Both the position numbers and the translations under genes were made by a program. The notes beneath the pieces were generated by a model. It saw nothing but the letters and a program-made list of their open reading frames with translations, did no database searches and had not been told where the DNA came from. 64,000 nucleotides of DNA from Blakeslea trispora. Taxonomy: Eukaryota; Mucoromycota; Mucoromycetes; Mucorales; Choanephoraceae. Location: assembly GCA_025331445.1 (NCBI GenBank), contig JAIWNE010000027.1, positions 248,001 through 312,000 of the forward strand. The letters are read 5' to 3'. Shown piece after piece: positions 1-64,000 of the stretch. Numbering within the stretch: position 1 is the stretch's first letter; each line of letters opens with the position of its first letter.

Positions 1-1115
1 CATCGTAGTGTCTTTATTCAAACTGATATTGAACAATGGCTTTTTCTAGACCTAGAAGGGAAAACCATATCAAAAAAGAAAAAGTACAAGAAACAAGGTC
101 AAAAAAGTCTTTTTTTTTTCCCAAGCATCTGATGATTTCAATCAGAAACATTCAATGTGTTCGTGTGCCCTCTTTTTTTTTGACATTTTTGTTCTATTCT
201 TTTCTTTTTCGACAGTATAAATCACACGAAACTGATGTGTGTCATACAAGTGTGCGATTTAATTTTTTTCTGTGCATGAATATTGTTTTTTTTTGTTGAT
301 TGAATACGCTTTTGCTTGTGTTTCTAACAAAGCTGAGATTCAAAGGTCCCACGCAGGATATTGGGCTGTATCGCTTAAAAAGGGGATAAGGCTGAATCGA
401 GATCAGAGTTGCCTTTTTTGTAAAAATCAAGAAAAAAAATTTATTTTATTTCTTTACGCAGTCAAATAAGAAGTTCTATTCCTTTCTAACAGTTTCTGTG
501 CCCAAGCAAATCCATTTTTAGTTTGGTCAAAGTGAAATTAGGAGAAAAAAAAAGAAAGATTTCACCAGCTTTCATTCTCTTTTTCTACATCGGCAGACAA
601 GCCTATGTTTTGATGATGGTCAGAGGAAAGAATTTAGTTTTTTTTTTTTTTTAAGTATTTTTTTTTTTTTTCGTTCAACATGACAGATAGATATGCTCAT
701 GTATGAACACTGAAAAAGAGAGTCACACCGTTTATTCCCCCCCCTCTCTCTCTCTTCAAGCGATTTTTTCTTGGGTTGAAATAAGCGTTAGAAGAGGGGA
801 ATAGTAGTTGACCATACCCTCCACGTTAGCAGGATACAACACAACAATAAGTTTTGAAATACAGACAGAACATATCTTTTTTTGGAAATGATTCCCTGAA
901 TGCTGGAAGACTTAAAATTAAGCACTTATTCCAAACTAGTTGGAATGGTAAATCTGAATCCTCCACATCGGAATCGACAGCTAAAAATTTCGATTTTGAT
1001 TTTTTTAGTTTAACTGAGTTTGAATTTTTTTGATATAAAAAGAGAGAGAAGGAGATCAAGTTTAATTTCTTTTTCTTATTATTATTATTATTCTCATATT
1101 ATTCTCTCTTACAAA
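1..1115. other. Non-coding 5' region of the window
   Basis: I see no convincing gene here. The stretch is rich in T and A homopolymers (runs of 8-15) with a CT-rich tract near 745-756. Short open frames are low-complexity and unlike proteins. The right end is the promoter of the small cysteine-rich gene at 1116. Confidence 0.5.
1034..1040 (+). promoter_or_regulatory. TATA box candidate for the small Cys-rich gene
   Basis: TATAAAA lies 76 bp upstream of the ATG at 1116, followed by a purine- then pyrimidine-rich leader, as expected for a fungal core promoter. Position and match are seen; function is inferred. Confidence 0.4.
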
Positions 1116-1392
1116 ATGAATTGTTGCTCTAAAACTCCTACTCTCTCTCAAAACCAAGGCTATTGGTTTGAAAACAATTCAACCCCACCCACTAGTGGTA
1201 ATTATTCAAATCCTACTTCTTGTACGGATAATAACACTGCCTGTTATCAATTAAAATCAGGTTTCTGTCAATACTGTGGTGTTGATGTCTCCTTCTTGGC
1301 GTAAGTGAACAGATCTTGTCTTGTTTTGTTTCAATTGACTTATTCTCTCTTATAGTCATGAATTCTGGTGTCGATTTTCAGCTACAGATTAA
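1116..1392 (+). CDS. Small cysteine-rich protein, putative zinc-binding (73 aa)
   Basis: Two exons, 1116-1300 and 1356-1392, separated by a 55-nt intron with a GTAAGT donor and TATAG acceptor; splicing keeps frame and gives 73 residues. I do not recognise the family. The N-terminal half is rich in N, S, T and P with scattered Cys (CC at residues 3-4). The C-terminus reads CQYCGVDVSFLAHEFWC across the splice junction, so Cys-X2-Cys, a His and a last Cys are spaced like a small zinc-binding knuckle. No signal peptide or membrane segment is visible. A good TATA box upstream and the conserved-looking metal-ligand pattern formed only after splicing support a real gene. Without splicing the frame ends right after the first CxxC. 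Function unknown. Confidence 0.6.
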
Positions 1393-1642
1393 AAAGGAAG
1401 GAAAAAGAACAACAACAACAACAAAAAGGGGAGAAACATACTTTTGTGTCACCCACTCTTTTTTTTTTTTGCATGTCAATGCTTATTCCCCACACACACA
1501 CATACAATCTATAACAAGATCTATACCATACAACAGACAAGCAAAGAAACCCATATATATATACACACACAAAAAAAGCAGCTTTATTACTATTTATTCT
1601 CTCTTAATGTACATATTCTTATAATAAAACCTCTCTTTATTA

Positions 1643-3334
1643 TTACTTTAAATCGTATTTGGATTTCCAAATCCAAGAATTACCCATCACACCATGACCT
1701 TGTTTGTCTGCCAATCTATAGTATTTTGCAGCCATACAGATATCTTTCTTGACACCATGACCATGATAATAACAATGACCAAGATCATTTTGAGCATCAG
1801 GATCTTTCAAGTCAGCTGCAATCTTGAAATAATAAACAGCAGTCTCTTTGTTCTTCTTACACTATGGAATCGATTAGATTTCTTTGATTTTATGCCATCC
1901 ATTCACTTACACCCCAGCCATGACGAAAAGAAACACCCAGTTCATAAATAGCCATAATAAGCTCACTTTTGGCAGCAGATGCTTTCATGGAGGTAGAAAA
2001 GTTTGACAAGTCTTCAACAGCATGTTCTGCAGCCTTTTGCAAATACTGAAAGGCAAGATGTTCACTCTTTTTACAACCCTATTCATAAAAAACCATTAGA
2101 TGGGTTCTCTTGTCACTCTATTATCTTACCCAGCCATGACGAAGAGAAACACCATAAAGAAACATAGCAATAGGTAAATCAAGATAGGAAGCTTGTTTGA
2201 ACATCTCTGTAGCCTCTTCCAACTTTCCTGCCTCATGAAACTTGATACCTTGATGGACCAATTGCTCTGCCTTGGTCTCTGGTAAAATGGAGGCATGTCT
2301 CTTTGCAGTGGCCACAGCCTTTTGGATACCATGTTCATAACCATCGGATGCATGGTTGAGTTGAGGAGAAAGCGAGGATGGTGATTGGCCAAGAGGTGAG
2401 GGTAACATGGTATGATGCTCATGAGGAGATGGTGTACTTGGTGAGAGACCGCTCTGGATCGATAGTTCACTACGAGAAGATCCCGGTGTACTTAATCCTC
2501 CAGGTGTCGATGTGTTTATTTCTAACGTATGTTGTCTAGATGATGTACGGGTAGGTGTTGCCACCACTTGTTGTTGTTGAGGTGAAGAGTGAATGGGAGA
2601 GGCAGAGGAACGAACAGGCGTAGGTGGAATGACTAAGGGAGTCAAGGGTGGTTTTGGGAGTCGAGTATGAGATGTGCTTGGGGATGGTACGATCGTTGGA
2701 GAGGATGCAGCAGGATTGACCTTTTTGTTGAGTGGTACAGGCTGTAATGAGAATCCATTGTGTTGAGGTGCCTGTTCAAGCACAGCTACAAAAGGTCGAG
2801 GTGTATCCAGATAGCAAGATTGCTTGATTTGGACAGATGAGTTTACAATATGTTGTACATTGGATTTCACGAATTTGGGTGGACAGACAGTTTTTATTTC
2901 GGGTTCAGGAATATGTTCCTGACTCTCTTGTTCTTGAAAGTAATTCATGAGGTGTGTAGGAGAATTGTGTTGATAGGTCCTAGGTGAATTCTGACGATGA
3001 TAGTCTTCTGTAGGTCTGTAGATTTCATGAGCCATGATGCTGGGTTGGTTTGAGGGATCATAGTTGAACTGTTGTGGCTCAGCTGGCTTTTGTAAAGAAG
3101 AGGTTCTGGTGGGCTTATTCAGTTGTATGAGTTTCCTAGCTCTTTCTTGCTTTATGTTTTTTTTTTTTACCTGTTGCTTTAATGATTCTAAAGGTGTTTG
3201 TCTATCCATAAAGATGATAGTAGGAGATCAGTATAATAATCATATTAAAAAAGGATTTGTTTTTACCTTAAAGTGGGTATTGAGTCAAATGGTACACTAG
3301 AGCCATACTGTTGCTTGGAAGTATCTCTAAACAT
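1643..3334 (-). CDS. Sel1-repeat protein (fungal HCP-like, Dsf2-type)
   Basis: Four exons on the minus strand: 3334-3267, 3201-2130, 2078-1911 and 1861-1643, giving 508 aa. The first ~330 residues are low-complexity (S, P, Q, H, T rich) and probably disordered. The C-terminal third holds Sel1/TPR-like helical repeats with the typical pattern ending in HGWG or GHGV, for example FRHGWG and YYHGHGVKKD. The protein ends in MGNSWIWKSKYDLK, a C-terminal signature I associate with fungal Sel1 proteins of the Dsf2 class. Sel1 repeats are scaffolds for protein-protein contacts; fungal relatives act in chitin synthase regulation and cell polarity, but the partner here cannot be read from sequence. The first exon is inferred from phase-matched splicing (GTAAAA donor, GATAG acceptor); if it is wrong, the ATG at 3209 gives 488 aa. 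Confidence 0.8.
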
Positions 3335-4187
3335 AAAGGAAAGGAAGGGGGGTTTGGATATATACAGAAAAAGGAAATAAAGGAAGAGAAAAAAAGAGGA
3401 GAAAGAAAACTACAAGAAATCAAACCTTTATAACTGGTATCATAACTTGCGCTGAATATCCAATTTTGTTATTTATACATTAGATTTGTCAAATAAGATA
3501 TTGTATTTAACAGTCTAAGCGGTCCTTGAATAAAAAAAAAAAAAGGTGCAACAGGTTGATTTGTGGACTGTTTGTTTAAATATGGGGATTTTCCACTAAT
3601 GATCGGACACTGGAGCAAAAAAAAAAAAAAAAATTATGTTTACAGAATGCTTAGCTCAATAGAAAGTACTTGCCTTGATGCAACAACTAAAAGATAAGTA
3701 TACAAAACAACTTTTGCACAACTTTAGCTTCTTTTTCTCAAAAATAAAACAAAATTTTAAACTACTTTCACTTTAAAAAAATCTCGAATACACTTGAAAT
3801 CAATTTTCAACTTAGCCACCGGGAATTGATATACGGATTTCATCTGCCCTCGACTGGTTTAGATATCACAACAACTAGAGTGTACTGTTATTCAAGAGAC
3901 CAATAGCCTTTTAGCACAAGCCCCTCGTACCTTACTTGATCATCTTTGTGCGTTTCTTGAATACAGATTCCCGAATCAATGCATAATTTACCCTTTACAA
4001 ACAAGTGAAATAAGACAACGAAAAAGAAAAGATAGCTCTTTACCCCGTAATAGAATCGCCTGCTCTGACCTCAAAACTCTAAATGATTTTTTATCTCCTG
4101 ATTTAATTATTTAAATGGATTTATATACAAGCCTAGTTCATCCAAACTTGTTTTTTCTCAGCTTTTCTCAGCTTTTCTCTTGAATTC
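3335..4187. other. Divergent promoter region
   Basis: The 850-bp spacer separates the Sel1-repeat gene (-) from the desaturase gene (+) and must contain both promoters. It is AT-rich with A runs of 13 and 16 near 3533 and 3617. I see no coding potential. Confidence 0.6.
4122..4127 (+). promoter_or_regulatory. TATA box candidate for the desaturase gene
   Basis: TATATA lies 66 bp upstream of the desaturase ATG (4188) and is followed by a repeated pyrimidine-rich motif (GCTTTTCTCA twice) typical of a fungal transcription start zone. Confidence 0.4.
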
Positions 4188-5380
4188 ATGCCACCTTTTA
4201 TCTTTGATGTTCCCCAACAAAAGCCTCTGAAGAATAAAGATCATCCTGATTATCGTCATCCACTTTACATAGGAAGTTGGAAGCGATCAATTCCATATGA
4301 AAACAACGATTTTGCTCAAGATGATCTAGATGAACCTCATCTAAAGAGAAAACATGCCATGTCTTTGAAATACAACAATCAGATACAAGACCTTTATGGT
4401 CATGATATTCGATCGCTCTATATCGCTACAGCAATCAATGTGATTCAATTCGGACTAGCCTACTTCTTTGGGACTCAAGAGACAAACTACTGGAGTGTCT
4501 TTGTGTTGACTGCCTATTTTATAGGAGGGACAACCACAGGTATGGCAGGCGTCCTGATCCATGAAGCATGTCATAACCTGATTACTGGAACATCTATGGG
4601 CGATCGCCTGTCTGGCCTGTACATCAATGCCATACTCCCTGTGCCAATTGCTCAATCGTTTCGTCGCTATCATATTCAACATCACACTTGGCAAGGTGTT
4701 GAAGGATTGGATCCTGATTTACCACTCGATTGGGAAAACAGATTGATTCAGGGCAATTGTCTGAAAAAGGTACTTTGGGTCTTGATCTATCCTGTGATGT
4801 ATGTTGTACGAGGAATGGTGATACAACAAAGAAGAGGCCATCGTCCAAACAAATGGGAATGGATCAATCTTGGCTTTAGTTTGACAACAGATTGGCTTGT
4901 GTGTGTGATGTGTGGAAAGAGAGGTTTGTTTTACTTGATTCTCTCATTGTGGTTTGGTTATTCGTTGCATCCTGCTGCTGCGCATTTCATTCAAGAACAT
5001 TTCACGTTTGATGATGGACAAGAGACATATTCCTATTACGGCATATTGAACATACCCTTCATGAATATTGGGTATCACAATGAACATCATGATTTTCAAA
5101 AAGTAAAAGAGAGAGTGAGAGAGAGCTTGCCATATGGGAAAACTAACTAAATCGATGATAGATTCCGTGGTCCAAACTTCCTGCTCTTCGTTCTCTGGCA
5201 AGCGAGTATTATGATACATTGTTATATCATACATCTTGGTTTAAAGTGCATTGGAAGTTTATCACTCAATCGAATATGGGACCACAGTCAAGGGTTGTAA
5301 GAGACTATGATACATTTAAAAGAGGAAGATCTTTAATTAGCAGAATACGTGCTTATAATGATAGAGTAAAAAAAGATTGA
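4188..5380 (+). CDS. DES1: Sphingolipid delta-4 desaturase (dihydroceramide desaturase)
   Basis: Two exons, 4188-5102 and 5162-5380, give 377 aa. The enzyme introduces the 4,5-trans double bond into dihydroceramide in the endoplasmic reticulum, leading to glucosylceramide. The three histidine boxes of membrane fatty-acid desaturases are present: HEACH near residue 125, HIQHH near 164 and NEHHDF near 300. Several hydrophobic segments lie between them. There is no fused cytochrome b5 domain, as usual for this subfamily. The 59-nt intron falls directly after NEHHDFQK; the second exon carries the family tail (EYYDTLLYHTSW, then QSRVVRDY), matching the arrangement in animal DEGS1. The start follows a TATA box and the N-terminus (FPLxWSxR-like region replaced by HPDYRHPLYIGSWK) has the expected length. 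It is convergent with the heme lyase gene, 53 bp between stop codons. Confidence 0.95.
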
Positions 5381-5433
5381 ATGAAATGAGAGGGAATAAA
5401 TAATTACAAAAAAGAAATGAATAAGATGGAATG

Positions 5434-6386
5434 TTATGAAGATTGTTGACTATTGGATGCAGGGAACCATTGATCCCACTTGGCTTTTGCAGCGTCTTTA
5501 AATCTAACCATTATGCTTTCAGCATCATCTAGGGCTGGGCGGACATCCAAATGGAAAACGGGAACACCAGGAACTTCTTCAGGTGCTTCATAATAATCAA
5601 TGACATATCGTCTAGATTGACCGCAGCGACTAATATACCAGTCATGTCTATCGAAAGGCTTTGGTGCACTAAAAAAAAAAAGGAGAGCGACAAACGCATC
5701 ATCAATCCCTCTATTCCCTTTAATCACCATTTAAAAAAAAAAAAACTTACCCGAAAAATGTATGCCATCTAGCTTTAGGTGTCATTTCCTTTGGTCTACC
5801 TTGGAATTTTGACAAATAAGGGTCTTCAGCACAATCACTAAAAAAAAAAAAAGTGATAAATATAAATACACCCTACCCTTTTGCATAAAAAAAAACACCT
5901 GAACACCACTTACCACTTGTATTTAGACTCCCAACGAAGAACTTCTTGCCAAGCTTCCTCATTCAAGAAATTATGAATATCAACCATAGTCTCAATCTCC
6001 TCTTCTGGAGTTTCCCAACCCTTTCTTCTGAGAGCGTTATAAAACTGTTGAGGGCTAGGATACTCCCAACGAGCTGAATCGCCATTGGTTTTAGGGATAG
6101 AAGAAATAACTCTCTCGGTGGATAGTTCGACGGTTTGGTCAGATTGTGGTGTTTGACTCAAATGAGGCATCATGTTGAGCTTGTTCAATTCATCGTTGCC
6201 TGCTTTGTGCATAGGACAGCCAGGTGGAATAGAAGGTGACGACTTTTCGGTGTTCTTGGCTTCGTCTCTCTTGGGCATAGGGCAACTGGTTGCCTCCTCC
6301 TTTTTGGGCATGGGGCAGCTAGGTGCCTCAGAAGGTGTTTCTACATGCATAGGACAGCCTGGAGGAGGGGTAGTAGATTTTGACAT
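5434..6386 (-). CDS. CYC3: Holocytochrome c synthase (cytochrome c heme lyase)
   Basis: Three exons, 6386-5914, 5837-5751 and 5668-5434, give 264 aa. The enzyme attaches heme covalently to apocytochrome c in the mitochondrial intermembrane space. The family core is clear after splicing: [18 protein letters not shown], the long middle block with [14 protein letters not shown], and [13 protein letters not shown] followed by YVIDYY. The N-terminus carries four Cys-Pro-Met motifs (Cys 11, 24, 35 and 57), two as CPMH and two as CPMP; CP motifs bind heme in this family, and most members have one or two. Introns contain long A/T runs next to the acceptors. The start ATG directly precedes [13 protein letters not shown]. 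The gene converges on the desaturase. Confidence 0.95.
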
Positions 6387-8933
6387 GATAATGAAATTAA
6401 TTTTTTAATCAAGAAAAGAAAAAGGGGGGGAGCCTTGCTTGCTTATACTCTTTTTTTTTTTGGGCTGCGATGAGGATTTGAAATCCGCTTGAAATCTTTT
6501 AGCAGTCATGGTTACAGCAAAGTTGTTGTGTCCGGGTTGTACCGATAATGACAGATGATCCTTTACTGTCTTTTTTTTTTTTTCTTTTTATCTTGTTATC
6601 TTGCAACAGCTCAGTTGAGTGGGGGACCAGTCATTGCAATTGGAGCTATGCGTATGACAATTGTAGATACTAGCTGATATAAGATGACTTTAAAGACATA
6701 CAATTAAAACTGTTTTCGTTTTGAAGAAAAAAAAAGTAGTCGTCTAAACTGTAACTTGATATGTCTATGACAAACCTTTTAAGTCGCCGACTGTTGCATG
6801 AAAAACTTTTCCAAACAATTGTTCTCTTGTATTTCTCTATGGTATTCTCAGTCCAACTAGAAAATTCGATTGGTACATTTACCCTATGGTGTTCTTTTCG
6901 AAAAAAAAAAAGGAAAGGAAGAGCGCTATTTGTTCATATACAAATGACATTCATTCTCAACTGAACTATTTAGAACAACTACAGAACTTGGCTCTGAGTC
7001 CATCCGAACTGTATAGAAAATGAGATGTAGTTCTTGTTCGAGCTATAGCTCTGCCAAAAGAAACTTTGTGACCATGACAATATGCGTTCTTCAAGAAAAG
7101 CAGCCTCATTCAAGTTCTCAATCAAACCATATAGTACGAAGCTATACGGCTGTATTCTGTCAATATCCTCCTTGATTGTTCTTCATATCATCCTTACTAT
7201 CGAGCGCGAAAAACTGGACAAGCAGAAGATCATCCATGCAATGCGTGTTTATTCGATCAAGCAGGCAGGGGCTGTGATTGTTAAGATTGAACGTTCAACT
7301 CTTTTACTGTTTTAAAATGCAACGAGCAACTGCCTCTTGTACAAGCTTTATTTGGCTTCTATGCAGCCTCTCATCATTCTTTCTTTGCGCAACTCTGAGT
7401 ATGTCTGTCTATAGATTCATTAAGGCAATCCAATAAAAAGTGCTGGCCATATAATAATATGTTGGTATTTCAACTAAACATATGCTACATTTAACTCGCT
7501 CTTTTTTTTTTTTTAATAAATGAAATATATTGCAACATACCACTTTAAAGGATCTTGACGAAAAATTAGCTGTCAAGCAAGATTCCATATTTAAAAGCAA
7601 TCTATCCTTGTTAAGCTGAGGTTGTCGGCTAAAAAATTGGGGACATCAATTTATGCGAGCAGACCATTTTTGCAAAAGTCAACCATATCTCTACAAGTAG
7701 TTTATAGAGAGCGAACAATACAATAATAGATGGATTATTAGCACATGCTCCAATATGCATTGTTGGGTTCTTGTAGGAAATGCTTTAATAAATACAAACA
7801 GAGAATCTTTTCTTGAAACAGGTATTGACACTATAATACCAGAGTTAATACTCTCTAACTTTGAGGAGCTGACGCACATCCATTCATGAACACCATATAT
7901 CAAATTGCAAACAGCATCTTTTGGGGAGGGTATCAGTATATTGCTGTTCATGTAAGATGCCTGATGCAAAAATGAGCTGTTTTGTTTCCTTTTAGTTTTC
8001 TTCATTCAACGCTTTGCTAACAAGCAAATAATACACACTTCTTTACTACGACAGTTTTTCAAAGCTTTATCTTTTATTCAATGGGGATTCATTCTACTAA
8101 TTATGTTTATTTGTATAGTACAGCAACAATATTACTTTCAATTTAGATTCGATTGCTATTTAACACTTGATGAATATCTTGGCTTATAACTGCCTTGCTC
8201 TGTGTCCTAGAAGTTACCTTTTATAATGATGCTTAAACTGTTGGCTATAAAGAACCCTTCAATCAAATGTATTCAGTTGCTTTATAAAGTTGTCAATAAA
8301 AAAGAGAATTTAGATTCGTCTATTTTATGGCGAGTTATTATACAGAATACAAAAAAAAAACATGATAATGCAATGGGCTCTATAGATTGTGCTGTATTGA
8401 GGTACTTGTATCGATCAACAAAAAAATTTAGCAAGGACGATTCAAATTCGATTTTTTTTCTCAAATCATGCAGTAGTGTGTTGTCAATTTAAATTTAGCT
8501 GTCAAAATTCCATACTACCTTAACCAAAAAAACTTATACCATAAGGACTCGACACTAAGTGCTATCTGCTGAAATCGTTTTTCAAATACCTTGAAGAAGC
8601 ATAATTTACGAATTTCTTTTGCATAAAGAAAATGGCATTTTCAACTAGTTCCGGTCGGACTTTCGTCTTGGTCGGAGAAAAGAAGGCAACAAGTGAGACT
8701 CCGTGTTACTTGCTGGCAGGAAAAAATAAAGACATCATCCCTTTTTTTTGGCTTTCTTTTTCGAAGCTCAAGCAATACTTACACTCTTTTGTACACGCGA
8801 GAACTACTATTAAACAGAATAAATTGACAATGAAAGAATGGAACGAAAATGTACTTGTAATATTTGAAAAAAAAAAAAAAATACACTCATGGCTGGCAAT
8901 AAGACACACTATTTATATCTATGTCTCTGTTAG
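6387..8933. other. 2.5-kb gene-poor spacer
   Basis: No gene could be supported between the heme lyase and the first certain exon of the PP2A subunit. It must hold the heme-lyase promoter and the PP2A promoter and first exon. Around 6960-7390 there are short protein-like stretches in several frames broken by stops, which could be a decayed gene, but I recognise no family. The rest is AT-rich without repeats. Confidence 0.45.
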
Positions 8934-11379
8934 AATCTGCCAGAATCAAGCAACAACGCCTCTTCTGCATCGACTTCTTCATCGGAAGCAGAAAAAACAC
9001 CAACAGTAGGCAGTCAAAGTGTCGTTGCACCCAGAAGCATGACTCCTTCTCATCCCATCATATTTATACCGGCTCAACAAGATTCTCCACCTGTAAGATC
9101 TATATAGGGGTTTTTTATTATTATTTAAACTTTGTGCTTCGTATGAATATATTGACTTGTGTGTACGTACGCCTTAGCTTCGTTCGCCCACTACTAACAG
9201 AGGCGAGAGAGATATTCCAAGAACAGGACCTATCAATCGACTGAAGAGTGTATCGAGAGACCAAATACCCGTCAGCAAATCACCTAGACGTCAAAAATCG
9301 TCTCGCTTTCATCCAAGAGAACAAGTTCAGTTGGAACGTACACCTGCCTTTCATGGTAATTTCTTGTTAGAAAACAAGCATTTGCCTCCTAATGATATTT
9401 TTTTTTTTAAAAAAAAGAGTTTCCACCTCATTTACGAACTGATCTTTTAATACAAAAGTTGCGTCAATGTATGGTCATTTGTGATTTCTCAGATCCTTCA
9501 GCTGAATTGAATAAGAAGGAGATTAAGCGACATACACTGCGAGAAATATTAGAATATATTGGCAATAATGTAGGTGTGTTTACAACAGAAGCACCTTATC
9601 CAGAAATTGTCAAATTGGTATGTTATTTAAAGCAATATGACTCAATTGACAAAAAAAAAAAATAACAATGATTTCAGTTTGCTGTCAACCTATTCCGTAC
9701 CATTCCGCCTCAAGTAAACCCAACAGGTGATGCTTATGATCCTGAAGAAGATGAGCCAGTCTTGGAACTAGCTTGGCCTCATTTGCAAATTGTATATGAG
9801 CTCTTTTTGCGATTCCTAGAGTCACCAGATTTTAATATCAACTTTGGCAAAAGATATATTGACCAAAAATTTATTCTACAGGTAACATCCACTTTTTGTA
9901 GCATAAGAAGAAAAAAAAAAAAGACCAAACTAAGTACGTCATGAGTGTATCTTTGGATAGCTATTGGAGCTATTTGATAGTGAAGACCCACGAGAGCGAG
10001 ACTTTTTAAAGACAACACTTCACCGCATTTATGGCAAATTTCTCAACTTGCGAGCTTTTATCCGTCGCTCTATCAACAACATTTTCTTTCAGTTCATCTA
10101 TGAAACAGAGAGCCACAATGGCATTGCTGAATTACTTGAGATTCTGGGTTCCATTATCAATGGATTTGCATTGCCACTGAAAGAAGAACACAAGCTCTTT
10201 TTGAGACGTGTGTTGATTCCGCTTCATAAGGTGAAATCACTTGTCCTGTATCACCCTCAATTGGCATACTGCGTAGTTCAATTTCTAGAAAAAAACCATG
10301 CATTAGCTCCTGAAGTCATTACAGGCCTTTTGCGTTATTGGCCTAAAGTCAACAGCCCAAAAGAAGTCATGTTCTTGAATGAACTAGAAGAGATCTTGGA
10401 TGTGATTGACAACACAGAGTTTCAGCAAGTAATGGTTCCATTGTTCACAAAGCTTGGTCAATGTGTATCAAACACGCATTTTCAAGTAGCTGAACGCGCT
10501 CTTTATTTCTGGAATAATGAGTATATTGTCAGTTTAATGGCAGAAAACATGACAGCCATCATGCCCATCATTTTCCCAACGCTCTACAAGACATCCAAGT
10601 CACATTGGAACAAGTAAGCAGAAGAATATAATATGGATGTTGTCTCTGATAGCTGCTCTCTCTTTAGAACAATTTTAGGCTTGGTCTACAATGCTTTAAA
10701 GCTGTGTATGGATATCAATCCTGAACTGTTTGACGAATGTGCAAATCAATACAAGTATCAAAGACAAATGTATGAAAGCAACTTTCTACAAAACAATCAT
10801 TTCATTTTACTAAAAGTCAATGAGTAGAGAAAGAAAGAGACAAAGAGAAAGAGAAGAAAATTGGAAGAGTCTACAGAGAAAAGTATCGGGAACAACTTCT
10901 GTGACTATCACAACTACAGCAGACGATATGTACAATTTCTCATTTCCCAACAAAGTTGAAACAGACGACGATGATGATGAAGATTATGGAGATTACCAGG
11001 AAGAAGATTATGATATAATGACTGACGAAGAAACGAATGTCACCTCAAGTCAACATGAAGAACATCATGATGTTATTCGTCCTGACATGGTATTTTTAAG
11101 AAAGGAGTGTATTTGTAATCTCAATATTGACCTTTTTTTTTTTTCTTCTAAAGCAACAATTTAATACAAACCAGCAATCATTCCAGCAGTTTAGACGAAA
11201 GTCTATTATACCCGTTGATGAAACTGTAAGTCTTGCTTTGTGAATTATTGCATATTCTTATCTTTCTTTAGGTTTTCGATGAGTTGTCTCGCCATGTCAG
11301 CTTGGATGAAGTCATGAATCAAGCACCAGGAGCTACATCCTCAGCTGCTAGCAGTCCTATCGACAACAATAACAATTAA
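8934..11379 (+). CDS. RTS1: PP2A regulatory subunit B56 (B-prime), 5' end unresolved
   Basis: Nine exons in phase: 8934-9092, 9178-9355, 9418-9617, 9678-9881, 9961-10613, 10668-10769, 10828-11089, 11154-11225 and 11272-11379, encoding at least 645 aa. B56 subunits direct the PP2A core enzyme to substrates in stress response, septation and chromosome cohesion (Rts1 in budding yeast, Par1 in fission yeast). Recognisable conserved blocks are [16 protein letters not shown], the large HEAT-like central region with [20 protein letters not shown], and [10 protein letters not shown]. The N-terminus is S/T-rich and disordered; the C-terminus has a charged helix ([11 protein letters not shown]) and a strongly acidic stretch of Asp/Glu. 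The first exon is not certain: an ATG at 8830 could be joined in frame by a weak GTACTT donor at 8851. The acceptor before 8934 (GTTAG) is good. Confidence 0.9.
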
Positions 11380-12307
11380 TGAATCGTTGTTGCTGATCAT
11401 CTTATTCTAGACTAAAAGGAAAAGTGGTGGTCTAATGTATATTTATTCTTTCTCTCTTTTTTTTTTTCTTAATGTTTGCTCACTTGTGTCAGGTTCTATA
11501 GAATAGACTATTATTTTATGACACAAAGTCAGCAAATGACCCCTCAGTGACAAGCACATTTCAACACATTGACACTTATAATTAAAATGTACATTACAAA
11601 ATCTTCTGAATATTGGGTACTTGATTTGATCATGTCAAGCGTAAATTAAGTGTGTTATAAAGCGTTTAGTGCCTTTCATGCCAATACTTGCTTTGGTTCA
11701 TAATTTATTTATTTTTTTGTAAACTCATCAACGCTTGATTTATGATTATTCGGACATAGTACTTTTCCAAATGTTTACCATAGCTCCTCTTTGTCTTTCA
11801 TAAAATTTTCAAATTGATAACTTCAATATACACACAGATACTTTATTGTGCTTCTTATTTTGCTATGTCCCGTTTGACAGTTTCCCTTTCTACAGTATTG
11901 TTCAATGCTCATTCTCTAACGTTTGATATTATAGTCATAAAATGGGCTATTAGTCCATGTACATGATAGTATGTCTTGTCGGTTCTTGGAACAGGATTTG
12001 CATGTTCAACACGAGATTTTCTAAAAACAATATAAGTTTGCCTAATAATGAAAGTGTTTATTCATTGTTTAATATGTCGCACTCTATACATATAAATCCT
12101 TATATTATATTGTTTAGAGTCTCCTTATTGCTATACTCTTAATTAAGTATTCATCATGTTTCTATCTCAAATTCGTTACCGAAGCAACCTGGTACTTATT
12201 CCAAAAAAAAACATTGCTTTAAGAACTATCTTAATGCTACATAACAATGTTAACGTCTAAAATTTTATCCGTAATTTAGATGTAAAAATTTAACAAAAAG
12301 GGTTAAA
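11380..12307. other. Spacer between PP2A subunit gene and tRNA-Ala
   Basis: AT-rich non-coding sequence containing the 3' region of the PP2A gene. No supported coding sequence or repeat. A run of five A (T5 on the minus strand) shortly before 12308 could serve as RNA polymerase III terminator for the tRNA. Confidence 0.5.
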
Positions 12308-12380
12308 TGGAGAAGCTGGGCGTCGATCCCAGTGCCTCTCGCATGCTAAGCGAGCGCTCTACCATTTGAGCTACATCCCC
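12308..12380 (-). tRNA. tRNA-Ala(AGC): tRNA-Ala (anticodon AGC)
   Basis: Reading the minus strand gives a 73-nt cloverleaf: acceptor stem starting GGGGATG, D arm with AGCTC...GAGC, anticodon stem CTCGC/GCGAG around loop TTAGCAT (anticodon AGC), variable loop AGGCA, and T arm CTGGG/CCCAG with loop ATCGACG (a slightly unusual T loop). No intron. The acceptor stem has one T-T mismatch at position 6 and a G-T pair, so pairing is imperfect. A phased TCCGG array lies 55 bp upstream. Confidence 0.95.
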
Positions 12381-12435
12381 TGATATGAATTATTAGCCGA
12401 CTAATAAATAATATTCCACAAAAAAAATTAATTTG

Positions 12436-12493
12436 TCCGGTGAATTTCCGGCAAAAGTTCGGTAAAAGTGCGGCCCATGTAAAAAATTTCCGG
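12436..12493 (-). repeat. 11-bp phased TCCGG array upstream of tRNA-Ala
   Basis: Boxes TCCGG, TCCGG, TTCGG and TGCGG start at 12436, 12447, 12458 and 12469, exactly 11 bp apart, with A/T-rich 6-bp linkers; a further TCCGG at 12489 is off phase. The array begins 55 bp upstream of the tRNA 5' end. An AT-rich element (ACTAATAAATAATATT, 12400-12415) lies between array and gene. The same layout occurs at the other two tRNA genes. See findings. Confidence 0.8.
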
Positions 12494-12540
12494 AGCTGTA
12501 TCTCATTTTATGGCCATTTAAGATGCTCTCTCCAACTCTA

Positions 12541-12615
12541 GCCATGTCATGTCATGTCTTGTCTTGTCTTGTCTTGTCTTGTCTTGTCTTGTCTTGTCTT
12601 GTCTTGTCTTGTCTT
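12541..12615 (+). repeat. Pentanucleotide satellite (GTCTT)12
   Basis: Twelve perfect copies of GTCTT (12556-12615) preceded by degenerate copies GCCAT, GTCAT, GTCAT (12541-12555). The pure right part and decayed left edge suggest recent slippage expansion. Confidence 0.95.
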
Positions 12616-14034
12616 CAATATTAATACATTCATACTTGGGTAGGCACATTGATTTTGTTGAATAAGACTATGTTAATTAGCATTACATTCCTATTAAACT
12701 GATAAAACATTACTTTATCGAAATTACAATGATACATAATGATGTATTGAGTTATTAAATCAAGACATAATTCGAATTCATGTTATCAGATTTAAATTGT
12801 ACTCACAATATCAATCTGAACCAAACAAAGTCCTCTCTCTAGTCTTGTTTAACTACATCTTGACTTGACAGATCAGTTATATAGATGCTCTTCAATTATC
12901 ATCAGCATTGGTTGGAGATGCTCGAATTAGCTCAAATACATCAAATCATTGCATAAAAATACGGTATTTAAGCTTTTAATTATTATCTAGGTGGAAGAAC
13001 ACACTCAATCTCGATTGACTGCTTCCGGTTATTAACACTACCATAATTGAAGCGTATCATTAAACCTTGATTGTCAACAGTCAATTCAAACCTCATCTGT
13101 ATCTGAATGACACACAAATCTTGATTTACAATGCATAAATCGCTGTTGTAAATACATTAGTGATTTAAAGATAAACTCAATCATCCAAGTATTTATTAAG
13201 CTTACTCTAAAAGTGTAGCTAAAAGCTTTAGAGGACAAATTCAGAAACCCCGATTGTTGTCATCAACATAAAGAAAATTGCAACAGAAGGGGGAGCAGGA
13301 GTATAGCTTTCTTAATTATTTTTTACCAAAGTAGTGGTGAAATTGAGTGCAATGAGTTGGTTTTTGAAAAGCTCTTGTCTTTGTTATTTGATATTCCTTG
13401 AAGATGCAATCAATTTCATCCTAACAAACTTCCATTCAATTGTAATGCATGCAAAACATCTCGATAAAGTAAAGTCTATACATTAGCACTTTCAAGTGTA
13501 TAATACTAGAATCTCAAAACTATTTTCTAAACATATAAAACACACAACACAGAGAATACAAGGAAAGATGTCTGTATTCAAGTGTTTGAAAGCACACATA
13601 CTGACAGCCATTTTGCTGCTTGAAGCAGAGTTCAAAAGCTGCTAGATGCTTCACAACTTCTGAATCAAAGCGGTCTCTGTACTCCTGCTTTCAAAGTATG
13701 CTTGGCCTTTCCAGATTTTGATATAAATTTCAAACTTTTCATTAACACCATACCAAGTTTCGTATTTCTTTCTTCCAAAATCTATATAATCGCACACATG
13801 GATATGAACAAAAGCGTTGGATTTAGTTGGTGTATCGACTACAGATCAAGAAGATGCATGATCCTAATTGTCCATACGATTTCTCTAAGCCTTTTTCGGA
13901 GTCGAAGTCACAAAATCTGCATTTGTTTATGTGTCAGGATCAATAGATTTTCATCTGCTTCAGAAACAAAATAAAGATATTTTTCTTGAATTTTAACCTT
14001 TTTTTTTTTGCTGTGTCAATAAAATTTCAATACT

Positions 14035-15625
14035 ATGCGCAATACCAAGGTCTTAGCTGGTTCTTCACATCCTGAGCTTGCAGCTTTAGTAGCAAAGCGT
14101 CTCGGCACACCACTTTCAGAATGTACTTTGAAGAAGTTTAGTAACAAGGAGACTAATGTCGAGATTCGTATGTTAAGAAGCACTGCATCTATCCAGTGAG
14201 CTTTTTTTTTAGTTTTCAAAAATAAGAAGCAAGACTATTGATATGTATAGCTTGTAGGTGTCTCTGTGCGTAATGAGGATGTTTTTATTATTCAAAGTGG
14301 CAGTAACAACATGAACGATAATATTATTGAATTATGTATCATGATTCAAGCTGCTCGTATCGGTTCAAGTAAGCGCATTACTGCTGTTCTTCCTTACTTT
14401 CCTTACTGTAAACAAAGCAAGCGTAAAGGAAGAACAAGTATCACTGCAAAGCGTAAGTCTGATGTATTGTTTTGAAATTAAAAAAAAAAGCCGTGATTGA
14501 CAGAGAATGATAGTCGTTGCCAATATGTTGGCTGTTGCAGGTGTTGATCATATTATTGTAAGATGACCATGGAGCACCCTAAACAAAGTTGAAACATCTT
14601 ACACCCTCTTTTCTTTTATTAGACTATGGATCTTCATGCATCTCAAATGCAAGGTTTCTTCCAACGCCCTGTCGACAATTTGTATGCCGAACCTGTCATT
14701 GCTCGTTGGATCACTCAGAGTGTCCCTAACTGGGAAAATGGTGTGATTGTTTCTAAAAATGCTGGTGGTGCTAAAAGGTAAGTAACAGAAAAGCAATTTT
14801 CTTTTTATCTTTATCTAAATTTTGTTTGTTCTTGCATGAAAGAGTGACTTCATTAGCTGATGCTCTTCGTCTCGATTTTGCGCTTATTCACAAAGACCGT
14901 TCCCGTATGGGTCCTCAAGGCCACAATCGCCCTTATAGTGGTATGCCTAAACATGGTGAAGGTGATAGTGTTCGCGTCTATGAAGAAGACGATAATGATG
15001 AGGAGGACTTGACTGCTTCTATTTCTTCTTTGAATGAATCAGGCATCAATGGGGATATACTAAACGCAGCCGTGAGTGTTGTTGCCGATAAGGATGGCGA
15101 AAGCACTATTACTCTAGTTGGTGATGTCAAGGACAAAATCGCCTTTTTGACTGTAAGTTGATTGAGTGGTAGTAAACATGATAGGTACTGAAAATAAGCC
15201 TTAGGATGATATCATTGATAACGTTGGTACCTTCTTGGATGCAGCCGAACATTTGGTCCATAAGTGTGGTGCCGATAAGGTTTACATTATTGCTACACAT
15301 GGCGTTCTGAGTGGAGATGCTATTCAAAAGATTGAAGCGTGCGATAGTGTTTACAAGGTAAAAAAAAAAAGAGCATCTGCTTATTGCTTTCATTTTACTA
15401 ATACCATTTATAGTTAATTGTCACCAATACTTTCCCTATTCCAAAAGAGAAAATGGATCAATCCTCCAAATTAGTAGTCATTGATATTTCCTACACACTC
15501 GCTGAAGCCATCAGAAGAACGGTAAGTGGACTGTATGCTGTTGTCTGTATTCATTCTCATTTTTTTTTTTATCAATGTAGCACAATGGTGAAAGTGTAAG
15601 CTATCTCTTCAATCATGCAGAATAA
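14035..15625 (+). CDS. PRS1: Ribose-phosphate pyrophosphokinase, Prs1-type with internal insertion
   Basis: Eight exons: 14035-14167, 14258-14452, 14514-14557, 14623-14777, 14843-15152, 15205-15357, 15414-15521 and 15581-15625; 380 aa. PRPP synthetase makes PRPP from ribose 5-phosphate and ATP for nucleotide, His and Trp synthesis. MDLHASQ (catalytic-site His 129) and LVGDVKDK are conserved. A ~64-residue acidic, Ser-rich insertion at about 199-262 interrupts the catalytic flexible-loop region, as in the non-homologous region of yeast Prs1. The usual SPDAGG motif reads SKNAGG (Asn 170 for Asp), and the PRPP-binding loop reads DDIIDNVGT instead of the canonical DDMADTCGT. Both changes suggest the regulatory or partner subunit of a heteromeric enzyme. 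Start and stop agree with family ends ([10 protein letters not shown] to [10 protein letters not shown]). It is followed 219 bp later by the BEM2-like gene on the same strand. Confidence 0.93.
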
Positions 15626-15844
15626 TAGTGACAATAAACATAGAGGATACTTTTCTACTATTATTATTTTTCACTCATGCACAAAAGAGAAGAAAGAAAA
15701 AGAAAAAAGGAGGTAGAATCAGATTATAGGGGGAGGAGGAGGAGATAATTAAAAAACACCTCTTTTCTTTGTTTCTTTCTCTTTTTTTGCCGCTCTTTTT
15801 ATTTTTATTTTTACTCTTTTTCTTTGATTTGGTATCTTTTGTCC

Positions 15845-18800
15845 ATGAAGACCAAAAAATCTAGTTCATCACGTTCTTCTGATGAACGTACGCCTAACAG
15901 AAATGCGTTTTCGTTCATTAAAAATAAATTCTTTGTCTCTCCAGTCACCACCTTTGATCAATACTCAATGGGCAGTCCTCGATCTTCCATATCAACACAC
16001 TTACAGCCATTGAGCTCTGAGGTCACAAAACAGAGACTAAAAGAGCCGGTTGTTGAAAAGTACTTAAAGAAAGATTCTGATCCATGGTTCATGCTTGATT
16101 CATCAACTGAAGCAGACATAGTTGGAGTTGACAAGACGCGACCAGTGTCGATGATGTGTGTCGATTCAGCAAAGCTTCAATCGCTCAATATTACCACGCC
16201 AGGCGGAACATCATTTTGTCGTAGAAATTCTACAAGCACAATACCCTTGAACAATGAAAGAGAACAAGAAAAAAGAAACAGTTTGATTATCATAAAAGAG
16301 GGATATCTTTACAAGAAATCTGATTTGAAGCCATTCCATCGACAAGTGAAGTCTGACCGTGGCTGGAAACCATACAGAGTTGTCTTGAGAGGACACAAAC
16401 TCTACTTGTACAAGCTGGCAACTGAGACCTTTTCTCGAGCACATTCACCTTCCTCACCACCACGGCAGCAACCAAGTTCAAGTACAACTCCAGCAGATGT
16501 TGAAAACAAACTCTATGAAAATTCCAGTTCAATGAGACCAATTCTATCTGAATTTGATGAAGACACACGCAACATGCTTTCTAAAGAAGCATCCAGTCAA
16601 TTGTTTGGCTTCATATTTGCTAAACTTGATCCAAATACAAAGGAGTGCATACAGCATGTTTATTTAGTCCTGACGGATGACATGATATACGTGTGTAGTC
16701 AAATAAATGCTTTATGGACTTCGGAAGCCGCTTACTCTATCAGCTCAGTGACATTTAAGCATCATAGTCAAGAAGCCTTCGTGTTTAGCCTGTTTCATCA
16801 ACAAGCAACGATAGGCATGTTTTCTATTCAACGACATGATTTAGGACAGGCTTGGATTAGCACCCTGAACAGCAGAATGTACGACGCTACACAAAATTGC
16901 TATCGGAGTCATCGGTTCGGAAACCGTTGTACGACCATCCATGCGCTCATCTGTCAATTATTAAATACAGAAGATGAGACTTTCCTAGATACCTTTCTGC
17001 TAACTTGGCCTACATTCGCCACAGGCACATCTATTTTAAAAGAAATTGAGTTGTGCTTGAAGCACGAAGATCACTCAAAAGTAGTCAACCTTCTCAAAAC
17101 CTGGTGTCGAAAGTATAGTTTAGATGTGATGGGTGATCTAGCAACAAGTATGATGAGCGTATTGAATACAATGAACTGCAAAGAGGCAGAGGAAGCTAAG
17201 GCGTTGGTATTGGAAGTTGCAAATCAGAATGCTAGAAAATCTCACAACAACACGAACTTTACTTTTGGTAAGCATCCAGGAGAGGGAAATGCACTTATAT
17301 CTCAATTCTAATGACCTTTGTCAATCAGCAACTACACAAAATTTTGCAGAGGACGACCAAGACATGTTGCATGAAGAAGAAAACATACAGGCATGTCAAG
17401 TAGATGGAATACAACAAGACTCCATCAATTTATCGAATCTGTTCATAACAGGAATGACACCTCATTTGTTCTTGTCTATTGACCCTGATAGTTTTGCACA
17501 ACAAGTCTATTTATATCACGCATCAAAATATGATCAATTTAAAGCAGATTTGCTTAATCCGGTCTATTTCCTACTTCGATCACAAGCCCCAGTCCAGATA
17601 ACAAACGCACTCATGTTTACCTCTGCTTCTCCTCACTTTTTGACAAAGACCATTCGCACACATATTTTAGTGGATAGTCAGCATGACGATCTTGTAAAAG
17701 ACCATACGAAAATGCGATCTCAGTTGCTAAATCATTGGATTCGTATTGGAAGAAAACTCTATGATTTGGGCGATATGATTGGATGGTCTGCTGTCTCTCT
17801 TGGTGTGTGTTCTTTTGGTATTGTGAGGTTACGAGAGACATGGAAGCTATTGGATCGCGACCTGGTTTGCATTGTGCAAGGCTTATGGGTGCCCATCCTA
17901 GTAAGACACAGATTGTTAAATCAGGATATAGGATCAGAATTTGAGACAAAGGAAGAGATACTGCAATCTGCTCAGGTCTTGCAAATGGAGGGTGTCTCCT
18001 TGCCCTTTTTCGGGACAGTTCGTCAGGCAGTAGATCGATACAGAAGACATGCTACAAACGCATTAGGATCAGCTTTGATTGATTTTGAGGAGGCCGAGTT
18101 TATCTACCAATTAATCACAACTAGTCTATCCACCTGGCAAAAAAAACAAATCGAATTGAAGGCAATTGATACGACTGATATATTGCCTGTCTGTCCTCTA
18201 CAATCTTATTTTGAGTATCTGGTGACAGATACAATGTCTGTACCTCATGAACTTAAACATCTTCAAGAATGGTCTTTGGCTTGTGAGCCCAAAGTATTTG
18301 ACCAAAAGTATAGTCATGGGAAGTCCAAATTGAATCAGTCACCCCATGGTTTGTCTAATGCCGTACCTCCTTCTACAGCTCTACTCACATTTCCCAAAAT
18401 TTTGGACAGCTGTACTATTTTAAATAGCTGTTGTCAAGACACATGGCAGCGACAGACCAAACCAAAAAAGTCAAAAAACACAAATCTATTTTAGATGGCG
18501 ATTTCTTTGTTTCGTCGCAAAAAGGCTTTGGTCAGCCTTCCATTCATGTAAGAAACAGTGACGATATATGCGACGATGCATCTTCATCTAGTAAGCAAAA
18601 AAGACGGTCTCCAAAGCGTACCTATAGTTTTCCACCTGGTACCCTGAGCAGTGTCGACCTCGACTATGCCAAAATACCCCAGCGCATAAACAACAATTTT
18701 GGCTTATTGAAGCAAGAAGACAGTCGTGTTTGGTTGGATTCAGAAAAAACCAACAAATATCATCATACTTTCTCTGCAAAATCATTGACTGACTTGCGTA

Positions 18801-21800
18801 AGAAGGACAGCAAAGGCCAAGGGGATATTCTTTTGAACGCAAGATATGGTAATCTTGTTTTCAAGGCTATTGCAGCTTCTGAAAGAGTACAGAAAGATAA
18901 AGGTAGATGGTCATTTAAATCATGTTTTCTCTCTCTCTCGAAACTCAAAACATCCTTGAATAAAGGAATTGATTGTAGTACATTATTTGTTACGATAAAG
19001 GCCGGGTGTTTGAAGCAGCTTGTAGATGTGCTTGTGGCAGGTGTTTCTCCATTTGAAAATATCTTAATAGAGCAGTGGCATGTCAAGTCACTCGTAGAAG
19101 GCATACAGCAACAGAAATATACAAAGATCGTGATGGATGAGAAAGAATATAGGCATATCTTCTTTGTTACTTTTCGCACTTTTTGTTCGTCATGTCATTT
19201 GGTGAAAATGCTTCAGGAACGCTTTATGGATGCGAAGAACAAGGCACACTTGATGACAGAAATAAAACCCTCATTGCCTCTCTCAGAGCCATTCACTGAA
19301 TCAGGAAGTCACACATCATTAGAAAACTCTGGTCTTGCAAACGGCCATTATGATTGGAAAAAGCTGGCAATGATCCAACTTCGAATCCTAAATATTCTGA
19401 TTTATTGGATTGAAGAGCATCCTTGCGATTTTGTTGATGAAGTTCAAACCATTCGAAACCTGGATGCTTTTTTAAACGATGCTCGTACGTCCTTTACAAG
19501 CTGGAGTAAACCTTTGAAAGAAAAACATAAAGAAAGTGAACACATTGACCTGACAGAAACATGGAAGCTTATCAATGAGTGTGAACAATGCTTTCATAGC
19601 TTATACGATAAATTCACTATCAAAGTCATGACTCCAATCTATGACTTTGCTATTGCTAAGCCTGATATCAAACTAGCAGAAGGAATAAGAGCTTTTCATC
19701 ACCAACTAATGAATGGAAAACAGCGCTATCACGTTGGACTGCAAACTATATCCAAAAAATCAAGTCCGTTTTCCTTTTCAAGCCGTCCTTTTCTGCCTGG
19801 AGCAGAAAGTCTGTTGGATTCATTTTCTTCAGAGGCATTATTAGACCAAATCAATCAAAGCGTCCGTTGCTTGTTCAATACAGTTGCCGCAGAGGAATGG
19901 ATACAGCTTTTTGATGTGTTTAATACACAGGCAAGTGATCTTCATGCTTGGATGCCAGCAAGTAAGCCATCAAAAGCCTCGCGTATGGAAAGGGCACTAG
20001 CAAACGTCATTGATGCACCTCAATCCCACCCTTCTACTTATCATATCTTGCTTGAGGAAGTTGTTGTTTCTGATATATTCACGGCGATTGAAGGTGCCAA
20101 ACGCTCCATGGCCTCTCCTTCTACTTTTTCAGATGATGATCTGTTTCTTGCGTTTCCGACCTCTATCCAGTATCTTTACTGTCTTCATTTTGTCATTCGT
20201 AGCTGGGTTATGAACGAGATCACGAATGCTAATATAGATGCCAAGACGCGCGTGATGCGAATAGAGAAATTCCTTCAGATGATTTCATCAAGTAAATCAA
20301 GGAATGAGAACTTGACTATATTTCCTGAAGGCCGCATACCTGGCTTTGTTGAATATGCAATTGCAAGTGCTTTGGTGAGCCCTGAAGTTCGTACATTTTC
20401 AAAAGCATGGCTTGATGTAGCCATACAACACAGTCATGCCAGTCTAAGTACTCTAGAAAGCCTTCTCTGCCAAACAACTACAACTTCTTTGACACTTCAG
20501 ACCTCGAATTTATCGAGTATATCAAGCATCAATTCTGAATCGTCGTTTTCAAACCAAAAGCAAAACCATTGGCTTGTCCCCAGCTTGGGTTGGATCTTTG
20601 AGAGGATGCTAGAACTGTGTTTTCATGTGCCTCAAACATACCAAGCTAGTAATGATACGATCAATTTCGACAAGAATCAGTGTATATCTCAGTTTCTGCA
20701 ACTTATTGCAAGTCTACGGCAAAGCACGACTGATGATCCAATTGAACCAAGTAGTGTTCATGTATCACTTGTACTCTCACCCAGTGCTTCACAGTATACC
20801 TGGAGAGATCTTCGTGAGCTTGCTAGTCAAGAAAACAAGAAACACACAAGTAATGGTCTAGCTATTCGCGGAGGCCATCGAACAGTTGTGTTTAACAAGT
20901 TGGTCAATGAGCAGCTGGACAAACTGAAAAAGTATTTCAAAGACAAAGACAGGATTGATAAAGAATGGTTTACTTTTCAACAAAAATTACAAAAAAAGCA
21001 AACAGAACAGGCAAAGCAAATTGACAAGCAAGATCGAAAAACAAAAATGATATTCTCTGCAGCCATATCAGCGAGCCAATCACAAAACGTACAACATCAT
21101 AGTGTGATGCCTCGTATCAATTCGTTCCTCAAGGGCCTGCGCCCTCATTCAATGGCTTCATTTCCTTCACTAGATCTGAAAAATGAATTCCATCTATACC
21201 CACATTCTTTAACAACGAAAGCATCTACTGTTATTAGCTTAATCCATGCTACTACATCCGTTGCTATCACTTATACCAGGCGCGATTTTGTATTTCGCAT
21301 TGTAACTGAAGATGGAGGGCAATATTTGTTACAAGCAGCGGATCGAGAAGACATGCACAATTGGGTACAACATATCAACAGTGCCTCTAAACAGGGAGCT
21401 GCTAAAAGACAAAGCGTTTTGGCCACTGAATCAGCCACCATAAGCCCTCTCATTTTGTCTGATAACACGCAAGCGAGAGGCCGTCATTCTTCTAAGACGT
21501 CTGCATTTGGGGTCCCTCTTCAGAGTCTTATGAAAGACAATACAATTCCTTTGATAGTGGAGAAATGTATTCAAGAGATTGAAAAACGAGGGCTTGAAGA
21601 AGTAGGCATTTACCGTATAGCTGGCACAGGCTCTACTGTAAATGCATTGAGAAGTGCGTTCAACAAGGATGTTGCTAAAGTGTATCTAGGCGACCCTATC
21701 TGGGCTGATATCAACATAGTAGCTGATATCCTAAAGCAGTTCTTGCGAGAGCTTCCTGAGCCATTGACAACTTATGAATGCTATGATGAGCTGGTTAATG

Positions 21801-22206
21801 CAGCAGGTAAGTTTCCAAATGGACCCTAGAAAAAAAAAGACTCATCCTTTTTGATAGCCCTAGAAAACCATGATGAAAGAATTTGCTCAATCAAAGCGAT
21901 TATCAAGAAACTACCTGAGGTTAACTACATTTTGTTAAAGAGAATTATTGAGCATTTTGTCATGTAAGTCGATATGAAAAGTTATGTCTGTTATCTTTTT
22001 ACTAATTCTTGTACAGCGTAACCGATTATGAAGCCACCAACCACATGTATGCAACTAATCTGGCTATCGTGTTTGGACCCACCTTATTGCAGCCAATACC
22101 AAGCCCTATATCCTTTGCTACAACAATATCCAATATAGCACATCATCAGACAATCGTCAAATATTTAATTTTAAATTATCACTATTTATTTGATATAGAC
22201 TCATGA
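15845..22206 (+). CDS. BEM2: Bem2-like protein: PH, RasGEF-like, PH and RhoGAP domains (~2,040 aa)
   Basis: Five exons: 15845-17267, 17329 to about 18432 (or 18411), 18495-21806, 21858-21963 and 22017-22206. Domain order by residue: disordered N-terminus; PH-like (about 148-345); Ras exchanger motif (355-455); Cdc25/RasGEF-like (500-800); disordered; second exchanger-N-like segment (about 1,000-1,150); a large helical part; PH (about 1,760-1,830); RhoGAP (1,860 to end). The RhoGAP has the arginine finger in GIYRIAGT and the NLAIVFGPTLL block, so it should be active. Budding-yeast Bem2, a RhoGAP for Rho1/Cdc42 in bud emergence, has this architecture and size (about 2,170 aa). I could not settle the second donor: GTACTA at 18412 or GTCAAG at 18433, both in phase with the acceptor at 18494. 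The RasGEF core looks diverged; exchange activity is uncertain. An ATG at 15824 in frame is possible but lies in the pyrimidine-rich leader. Confidence 0.88.
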
Positions 22207-23597
22207 CGATCAGCATCATTCATTAAATATTGTTCTCTCTTCTTACCATCTCTTTCGGTTGCTGCAAAGCATCGTATAATCCATTATAGAATAATGTAAC
22301 TTTTTTTTTCTGAATTGAGCCTAATCTTTGGCTTTGTGTGATGCATATCTCTAACAATTGTCGTCTTATGGCGTTATTGTCCTTCACTGGGCATCCAACT
22401 CGAGCAAATCTTGTAGCGATAAGAAAGGTTGTAGGTTTTTTCTTTTTCATGCTATCAACTACACCCTCCTTATTCTCGCCTGGTTTTGGCCTCAGGGTTT
22501 ACTTGTACCTTACCGAGGCTTTCTTGCTTTTTAATACCTCTTTTAATGTATCAACCATGATTTAATGGGGCTAAATAAGTTTCATTTACTATACAGCACA
22601 GTTTCTTACATGAAGCAAATTGTACGAATTCAGAAGCATTGAGCCAATGAGATGTGTGATCAAGCGTATCAAATCAAGTCTTGTTATTGTCTACTTCTTT
22701 TGCAATACTAAAGCAGATTCTTTTCTCTATAATCGTCTAAATCATAAGTACAACCAACAATCTAAGATGTATAAACAGATCAACTATTGAGACAAACACA
22801 AATATAGATAAATGTTAGTTCTCATAAAAAAAATGACTCTTTTACGATTAACATAGTCAGCCGCGTGAAGGTGGATGTCAATCTGACTCCAAAAAAATAG
22901 CCCCCAGATCCATAGCAACAAGCTGTTGCATGTGATGTCCATTATTTCATGTATTGCAAGAACAACTGTAGCAGGTCGTTCAAACTCATGCAATGGGATG
23001 AATTGAAAATCTCTGCCAAACAACAAGCGCCAAGATACCCTTTTGCAAACACCACTTTTGCAAGACAGCTTCCAAACTATATTGCCAAGCTCACCCTATA
23101 GTATCTGATCTCACCCGGGCACTCCTCTAACAGGTAGATGCACTGTGGGTAGACCTCCTCTATGTAAGATGAGAAAAAAATTCACAAAGAACACGGCTCA
23201 TCCTCTCTCCTGCTAAATGTTTATTGGCATCATTGAAATTGAAGTTTCTGACCAGATGGCACTGGAATAATTTTTGACAAATAACTTTTCTTTTTTGCAT
23301 TGTATCATTCCGTGCCTTTTATTGAAGTCATGTTTATTTATTACAAAACGACAGTTAAATTGCTATGAAAACAAATAACAAAGCTTTCTTTTAATGGCCA
23401 ATCTTTAGTCTTATTGGTATAAAATTCAGATTTCTCTACTGTGATAGGATCTTCTTTTGTAAAGCAAAAGATAAATCACACATTTCAAGCACCGAAGCGA
23501 TCTTCAAAAATAGACAGCTTTGCATTTTTGTCCTATTCTTTCTTTTTTCTTTTTTTTTTTTTTGCTTACGACTCTTAATTATTATAAAAACAAAAAG
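22207..23597. other. Spacer between BEM2-like gene and FIT2
   Basis: About 1.4 kb without a supported gene. It contains the 3' region of the BEM2-like gene and the promoter of FIT2. Short open frames are not protein-like. Confidence 0.5.
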
Positions 23598-24445
23598 ATG
23601 GACTTTATAAGAAATCGACTTAAACTACATCAACTCTATATAGCAGCATTTTATCCTGTCACTCTGTTTTTTGCCTTCTTGTTCTCTCAACTAGGTGACC
23701 CAAAGCCTTCTTATTTCTCAAACAAGCGAAATATCTTTAACGTCTTCTTTGTCAAGATCGGCTGGTTCTGGGTGACACTTGTCTACTTTGGATATCTCTA
23801 CTTGGTCTACTCTAGAAGACTCAAGAACACACAAGCATTTGTATCGGGTTGTTTGCGCTACGTGCTTGTGACATTGTATTGGTATCTTATGACGCAATGG
23901 TTACTGGGACCTAGCTTTATTGATCGAATCTATGTGTTGACAGGTGGCAAGTGTCGTTCACTCTTACAGAATGTTGAAATGGATGCTCAACTCGCCAGTG
24001 TGGTGGAGCAACAGGTCTGTAGAAGGTTAGGAGGTCAGTGGACTGGAGGTCATGATGTCTCGGGTCATTGTGTGCTCTTGATTCATGCCAGTCTCTTTCT
24101 CTGGGAAGAAATCAGTTGGTTGTTCTATGATGCTAAGCCAGTCATGACCATGAAGCGACGCGATCGACTTCAGTACGGTGCTGTCATGGCTATTTTGGCT
24201 TTATTGGCCCTTTGGTGGACTATGTTGTTGATGACAGGCATTTATTTCCATGGTCAGTTTGAGATTTTCTCAGGCACTGTCTTTGGTATTTTGGGATGGG
24301 CTATCTTGGTAAGTTATAAAAAAGGGGGTTTGGGTAACTACAAGATCATAGCAACTCATACTTTATTTTTCAAAAAAAAAAGTATCTTGGTGTCTTTCCA
24401 AAGATACCTCAAATAGGTACACCCATGACTCACATAATAGAGTAA
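23598..24445 (+). CDS. FIT2: FIT2/Scs3 family acyl-CoA diphosphatase of the ER membrane
   Basis: Two exons, 23598-24308 and 24383-24445, give 257 aa, close to human FIT2 (262). FIT2 proteins are polytopic ER membrane proteins that cleave fatty acyl-CoA and are needed for lipid-droplet budding; yeast homologues are Scs3 and Yft2. About six hydrophobic segments are visible. The lipid-phosphatase-like signature is present: HDVSGH (near residue 153) with the first catalytic His region, and IYFHGQFEIFSGTVFG (near 215) with the second. The short last exon encodes YLGVFPKIPQIGTPMTHIIE; the intron ends in a run of A just before the acceptor AG. Reading on without splicing replaces this conserved tail with junk. 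Convergent with UBP14, 120 bp between stop codons. Confidence 0.92.
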
Positions 24446-24565
24446 AGATTCAATTATATAAAATACTGTACATATCCTAGACAAACTACATGTAATAATA
24501 CTAGTAATAATCACAATAATAATAAAAAAAAGGAAACGCATCTCTCAGCTTCTTTATTATTAATA

Positions 24566-27079
24566 TCACTGTCTCTTCAAAAAGTAAAGATAGGCTTCAC
24601 CAATAGGTGGATTAGGTGTTACTGCTACTTTGTTATCATTGAACAAAACCCATTCACCTTCCTTATATACATGAGCAACATAATGACCGCAATGGACAGA
24701 GGTACCTTTATGAGATACAAAGGAGTCTACTTGATAATTAAAGGGAGGAGAGTCATCTATTGGAATATTAGCTTACAACTATTCACACATACTATCTAAT
24801 CTTACCACCAATGGATTTCTGTTCAGCCGCTGTATCTTGACCATTATCGTCAGGGTGACTAAACAACCAATCAAGCGCTCTTTCTGTATTGTTGTCTGTT
24901 TCACGCAAAGCCTTCTTGGCTTGAGCTGCAGTGAATCCCATGTCTTGTAATGTATTGATCTGATCTTCAGTTACAGTCACAGTTGTAGCCTCAGAAGGCA
25001 AAGGATCATCAATATCAGGATCTTCCATATGTTCAAACATCCAAGACATGGCTGCCTCAGCGCCATTGTGTCCTGTGTTCATGAGAGCACGCTTACATCT
25101 GTTTTCCGAGAATCCCATGGCTTGTAGCTGATCCAGGTCGGATTGATTGAATGCAGGTTCCTCAGAAGTTGCTTGTTCCTGAGGTAACTCTTCTTCGCCA
25201 GGTTGGAGTCCAGTGCTTTTGTATTTGTCTAGATTGATGTGGCTCGTTTGAGGGAATAGGATAGGGATGTTTAGCTTTTGAGGCACCCAGTCTACAAAGG
25301 CAAATCGACGCGGGTTGATCACCAACACATTGGGGAATGTCTTGAATTTAACGGATCGATAAGCCGTTGTCTTGGTCTGACAATGAGGACATTGGTATCC
25401 TTCTACAGTCTCGGGTTGAACAAAGGTATCCATCAGTTCAGAGAATTCAACAGGAGCATAGCCTTCTTGCAGAGGTTTGGTAGGCACACTGACAGAGATA
25501 CTGCTTGTTTGATCCGTTTGGTATCTTACACGCTTGCATTGGTCACACTGTAATCGTTGCTCCAACATGAATTCAAATTCGTCTGTTGGCTTCTGTGGCA
25601 TGGCATGCTCCTTTTGCTGAATGGACTTGCAGAGATACTGAAAGAATTCAAAGGCATCTTGTTGTCGCATGGTCGAAAACTCTGCATGCCCCTTACCAAC
25701 AAGTGCCTTAAACATACCAGGTGCAATGCCCTGCTGAGACACGTCTCCTTCCTTGTCTGGTTGAGCATATCTACCTGACATTAATCCATCTTGTAGCTTG
25801 TGTAGCTGACATAACCAACAGTTGGCAGGATCAGCCTGAGTACAGGTCATAGCATGTTCATCCAACTGTGGACCATAACGTTGTTGAAATGCGGGGATAT
25901 GAAAAACAGACTGAAGCATACTGGCCATATAGCAACTGTTGCCTAAGTTTCTTAGACCAGTGTAACCAGGTCCAAATCGAGGCTCGAGTTGCTTGCCGTC
26001 CTCGGTTGTCATGCTAAAATCAAACTTCATGTTCTGTTCAAGTTGTAGTTCAGTCATGTTCTTTTCTGTCTTGACCTGATGAGCCACATTGATACCCCAG
26101 TTGGCCAAATGGGTAGCTAAATTTTCATCGATACGTGCATCATCACAACTGTAACAATAGATATCAGCCGTACCCTCCGCTGTAATTGTACCCAACTTGA
26201 CATTGACTCCGTGGCCTGTCTTTTGAAAATGCTCGATAGCGTGATTATTGCCACCGGATCCATCGTACTGTTGACGACCGCAGCCTAAATTACCACACAC
26301 AAGACATAACCAAAGATTCTGGTTTAATTCACAGTCTGCGCAATGAGCCAGATCCTGACTCTCTAGTTTCTTGGGTGCCTCTTGCGTGAGGCAAAGGGTA
26401 TGTTCACAAGGTGTAATGACTTCTTCCCAAGCCTTGACTTCGGATTGTTTGGCCGAAGACATGGCATTCATCACAGATTCCGCAGCAGCATTCAACTATA
26501 GAATAGTGTCAGTCTCTCTCTCTCTTTCTAAAGACATAAACATATATGTGTTTACCTTGGGTGACCATGATGCTTTAGGTTCAATGACTTGACATGCATA
26601 ACAGCGGACTTGAGTATGATACTCATAAGTAGGCTCTTGATCCTCTTCTGAGATGGCAAGCTTAGTCATCTTGAGAGGAGGAGTGCCTTCATCAGACTAA
26701 GGGATAAGTTAGAATAGGGTGCATGTTGGGATATTGTAAACATACTCTTTTCGTGTTATTTGACTGTTCTACTATACTGCGTCGAATGTTCAAGGCAAGT
26801 GGGTGACCTGTCAGCTGGTGGTGCGTCAAGGCATGGTGTCGGGTAGAATCTAAGCATCCGCCATTAAAGCAAGTGAGACATACATCAATACCTTCAGGCG
26901 AATCCTAAAAAGAAAAGGGAAGAGAGGCGAAGGTGTTTTTAGTGACATGATGCATCGATGACTCAAGTCTTTTTTTTTTTTACCTGAGAGTCAAAGCATT
27001 GTGTACATTCTTCTTTGTGTACTTGTGTATAGACTGAAGGGGGATTGAGCGAACTAGACTCAATATGAGAACAAGTCAT
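24566..27079 (-). CDS. UBP14: Ubiquitin carboxyl-terminal hydrolase Ubp14 / USP5 (isopeptidase T)
   Basis: Five exons: 27079-26984, 26904-26746, 26696-26556, 26495-24806 and 24756-24566; 758 aa (yeast Ubp14 is 781). The enzyme disassembles free, unanchored polyubiquitin so that ubiquitin is recycled and the proteasome is not blocked. Domains in order: a variant N-terminal UBP zinc finger (about 1-90), the ubiquitin-tail-binding ZnF-UBP (about 180-270; CADC, CLVCG, CGR, HAIEH, HGV), the catalytic Cys box NLGNSCYM (Cys ~320), a second Cys box with CPHCQ, two UBA domains (DQLQAMGFSENRCKRAL and DQINTLQDMGFTAAQAKKAL), then the catalytic His box GTSVHCGHYVAHVY on the last exon with FNDNKV. All catalytic elements are present. 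The exon order and phases reproduce USP5 architecture exactly. Confidence 0.96.
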
Positions 27080-27408
27080 GGTGAACACTGCAAAGTAAGA
27101 AAAGATAGATACAGAATAAAATGACGAAAGTCGCTTTTTAATGCGACTTTGAAAATGGCGGTCTTTTGTCCCTTCTTTGACGTAAAGAAATTTGCTCCCG
27201 CCCTTCTACATGTTTTAGAGCACTTTAAGTGAGCTTTGTAAAATTTGCTCGAGTAAAGACAAGCTTGGTTATTTTTTTCAATTGGAAGAAGAACTCTTAA
27301 AGGAGACGATTCTATTGAATGAGCAGAAATACAAATGAAGTTTTATTGTTTTGTATTGAAGGATTAGGATAGATGCTAAATAATGAGAACAAATAGGATG
27401 ATCTGATT
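27080..27408. other. Spacer between UBP14 and the secreted-protein gene
   Basis: Upstream region of UBP14 and downstream region of the secreted-protein gene, both on the minus strand. No coding signal. Confidence 0.5.
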
Positions 27409-27882
27409 CTAGTGTTCATCTGGTTCATTTTCGTCCATTTCATCTTCATCAAATTCATTTTCACCTTCATAATCATCGTATTCGTCATCATAACGATTGC
27501 TTCTGTTGCGGGAGTATCTGCTGGAAGGACGTCTGTATCTGTTTCTGTTACGGTTGTACTGGCTTCTGCCTCTGTTTGACTTTCTCTTGTAACCTTTGCT
27601 TTTACGATTGCGACGATAGGCACGATTTTCAAGTACAGCCCTTTTCTCGATTTTGGGTTCGGGGCTGCTTGGCCAGACATCTTGTCCTTCCATTGATACT
27701 CGCTTCTTCAAAGCAGCCAACATAAGGCCTTGATGTTGTCTCTTGTACAAGTTAGTTCGTACAACATCCACATTGTCAGTTTTGCTAGTAGGAGACTTAG
27801 CCATAGGTGATTGAGCAACCACATCCGAGCTTCCTAGTAATAAGCCAGCAACGAGACTAAGACAGAGAATAGCAAGACGCAT
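27409..27882 (-). CDS. Putative secreted protein with dibasic sites and an acidic tail (157 aa)
   Basis: Single exon. The N-terminus MRLAILCLSLVAGLLLGSSD is a clear signal peptide, with likely cleavage near AQ at about residue 24. The mature part contains three Lys-Arg sites (NLYKR, LKKR, IEKR) that look like Kex2-type cleavage sites. It continues with a block almost entirely of Arg, Asn, Tyr, Lys and Ser (about 95-140) and ends in a Asp/Glu-rich tail (about 140-157). I recognise no family. It may be a cell-wall or secreted precursor, or a polycation/polyanion protein. The open frame extends upstream to 27981, but that part is unlike a protein and the signal peptide fixes the start. A TATTTAAAG element lies about 82 bp upstream. 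Confidence 0.65.
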   Translation of the reverse strand: MRLAILCLSLVAGLLLGSSDVVAQSPMAKSPTSKTDNVDVVRTNLYKRQHQGLMLAALKKRVSMEGQDVWPSSPEPKIEKRAVLENRAYRRNRKSKGYKRKSNRGRSQYNRNRNRYRRPSSRYSRNRSNRYDDEYDDYEGENEFDEDEMDENEPDEH

Positions 27883-30800
27883 GATAGTTAAATTGAATGG
27901 ATAATGTAAATTAAGATATGGATTTGTTTGAAATAAAAAAACAAGACAAGAAAAGACAGGCTCTTTAAATACATTTTGCACATCTTCCCTTGTTTCGAAA
28001 GAAGAGAAGGATCCCTTTTTTTTTAGCGCATAGAGCTAACTGTGTTTAAGCGTTTTCAAAATAAGATATAGATAGGGTGGACAAGTAAGGGCTTCATCAT
28101 TGTGACTTGGAGAGCAAAACAAATAAAAAGTACATTCCTACTGTTGTCTTTATCAAGCAAAAAGGGAGAAAATAGTGAAATTGGTTTACTTTTTTAGACT
28201 GTTGCAGAGATTAAACAAAAAGACTTTATTGCCTTTTAGGTGATGCATTCATAAACAAACGCAACCCCATCATGATGTCTCTCATGAGCTAGTATAAGCT
28301 TTCTTCTTATTGCTGCAGATACTTTACAAAAGTAGAAAAGAAAGGATGCTATATAGGTAACAAAAGAATAGGATATGTTATGTTTGTTTCAGAATGATCT
28401 GTTCGCGCCAACCCCCCTATTGAGCCATAACTGTACGAATGTGCTATACCATAAAAGAGAGATGCAAAGAAAAGTAGGGGATGTGGAGACCAACGAGATT
28501 GTTCTATCCATTGCTCTTAAATGGTTAACACATTTCAGTCAAAAAGAAATAGAGATAAATGCAAGACGTCAAGAATGAAGGACATGACCGCATTGGCTGA
28601 TAGAATTCTTTACCCCCTTTGATTTTATTTTGCTTTACATTTCTCTTACATGTATGTACAAGAGGAAATGTTTCCTTTTTCTTTTGTTACCGAGAAATGA
28701 GTTATTGAACTGTATTGAACAGAAACTTTGACATAGGATGTTGTCTCTTTGTTATATTTACGACATCAAGATATGCAGAATGACTTTTTTGTCTATTACA
28801 TAGTTCTTTGTGCCATTTAGAAATAAAATGACGATTGTCTTGTATTTCTCCCTTTCGAATTGGAGGAGATGGAGAAATAACTATGATCTAACTCAAAAGT
28901 ATACAGACTTGGTTTATGTCGATTAGATTTAATAGAGTTGCACCTTATTTAGAGATTTGTAGGAAAGGGAGAGTTTTCTTTTTTTGTGTGTGTCATGTCG
29001 GGAAGAAGAGCCTATTTTGTCTCAAGATTGACCATACATGATCAGTGTGCTTTGACTCTAATTTCAATTTATAACGCTAAATTGTTTAACGATACTTGAG
29101 ATACTCGCTTAGTCTATCAAAACTAGTTTTTCTTTCTAATGTTTACAGCATAGTTTTAGTAAACTAGACAATTGATCATTGCCACATTGATTCAGCTGTT
29201 AAACCAAAAAAATATGAAATCTCCAAATATATTCTTAAAAGAGGAATGGTAGAGCCAATTTGATATCTCCAACTTTTCTTTTGTCTCAAGTCAACTGTGC
29301 ATACCACTAAGCTACCGAGATATATTTCTTGGAATTGTAAGACATTCACTCTTTTAACTATGCATAAAGGCCAGTAAAAAAACAAGACTATAAACCTATA
29401 GAAACACATCTTTCTTTTATGAGTTCAATCTCTTTTTTTCTTCTCAAGATTAAAAAGAGATAAGCTCTAACTCTAGATTTGATTGAGTCTATATAGCATT
29501 TTCTGTCAAGCAATGTTAAAAAAGAGGAGAGAATGTGTGGCTGGATTGTTGCCCTTTTTTTCGATGAGACAAAGGGATCAACTCTAAATGAAAACCTGCT
29601 ACTGTGATATAAAAGTACTTGATTTTAAACACGTATGTTATCACTAGTTTTTATCTCTGTGCGTATGAAATAAGCATCTCATATAGTAGATGCAGTGGTT
29701 TTGTTTCCATTACGCTTCAATCAAAGTGATATCTATCATGCTACTGATCCGAAAAGTAGAGTGTTTCAAAATTACTGATCATTAGATGTAGAAGAAAAGC
29801 CTTTTTCTTTTTTTGACTCTTATAAGTTAAATAACCAGACAAAAGAAAATGAAGACCACAATAAAACTAATATATGGTCCTATAGTCTACTTTCACTGCT
29901 TTGTGGCTTCATACTGAACATGGCTAATCCGGGCAATAAATTTATTTGATTTGTTAACAGCAATTTAGGGTTGTCATGACAGATTGTTGACGCTAATCTT
30001 GTGACATTGAGTAGCAGACTAAAAAAGGAGTTATTTGAGTCAAAAAAAAAAGAGCTATGCTTATTGTCATCTGCATGTTTATGCACTCATGCTGATATTC
30101 CTTTCTCCATTCTATTACAATTGATTTAAATAGCTTATGCATAGAGTCTGTATTATCAGCATTCGGTAGCACAAGAAATGACTAAACAATCCTTCTATGC
30201 ATTATTTCCAGAAAGAACAGTCAAATGAGCCTGAATAATCAATAGGACAAGGTGGAAGCTCAGAAAACTCTGAATAAGGACTTTATCACAATCATCACGA
30301 GTTTCTCTTTGAAGAGATATAAAACACTTTAATTGCTTCTCTGTGGTCTTTTGACAGATCCCAATTCAGATAATAACTTTGTCAAAATATCTGAAGCATG
30401 TATCAAAGCTCTATTCTAATATCATAACGGCTTGTTCCTTCAACATCATGGTGTTATTTAGTTGGTCTAGAAATACAAAATAATAGCTAATAGCTTACTA
30501 TCAAAAGAACACTGGCAGTATCTACAACATGACTTGGATATTAGACATAACAAACAAAGATAAAGGCAAACATCTTCGTTCTTTGATAAAATTTATACTT
30601 TAGCAAACTAGATATTGTAATGTTTGCTAGCACATCAAGGCGTACTCAAAGTATTTATAGCAAGCTGCTTCCTTGCGTATCTCTTAAGTCTTGGTGAATA
30701 CTACTGAAGCTTGATCTAATTCTGTGTTTGCAGATAGACTACTATGAAATCAAAAACAGGTAAAGAAAAAAATCAATCTCGACCAAGTCCCTTCGCTTCG

Positions 30801-31360
30801 TCTTCCTCTATGTACCATATATCATGATACAAACTGTCATGCTGCTACACCAGTGTCAAAGTTGCTTTCTTTATTAAGAAACAGTCCCAGAAGCCAACGT
30901 CATCTTTTTTTTTAGGTCGGGACTTTTCGAACAAGTCAATCAAATGTATCCTGCTCAGCAACATTTTATTCAGCAAGTAATGGATAACTGTGTGCGTCCT
31001 TTTTCTTGTAAGGATCATAAAACCGGATCAAATGATAAAAAAACATCATCATCTATAGAGCCCAAAACGAAATACAACCTGATTTAAAACTTTATTCCAT
31101 TTTTTTTTTCAGTAACCGATAAGCGCACTTGGTTTTGCGTGCACACACTATTTCACTTTCTTAAAAAAGAAAAAAGATTTCTCAGTGACGGGCTAGGAAA
31201 GAGCCAGAGGAAGGAGGGCATGGCTGTAGAAGAAAAAAAAATAGAGCCAATTTTTTTTTCTATTTGCTATTTTTCTTGTAGTATTCTTTAAACACCCTAC
31301 TCGTAAGTTAACGAGAAATAAGACAGTGCCCTTATTGACCTTTGAATACAGTTCGACATT
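27883..31360. other. 3.4-kb gene-poor region
   Basis: No coding sequence, tRNA or repeat could be supported. It is uniformly AT-rich with many stops in all frames. A TATTTAAAG box (27963-27971, minus strand) belongs to the secreted-protein gene. The right end holds the NUXM promoter. A non-coding transcript cannot be excluded from sequence alone. Confidence 0.5.
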
Positions 31361-32012
31361 ATGCCCGTTAAAGAATTCAACGCTCCTTATCCTGTCATCG
31401 ACACCGATCCTCACTTCTTCCGTGTTGTTCGTTACTTCAGACCTACAGACTATGCTGCTTGGGCTGCAGGTGCTGCTGCTGCTCCCGCTTTGTTGATGGG
31501 CATGGGTATGACATCTTGCTTGTCGTTTCGAACACATAAACTGACATTTTATTCTAGAAAAAATGGATCCTGTTGGACCTGCTCGTAACTTGCGTCTTCC
31601 TCTTCGTCTTGCCACTGTTGTTGGTGCTGTTGGTGGTTTCTTGTATGCTTACCAAAACAGCAGTCGTAAGTAGCTGATTCAACCCAAAAAAAAACCATAA
31701 TAACATGAATAATAGTTCGTTTCTGGGGCTGGAGTGAAAATGCTTCTGAAGTTGCCAAGGATCAAGCTGAATTGAGCCAATTGGCCAAGGAAGGAAAGGC
31801 CTTGTACGGCGAAAGCTACATGCCTGAATACGTTCAAGATGTCTCCGCCAGAAACTCAAGATTTGCACAATTGAAGTTTGGTAAAGAAAATTGTTCTAGA
31901 AATTGATCCTACTTATACTAAACCTTTTCATGTAGCTGCCTACCCATACTTCAACTTCGCCAGCCACAACAAGCACGGTGTTGATACCTCAAAATACTCT
32001 GAATCTTCTTAA
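31361..32012 (+). CDS. NUXM: NADH:ubiquinone oxidoreductase 21-kDa-type subunit (NUXM)
   Basis: Four exons, 31361-31505, 31558-31665, 31716-31880 and 31936-32012, give 164 aa. This is a fungal accessory subunit of mitochondrial complex I (21.3-kDa subunit of Neurospora, NUXM of Yarrowia). Visible features: N-terminal block YPVIDTDPHFFRVVRYFRP; two short hydrophobic segments (AAWAAGAAAAPALLMG and the one containing TVVGAVGGFLYAY), fitting a membrane-arm subunit; then RFWGWSENA and the C-terminal block with YPYFNFASHNKHGVDTSKY. No cleavable presequence is obvious. Each intron is 50-55 nt. Confidence 0.92.
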
Positions 32013-32867
32013 GCATATCAACATATTATATTCGACAATCATGCCAAGTAGAGACGAAGAGTTACAGAAAACAGAGCAAAAAAAAAATTAATATTCAAAC
32101 ATAAAGAATTTTTACTTGTCTCTACCAGTAAATGATCTTTAAGCCTCCAAGTTGATATCTGTTTGTATGGTGGAAATAGAGTGGCAATGTAAATTGCTTT
32201 TTCGGAGAAAACGAGTGCCTTTCTTTTCTATACGTCAACTGCAATGGTTACCATGTTACTAGAGTGTTTGGCGGATTGTGCACACCAGGACATTCTTTTA
32301 GTTATCATAAGGAGCATTTTAGACGTTTGATTACATGCTTGTAATGTGAGGTGTTTTTTCATTGTTAAAGCAGTTAGATAGCTTCTTTTCTGTATGCTTC
32401 AGAAAAAAAAAGTTGGTAACATCATGCAGATTCTTATTCAGCTTAGTCAAGTCTTTTCTCAAACATACCAGCTTCAAGAGAGAGAGAAATAGATGAACGG
32501 AATTTCCTTATCCATAATTCAAGCTCTGTATTCTTGCATTTCTGTGCTTTGTGTTTTAGCATAAATAAGGATAATTATACTAGTTGGTGATATCTTCTTA
32601 CTGTCATTAGATCTTATAGTTGCCATCCTATTTACTATCCTTTCTGCTGCGCTATCTAGTCACTAGAAATGAATGTCAAAAGATAGTACGAGTTGAATGC
32701 TCCTATAAAGACAAAGATTTTGGAGATATACTCATAAGCGAATCAAAGTACACATATTAAGCATGAATGAATAGCATTTATTACACAAGAAAACTTTAGA
32801 AATCTTGGACTGAGTTTTACTTATTTCTCACCATTTTCCCCTGCTTTTCTCTTTTTCTTTTAAAATT
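32013..32867. other. Spacer between NUXM and the methyltransferase gene
   Basis: About 850 bp of AT-rich sequence with no supported gene; includes the promoter of the downstream gene with a CT-rich tract just before its ATG. Confidence 0.5.
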
Positions 32868-33754
32868 ATGACTGAATTAAAGCAGAATATCGGTAAGTTT
32901 TGACATATAGGGTAAAAAATGATATGTATATTCATTATATGACAATAAGATTGGGAAAAGAAATGGCAAGAAGGCCAAACTGGTTGGGATCATGGAGAAG
33001 TCAGTCCAGCACTTCAGGCATTGTTCGAAAATGATCAAACAAAATCACTTATCCCAGAGAGTGGACGCGGTTTAGTTCCAGGTTGTGGCTCAGGTAAATG
33101 CATAGTTAACAAAGTGAAGCAGAACCAAGCTTACCATGTTGATATAAGGCTATGATGTTGTATTCTTGGCAAGTAAACATAGACATATGACAGGTATGGA
33201 TTTTAGTCAGACCTGCGTTGATATGTTACAACAAGTATGTACTATCTCTTTTTTGAATTTCAACAATTAATGATTTCTTTGAGAAAGAAATACCCCAATG
33301 CATCAGCACAAAACTATGACTTTGTATGTGCCAATTTCTATAATTTTCAAATTCCTGAAGGAGGCTATAACCTTGCTTATGACTACACGTAAAATCATGA
33401 ATTCAGCAAATACCTTACTATGCACTCATTTCTTTTTTTTTTGATAGATTTCTATGTGCAATGGATCTTCATATGCGACCTGCTTGGGGAAAGCGATATG
33501 CTGAAATCATGAGGAAAGATGGCATTTTAATTACACTTATGTTTCCTATTGATGATCATGAAGGTGGACCTCCATTTGCAGTAGATGAATCATTGTAAGA
33601 GCGACATGTTGTTATATAGGTAAAAAAGCTCATCTTTGGTGATAGATATCATGAGTTGTTAGACGATCATTTCGATCTTCTCTATATTCAAGATGCTAAG
33701 GGCCATTCTTCCCGTATTGGGAGAGAGAAGATTGCTATTTGGAAAAGAAAATAA
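32868..33754 (+). CDS. TPMT-family thiol/halide S-adenosylmethionine methyltransferase
   Basis: Six exons, 32868-32892, 32950-33093, 33149-33234, 33288-33388, 33448-33594 and 33646-33754; 203 aa. It belongs to the thiopurine S-methyltransferase-like family, closest in pattern to plant and fungal thiol/halide methyltransferases. Visible: DWEKKWQEGQTGWD at the N-terminus, the SAM-binding motif I LVPGCGSGYD, the acidic residue after strand 2 in MTGMDFSQ, YDYTFLCAMD, and GRREKIAIWKRK-like end (SRIGREKIAIWKRK). It probably methylates small thiols or sulfide; the true substrate is not evident. Complete family length. Convergent with TRM5, 132 bp between stop codons. Confidence 0.88.
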
Positions 33755-33886
33755 AATCTTTATTATTGGCTTTCTTCTATACGAGGCACTTTGGTTATCT
33801 CTTCTTTGTCTATAGAATCTAATTTGCGTTTATGACTAAATAGAAGAAAGAATGAGCATGGTCATCCCCTATTGAACAATAAAATT

Positions 33887-35502
33887 TTACCTCTCAAATG
33901 CAACCTCAGGAGAAAGAGGGAATGAAATACAATACATGTCTTTCTTGGGGGCCACATTACGCACCCAATGTAAGTTACTCTTTGTAAGATCGGGAGGTAC
34001 GCCCATGACTTGTCCAATACGCTTGTAGAGGTGCATCAGTCAAAAGTCCACTCTTTTTTTTTCTCTCTATAGACTTACATTTGATATATCTTGTTTGGGA
34101 TCTGAGCTCTTTGTGAAACAATGACAATGAATCATAGGTAACTGTGATTGATTTTCTTTAAACAAATGCTTTTGGTCAGCATAAAGACCTCTAAAAGTAT
34201 CTAAAAACTCTATAGCAGTAGCAGGCAAATTCATGACAACATGATTAAATGTCTTCCATTCTTTTGATTTTGCTTGTAAATCTTTCACAGCCTGTTGAAT
34301 AAAGGCACGTCCATCCATATTGTAAGGCACAATGTTTTCTTTGATTTTGTTGATCTTAATGTTCTCTTTCATCCAGTGAGAAGAGGTAGGGTTAAGATCG
34401 TTAGCATAGACAATGGCACCTCGCTTGGCTGCAGGTAAGACAAATGGTCCAACACCAGCAAACACATCGCAAACATAATCATTAGGTTTAAACTGCTGAA
34501 TAAGACGGTCATGTTCAGTATGTAGTCTGGAATTCCAATAGACTTTTGAAAAGTCGAATTTGAATCGACAACCACTTTCTCTCTATAAATATACTGTTAT
34601 CTTCTTTTTGTCATCCATTTCTTAATAGACTACATACCACTTCTGCTATCATATTGTCTTCACCAGCCAATAACTCCATTTTGAAGAATCTAAAGGTGGC
34701 GTCAATGTTGCTTGTCTTGTTGACAACTGTAGTAATGTTCTTGTTTTTCTGTAGAGTAGAATTAGTATACACACACACATAAAAGAGTTTTCTTTACTTT
34801 ACATCCAAAATGACCTGTCCAATCAAATGCTTCCAAGGATAATAATGTTCACGAAGGTTCATATGGGCTAGCATTCATCAGTACAAAGCTTACCACAAAA
34901 ATAACACAACTCACCAATATGTCCAACTTGTGTAAAAGAAGCAGGCACATCAGTGAAATCTTCTGGCATAACAGCATGCAAAATTTGTTCTTTCAAAGGT
35001 ATTGTTAAAAAGAGATATTACATTCAATTGTTTGTCATTCCTCACCTGCAGTCCAGTAATCGTAATCAAGCTCAACCTTATGCTGAATGACGCTCAAGTT
35101 CTCTTTCTTGATAAGATCCAGTTTTTCTTGACCTAAATCCTCTAAAGCAGAAGAACCCTTCAGTTATTTTAAATTTTCTTTTTTTTTTTGTGCTCTTAAA
35201 TATGTTACCGATCTTGTCCAGATCGCTTCTCAGCAAGATAATCTTGCTATCTTTGGCATCTGGCGAAGCCAATACGTTTCTGTATCTTGGTAGATTAAAT
35301 AGATCTCTAGTAAGAACAGACATTGTTATAAGCCAAGTCTATTAGATAAAACATGATAATGACACTACGTTGAAAAGGACTTCATCACAACACCAACATT
35401 TTTTGAAGGAACTTTGACAGCCAAAACAGGCACAAGCTTTTTGAAGGCAGATCGCTCGAGTTCTACCATACCCCTATGAAGAGGAGGGGTAATGACTTTC
35501 AT
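33887..35502 (-). CDS. TRM5: tRNA (guanine37-N1)-methyltransferase Trm5
   Basis: Eight exons: 35502-35369, 35306-35209, 35141-35046, 34989-34915, 34867-34803, 34748-34638, 34582-34079 and 34021-33887; 405 aa. Trm5 methylates G37 next to the anticodon (and contributes to wybutosine synthesis), in nucleus and mitochondria. Conserved blocks: MVELERSAFKK at the N-terminus, [65 protein letters not shown], motif I VCDVFAGVGPFVLPAAKRG, NDLNP, and VMNLPATAIEFL, ending in HWVRNVAPKKDMYC. The first exon was found because it supplies the conserved N-terminus. The acceptor at 35307 gives SFST joined to DLFNLPRY. An in-frame ATG inside that intron (35323) would start a shorter form. Confidence 0.93.
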
Positions 35503-36608
35503 TGTATAAGATCTGTAGTTTTGGAAAAGAAAAATAAGCACTGAAACAAAAAAAAAAAAAAAAAAAGATTTATGCCTTTTTTCTCGACATTGTATTGTTC
35601 CACTACCCAATGAAATGCTTGACGCTTATTTACAGTCAAAAGAACTACCATCTAGTTTTCTCTCGAGATATAAATCCTGCTTTATCTAAAGTTTTTTTGA
35701 GCCTTATTAGAGGAAAAAAATGTTCGCAAAAGATCAAGAGTTAGAAATGAAAGGTGAGCACGAGGAAAAGAACCCTGTTGAAAACTAAATGTTGAAACGG
35801 AAGAGTCGAAGGGAAGAAAAGATTATCACCTAAACGATAGTAACATCATTGTCATAGTTGGCGTGAAACAATATGACCAGAACACTACCCCCCAAACGTA
35901 GTGGAGGAATTAAGTATGCAACCTCGGTTCAAACCAAGATGGTATAATTCAAAGCACATCAAGAGGAGCTTATCAGCGAGAGCAAAGGTAAACATGTCAA
36001 GATTATAGATTAAAGAAGGAGCAAGGAGAAGGAAAGAACAACAAAAGTAAGTTTGAACGAGTTTGATTCGTTGAAAGGGAGGTGAGAGATATAAGTATCG
36101 TTGCAACAATGTTGGAAAGGTGACCTTGGAGTCAACCAAAACTATAGGGATCAACAGAACTGAAGACTAAAGATAATGGTAGAACCATAAGAAGAGACAT
36201 GGAAACAGGAGTAGTCTCCTTTCTTGAATCGGAAAGAACCTACTTGAATACAAATAGATACCTGCAGAGGCTTTTTTGGGGAAACACTATATTGAAGCTT
36301 CATTTGAATAACAAACAAATTTCATCGTCTAGAAAAAGAAAAAAAAGGGGGGAGGGGAATTCTTTATCCGAGTTTCCAACTGCTTTCCATTGGCACGAGC
36401 ATCCCCAAGTCCTTTCCCTTTGTCTTTCAATTTAATGGCGATCCTTTATTTAGGCAAAAAATTAAGGCACAGAATTTTCTGTTTTTCGGGTCTTGTCTTC
36501 TCGTTTTTCTTTTCTATCTCTTTTTTCTCCTGTTTTTTCTGCCCAAAAAGACAGAAACATTACAATTTCCTCAATGAAATTGTTAGCTGCCTCTTTTTTT
36601 CTTTTACA
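35503..36608. other. Divergent promoter region of TRM5 and GATA factor
   Basis: About 1.1 kb between divergently transcribed genes. It includes an 18-base A run near 35552. The open frame upstream of 36609 (from 36390) encodes Phe/Ser-rich junk in a T-rich leader and is likely 5' UTR. Confidence 0.5.
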
Positions 36609-37409
36609 ATGCATCATCAATGTGCACTTCAGCAAAGGCAATGCCATTGTCAAAATAAGCACTCGGATCATGGAGTAGGACAAGACAATTACTATAAAAG
36701 CAAAAGCTGCTTAAACTGTGATACAACAACAACTTCGCTCTGGAGACGGGACGATGATGGTGACACCATATGCAATGCATGTTGGCTTTACTATAAACTA
36801 CGCAATGTTCATCGACCTCTCTCCATGAAGCGCAATATTATTCATAGAAGGAAGCGTGCCAAAATGACACAGAAGCTCTCACACTTGGACTTGAGTAGTA
36901 GGCCTCAAACACAGCGACGCGGATCGCAGGAATCTGATACTAGCCAAGACTCCATACAGCACGACGAAAAAGATAGCGTAGAGGTCAACAGTAGCCCTTA
37001 TTCAGATACACAATGGCCCTCCATACAATTGGCCAAAGACTTAGTCACCGTAAGCAAGTCGACAACAGAGGAAGGATTACCTAATATTCTATCGTTTTTC
37101 GATCAAGATAAAGATTATTTTACTAAACAGAATACGTTTAAATCAAATTCAGGCAAATCAGAATTGTTGCCTACAACAACAAAAACAACTTACTTGCCAG
37201 TGCAATACTCGGATTATTCCCACCAAGCACTTGTTATGCGAAGAGAAGAACTTCATGCTGAAATAGATCATATCAATAGACTGCTGTCATTTAAAGATGC
37301 TTCTTTCTTTTCAAAATACTATCCAATAGACAGTCGTAGTGTATCTCCAGTTTCTCCTGACCCTCCAGTCACTCGAAGACGCTCCTCAATTAGTTATTTA
37401 CTTGATTAA
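36609..37409 (+). CDS. GATA-type zinc-finger transcription factor
   Basis: Single exon, 266 aa from the [12 protein letters not shown]. The finger has C-X2-C-X17-C-X2-C spacing (about residues 37-62): [19 protein letters not shown], then VHRPLSMKR and a basic region. LWRR and the basic tail are typical of DNA-binding GATA fingers of fungi. The residue after the last Cys is Trp where nearly all GATA fingers have Gly. The rest is Ser/Thr/Gln-rich with a C-terminal helix ([15 protein letters not shown]) and an Arg-Arg-Ser-Ser motif. Target genes cannot be deduced; fungal GATA factors control nitrogen use, iron uptake, light or development. A longer start at 36390 is open but unlikely. Confidence 0.85.
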
Positions 37410-37619
37410 AAAAAACATAAATAACTGAAAATGATAAAGAAAGAAGTAGAGAAAAATACAAAATAATACAAAGCTTTTTGATTGTCATTTCTGCATGAAA
37501 AATACCAAACTCCGTTCATTCTTGAATTTGAACTAAGCCTCAAAATGAGAAATAGTCACAGTCAATGCTCTTTGGAAACCTTGATTTTACAAGTCTCCTA
37601 CTGTTCTTTAACGATCCAA

Positions 37620-39770
37620 ATGGGAAAAGAAAAGAAGTCGACTATCAAGTTTCAAAAGAACAAGCTCAAGGGCGTTATTAGCCGTAGAAAAGAAGTCAAC
37701 AAGTTTAAGAAACAGATAGCCAAACGTCAAGCTCGTCGTACTGGCAGTAAAAATCCACATCAAGGTAAGGTCGAAAAAATAACTATTAGGTACAGACAAT
37801 TCACACACGCAGTAGAAACCGAGGAATCATTAGAAAAAGTAGAAGAAAAGAAAGAGACGCCCGAGTAAGCTAGTGTATGCAGCCAAAGACATGGAAAGTC
37901 ACTAACGAATTTTGTTGTTTTCAGAACACCTCAAATCAATCCTGAAGATTATTTCTGTAATTTTGTTATTGACGATGAAGAACCTTTAGAATTGAGCGAT
38001 GATGAAGAAGAGGATTTAGACGCTTTGGACGAATTTGAAGCACTTGCCACTAAAGATGAGTTGATTGTTGAAGAAGGATTAGACCAGGATATGGAAGAAG
38101 ACGATGAAGAAGATGAAGATGAAGAAGAGCTATCTGATGTTGATGAAGACATGAGCAACTCAGAAACAGTGACTATAGACATGTTGAACGAATGGTCTAC
38201 ACAAGCCAACACTAAATCGCCTCTTGCCTGGAAGAAGCTTTTGTTGGCTTTCCGTTCTATTGTACGATCAGAAGAAGATCTTGACTTTAGTTACCGAGTC
38301 GATAACAGCAAAGGTAAAAAGAAATGCATTTAAAAAAGCGAGCAAGCTTTCTTACTTTTTTCTTTACAGTATACACCAAGTTGGTTCGAAACACCCTGTT
38401 AGTTGCCTATCCTATCCTCAGTCAGCACATTTATTTTTTGAAAAAGGAGAAATATCCTGGCAAGACAAAGAACTGGCCTAAACTTGAAAAAGTAATTCGC
38501 CTCTTCTTGAACAACTGTGTACGCTTTTTGCGTGAATTGACTGAAGACGGCATTATCCAGTATGTTTTGGAAAAGTTGGAACCATGCACACTTTACTTTG
38601 GCTGTTTTCCTAAACTCTCGAGAGAATATCTCCGGGTAAAGTTTCAGAAAAGATGACCAACACCGTATGCTGACTATTGTCTCTATAGGTCTTATTGGAT
38701 CGTTGGTCTGATGCAGCACTTTCTGAAGAGACACGTAACCGATGCTTCAAAGCACTTCATCAATTAGGTACAACAGCACTTGACGCTAACCGTAAAAACT
38801 ACATGCCCAATGTACTCAAGGGTGTCTATCTTATCTTTGCCAACCGTGCCACCAAAATCAACCAGGTTAGCTTACCTGTACTTCAACAGATGACAGAGGA
38901 AGCAGCCGATCTTTATTGTGTGGACCATCAACTGAGTTATGAACATGCCAGTGTCTATATTCGTCAGTTGGCTGATCATCTCAAGGGAGCCAAAAAGAAG
39001 AACACAGCTGAAAGTTTCAAAAAGATCTATACATGGCAATATATCAACTGCCTTGATTTCTGGGCCAGTGCAGTCAGTGCTACTTGTGAACCATCTGTAG
39101 GAGAGAATTCGCCTATGCAGGCTATTGTACATCCTCTTGTTGAAGTCACCTTACATACCATCCGTTTGAATCCTACACCTTCGTTCTTGCCTTTGCGCAT
39201 TCACCTTGTTCGTACACTCACAGGATTGATGGATGGTACTGGTTATTATATTCCTCTTGCACCTTATCTCTTTGAAATCTTGAGTAGCGATATCTTAAAG
39301 GGTCAACAACCTTCTGTTGATGATATGCCTGAATTTGAATGGCAATTACATCTCAAGACACCCAAGAGTTATCTGCAAACAAAAGAATATCAAAGTGCTG
39401 TCTTTAATATCATGTATGATTGCCTTATTGATTTTTATGCGTGTGTTGGTCTCTCGATTGCATTCCCTGAATTAGCTATTCCTGCTATTGTGAAGGTAAG
39501 TCCGGAGTTAGAAGATAGCTACAAGATGACTTATTCATGAATCTATAGCTGAAAGAATACCAAGGCAAAATGAAGGGTACTCGATTTGCTAAATCTCTTC
39601 GTACATTGATCGAAAAGATGGAGACACACAAAAATTACATTGAACAAAAGCGAGCACCCATTGAATACACAGCTACTCATTTGCAAGAAGCCAATGCATT
39701 CCTTAGAACCACTGATTTCCAAACTACACCATTAGGTCAATTCTTGAAAAAGAGAAGCCAATCATCATAG
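37620..39770 (+). CDS. NOC2: Nucleolar complex protein 2 (Noc2)
   Basis: Five exons, 37620-37864, 37925-38313, 38370-38635, 38689-39495 and 39549-39770; 642 aa. Noc2 pairs with Noc1 and then Noc3 to move pre-60S particles from nucleolus to nucleoplasm. Features: a basic N-terminus (KKSTIKFQKNKLKG, RRKEVNKFKKQIAKRQARR) fitting nucleolar localisation, an acidic block (about 100-160, runs of Asp/Glu), then the conserved HEAT-like Noc2 domain from DMLNEWSTQ to the end, including KEYQSAVFNIMYDCLIDFYA and the last-exon KAPIEY-like block (KRAPIEYTATHL). A possible additional in-frame 48-nt intron (37765-37812, GTAAGG to GCAG) lies in the N-terminus; removing it would shorten the protein by 16 residues. 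Stop codons of this gene and NIC96 are 51 bp apart. Confidence 0.93.
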
Positions 39771-39821
39771 AAGAAATTTGTTTGTTTAATATGTCATGTA
39801 ATTTTTTATTTTATTTTATTT

Positions 39822-42800
39822 TTATAAACGTCTTTTTTGCTGCATCATCAGCTCTGTCCTGTTGTTTAGAGGGGGTTAATATGACACCTATAAAATCTCT
39901 TCTTGAAGAACTTACTTGGTTAAGCGTATAAGCGTATCATTTGGAATAAACATTTGAAGAAGACCAGTAAAAGTCAAGATACCTCTTGCCATCTGCTTTA
40001 ATTGCTGAATTTCATTGACTTGAGAGGTTGTAGGTGAAGTGATTTGAATGCGATCTACCCAAGTCCTGTAGACAACATCCATGGCATTCATCAGCAGTTC
40101 TGGTATATTGTCTTTGATGGTCTGGTCAAGACCTGTGTTGAACTGAGCTACTGCTTGTTGAATACCATCATAATCTAATGTCAGTGGGATAATATTGAGC
40201 TGTATCAACTTTTGAAGGGCATGTTCCGCTGTATCATGTTGATAGCTACGACGGAAAATCAGCAAATCAACCAGCGTACGAATCGTCAGTCGACGATGAC
40301 TATCAACTGCGATGCTGAATTGTTCTCGCTTTTCGTAATGAGACATGGTCTCCATGGCAAATTGAATGGTTGCCTCGTTGTCATTATTCTGATAGATAGG
40401 ATCTGGCCTTGTCTGTAGTGAATGACTTAATTTCTTTGCCAATACATCTATCATGGCATTGTATTCCTATTGCATATTGATGAGAAAATAAAATCATAAT
40501 CATGATTTTGTATACTTACACCAGAAAGACCATAGATATAGACAGCATCTGTAGGTCGACCAATAGCAGCATATTTTTCAGCCATAGGCACAAGTATAGA
40601 ACGAGTGTAGTCTCTATCCGAAAACATATGAAGCAGCTCCTTTTGCTTGTATAAAAGCCCAGACTAAATGACAAGCTGTTCTTTTAGTGAGATGTCCCTT
40701 TTTGTATACACATATTTAACTTACATGGTAGCCTGCTTCTAAGGTACCAATCAATGCTTCGAATTGTTTGGCCTCCACTGTGTATCGAATCAAATGAGAA
40801 ATAACTAATGGGACCATATCGTTGTTCTTGTAGCCTTGTTTCGTTGAATAGAGCGTCAGTAGATAAAAGTATTGAACAGCATATTGAGGCTGATCGGCTG
40901 GAATCCATGCTTGAATATGTAGATGAATTAATCTGACCAGATTTAATTGATAGTGCTGTTCATCTGCCTTGATTACTATTCTGGAAAGTTAGATATATAT
41001 ATATTTATACTCTATCTCGGTTTTTTTTTTACTTTACATAGCGTATTATTGGTTGTCTTGCTAGGTTCAGGAATTCGAAGCAAACCATGATAGGCCAAGG
41101 CAATGGCAAAATGAACAGTTTCTAGTCTAAGATGTTTATATCTACAAAGATAATTGATGGCTTTCTCGAATTGGAGTGTATACAAAAGAATCTTGAAATA
41201 GTTCCATGGATCAAACTCTTCCTGGTCAAAGTACTGTTCACCAAGTGATTCAATATGCATTTGAGCATGGAGCAGTGTATAATCTTGTTCCGTTTGCTGT
41301 TCCAGTGTTGGGTTTCTAATCAAGACAAGCTGAAGCCAAATGAAATCTTCTACATTGCGAATGACATCCGGGACCGTCTTGTTGTGCAATTCGCATCGAC
41401 CCAAGATCTTGTACAGAATGATCTTATAAGGGTCAACTACATCTTCACCATAAGAGAATCGAATAAAATCGGTTCGAATGGCTTCTCGCATGGATTTGGA
41501 GACACTATAAAGCTCATCAATCGCTTTTGTTGCTCATAGCTAATGGAGTTACTTACTTTTGATGATTGGCATATTCCAAGAAATAAGTGACAAAACGTCT
41601 TTCATTAAAGAACAATGCTTGCTGTTCTTCTACAAACTGAGCTGCAATCTGTAAATGACCGGTGCGGATCAAGAAATAGACAAATGCCCAAATAGGCAGC
41701 TCTTCCACAATCTCAAGACGATCATCCGTCCAGCCTGTGCTTGTCTTGAAAGTGTAAAGAATGAAGGCACGTAAACGATGAATGACAGAAGGGTTGCCAC
41801 CAATTTGAATCTGAGTAGCATGCTTATTCAATGTCTCATTTACCATTCGATGCATTCTGTTGAAGAAGGGTAAGTTATAGTCTTTTAAAAAAAAGGATAG
41901 CCTACTGTTTCTCTAGCCAAGATCGAGATGCATTCATCAGTTGCTGGCGTGTGTTGATATACAAAGCGCTTTCATAGGGTTCAGTAGCAATTTGTCGTGT
42001 AAATTGTCCTTCAGAGCGACTGTCGACGCATGTGTTTTTAACTAGATGGCTTAATATGTTCCATGCTTCATAGGCACTAGCTTGAGCCTGTATACATAAA
42101 AAATAAGGTGAGTATTCAAGTTGTTTGGACATCCAATTTCCTCCATCACCTTTTGAAGTTCGGACATGTTTTGAATACTGGCAAAAGCCTGAATAACATC
42201 GAAATCCATATCCAATGATCGATTTTCATTCAATTGACGGACAGCATTAGCAAATTCAAGGATGCGCTAACAAAATTGAAACATCCATGAATAAACATTG
42301 GATAACCTATGACAGATTACACTTACAGAAATACCACTGCCATTGTTGTGCTGTTGAAATTGAATGAAATCGTTTCGGTTATCAGCCTCCTCTTGGCGTT
42401 CTTTCAATAAGGCCATCATATGAGTTTGATGTTGTGCTTCGAAATAGGCATCGAATTCCTCTTCATTCTAAACTTCAATGTTAGGCTTACGGTGCAACTA
42501 AACTGAATTGCTTACCAGTCGTCGTTGCTCTTCAATGACAGTAATCAAAACTCGCTCATGTTCTTCTTCAAGGTATTTCTAAGCAAAAAAAAACATGTCA
42601 ATCCAACAAAAGAAACACTTTTAGCAAAAGGAGCTTTCTTTACTTTGACGTCGGTATGATCTTCTTCTTCCACTACTTCGAAAGCGCGGCTGGTATCAAT
42701 AGGTGAGACGACATGTTCTAAATCGACGCCATCGCTAGCAAGAAAATTATGACTGGTTTGTCCAAGTATGAGTAAGGTTTGATTTTTTTTTCTGATTGGG

Positions 42801-42984
42801 CTATTTGCTATTCTTACGCTCTCGCATCGAGTTCTGGATCGTGTCTGATTCTTCCTGCCATCGTGCTTGATTCCTTTTCGGTTTGTTCAAGGCTTCTGTG
42901 AATAAGAGGAACAGCATCTCTTTCGGCTGAAGGGATCAACAGATCTGACTGTTCTTGAAGTTGCCTCAATATATTCTTGAACAT
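39822..42984 (-). CDS. NIC96: Nucleoporin Nic96 / Nup93
   Basis: Twelve exons: 42984-42818, 42734-42644, 42578-42516, 42467-42327, 42266-42150, 42087-41906, 41856-41557, 41504-41038, 40975-40725, 40663-40520, 40466-39916 and 39858-39822. The product is 836 aa, against 839 in budding yeast. Nic96 is the linker scaffold of the nuclear-pore inner ring and anchors the Nsp1 complex. Visible: N-terminal coiled-coil region (EEEHERVLITVIEEQRR), then the alpha-helical solenoid with IWAFVYFLIRTGHLQIAAQF, EDFIWLQLVLI and YGLSG. The last exon (TELMMQQKRRL) was inferred from a good donor and acceptor; without it the protein ends in LTK. The eighth donor (41037) joins an acceptor at 40976 rather than the nearer TTCCAG, which would create a stop. 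Confidence 0.92.
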
Positions 42985-43404
42985 GGTTTTATCTTGAAGA
43001 AAGAAAAATTTGAGGCAAGATAAAAAGAGAAAAGGTGAAATTCTACTTTTTGGCGCGAGTTCAAATACGCGAAAATAAACAGCCCAAATTAGTATACAGG
43101 TTTTATCTGCAAAAGATAAATATCATCTCATATAACATCTTGAACTCAAGCAAGTTGTGATATTCATCTTTTTTGGTTTCTTCATCAAAAAAAAATCTCT
43201 TTCTTTCTCTCTTTCTTTCTCTCTTTCATTTTTGTTGTTAAGAACTCAAAATCTTATATTGATCCAGTATGTTTCGAGAAACAAGGCAAGAAATTTCTGG
43301 AATATATTTCTATTCAATATTGGTTGTCTCGATCCGTTTTAAATGTTGCGTTTCAGTAATGATTTATTGCTACGAGATACTAGTTTGCCGATAGAACATA
43401 GATA
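42985..43404. other. Spacer between NIC96 and the ARM/SPRY gene
   Basis: Promoter of NIC96 (minus strand) and 3' end of the ARM/SPRY gene. Contains a pyrimidine tract of repeated CTTT/CTCT units (43197-43229). No coding signal. Confidence 0.5.
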
Positions 43405-46400
43405 CTAAAGCAGTTGACTCAAATAATGCGAAACTCTTTGGTCTGCTTCAACACTATTTGCCGTCTTCCAATTGTAGGGACGCTCGCCATAATTGATTTG
43501 GTATTTCTCGATACCAGTAGCAAAAGGTATATATGGAAGGATATCTAGACAATCCCCAAGACTAACAAGGGCTTTTTGTAGACAAAAAAAAAGTGAATAA
43601 CATATGCATATATTTTCTACCTTGTGTTACCTTTGATGCTTCCATTCAGAGTAAAGCCAACTTCGTTTGTTCTTTGAATATAGAGCATGCCAACGATATC
43701 TCCATCATTCAACTGGATATGAATGGGATTAGAGCAAGAGGATCTAAATTCCAAGTGGCACATACGGCTCATTTTGTTGTACTCAAAATAAAAGGCAGAA
43801 GTTTCATGAAGACCTTTGAGACCAAAGATAAAGCTAAAGATTTCCTCACAATAGCGAGAGAAGGAAAAGAAGAAAGCGAGTGAATATAAGTACACTGTTT
43901 TTTTTTGCTTTGAATGATATAAGGCACTACCTTCCAGGAGAAGCAGACTCATAACCATGTTGTAGAAATCCAATAGTCACTTCAAAATAAAGAGATGGCA
44001 AAGGCTTTTTGTAAACATCCACAAGCTCAAGAGAGAATGCATGTTGCTGTAAGCTATCTTGGTCTATAAGTAGAGGAGTCTCTGTAAGTTTCTTGAGAGA
44101 AGAAAAGACAGTTCCGTCTATCGGTCTAATATTAGGCTCAATGTTGCCTGGATCTTCAGGGTTTTGCGTTTTTTCGTTTGGTTCGACTATCTCACTCTCT
44201 TCTGTTTCATTGGTTCTTTTCGATGATGTTGGCTCTAGACTAGGAAAGCGAGGAGGTGGAAGCTCCATACCCATAGATGATTGATGTGCTAATGAACCTA
44301 CTGGAATATATCCCTCTGGTAGATATTTCAATCTATCCATGGATCCACCAAATTGAAATCGACACTGTTGCCCTGTGCTCAAAGATAAAGCCTACGAAAA
44401 AAAAATCAATAGTGTTGTGTAGAAAGAAAAAAGAGAGGAATAAATAAGAGTTCATGAGGACTACACGATAAGCATAAATTACCGGATACCAAGCTTGAGA
44501 TGAAGGTACATTGGTAAAAGCTACACCCATATCAACTCCATTTTTATAATAGCGTATCTCGCCAGCATCAAGGTCAATGGCGCATGTAACAATGTCACCT
44601 TCTGACCATTTGAGACCATATGAAGTCTTGACACTAGTGTATCGTCCATGCCATTTCTTGGATCGATCACCATCATAACCGTATGAATGAATATCATCAC
44701 CTACACCTTGTCCACCCTCAGGATCAAATTCAAATTGCTCAGTCACCCAGCCTACTTGCATCAACCCACTCGATTCTAGAACGATTTCGTAAGCATATTT
44801 GTGATGTGTGTCTGCTTCCTGTCTATCCATCAGTGGCGGCACACAATGGGTTGCTTTCACTGTTTCAAAAGTCCATGAATTGTTTCGCACTTGAAGTCGA
44901 TTTTCATAATTGATTAGACAATATTTGGATCGAGATACTAGATCGATTTCAATAAAAGCTGGATGGTTTCCAACACGAACATGATCGTCCTTTCTGATAG
45001 AGCTTGTCTGAAGCTCAGATGCAATATAATGACTGCAATAAGTCAAAACAAGTCGACTGTAGAACAAGTATGACTTCTTTTCGAGAAGAGAAAGTGCTCT
45101 TGTATCTCGCCAAAGCAAGATAGCGAATCGGGCAAAATTGGATTCATGTATGACAATGTTGGAAGCACTGCTAGTAAACAAGTTACCTAAACAGCTCATG
45201 ACACAGTCTGTTGGACTACTATCGTTTTCGTACAAATAAGCCAAGATAGAGAGAAAAGAAGACTCTTGAATCAAGTGCTGTCTTATCAGAGCTTAAAGGA
45301 AGAAGAAATGATACATTCGTTAAGATGATTATACATTGAAGAGAAAAGATGAAAAAACTTACCGTATCGAGAAATAGAATTCAAGAGTGTTAAAGCGTAT
45401 GCCGACAAATCTAAGTGTTGTTTCTAAGTATACAAAGAAAAATAGCTTTCCTCTCTTTTTTGTTAGTCTTATTTACTTACCCTTTCTTTTTGTCTCTCGT
45501 CCTTGATGCATAGTAGAATCAGTTTGATTTCTGGTTGGCAATGGATAAGTTGAAACAAGTCGAGAATTGTTTTGATAGATATCATCCCTGTCTTCCGAAT
45601 ACCTGGTGTTGCTTTCTGCCAAGTTATTGGTATGGTCATCAATGCCTTGTTGGACCTTTTGTCTATGAACGCTTAGCATACCAATACGATCGACAGTAGA
45701 GCTGTCACTGCTCATACTGCTATCATCACTTTCATCGCTGCTATCACTTGAATCATCCTGGACATCGACACCTTGTCTAAATCGAGCACGAAGATAATCT
45801 CGAGTAGGCAGTTCAACGAAACGACATATCCATTGAATTACCTCTTCGTACAGCTTGTCTGCTTTTTCCCGATCCAATGCATCCAAGGAATGATCTTGGA
45901 AAAAGCGAGATGCCCAACTATCTAGGGTTGGGTATAAAGACAAACGTACAAGGGCTTCTATCCATGCGCAAATCGATCTTGGTAAAGCAAGGCATGAAGT
46001 TGTCAACAACTCATCTGTTGTGGCTACTTGCTCTCTATCTTCTTGCCTGGCCTTCATCATACATTTGTAGATGGAAGCATCCATGTCGTCGACTCCGATT
46101 GTGATATCATCTAGCATAGAAGAAGGGTATCTGTTTGTTTGGCCAGTGACCAAGTAACCAATAATTTGATCATTTCCCGCCAAAATGTTAAGGGCAGCTA
46201 GTGCACCTACTAGTCGACTACGCATGGTAGCTGAAAGTTCAAAATGTTCCAATGAGGGACCTCGCTCAGAAAGAGGTACACTTGTATCTAAAAGAAAGCT
46301 CATTTCATCAAAAAGCGTATTTGGTGTCGGTGATGGAGTTCTTTCGGGTATTTGGTTTGAGTATGACGAATCAACAGATGGATCCAATAACATAGCCCGA

Positions 46401-48432
46401 TTGTTCTCCTTTCCCTCTTTCTCTACGTCATGTAGAAATGCCGCTGAACTTTTGCTTTTTCTCCAGTTAAGACTAGCTGATTTCCCTTGACTTTGTGATG
46501 CAGCATTCATAAGTGCTTGTGTGATCATGATGGGCAAAAGGGATCCAGCAATGCTTTCAATTGTATCGATCAAAGGCTCCGTGATATCATTATTTACTTG
46601 AGGTAAAAGAAATGGATCTATTGATATGGTTATTTTTTCTTTTCTCTCTTTTTCTCAAGATGCTGGATTAATGAATCATCCGTCTTCCTTACTTTTGATT
46701 GCCACTTCAAGAACACCCTTTGCACAAGTCAGCTGAATACGTTCGTGCGAGCCAGAGACACACTGACGGGTAAGATTTTCAAAGCATGTATCACGTATTT
46801 TGCAGCTAAATGTATCTATTCAGGGCGGTACAAATGAGTTATATAAGCTCTCTGGCTATTGAACCACTCTTACATGTCATCGTCATCACATTGAATATAG
46901 CAGCAGCAGCATTGTATTGTACATCAAGTTCTCCTTGAATTAGCAGTGCATCCAGTGTCTTTACTATTAAATTCAGGTTGGATTCCATAAATGAATGGTT
47001 GCTTGCTAGTGATAATAACATAAGTAAACGAAAAAGAAATAGAGCTGACCAATATATATACTTTACAGACGCAGCAAATCAAGGAGAGTATATCTGATAT
47101 AAAGATTGACACTTTAATTTTTGGAGATAACGCTAATTCCATCAAAATATCAAATTCTTGCGCTGAAACAATGTCTTCATGAGACTCTACTTGGCCAGCA
47201 AATACATGAAGACATAGAATGGTCCAATAGCGAACATCTTCGTCATCCAAAGAAAGACAGTGCATAATTTTCTTGACAATACCTGACCGTACCATTTCAC
47301 TTCTAAAATTGTCTTGTCCAAAGGCCATAAACTTGATTGTCCGTAATATAACTCGAGAAATATACATTTCTTCAGCAGAAAGTAATCCTGCTAGAATGGT
47401 ATGAATTCCTTTGATTCTTCTAAAGCGATCAGCGGCAACATCCTTCAGGACGAATTCATGCATCAAGCCTGCAGCCCAATAGATCAATTCTACATCATCT
47501 CCACGTAAGCAATTGGATATAAGATCAACAATACTATAGTCTAATAATTCTGTCAAGATGCGTTTGGCTTCATTGGCATCTACATTTGAAGTGATCCGGA
47601 CTAGACTCTGCATGCAGAATTTGGGCATGTTTGTGTTACCATATGTCATTCTAGCCATTTTCGCTAAAAGACAGACAAATCCATAATCCACCAATACCCT
47701 TGGCAATGGCTCTATCTAGTTCATCAGCACTCTTGTCTGTCTCTTTTTTGTTTTGGTTTTGTTTACCACTCAACGATATTTGGTAAAGAATCATCAATGT
47801 CCAATATTTGAGTTCATTGTTACGGATTTGATCTGATGATAAGATTCGCTTGATTGGATCCAACACGCCTAAATCCACTGTACGTTGCTTGTTGGCATCT
47901 AAACAGTACATCTCAATTGTAAATACTCTGCTGTTATTGTTTACTCTTTTTTTTTCTTTACCGTTGCCTTGAATCAAATCACATATAGCCACAGCTACAT
48001 AGCGCTGAGTGACTTCTTTCATTTCTGGATCTGTACATTTCAGTGCATCGACCAAGACAGAGAGAGCACCTGCCTCTAGCAGCGCTGTCTTGTTGTTTTC
48101 TAAATTTCCCAAATACAGTTTATACAAACAGGGTTTATGACTGTATGCGACTTAGCGGCCTACCTTTCCGGGTAAGCAATTGAAGGGCAGGAAGTGCTTT
48201 TGACCGAGTTTCTATAGATTGACTTTTGTCACATGAGGCAATTACCTTGGGTAAATAAGTAGCTACAAGAAGAACTTAGATCTCCATTACTCTATCAAGC
48301 AAATGCTTCTTTCAATTTACCTGACATGGCTCTCTCTAGGATTATCTTTGTTGAGCTAGATGGATTTTTTTTTAATTTTTAAGGACATCACTCTTTTTTG
48401 TTTGTTTCTTTACCTACTTTGAATATTGACAT
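43405..48432 (-). CDS. Armadillo-repeat protein with two SPRY domains (1,375 aa)
   Basis: Fourteen exons: 48432-48414, 48335-48321, 48262-48164, 48099-47962, 47898-47767, 47711-47067, 47005-46874, 46815-46693, 46617-45481, 45410-45363, 45291-44483, 44391-43931, 43833-43631 and 43571-43405. All phases agree. Residues 1-~800 form armadillo/HEAT-like repeats (ALLEAGALSVLVDALKC; VDYGFVCLLAKMARM; GNTNMPKFCMQSLVRI), interrupted by a Ser/Asp-rich acidic linker near 700. A canonical SPRY domain follows (about 930-1,115: GLMQVGWVTEQF, GVGDDIHSYGYDG, GDIVTCAIDLDAGEIRYYKNG). A second, more diverged SPRY half lies near 1,225-1,340 (LYFEVTIGFLQHGYE, NDGDIVGMLYI, EVGFTLNG). The first SPRY resembles RNF123/RSPRY1, but there is no RING finger, so it is not an obvious E3 ligase on its own. 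The role is unknown; both modules bind proteins. The second exon is only 15 nt. Confidence 0.82.
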
Positions 48433-48518
48433 TATGAGACTGTGTTAAGTAAGCCAATGATTTCAGTTGAATAGCTAATACAATAAATCAGTATCATCTT
48501 TGCCTAGTCGTTTGTTTA

Positions 48519-48707
48519 TTATTTACAGTCTTCTAGTTTAGCTCCATTTCTGCCTGAGTTTTTCTTTGTATTGTTATGGTCATGAAGTGTCTTTAGGTGC
48601 GAATAAACTGAATAGCCCATCAATACAACTGCCATGCCCGAGAAAAAGTAGATCGTGTTAGACAGTTGGTCATTAAGGAGCGATGAAGACTTTCGGTCTG
48701 GATTCAT
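48519..48707 (-). CDS. Predicted small single-pass membrane protein (62 aa)
   Basis: Single open frame of 62 aa: a polar N-terminus (NPDRKSSSLLNDQ), one hydrophobic segment (about residues 18-38, IYFFSGMAVVLMGYSVYSH) and a basic polar tail. It resembles tiny subunits of membrane complexes, but I recognise no family. It lies just upstream of the ARM/SPRY gene on the same strand and 366 bp from DIM1 on the other. The stop is followed by a GTAAAT that could be a donor, so the C-terminus may be longer. Moderate to low confidence that it is a gene. Confidence 0.4.
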   Translation of the reverse strand: MNPDRKSSSLLNDQLSNTIYFFSGMAVVLMGYSVYSHLKTLHDHNNTKKNSGRNGAKLEDCK

Positions 48708-49073
48708 GGTCTAATCTATCTGAAAAAAAAAGAAAGGACAGAGAGAAAAAATAGAGAAATTGAGCTAACCAATGGAAATCTGTTGCTATAAGACAGTTTG
48801 TAGTGATATGACATCTTTCTCGGGCTCAAAATGAAACAATTAAGCATGCAAAAGCTTGCTTATTGAGACAAAAGTATGAAAGTCTTAACAACAAACAGCA
48901 TTTTCGAACAATCCTACTATATCCTGTATGGATAGCTTCTGTAGATGCGTTTGAGTGTTCTCGCTTACAGCTTAAGCATATAATATGCAAGCAGAACTCA
49001 GCTCTTTTATTTTCAGATTTTTGGAAAGACTTTTTTTTTTCTTTTTTTTTGTGTGTGTGTATTGTAGTTTAGC
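48708..49073. other. Promoter region of DIM1 and the small membrane-protein gene
   Basis: Divergent 366-bp spacer. Long T runs (49030-49050) and a GT repeat precede the DIM1 start codon. No gene seen. Confidence 0.5.
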
Positions 49074-49815
49074 ATGGTAAGCATAGCTCATGTTAAGGCA
49101 GACAGACCATATTAAGCGTGTATACTAACAGCCTCTCCTTCTCTTTTATTGTAGTCTGTAAGTGATATAAAACAAATCACAAGCTATAACAGAAATAGAG
49201 AAACTTACGTAATTGTAGTATTTTCTGCCTCACTTGACTAACGGCTGGCAAGTAGATCAAGCAATTCTATCAGAAGAAGACCGTGTTGTAGTCATTCGTT
49301 TTGGTCATGACTGGGACCCTACATGTATGCAAATGGACGAGATTTTGTACAGCATTGCAGAGAAAGTCAAAAACTTTGCTGTCATTTATTTAGTAAGACA
49401 ATAGACTCTATCTTCGATTCAAAAGACAATTCTCTAACATATGCATAGGTCGACATTACTGAAGTACCTGATTTCAACAAAGTAAGCTTAAAGGAACATT
49501 CGAGAAACAATAAATTAAGTTTCTTGTGATTAGATGTATGAACTTTACGATCCTTGCACAACCATGTTCTTCTTCCGTAATAAACATATCATGGTCGATT
49601 TGGGAACAGGTAACAATAACAAGATCAATTGGGCTTTAGATGACAAGCAAGAAATGATTGATCTGATAGAGGTAACAAAAAAAAATTGAGTAACCTCCCC
49701 TCAAGCTAATTTCTCTTTCTTTCATTTCAAATTACAGACAGTCTACCGTGGAGCGAGAAAGGGAAGAGGTTTAGTCGTATCCCTCAAGGATTATTCAACA
49801 AAATATCAATACTAA
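49074..49815 (+). CDS. DIM1: U5 snRNP 15-kDa protein Dim1/Dib1 (thioredoxin-like), with a 3-nt exon
   Basis: Dim1 (TXNL4A) is an essential thioredoxin-fold protein of the U4/U6.U5 tri-snRNP needed for spliceosome activation. Six exons: 49074-49076 (ATG), 49155-49157 (TCT), 49219-49392, 49449-49481, 49534-49671 and 49738-49815. The product has 142 residues, the same length as human and fission-yeast Dim1, and begins MSYFLPHLTNGWQVDQAILS. The conserved HDWDPTCMQMDE and DLGTGNNNKINWA blocks are present, and the end is DYSTKYQY. The Met and the Ser sit on separate tiny exons. ATG is followed by GTAAGC, a TACTAAC branch-point sequence and TTGTAG. TCT is followed at once by GTAAGT and a second TTGTAG. 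Skipping TCT would give 141 residues without the invariant Ser 2. Confidence 0.93.
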
Positions 49816-49985
49816 GCCAAAAGAAGGACTTTCTCTCTCTCTTTTTTTTTTTGTTTTCTGCTTACTGGCTTGCAAGTGAATTACAATAAATTGTGAGTTT
49901 TGCAAAATGGTAATAAGGTTGATTTAATAGTAATACAAATAAATAAGAACTTCACGTTTTATGTGAAAGGAATTGGGTATTCTGT

Positions 49986-50675
49986 TTAATGAGCTTCAGA
50001 ATCATCTGATGCGGCTCGGGAGGAAGGCAAGATGGATATCACACTAATTCGTCTGTTGCTCATCTCTTCTTCTTGCTCTTTTAGTTGCTGTGCCAAAAGC
50101 TTTTGCTTTCTTAGTTCGTCCACCCTTTGTTCTAGTTCAGCGAGTGATAGAGTAACTTTTTTGAGCTTATGCTCATACCACTTGACTATCTCTTTTGTAC
50201 GGTTAGTCTTAACCTCTTCTAAGCCAAGGTTGATAGTTGTATCGTCTACAGGCGCGCTTAAAGCAAGCCGTTTCCATTCGTTTGTTAGGTACTTTTCTTT
50301 TAGTCTATGTGTCTGGACTCCAATTTTAACTTTTGTCAAAGCCCGAGCAAGGAGAGAATCCTGGGGCTCTTGAACTGACTGCTGAGAGTCAGGGTTGGCC
50401 AGGCGCTGTTTCGCCTTTAAGGCAGCCGAAGCAACAGGGATAAGATCGGCTAAAGAAACAGTGCCTCTTCTAGCAAGCTTTATGCCCTTTTTCTTTATCT
50501 GCTCAATTTCATCATCACTTGCTGTGGGTGTGGGTGGCAAGTCAAATCGAAAAACGTTACTCTCTTTTGTCTTTATGGGACTGATAATATCCAGTTGGTT
50601 GATTTGTTCTTCCTGGATGCTCTTCGAATGCTCGTTGGAAGAGGGAATAGCCTGAGCAACAGTAAGAGTATCCAT
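49986..50675 (-). CDS. Coiled-coil protein of unknown function (229 aa)
   Basis: Single exon from the ATG at 50675. The N-terminal half is polar with a Thr/Pro phosphosite-like motif (DLPPTPTASDDE). A basic stretch follows (KKKGIKLARRG). From about 130 to 215 it is a charged helix with heptad-like spacing (EHKLKKVTLSLAELEQRVDELRKQK) that should form a coiled coil. The tail is Ser-rich. I do not recognise the family. A protein-like open frame further upstream (50825-50787, MTILPKKRSNFNQ) is followed by a good donor but is not in phase with this ORF through any acceptor I can see, so it is probably 5' UTR or an upstream ORF. Confidence 0.6.
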   Translation of the reverse strand: MDTLTVAQAIPSSNEHSKSIQEEQINQLDIISPIKTKESNVFRFDLPPTPTASDDEIEQIKKKGIKLARRGTVSLADLIPVASAALKAKQRLANPDSQQSVQEPQDSLLARALTKVKIGVQTHRLKEKYLTNEWKRLALSAPVDDTTINLGLEEVKTNRTKEIVKWYEHKLKKVTLSLAELEQRVDELRKQKLLAQQLKEQEEEMSNRRISVISILPSSRAASDDSEAH

Positions 50676-51056
50676 GATACCTTTATTTTAAAAAAAAAAA
50701 AAAAGAGAGAGAGAGAGGAAAAGAAAAGAAGATGAAAAAGAGAAAAGAAAAAAAACATTAATAGAGAAAGAGAGTTTATGTGTTACTTGGTTGAAGTTAG
50801 ACCTCTTTTTTGGAAGAATTGTCATACCACCGGAAGGGTTAATATTTTGCGCGCTAACATTACGCACCTCCTCTTTTTGGGCATAAATAGATGCCACCAA
50901 TCATAGTCAAGTATTTGTGGTGCCTGATTATCAAAAAGAAAAAGTCTGTTCTTTTTGGCTTCCTTTCAACACGAACTCTCAAGCAGCAGCAAGCGATTTT
51001 CAGTCTAACAGTACCGCATCTCAATAAAGGTATGATACCAGAGCCAATTTGATTAG

Positions 51057-51485
51057 GACAATCCTAATGACGACAGACAAACCAGCAACAAAAAAGCTGC
51101 AGTTGCTCTTGATGAATTCTCTCGAGACTTGAAAGAGATCTTAAAAGATGAATCAGAAGAAACGCTTTATACAGTATGGATGTCTTTTGCGAGATTTCTC
51201 ATGACTTTTACAAGCAAGTTAACGCTTACATATGGTCACAGCCCGAAATAGCAACGAAGAATACATTGTTTTTCAAGATATTTACAGAAAGCCCTGAGAG
51301 GTGGAAAAGAACAAAAAAAAAGTCTGGGCTTCGTGCTTCTAGACATAGCGTTGATCATTCTCGGGAGGCTTTTGAAGCCAATAATGCGCATTATTGTGCA
51401 CGGAATGACGAACAGGTGGCCTATCCCTGCCTCAGAAAGCTCGCTCTGACTATTTTGAGTCTTTTTATAGGTGATACCTGTTACG
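51057..51485 (+). other. Possible small or decayed gene with a membrane helix
   Basis: In one frame, 51057-51170 encodes a charged helix (AVALDEFSRDLKEILKDESE). After a possible 110-nt intron (GTATGG at 51175 to TTACAG), the same frame encodes KALRGGKEQKKSLGF and a hydrophobic stretch (VLLDIALIILGRLLKPI). No start codon in frame is visible and the 3' end is unclear. A second frame also has a 109-codon open stretch from 51176. I cannot name a family. It could be an unresolved multi-exon gene or a relic. Confidence 0.3.
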
Positions 51486-51599
51486 GCCCAGTATGGCTTC
51501 AATGAGAAAGAGTTTTGAAAATAAATGTTTTGAAGGTGACAGAAGAACTTGAGGTAGCAGAGGCAAAAGAGATCATCTCTTCACCATTATAAATGATTG

Positions 51600-54092
51600 T
51601 AGTACAAGCGCTCTAGTTCTAATTATGAAGGCCTTGTGGGTCCCCTTTGATCATATTGATAATTAGCTCATTGGCAATGTAAATATCTCTTCTAAGCCAA
51701 GACATGTGTCTCATACTAGTCCAGCCACTGAAAAACGTTTGTGTGTTTTGTGCAAAGTCTGCCGTTCAACGCACAGATACAAACTTCACAAACATGCCGG
51801 TTCTATCCTTCCAGCCACTGTTCACAAAAGGTACCATGTTATACTTACAAACGGGTTAGTCTTGTACTTCAAGCGATAAGAAGTAAACACTTATACGTGC
51901 GCTTTATGATAAGTACGATATCTGAAACTGCCAGAGCTGTTGCATGGCATATCTACAATAGCGGTAATACTTGAAGGTCTATGAATACTTTGGCTACTCA
52001 GTTTGCCACATACTGAAACACAAACAACTATAGTCAGCAGAGATGTACTTTTTGACTCCTTTAAGGATACAAAACTCCATCTTCTTGAAATTGATTATGA
52101 AATACAGTTCTTGTCTAAAGAACGAGGCTCTTGGCATGAAAGGTTGTAGGTCTTTTTGTAACCATGCTTCTCGATTAAAGTCAAGTAAAGAACCAATTGT
52201 GACTGTAGAAGAGGGAACGTTTTGTCTTGCTAACAAAGTCGATAAATCTGGCGAGTTTATTAGCCGCTGAAGCGGGTTTAGGATGACACATTTCTAGAAA
52301 ATGAGGCTTTTTGGAAAAGCTTGTTGTCAAGTTTGAGGGCCATAGCTGTTGCTGGCTTTTAAGCGTGAGCTTTGGACAGACTCTAATGCACTTCTTTTCC
52401 GTCAATGGACTTCCTTATGTTGGCTATATGTAGCCCTAGGTTTGACAGAACATAAGCTGTTTCCTCCATAGTATCTTCACATGCTTTTAGAGGAGCATGG
52501 CTTCGACAAAAATATGAATGACAGTACCTAGCCATTGTTAAACAGGATCCTGACTATGTTGTGTTTGCTCTGCTCCTTTTAGTGACAATATTGATGTACT
52601 AGGAATTTGTATATTTTGATCTCATAAAGATATTGTACAATTTGAAGCCCAATAACGCCATATTGCAAAAAGAAGGCACTTTTCTTACATGTAAATCAGT
52701 TGATGTTTTATAGGTAATGAAAAAAGTAAATACATACAAGCAATAGTGATGGTATCAAACATATGGTTTGTCTATCTAAGATTACACTTTCTGTGTAGAG
52801 CAGTACCATTTAGTAACGTTAGTATTCCTTTTTTCCCTTTAAAACCATACTTATGTTGTTTTACTTGTGATGCACATTCTGGTAAAGCTCTATTTTGAAA
52901 GGCTAATGCACTAGGCTATTACGTTATTATTTTATTATTGTTTCAAATGTCATTTTTTGATAGTGAGCCTCTGCTGGACAAATAAATTAACAGGTATTGA
53001 AACAATAAGGTTGTAATGAACCAAGACCCCTATAGAAAAGATCATCTTGATAACTTTTGCAAAGCAAGTTATTACATTTATCATTATGACTTTCTTTTTG
53101 CAAGCATTTTTTCTACTACTTAGTTATTAAGGAAGTTTTTGCAAATCAACAAAGACAGTAGCATGTAATATATGCATCATTCTCCTTACCAGTAATGATC
53201 TTCCAAGACGTAACAATGAAGTATGCCCTCCTGATAAGTCAGACATTGATTGAGCGAGCTCAAGGGATATCCAATTACTTTTATAAGGTCAATTTACAAG
53301 TTCTTCTTTTCTTTTTAGCTAAACTGATGGAATAGACTTTTTCAGGGGCACAAAGGCTAAATGTATTAAGAACTTAAAATTCAAGCTACAATTATGTATC
53401 TCAACTTTTGCCATACTATGCCAAGCATTAAATAGAAGCAGTGACACTATATATTAAAAAGATGCTAATTCTGTAGTTATGACTATGAGATACGTTACTG
53501 CCAAACCTCCTCCCCCCTTTTTTTTATATTCTCTATAAACTGATTGATTGCCAACAATGAAATACACTTAATATTCGCTAAATAATAATATCGGATTCTT
53601 TGAATCGAACAGAAAAAAAGGAACACTTGATTTATACGTTATTGTCATGTTTAGTGAATTTTTCTTGCTTTTGATTTCTTTATTCGAGTTACCCACTTCA
53701 TCGTAACTAAATCTCATGTCATTTTCGCTTGATTTCATTACTTGTTCGACCCCTTCTTACTTTACTCATCATTGTATGAACCCAAATCAATTCCATTAGA
53801 TTCTATTTCAATAAAGCTTTTCTTTATCATCTGAAGAACCAACTGATGATGTTGTATCTGATCCCACATAATACATGCCAATCCTATTTTTATTCGTTTT
53901 GACATCTAGTCTATAATAGTATACGGAGGCTACCTGTATCGTTGTACTCTTGTATTTCATATCTACTTCTCTATCCGACCTTGCTGTCTCTTTCAGTAGC
54001 TACTGCAAAAACTATCCTTTGTCATGTAACAACAGGTCATTTAACAAAAAAGGTCTACATACACTACAATTGCAAACAAAAACAAAAGATAC
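51600..54092. other. 2.5-kb region without supported genes
   Basis: AT-rich. Around 51,780-52,400 there are protein-like fragments on both strands broken by stops (for example a minus-strand frame with SLLDFNREAWLQKDLQPFMP), suggesting a decayed gene or element, but no family is recognisable. From 52,450 to 54,090 I see nothing beyond A/T-rich sequence and the T5-type terminator of tRNA-Ser. Confidence 0.4.
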
Positions 54093-54174
54093 CGTCGCCT
54101 GCAGGATTTGAACCTGCGCAGGCAGAGCCTATATGATTTCTAGTCATACTCCTTAACCACTCGGACAAAGCGAC
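54093..54174 (-). tRNA. tRNA-Ser(AGA): tRNA-Ser (anticodon AGA)
   Basis: The minus strand folds as an 82-nt class II tRNA: acceptor stem GTCGCTT/AGGCGAC, D arm, anticodon stem TATGA/TCATA with loop CTAGAAA (anticodon AGA), a long variable arm (TAGGCTCTGCCTGC), and T arm GCAGG/CCTGC with loop TTCAAAT. Discriminator G, as for tRNA-Ser. No intron. A runs downstream on the plus strand (T runs on the transcribed strand) can terminate Pol III. A phased TCCGG array lies 47 bp upstream. Confidence 0.96.
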
Positions 54175-54221
54175 TTCTTGTCTTCGAAATTTGCTTTGTA
54201 ATTAATAGAGCATTATTTATG

Positions 54222-54253
54222 TCCGGTAAAAGTCCGGTCCGGACATGTGTCGG
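54222..54253 (-). repeat. 11-bp phased TCCGG array upstream of tRNA-Ser
   Basis: TCCGG boxes at 54222 and 54233 (11 bp apart), then a second pair TCCGG at 54238 and GTCGG at 54249 (again 11 bp apart). The array begins 47 bp upstream of the tRNA 5' end. Same unit and spacing as the arrays at the other two tRNA genes. Confidence 0.75.
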
Positions 54254-54658
54254 ATTATTATGCTTGACTCTAGAGTTACGCTTGAAGGCATAGTTGATAT
54301 GAATGAGAGCGATAAAGATGTAAAGTCTTTTGGAAAACATGGCAGAGTTTTGTTTGCTAGAGTACTCAATCTCTTGGGATATTTAGTCCAGAGGAGACAT
54401 GCTATTAGCAAAAGCAAAATATTTTAGCTTACATATTGTTCCTGTTATGGCTCTATAAAGATTGGCAATGTAAGCTGTTCTTGATATGTTTATGAGCTTT
54501 TATTTAATACCATTTGTAATTTACAAGAGTAAGGGAATAGATGTAGCTATACATTGAGGGTATACGTGTAAATATATGGATAAAGAAGCGTAACGATAAA
54601 TACTATAGATATAGGTGGGTTTGTGCATGACTTATAAAATCACAAGATTGGGTTTTGT

Positions 54659-57600
54659 TTAAACAAGTCCAAAGCCTTTGGTGTTTTCAATTGCTGTAAC
54701 AAGTCTATCACGTAATTTCTGTCGAGTTGCATATTCAGGCAGCAGTAGTCTACTAAAGCATGTAAGTGCAGTTGGCAGCCTATTGTCGACAAAAATGTTT
54801 GTTTAGTAGATAGTTCTAATGAAAAAAAGTCTTCAAGTATCTTACCTATCACTATCAGGCCCATTTCTCTGAATATAAAAAGTCAATTCCTTCAAACCAC
54901 CAACAGGCACTCGGTCACTAGCTGTAACAAATAATAGTAGTTGCTTCTTTTGTTCATTTGTAAAGTCATTGTGAACAACAGACCAAAATTGCCTTTAAAA
55001 AAAGAAAGTTAGGCAAACGAATTAGAAGCATAAAAGAAAATAGTATTACCTAATAGTCGGATGATCTACACTATATCCATCATCGTACTCAGCTACGTTT
55101 TCAAGATCAATCATATTCAGACTTAAAGCACCAGGTCCTTGTCGAAGACCACAGGCAACCATCTCTAGTTCATCTGCTGTACAAAGACTGAGCGCTCTAC
55201 TACCAATCACGCTCCATATACCACGGCGTAAAGCAAGCAGTTGCTGTTTTTGAGCAGTATACATGAAATGTAAACAATAGTCCTGAACGTAAGCCTCTCT
55301 GTTATCATTAGTGACAGGTACTGTCTTGCCAGACATAAGAGGTGTTGTGACAACACCCTGACCAAATATGTTCATAGAAATTTCATAATCTCTGCAGAAT
55401 ATGTCTTCAACATCACCATCTTTCCATTCGAGCAACTGCCGTAGCCCATGACCCAATGTAGGCCAACCTTCTTCCAAATCCTCCAATGTAAACAGCTGGC
55501 GTCTTTTAGCCATAGCATCAATCAGTGTTTCATTAGGCATTACTAGTATTTTCCATAATATCTTCGGGAACTGAAGGTTCATGATGACTCCATTGTAAAC
55601 GGATAAACCCATCATAACGCCAATCATTTCATACATGCGAACATCAGAGTTTGAGACAGGTCTTATCCAGCACAAGCGTGTATCGTCATCCTGCATGAAT
55701 AGACCAACATCGGATGCAACAACTTTTTCAAACAAGACACCAAAGAATTCCTTCTGGACACCCCCTTGATCCATGCCCTCTTCTCCTCCTTCAATAAACT
55801 TTACCTTGAGAGGCTTCTTAAGATCACTCCATTTGCGCGATATTTGATCCAGAGTATCCATGATGAAATGCTCTCTGCGAATTTCAAGCAAAAGGTAAGG
55901 ACATGTAGCACTGCGCAAATTAATCTCTAGATTTTTCAGCATTTGTGGTACTTCGGACAAGAGTTTTTGTGCATGGACAACTAGTGTATGGTTAACACAG
56001 GCATCTTCATACTCCAGGGACATTTGCGACATAGCATCAATCAGTACAATCTTGCGCTTGATAGAGGGAGGAAGCAGAAATGGATAGCTGAACCAAGAAA
56101 ACTGATATTCGTTCTCAAACGGATAAGGAAGCAACGTAGATGTAGACGATGTTGTCATAAACAGCCGTGATCTTTTCTGGTGACTGGTTCCTTCCTTGCG
56201 GGTAACTAAATGTGTATGTCTTCCTTCGCCATACAACAAGACCTGCTTCCAAATACGATATTCGTTTTTTATATTGAGTCTTTTGCAAATATCATGCCCA
56301 TAAAAAACAGTTGGTGAAATGATAGGCATAGAAGGGTTCTCCATGTTGCTTTGATAGAAGAGCTCAAGGCATTTCAAAGCCATAACTACTGTGTCTTCTA
56401 AACCATGCTTGTATGGACTGGTATGATAGTGGTCCAGTAAATACTTTTGCAACTCTTTCACCATAAAATTCATCTGTAAAGAGTTCAATCTAAGTTACAA
56501 TTAATACACATTCATCTTCCAGCTCTTTGGACAGCTACCTTGTAAGCATACTATGCATAGTTTTTCGTATCAGTGCTTTTTTCTTTTGTGCTATTTTGCT
56601 CAACACTTGAATTGTCTTTTGTGTCAGAATGACTCGGTTTGCTGCAGCCAAAATAACTAGTGGTTCTTGTGTATCTCTTTCAGTCAACAAATCAACTGGT
56701 CTATCTTGGGCTTCATTTTCTATTTTTTTGCAGCACATGAGCCACTGAAATATTGCCATGATGGATCTACACCATTCCATCATCAATTGAATTTGGTCGA
56801 GCTCTGCTTCTTCTACAGCTTCAACTTCAATCACCAAATCTACATTCAAAGCCATCCGATCCAACAATGTTTCAAGGCTGTCTGATATAGTTTCAATAAT
56901 GCGGATTTGCCGAGCATTTTCGCTTTCTGAATGACCAATCACTCTCTCGAAAAACTGACTTAGATGCTCTAGATTGATCAGCGACATCTGTTTGTGTTGC
57001 AAAGAGGGCAATGTGCTTAGTGATAGTGGTTGACTGGCAAGAAAGCTATTGCCTATGCCTTCCCAATTTTGAAAGACGGATCGACACCACATATCCATCT
57101 TCTCTTCAGAGATTGTTTTTGAAATTATTGCTTTGTGAAAGTAATCCAAGGCTACATCCAGACTAACTGATGCAGGTAAGATAGCTAGTAGCATGTCTTT
57201 TTGAAGAGAAACTGAGCCAGTACTGCTACTGTCAGACTCCAGAGAGTACCCAAGCTTATTTGGCAGCTTGTCATCCTGATCCAGCTGATAATAGCTTGGG
57301 TCTATGTGATCTTCCTTCCAAATCTGACGATCAGTATCTCTATCTGTAAAATGTGCGTCTTGTTGCTGTTCTTGTACATCTTTATCAGCCACTAACTCTT
57401 CTTCTTCTTTTGAATGACACAAAGGGCTCTTTGTGAATTGATGTACTAATCGCCAAACATCAGTAACCCAATGATGTTCGTCAGACGTGTTTGCATTCTC
57501 TCTCGTCCTGGACTGACGTCTTTGCTGGCGACTGTATTTGTTTTGCTTTGGCATTAAATTTGAGAGAGAAGTTGAAGTAAAGAGAGACTGTAAAAATGGT

Positions 57601-58585
57601 TTCGCAGACGTTTGTTCTTTTGTATTGCTGCTGCTTGAAGTATCTGTTTGTTCTCGCTTCGGATTTTTGTCAATATACGGTACAGGTTGATGTATCTTTT
57701 GATTGCGACAAAGCTTTGAGCATGGCATGGAAGCCAATTGAATGGCCATAATTAGAGCGGCTTGAGGCTGCAAACTTATGATACCACCTAAACGACAAAA
57801 AACAAAATGAGCGACTTGCCTTCTTTCAATGTTGCAATTGTACCTCTTCCTGAAGCACAAAATTTATTTCTGCAGTCTCTTTGTTGACATCCGATGGTAA
57901 GTTGATGAACGTATTCCTCAATCAATCCTTCGTATTCGTTTTTGGCTTCTTTTAACTTTTCTTTCTTTATAATTTTGCTGCTTTTTCTCTTCTCATTGGT
58001 ATAACGAACCGTAGGTGTTTTGAGTGCAATCATAGGATGTGTACTACTCTTGCTGTTGGACTTGGTGTTGTTGATGTTATACTTATTACCAGAATTGGGT
58101 GTTTTCACTTGAAAAGAATAAACATGATCCTTCTCGCTAGCCAATTTTATTGTTGATTTTAGGGCAAACGAGCCGGAAGAAGAAGTAGAAGACGAAGATG
58201 TGCGTCGTTTATTGACTTGATAGCTTTCTGTAACATCGTTATTAAGGCAGTTGGTTGATGGTCTAGGTGAAACAAGGTAGTTGACTAATAAATCGGTAGA
58301 AGCTGCGCTGTTGTTATTGTCTTCACTGCTGCTTAGATGTGCATCGCTCAGGTTCTTTTCCTCCAAGCCATATTCGCTCACTTGTGGCTCTTGATCTTTT
58401 TGTTGTTGCTGCTGTTGTGGCGAGCGTTGGTCTTGTTCTTGAGATAATAGATGTTGGTGATGACTTGCACTAGATAGAATAGGAGAGGGCGGTGGAAGCT
58501 CATGGTATAGAAAAGAGCTTGAGCCCAAGTTGATGGCAGAAGGGCCTGTCCGAGAATCTGCTGCGAAAGCGGGCATATGTGACAT
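54659..58585 (-). CDS. HECT-type E3 ubiquitin ligase with AZUL zinc finger (UBE3A-like)
   Basis: Five exons: 58585-57844, 57787-56539, 56489-55050, 54992-54846 and 54779-54659; 1,232 aa. HECT ligases take ubiquitin on a Cys and pass it to substrates. The N-terminal ~220 residues are Ser/Gln/Asn-rich and disordered. An AZUL-type zinc-binding region follows (about 228-275: GCQQRDCRNKFCASGRGG across the first splice, then SMPCSKLC); in human UBE3A this domain docks on proteasome subunit Rpn10. A helical middle follows, and the HECT domain occupies about the last 350 residues (LKVKFIEGGEEGMDQGGVQKEFF, MIGVMMGLSVYNG). The catalytic Cys is Cys 1200 in LPTALTCFSRLLLPEY on the last exon, and the C-terminus is GFGLV. 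All catalytic features are intact. Hul4 is the closest budding-yeast class, but AZUL points to UBE3A-like function. Confidence 0.93.
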
Positions 58586-59235
58586 AATAAGGAAAAAGGA
58601 AGAAGAAGTGAATAATAAAATTGGCTAAACTAACGCAACATCAAATCACTGACTTCTAAAACTAAGCGGCACACAATTGTGTGGATTCTCAAGCCGATCT
58701 TTATCTACAAACTAATCATTGTTATCTAGCTATTTTCATTCTGTCTCATCATAGCTCATAGGATTCATAACCAACATCTAACACGGAGTAGTTTATAAAG
58801 ATATTTACTATTCTTTCGAATCAAATTCAACTTCATGCTATTGCCTCTATTGTCATCAATGTCTTATATCAATACTTGTTTTTGGCTTATTGCATCTATC
58901 TGATTGTTATGTAAACTCCCTTAGTTTGTTTTGCTGATCGCACTTAACGATATCTATTTTCTCTTCTCTATTGGGGGTATCATTGTCATCCTCTGAGTAC
59001 AAAACCTCTTCTCTATCCAAGATCTATTTTTTTTTAAATACAAAACGGCAGAAGTCTGTTTAGACGTAATTTGGCATCATCAGAACCTTTATTAAGCATT
59101 TGTTACATCTAAAAAGTTTCAAGAGGTTAAGGTTGACTTGTAACTAATCACGATTGCTATAAAAACAAAAAGCTATCAAAAAAAAGAGGTAACTAATGAG
59201 TAAAGACATTACAGATTAAAAAAAAAAATCAAAAA
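58586..59235. other. Promoter of the HECT gene, spacer to tRNA-Ile
   Basis: About 650 bp of AT-rich sequence without coding signal. An A11 run at 59218-59228 (T run on the transcribed strand) just before 59236 can terminate tRNA-Ile transcription. Confidence 0.5.
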
Positions 59236-59309
59236 TGCTCATTACAGGGGTCGAACCTGTGACCTTGGCGTTATTAGCACCACGCTCTAACCAACTGAGC
59301 TAAACGAGC
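59236..59309 (-). tRNA. tRNA-Ile(AAT): tRNA-Ile (anticodon AAT)
   Basis: The minus strand folds as a 74-nt cloverleaf: acceptor stem GCTCGTT/AATGAGC, D arm GCTC...GAGC, anticodon stem TGGTG/CGCCA with loop CTAATAA (anticodon AAT), variable AGGTC, T arm ACAGG/CCTGT with loop TTCGACC, discriminator A. No intron. A five-box TCCGG array lies 53 bp upstream. Confidence 0.97.
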
Positions 59310-59750
59310 AGATATTATCTAAAATTAACTGGTAAAATATGTTCTTATTACTAATAATATTGTCCGGCGAAATTCCGGCGTTTGTTCGGTAAATTTCCGA
59401 CAAATGTTCGGCTCATTCAAATTACCAACGTATGCATATAAACATTAAACATCTAAAGATCTTTCTTATGGTCAATCATCAATGAATTGCTTGAGCCAAT
59501 AATATATAAAGCTGTTTATTTCTTATTTCTGTTGCTGATTAATTTAAATGGTAATTGCAGTATTCTTCTTTATTGATCCATGTATCTTGCTTTTGCTTAA
59601 TTGAAAAAAGTAAAAGGAAAATACTTGTGGACATTTGCGAATGTATGTATAAATTGTATGAATGTTGAAGTATGTAAAAAAAATAAAATAAGAAAGCAAA
59701 TGTGTTTTTTTTCTGTTGAGTTTAAGGAATAAATATACAAGTAAGTGTGT
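59310..59750. other. Spacer between tRNA-Ile and NUP170
   Basis: Holds the TCCGG array and the AT-rich 3' region of NUP170. No coding signal. Confidence 0.5.
59363..59411 (-). repeat. 11-bp phased TCCGG array upstream of tRNA-Ile
   Basis: Five boxes at exactly 11-bp steps: TCCGG 59363, TCCGG 59374, TTCGG 59385, TCCGA 59396 and TTCGG 59407. The array begins 53 bp upstream of the tRNA 5' end; between them is the AT-rich ACTAATAATATT (59350-59361), also present at tRNA-Ala. It is the longest of the three arrays. Confidence 0.85.
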
Positions 59751-62700
59751 CTAACATGATGAAATAGCTTCTTTAGCATCAGAAATAACATCAGTAGGAA
59801 CACCTGCTTCAAATAATGTATCAAAAGCAAAATCAGGATTCAAATGCTCTTGCAAATTCTGTAAAATAATATCTACAGTAAAAAAAAAGGCAATCAGTTA
59901 ATTTTCTTCTTCTTCTCAACACTTAGTAACTCACAAACAGGGAATGAAGATATGGATGGATAGAGTTTGCTTGCTAATTCGATCACCTTTGACTTGAGTA
60001 ATGCCTCATCTTGATCTAAAGTGAAGGAGCATTGAGTACATTGCATCTAACACATCTTTTGCCACTTACATGAATTAATAATACCAGACCAAGCAAGTTT
60101 GACAAATCCCCAATCGAAACGTTTTAAAAGATGAAGCAAATACAAAGCGGGTTCATGGAGCAAGTACTTATATGAGATTTCAAGTAGCTCTTCTGGAGGC
60201 AACAAAGAGCTGGTGATACGTTTGAAAGTCTGATCATCTACTTTATCCGATGCTTCTTCAAGAGAGGTATGTATATCCAGTTGAATCTGTGCCACTTTGT
60301 ATGCATATTGAATCTCTTTTGATTTTCGCTTTGTGTTCTCATTTGAGGGCAATAATGATAGTTCATTGCATGCACTCTGAAGAAGCTTGACACGGTTGAT
60401 CAGAGTTACTTGTTCTACCTGTGTTGCCAAAATAAACAAGCTGTCAATTGCAAGTTCAAGTTGCTTGCGATGTGTATAGTATTTCTTAAGACAAGCATAA
60501 CGTTCTGGTAAATTCAAGATTTGAGTCTGGATATAGTTCAAGAGTAAGGGTGTTTCTAGTGTGATCAGCAAATGTTTCTGCTTATGGTTATAAAGCCAGC
60601 CATAGATACGGTAATGGAATGCTTCGTCTGATGTAAGTTTCAAGGTTTCCATCAAGATAGGTCGTGCTTTTTGTTCGCCTTGTTGAACGATCTTTTCAAT
60701 GACTGACAGGAGGATGGAATAGATAGCGTCATGCGATGTTGTATCCACTGTTTGGTATTTGGCAAAGATCAAGCGAATGGAAGGTAGGTGGTGATCCAAG
60801 AGAGTCATGTTTGTGCTCAAATCGTTCACAGTCGTTATATCCAACAGCTCTACTATTGTCTGTAAATGCTCAAGTGCTTGTTCTACGGCTTCAGATGCTT
60901 GCTCGGGATAATGTCGTGCTGATTCAAGGCACTCCAAGCCTTTATAATAAAGCACACTGTCTCTTCCAAACAATGTTTGACAATTCGATTCCAAGAAGCC
61001 ACCAATAAAACTAAACTGATTGGTAGCATTAGCAAGGTTAGATTGGCGGATGGCTGCTAAAACGATCTCTTGGCAAAGTTGAGCACCATCTTGAGTAGAA
61101 ACCAAGTCTGCAAAAGTGATAGATGCATTGATTGATTTTAGTTTTAAAGTCTGCTTCATTTGGTCCCATTCAAGCTGATAGATAAAGTTGAGAAATGAGA
61201 TGGATTCAATAGTGCGTGCAATTAAATCCAATAGATTATTCTATGTATATCAAGTAACGTCAATCATGTTTCTTCTTTTTTTTGTGTATATGTAATTTAC
61301 CTGTATGCAGATGTTTGTGCTTTGAATAGTAGTCAGTAGTTGCTGAAGATAACTTTTGGCAACAGTCCATGGTAGAAGAGGAGAACTAGAGTTATGTTTT
61401 TAGATAGAGGGATTGGGCAAGACAAACAATAAGAAAAAAAAACTTACTCTTGATGAGTTATATCCTCTTGCCAGATGTTTTGTACAATACGAGAAAAGTA
61501 GAGCAAGAGCCCTTCTTCTCTTCGAACAGATTGAGACAGATAACCAACAGCTTCAGTAATTCTTCTTTCAGGAGAGCATGCCAGCACGTAAGCCATACAG
61601 TTTGTTTCCAGATGGCCATAACATTGACTAAAATCAAGCAGCTGCATCACTGGATGACTGGATGACTGTAATATTTGCTGTAAATAATCTACAGGTGAAC
61701 ACTGAGTGTATCGAGTCAGACCTATGTGAGATACAGTCATGTATTCGGTTCTTGATTGTTCAGTACAGTGATGAGCTCGCTTATAAGGGGACGTTGATCC
61801 GGTTGAATCGAGTTGAAATATATCCCAGATGGGATGCATCAAAGGCTCAACATAAGTGTTTTCGATCAAATTCTACAGATAAGAGTCAGTTGGATGCATG
61901 TATGGGGCTTATCAGCTTCCTTACCTTTTGTTGATTGACATCAATTGCATCTGAGCAGATCCAAACCAAAAATTCCTTTCCTGCCTTGGAAAGTACAGCA
62001 CTAAAAGTACCTTGCTGATAAAATGCAGTCTTGGCTTGTTCTTGAGAAAGAGCATTAAACAAGTAAGAACCAGGCAAAGGAGGGGCAGGTCGGGTATGGA
62101 CAAGGATAAAATCAGGATGTTGATATCTGAAATAAAGACGATCTCCCTTCTCGGATACAGCCATGAGATGTAACCTGGTTGATTCGGTGTTGGGTACAGT
62201 ATGGATCGAAGCCAAATCTGAGCCTGAATAGCGCTGCATAGGTGCATAAAGGCTACCCTTAATGTTGACAGCATGAATAGTTGAGTCGTCTTGTAAAACG
62301 TATAGAATATCGTTCTTTCCAACGGCAATCGTTTTCACTTTTGAGACAGGGACTGATCGAAAGAAAGAGGGTAAGTAGCACATCAAAGGGTTTTCAGTAT
62401 GACAAGTCAATCTGGCATCTACTGAGAGGCCCTGATCAAAGGTAATGATAAGTTCATAAAGGTGTCCTTCGCTGCCTTTCATAAACACTCGCTTGGTGTC
62501 TTTGGTGGCAATGATATGGCTCATAAAAACGCCGTCAGTCTTTGTTGCTGTGCTGGAAAGAATTTGTAGCTTGTTGCCTTGACACTGGATGGTATGCGAA
62601 AAGAGAGAGTTTGATGTACTGACAATCAATTCCAGTTGCTGATTGAAATCGATCAGATCTACGTGCTGAATGTCATCATCACATTCGTATTTAAAGCAAT

Positions 62701-63136
62701 CATTCGTCTGATAATCCCACAGATAAAGAGTTCTACCAAAGGAAAGCCAGACACGGCGAATCGCTCCTAAATGGCCCATTTTGTATGGATTGTCTATTGT
62801 GTTGAAAGCAGATAGAATTTAGTGTTCATTCCTCTCTCTCTCTCTCTCTCTCTCTCTCGAATGATACTTTACATCGAATTTTCAAGGATAATGCCTCGGG
62901 ATAAGGTATAATAGCTGACTGAGTGAATGCATTTTCTTGTTGGTTTGAATAACTACCAACTAGTGTAAAACAATGTGTCAAATTTAGGGAAATAAGCTAT
63001 AAGAAAAAAAAAAAAGTTCACCTTCCAAATAGTCATCAAGATCAAAAGAAGTTTGATCGCTTTGAATAAAAGAATCGGCTTTATGATGAATATCACCAAA
63101 CGAAGGGTTAACAGCCAACTGTAAATGAGCGGCCAT
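59751..63136 (-). CDS. NUP170: Nucleoporin of the Nup155/Nup157/Nup170 family
   Basis: Eight exons: 63136-63022, 62959-62873, 62793-61925, 61872-61448, 61385-61301, 61240-60070, 60015-59935 and 59872-59751; 984 aa from the ATG MAAHLQLAV. It is an inner-ring scaffold nucleoporin that contacts Nic96 and the pore membrane. N-terminal beta-propeller part: GHLGAIRRVWLSFGRTLYLWDYQ, IAVGKNDILYVLQDD. C-terminal helical solenoid: LEWDQMKQTLKL, TFADLVSTQDGAQLCQEIVLAAI, YYKGLECLESARHYPEQASEAVEQAL. At under 1,000 residues it is clearly shorter than animal Nup155 (about 1,390) and yeast Nup170 (about 1,500). The frame is open upstream to 63286, so the N-terminus may be longer or have another exon. The second intron holds a (CT)13 microsatellite. 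Confidence 0.87.
62832..62858 (+). repeat. (CT)13 microsatellite inside a NUP170 intron
   Basis: Uninterrupted CT dinucleotides (GA on the transcribed strand) in the second intron of NUP170, 15 nt downstream of its donor site. Length polymorphism would change intron size but not the protein. Confidence 0.9.
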
Positions 63137-63917
63137 GTCACAAAGCAAATCACTAAAGAAAGAAAGGGAAAGGAAAGCAAGTGAGGAGCGCGTCACTTTT
63201 GTGATTTTTTTAACAGCGGGAGTGGAGTCACTTCTGACTTTAAAGTCTTTCAGCAAATGTTGACCAAAATATAAGCAATGTATCATTCAGGAACAAAATT
63301 AGGCTCAAGCAAGCACATGAAGAAAGAGCTCCGTAGTCTTGGCTTTCAGCTCAATTAGAACAAGAAAATACCATTGCGCATTCGGGTTATGCTTACTTTC
63401 GGAGCAAATGATGCTTTCTTTATACAACTTTCTCATTGATTATGATTTAAACAAGGAAATTGTCTAAAGTCAATGCCACAATCAAGCAAGTTGTATGTAT
63501 GAAAAAGATGAAGCCAAAGCCTGAAACTATCTCTTTGGAATTACCAGCAGCAAAAAAGCGTATGTCTTGTAGAGTGTTACAGCCACTAAGTGGATGCATA
63601 AGTTCTCTCTATCAACTTCAAATACTAAAGTGTATAGATGGGCTTTTAAGTGGTTTCTAATCAATAGCAAATATATTTCTAGTCTATGTACGCTCACAGG
63701 CTAACGAATAAATCCGAGTGAGTTATTTAGCTATGGTCAAATGATTGATTGTCGATATCAAAGTACGTATGGCAAGAGCGTAATTTCCAAACAAAGGTAT
63801 GAGTCAAAAAAAAAGGGCCCACTGAGCTGCCGAATTTACTACCCGAAAAAAAACAGAAAGAGCTCAAATTTAGTTTCTTCTTCTTTATTCAAACTTCACA
63901 ATCGAGTATTCCATAGT
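63137..63917. other. Divergent promoter region of NUP170 and the OPA3-like gene
   Basis: About 780 bp. The frame upstream of the NUP170 start is open to 63286 and contains a Lys/Ser/Thr stretch that might be an N-terminal exon. Elsewhere no protein-like sequence. Confidence 0.45.
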
Positions 63918-63952
63918 ATGAGTGCCATCAAGATCGGTTCATTACTTGTCAA
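63918..63952 (+). CDS. OPA3: First exon of a probable OPA3-like mitochondrial protein (partial)
   Basis: ATG at 63918 opens MSAIKIGSLLVK and runs into a perfect GTAAGT donor at 63953; the gene continues beyond the window. OPA3-like proteins start with a short amphipathic segment that precedes a conserved SKPIAN-like motif, and this fits that start. The call rests on 11-12 residues only, so it is tentative; that a spliced gene starts here is more certain than its identity. Confidence 0.4.
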
Positions 63953-64000
63953 GTAAGTAAACATAATTGACCGAAAATAAGCAAGAGGCTTACGGGTACA

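Follow-up and report, generated by a model that had tools for sequence, protein, structure and literature searches.

It is generally accepted that tRNA genes work from internal boxes, to which a TATA-like element is added at most. This locus raises the question of whether the tRNA genes of the Mucorales mould Blakeslea trispora possess something more, since short TCCGG-type boxes recur in steps of 11 bp upstream of three of them, and whether these arrays belong to the genes or were brought in by mobile DNA. The window, by which we mean the whole 64-kb stretch of DNA under analysis, lies on contig C190 and contains three tRNA genes, all predicted by ARAGORN on the minus strand. They are given here with their arrays and TATA-like stretches:

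12308..12380, minus strand: tRNA-Ala (AGC), ARAGORN
12407..12414, minus strand: TATA-like stretch of tRNA-Ala at -34..-27, ATATTATT beginning at -34
12436..12473, no strand assigned: tRNA-Ala array, four boxes in 11-bp steps, starting 56 bp from the mature 5' end
54093..54174, minus strand: tRNA-Ser (AGA), ARAGORN
54200..54207, minus strand: TATA-like stretch TATTAATT of tRNA-Ser at about -33, read from the sequence at the peak of the class
54222..54253, no strand assigned: tRNA-Ser array, two 11-bp series offset by 5 bp, starting 48 bp from the mature 5' end
59235..59310, minus strand: tRNA-Ile (AAT), ARAGORN
59333..59340, minus strand: TATA-like stretch ATATTTTA of tRNA-Ile at about -30, read from the sequence at the peak of the class
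59363..59411, no strand assigned: tRNA-Ile array, five boxes in 11-bp steps, starting 53 bp from the mature 5' end

Re-reading of the 64-kb window bore out the box positions and the 11-bp steps that the original prediction had given for all three genes. The tRNA-Ala boxes read TCCGG (12436, 12447), TTCGG (12458) and TGCGG (12469), with an additional, out-of-phase TCCGGA nearby at 12489-12494. At tRNA-Ser, TCCGG is found at 54222, 54233 and 54238 and is followed by a degenerate GTCGG at 54249, while the tRNA-Ile array consists of TCCGG (59363, 59374), TTCGG (59385, 59407) and TCCGA (59396); the degenerate forms in the window are TTCGG, TGCGG, TCCGA and GTCGG. CCGG occurs 32 times in the window and forms three pairs that are 11, 22 or 33 bp apart, all of them at the three tRNA genes, and the six same-strand T[CTG]CGG pairs with an 11-bp step are likewise each located at one of these genes. 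An AT-rich element, ACTAAT...ATATT, which two of the genes were thought to share between array and gene, did not survive: ATATTATT begins at -34 in tRNA-Ala and at -50 in tRNA-Ile, and this stretch is present in 3 of 42 upstream regions that are free of repeats. It was discarded as a positioned motif, and the feature common to this place is a peak of TATA-like words at -34..-30. A run of TGTCT units is also present at 12552-12616, about 60 bp past the tRNA-Ala array region.

Frequency and layout of the arrays across the genome

The search covered one genome of 37.2 Mb in 285 contigs (C numbers denote contigs and L numbers fetched loci). TCCGG-N6-TCCGG occurs 76 times in this genome versus nine times for the reversed pattern, and three TCCGG in a row at that spacing occur ten times versus zero. 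A looser pattern was rejected as evidence for the spacing, because its reversed control yielded 369 matches versus 241 and the total consequently shows no enrichment; an 11-bp step was present in 30 of 100 listed matches out of these 241.

For an estimate of frequency, 71 tRNA genes were gathered independently of the motif, comprising 57 Rfam hits, 11 genes reached via B-box sites (27 of 86 such sites were fetched as such) and the three genes of the window. The Rfam search scored 63 of 1905 candidates and yielded these 57 hits, which thus represent the best-scoring tRNAs and not all of them. In total, 101 tRNA predictions were reduced to 95 distinct ones, and the 24 known only from motif-fetched loci were excluded from the 71. 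Two or more CCGG at -130..-40 are present in 26 of the 71 genes, and at least one in 31. That every tRNA gene carries the array is accordingly true of the three in the window but not of the genome. The low share is largely explained by repeats: 22 upstream regions carry a CACTAC-type repeat end near -57 and eight an LTR-like edge near -10, and the remainder comprises 31 without a repeat end, eight that are duplicated together with their gene and two with another repeat ending at -50..-62.

The 31 upstream regions without a repeat end are the most informative. They are defined by having no repeat of at least 80 bp that ends at the gene, at -3..-14 or at -50..-62, as judged against 349 kb of fetched DNA, with a genome-wide search for the tRNA-Ile and tRNA-Ser upstream regions; L029 and L076 are included despite repeats ending at -39 and -18, respectively. 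At -130..-40, 24 of these genes have at least one CCGG and 21 have at least two, compared with 0 of 2043 window stretches of 94 bp that hold two or more (Fisher p 6e-43, indicative only because the background stretches overlap). L001, an array gene classed as duplicated because its place was fetched three times, would change this count to 22 of 32 if moved. Six of the 31 genes have neither an array nor the CACGTG site described below according to the rule of the script, which indicates that the array is not required by all tRNA genes. In one of the six, L074, degenerate boxes are nevertheless visible and end in TTCGGCCCGGAC. As a separate observation, L022, L032, L072 and L078 (tRNA-Met, Lys, Thr and Phe) have near-identical 400-bp upstream regions that reach the gene; they may be copies with changed identity or insertions in the gene end.

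The 11-bp spacing persists in this larger set. The 31 genes contain 98 boxes versus a mean of 17 in 500 dinucleotide shuffles (maximum 30), and same-strand boxes form 23 pairs at 11 bp, 12 at 22 bp and 8 at 33 bp, while the shuffles give a mean of 0.05 pairs at 11 bp with a maximum of two. Steps of 5 bp (seven pairs), 8 bp (three) and 19 bp (eight) are also present, so the phase is strong but not exclusive. The inverted form TCCGG-N-CCGGA occurs 13 times in the same genes. The box nearest to the gene has a median position of -55.5 with quartiles at -60 and -51 (26 genes). Across 42 non-repeat genes, 11 of which were collected through the motif, the AT content is 0.44-0.53 at -80..-51 and 0.74-0.79 from -50 onwards, and it is in this set that TATA-like words have their peak, at -34..-30 relative to the mature end. 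Two diverged pairs of upstream regions that stand at different tRNAs (L020/L109 and L106/L071) have, as judged by eye, kept their boxes while their linkers differ.

A second site, CACGTG, is found in 20 of the 71 upstream regions versus 0 of 2071 background stretches of 120 bp. Six of these sites lie near -96 within CACTAC-ended repeats and one more at -54, just below such an end; five are in LTR-like upstream regions (-51 to -55), four in duplicated ones (-50, -50, -81 and -83) and four in the 31 non-repeat genes (-62, -63, -65 and -78). All of these last four genes lack an array (p 0.007). The two sites can nevertheless occur together: L117, a locus collected through the motif, combines three CCGG with CACGTG, and L016 has CACGTG plus one distal CCGG. 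TGACGT or its complement is present in 5 of the 31 upstream regions versus 36 of 1522 and 4 of 549 background stretches.

The phasing by one helical turn, together with the GC-richer band at -80..-51 beside AT-rich DNA, is what a chromatin element would also display, i.e. GC boxes placed every 11 bp in AT-rich DNA that position a nucleosome or form a barrier with no specific activator. Such a role appears improbable to us, because the boxes share a specific sequence that also occurs inverted, unlike a generic GC period, and because CACGTG, another specific site, occupies roughly the same place in some genes.

Arrays, repeat ends and mobile elements

The relation of the arrays to tRNA genes can also be read from the motif. 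Subtracting the three in the window, the 76 pair sites correspond to 62 distinct contexts in the fetched loci, and 26 of these lie 30-150 bp upstream of an intact tRNA gene, 13 in each orientation. The other 36 have no intact tRNA gene at 30-150 bp. In seven of them (L005 twice, L103, L116, L060, L062 and L067) the proximal CCGG stands 48-63 bp above a tRNA 5' piece of 15-16 nt that breaks off into other DNA, and three of these seven are in addition located in repeats. One site (L050) abuts a CACTAC end, and 23 are in sequence that is repeated at other fetched loci, mostly in LTR-like families, with L002, L052 and L057 also abutting CACTAC ends. The last 5 of the 62 (L053, L061, L064, L100 and L107) stand isolated, with no tRNA, tRNA piece, repeat or CACTAC end beside them. 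The repeat check used one site per locus for the 30 loci that hold the 36 sites, and an Rfam search of these 30 loci revealed no further tRNA beside the sites beyond three distant ones from ARAGORN. One isolated array lies at an ORF resembling ribosomal protein eL19 (L064, named by eye). A ribosomal-protein regulon was considered on this account and dropped, because five isolated sites are no more than the nine matches of the reversed pattern.

The broken tRNA genes end after 15-16 nt at L103:611-625, L060:1575-1589, L062:1571-1585 and, on the minus strand, in L067, as well as in L005 and L116. Four like starts (L103, L060, L062 and L067), which we take to be tRNA-Val, run into one shared sequence, and two GCCGGCCTTAGCTCAG starts run into another, which suggests site-specific insertion in the A-box region. 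The four like starts have different upstream origins, and their proximal CCGG is at -57, -58, -62 and -63.

In a BLAST comparison of 400-bp upstream regions among the fetched loci, most repeat ends fall into one of two zones, the first at about -5 to -13 and the second at -56 to -59. The more distant ends belong to repeats that terminate in TGTAGTG (TATAGTG in L013) upstream of 22 of the 71 tRNA genes, e.g., L012, L017, L018, L081 and L132. Their last base is at -56 to -59 in 21 of the 22 genes and at -52 in one, and they have several different terminal sequences. The class was defined by TGTAGTG or TATAGTG at -66..-50, and BLAST independently places the repeat ends at the same bases. These CACTAC-ended repeats are apparently tRNA-targeting elements. 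Their opposite end, CACTAC, adjoins array boxes in L050, L052, L057 and L002. On C42, the L002 array lies about 7.3 kb beyond the tRNA-Pro of L132, and the CACTAC end on either side has CGG next to it; on C28, the L050 array lies about 8.2 kb from the tRNA-Lys of L017, with a longer end-to-end match and no target duplication. Two intervals (C42, about 10.7-17.9 kb; C28, about 8.7-16.9 kb), of which the ends were read, are thus bounded by CACTAC on either side. A CACTA (EnSpm) DNA transposon would have CACTA terminal inverted repeats and duplicate 3 bp of its target, and the repeats near -57 are at most candidates for this class. In both cases the arrays look as if they had been pushed away from their tRNA genes by one element, which we infer to be a single one.

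The repeats that end at about -5 to -13 are LTR-like and have edges with TG...CA. In family ii, two array-bearing copies at C27:7361 and 13532, 6.2 kb apart, enclose ORFs for gag (PF03732, in L049) and integrase (PF00665, in L048), which lie on the same strand between two direct LTR copies. This element has the gag and integrase between LTRs that characterise a Ty3-like LTR retrotransposon, while families i, iii and iv are known from their edges and repeat ends alone. The edge of family ii lies about 9 bp from the tRNA 5' piece in L062, and this one junction fits insertion near the Pol III start site. A different LTR-like repeat is present at the tRNA-Thr of L019, with a gag ORF further upstream on the strand that leads away from the tRNA.

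In family ii the array stands close to where the LTR behind the integrase ORF begins, a possible place for a Pol II promoter of the element. The arrays might accordingly drive Pol II transcription, either of divergent transcripts or of the LTR element, their proximity to tRNA genes being due to chance. We consider this very improbable. The position of the array is fixed relative to the tRNA gene, isolated pair sites are as rare as stated above, and beyond the three arrays of the window the first ORFs with 330 aa or more are about 640, 790 and 3300 bp away, two of the three reading toward the array.

In six array-bearing types of LTR edge, most of them found through the motif, the distance from the edge to the proximal CCGG is 49 or 52 bp. 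Where such edges lie 9-11 bp from three tRNA starts, the proximal CCGG comes to stand at -58 to -63. With the box 49-52 bp from the edge and the edge about 10 bp from the tRNA, insertion would restore the native layout. Among the 71 genes, eight upstream regions are of the LTR type; one of them has an array (L008), five have CACGTG (L021, L026, L028, L036 and L083) and two have neither (L019 and L024). Six of the eight therefore carry an array or CACGTG at about the native distance, the array being in the minority.

These elements give substance to the alternative that the original prediction had named, a footprint of mobile DNA. On that account the arrays are an outer part of an LTR, fixed integration produces the fixed distance, and the single-copy cases are decayed solo LTRs. 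The C27 element, the LTR-like ends about 5-13 bp from several tRNA genes, and the pair sites in repeats (23, plus the three beside tRNA 5' pieces) agree with it, and it is half right, as LTR-like and CACTAC-ended repeats are present at these tRNA genes and arrays in several LTR-like families. As an explanation of the arrays themselves it is unlikely. The 400 bp upstream of tRNA-Ile (59311-59710) are single-copy genome-wide, and the tRNA-Ser upstream region has one weak partial match of 67% in a genome-wide search. Between array and gene, the 21 array genes that lack repeat ends do not resemble the LTR edges, with a mean score of 8.0 versus 8.7 for shuffles and none above its own 98th shuffle percentile, whereas seven LTR-bearing upstream regions score 22-34. 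Neutral decay would moreover not be expected to leave just the boxes, their phase and the TATA.

A candidate promoter element and its place among known systems

The sequence evidence favours an element that is native and also carried by LTRs, on account of the single-copy tRNA-Ile upstream region, the lack of LTR-edge similarity in the 21 genes and the diverged pairs that keep their boxes. The arrays are probably a promoter element that is native, lies outside the gene and belongs to a large class of tRNA genes in this mould. Read from 5' to 3', the layout begins in some cases with TGACGT(A) near -100 and continues with two to five half-sites of the CCGG type and then, at about -33, with a TATA-like stretch that is followed by the tRNA gene. 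The half-sites span about -110 to -47, many of them 11 bp apart and often ending in the inverted TCCGG-N-CCGGA. A sequence-specific DNA-binding protein may occupy the boxes along a single side of the helix, immediately above the zone of TFIIIB and TBP, and could aid the recruitment or stability of TFIIIB and Pol III, while TFIIIC would continue to act through the A and B boxes within the gene. Candidates for the binder include zinc-cluster proteins with CGG recognition and members of the CP2/Grainyhead group, and the CGG half-sites would fit Zn2Cys6 proteins. Any LTR element with insertion close to the Pol III start would carry a copy or mimic of this element at the distance that restores the layout.

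Of the proposed new Pol III cis element, the analysis supports a non-random, 11-bp-phased array that is tied to tRNA genes and present on single-copy upstream regions, but not a general Pol III element. No CCGG array was found upstream of the matches to one U6 (L068), two U2 (L151 and L152) and two 5S genes (L069 and L070), and a general Pol III role was abandoned; the array looks like a device of tRNA genes. The two 5S matches are the only ones and lie on one contig, and the 5' part of L070 is different.

Type 3 Pol III promoters have a PSE about 40-70 bp above the start, plus a TATA box (PMC9652321). The Blakeslea arrays resemble them in that a specific upstream element stands above a TATA-like box at approximately the same spacing. 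The peak at -34..-30, measured from the mature end, agrees with the TATA position of type 3 promoters about 25-30 bp above the start. The genome also contains a SNAPC3 match (PF12251; G000:C233:37131-37703, minus strand, E 3e-41), found in a search that covered this one of the three core subunits. The array genes differ from type 3 genes by their tRNA structure with internal boxes, by tandem 11-bp half-sites and by the lack of an array at U6 and U2. Identity of the array with a PSE was not supported by sequence. The box has the position of a PSE but is not shared by the snRNA genes, and SNAPc is at most a candidate for the binder.

Fission yeasts and plants (upstream TATA) and S. cerevisiae (composite upstream motif) likewise have a TATA-like element some 30 bp in front of tRNA genes, but the sections consulted of PMC11547032, PMC11346459 and PMC4600332 describe neither a phased array at -50 to -110 nor a CACGTG alternative. 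Some fission yeasts have an upstream TATA at their tRNA genes, and the host of Tj1 apparently lacks one, a point raised with regard to harmless insertion (excerpt of PMC4600332). Among the open-licence titles listed, none dealt with tRNA targeting in Mucorales or, for the tRNA genes of fungi, with CACGTG or a phased array upstream.

The LTR elements Ty3, Tj1 and DGLT-A lie upstream of tRNA genes, about 5-16 bp from the mature 5' end (parts of PMC4600332 and PMC5006619), and the LTR-like repeats of Blakeslea likewise end about 5-13 bp from tRNA genes. Different from these, the Blakeslea edges bear a host-type array or CACGTG at the restoring distance. Insertion upstream spares the internal promoter, and the effects of Ty1 and Ty3 on tRNA genes are neutral to mildly positive according to the portion seen of PMC5911963, which, in contrast to what the Blakeslea edges suggest, does not mention promoter mimicry. 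An LTR edge with its own upstream element would answer how insertion stays harmless at genes that need one. We propose, tentatively and as something rather less than probable, that an external phased array, with CACGTG as its alternative, governs tRNA genes and that retrotransposon edges carry a replacement promoter, mimicry being a way of harmless living. If this is true, a tRNA gene stays functional after every insertion and can receive another. With the array-bearing edges, the idea that mobile DNA protects its host through restoration of the interrupted promoter becomes open to testing. A phased upstream array on two thirds of the undisturbed sampled tRNA genes would mean that tRNA supply is under sequence-specific control in a lineage that has been little studied, and the array offers a clear bait for finding its binder.

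Mobile elements at a fixed place relative to tRNA genes are also known from TRE5 non-LTR elements, which lie about 50 bp upstream of tRNA genes (excerpt of PMC5006619), and from Dada DNA transposons, which insert inside small RNA genes (excerpt of PMC3706591). Unlike these, the Blakeslea repeats end in CACTAC, read inwards, at -56 to -59. Further ORFs were observed on the downstream side of tRNA genes. Zinc-knuckle ORFs follow tRNA-Lys in L018:1935-2975 and L031:2023-3072, one above and one just below the Pfam cut-off, and are perhaps non-LTR elements on the 3' side. Downstream of tRNA-Trp, two minus-strand ORFs without a Pfam match (L011:393-965 and 969-1367) appear transposase-like by eye only.
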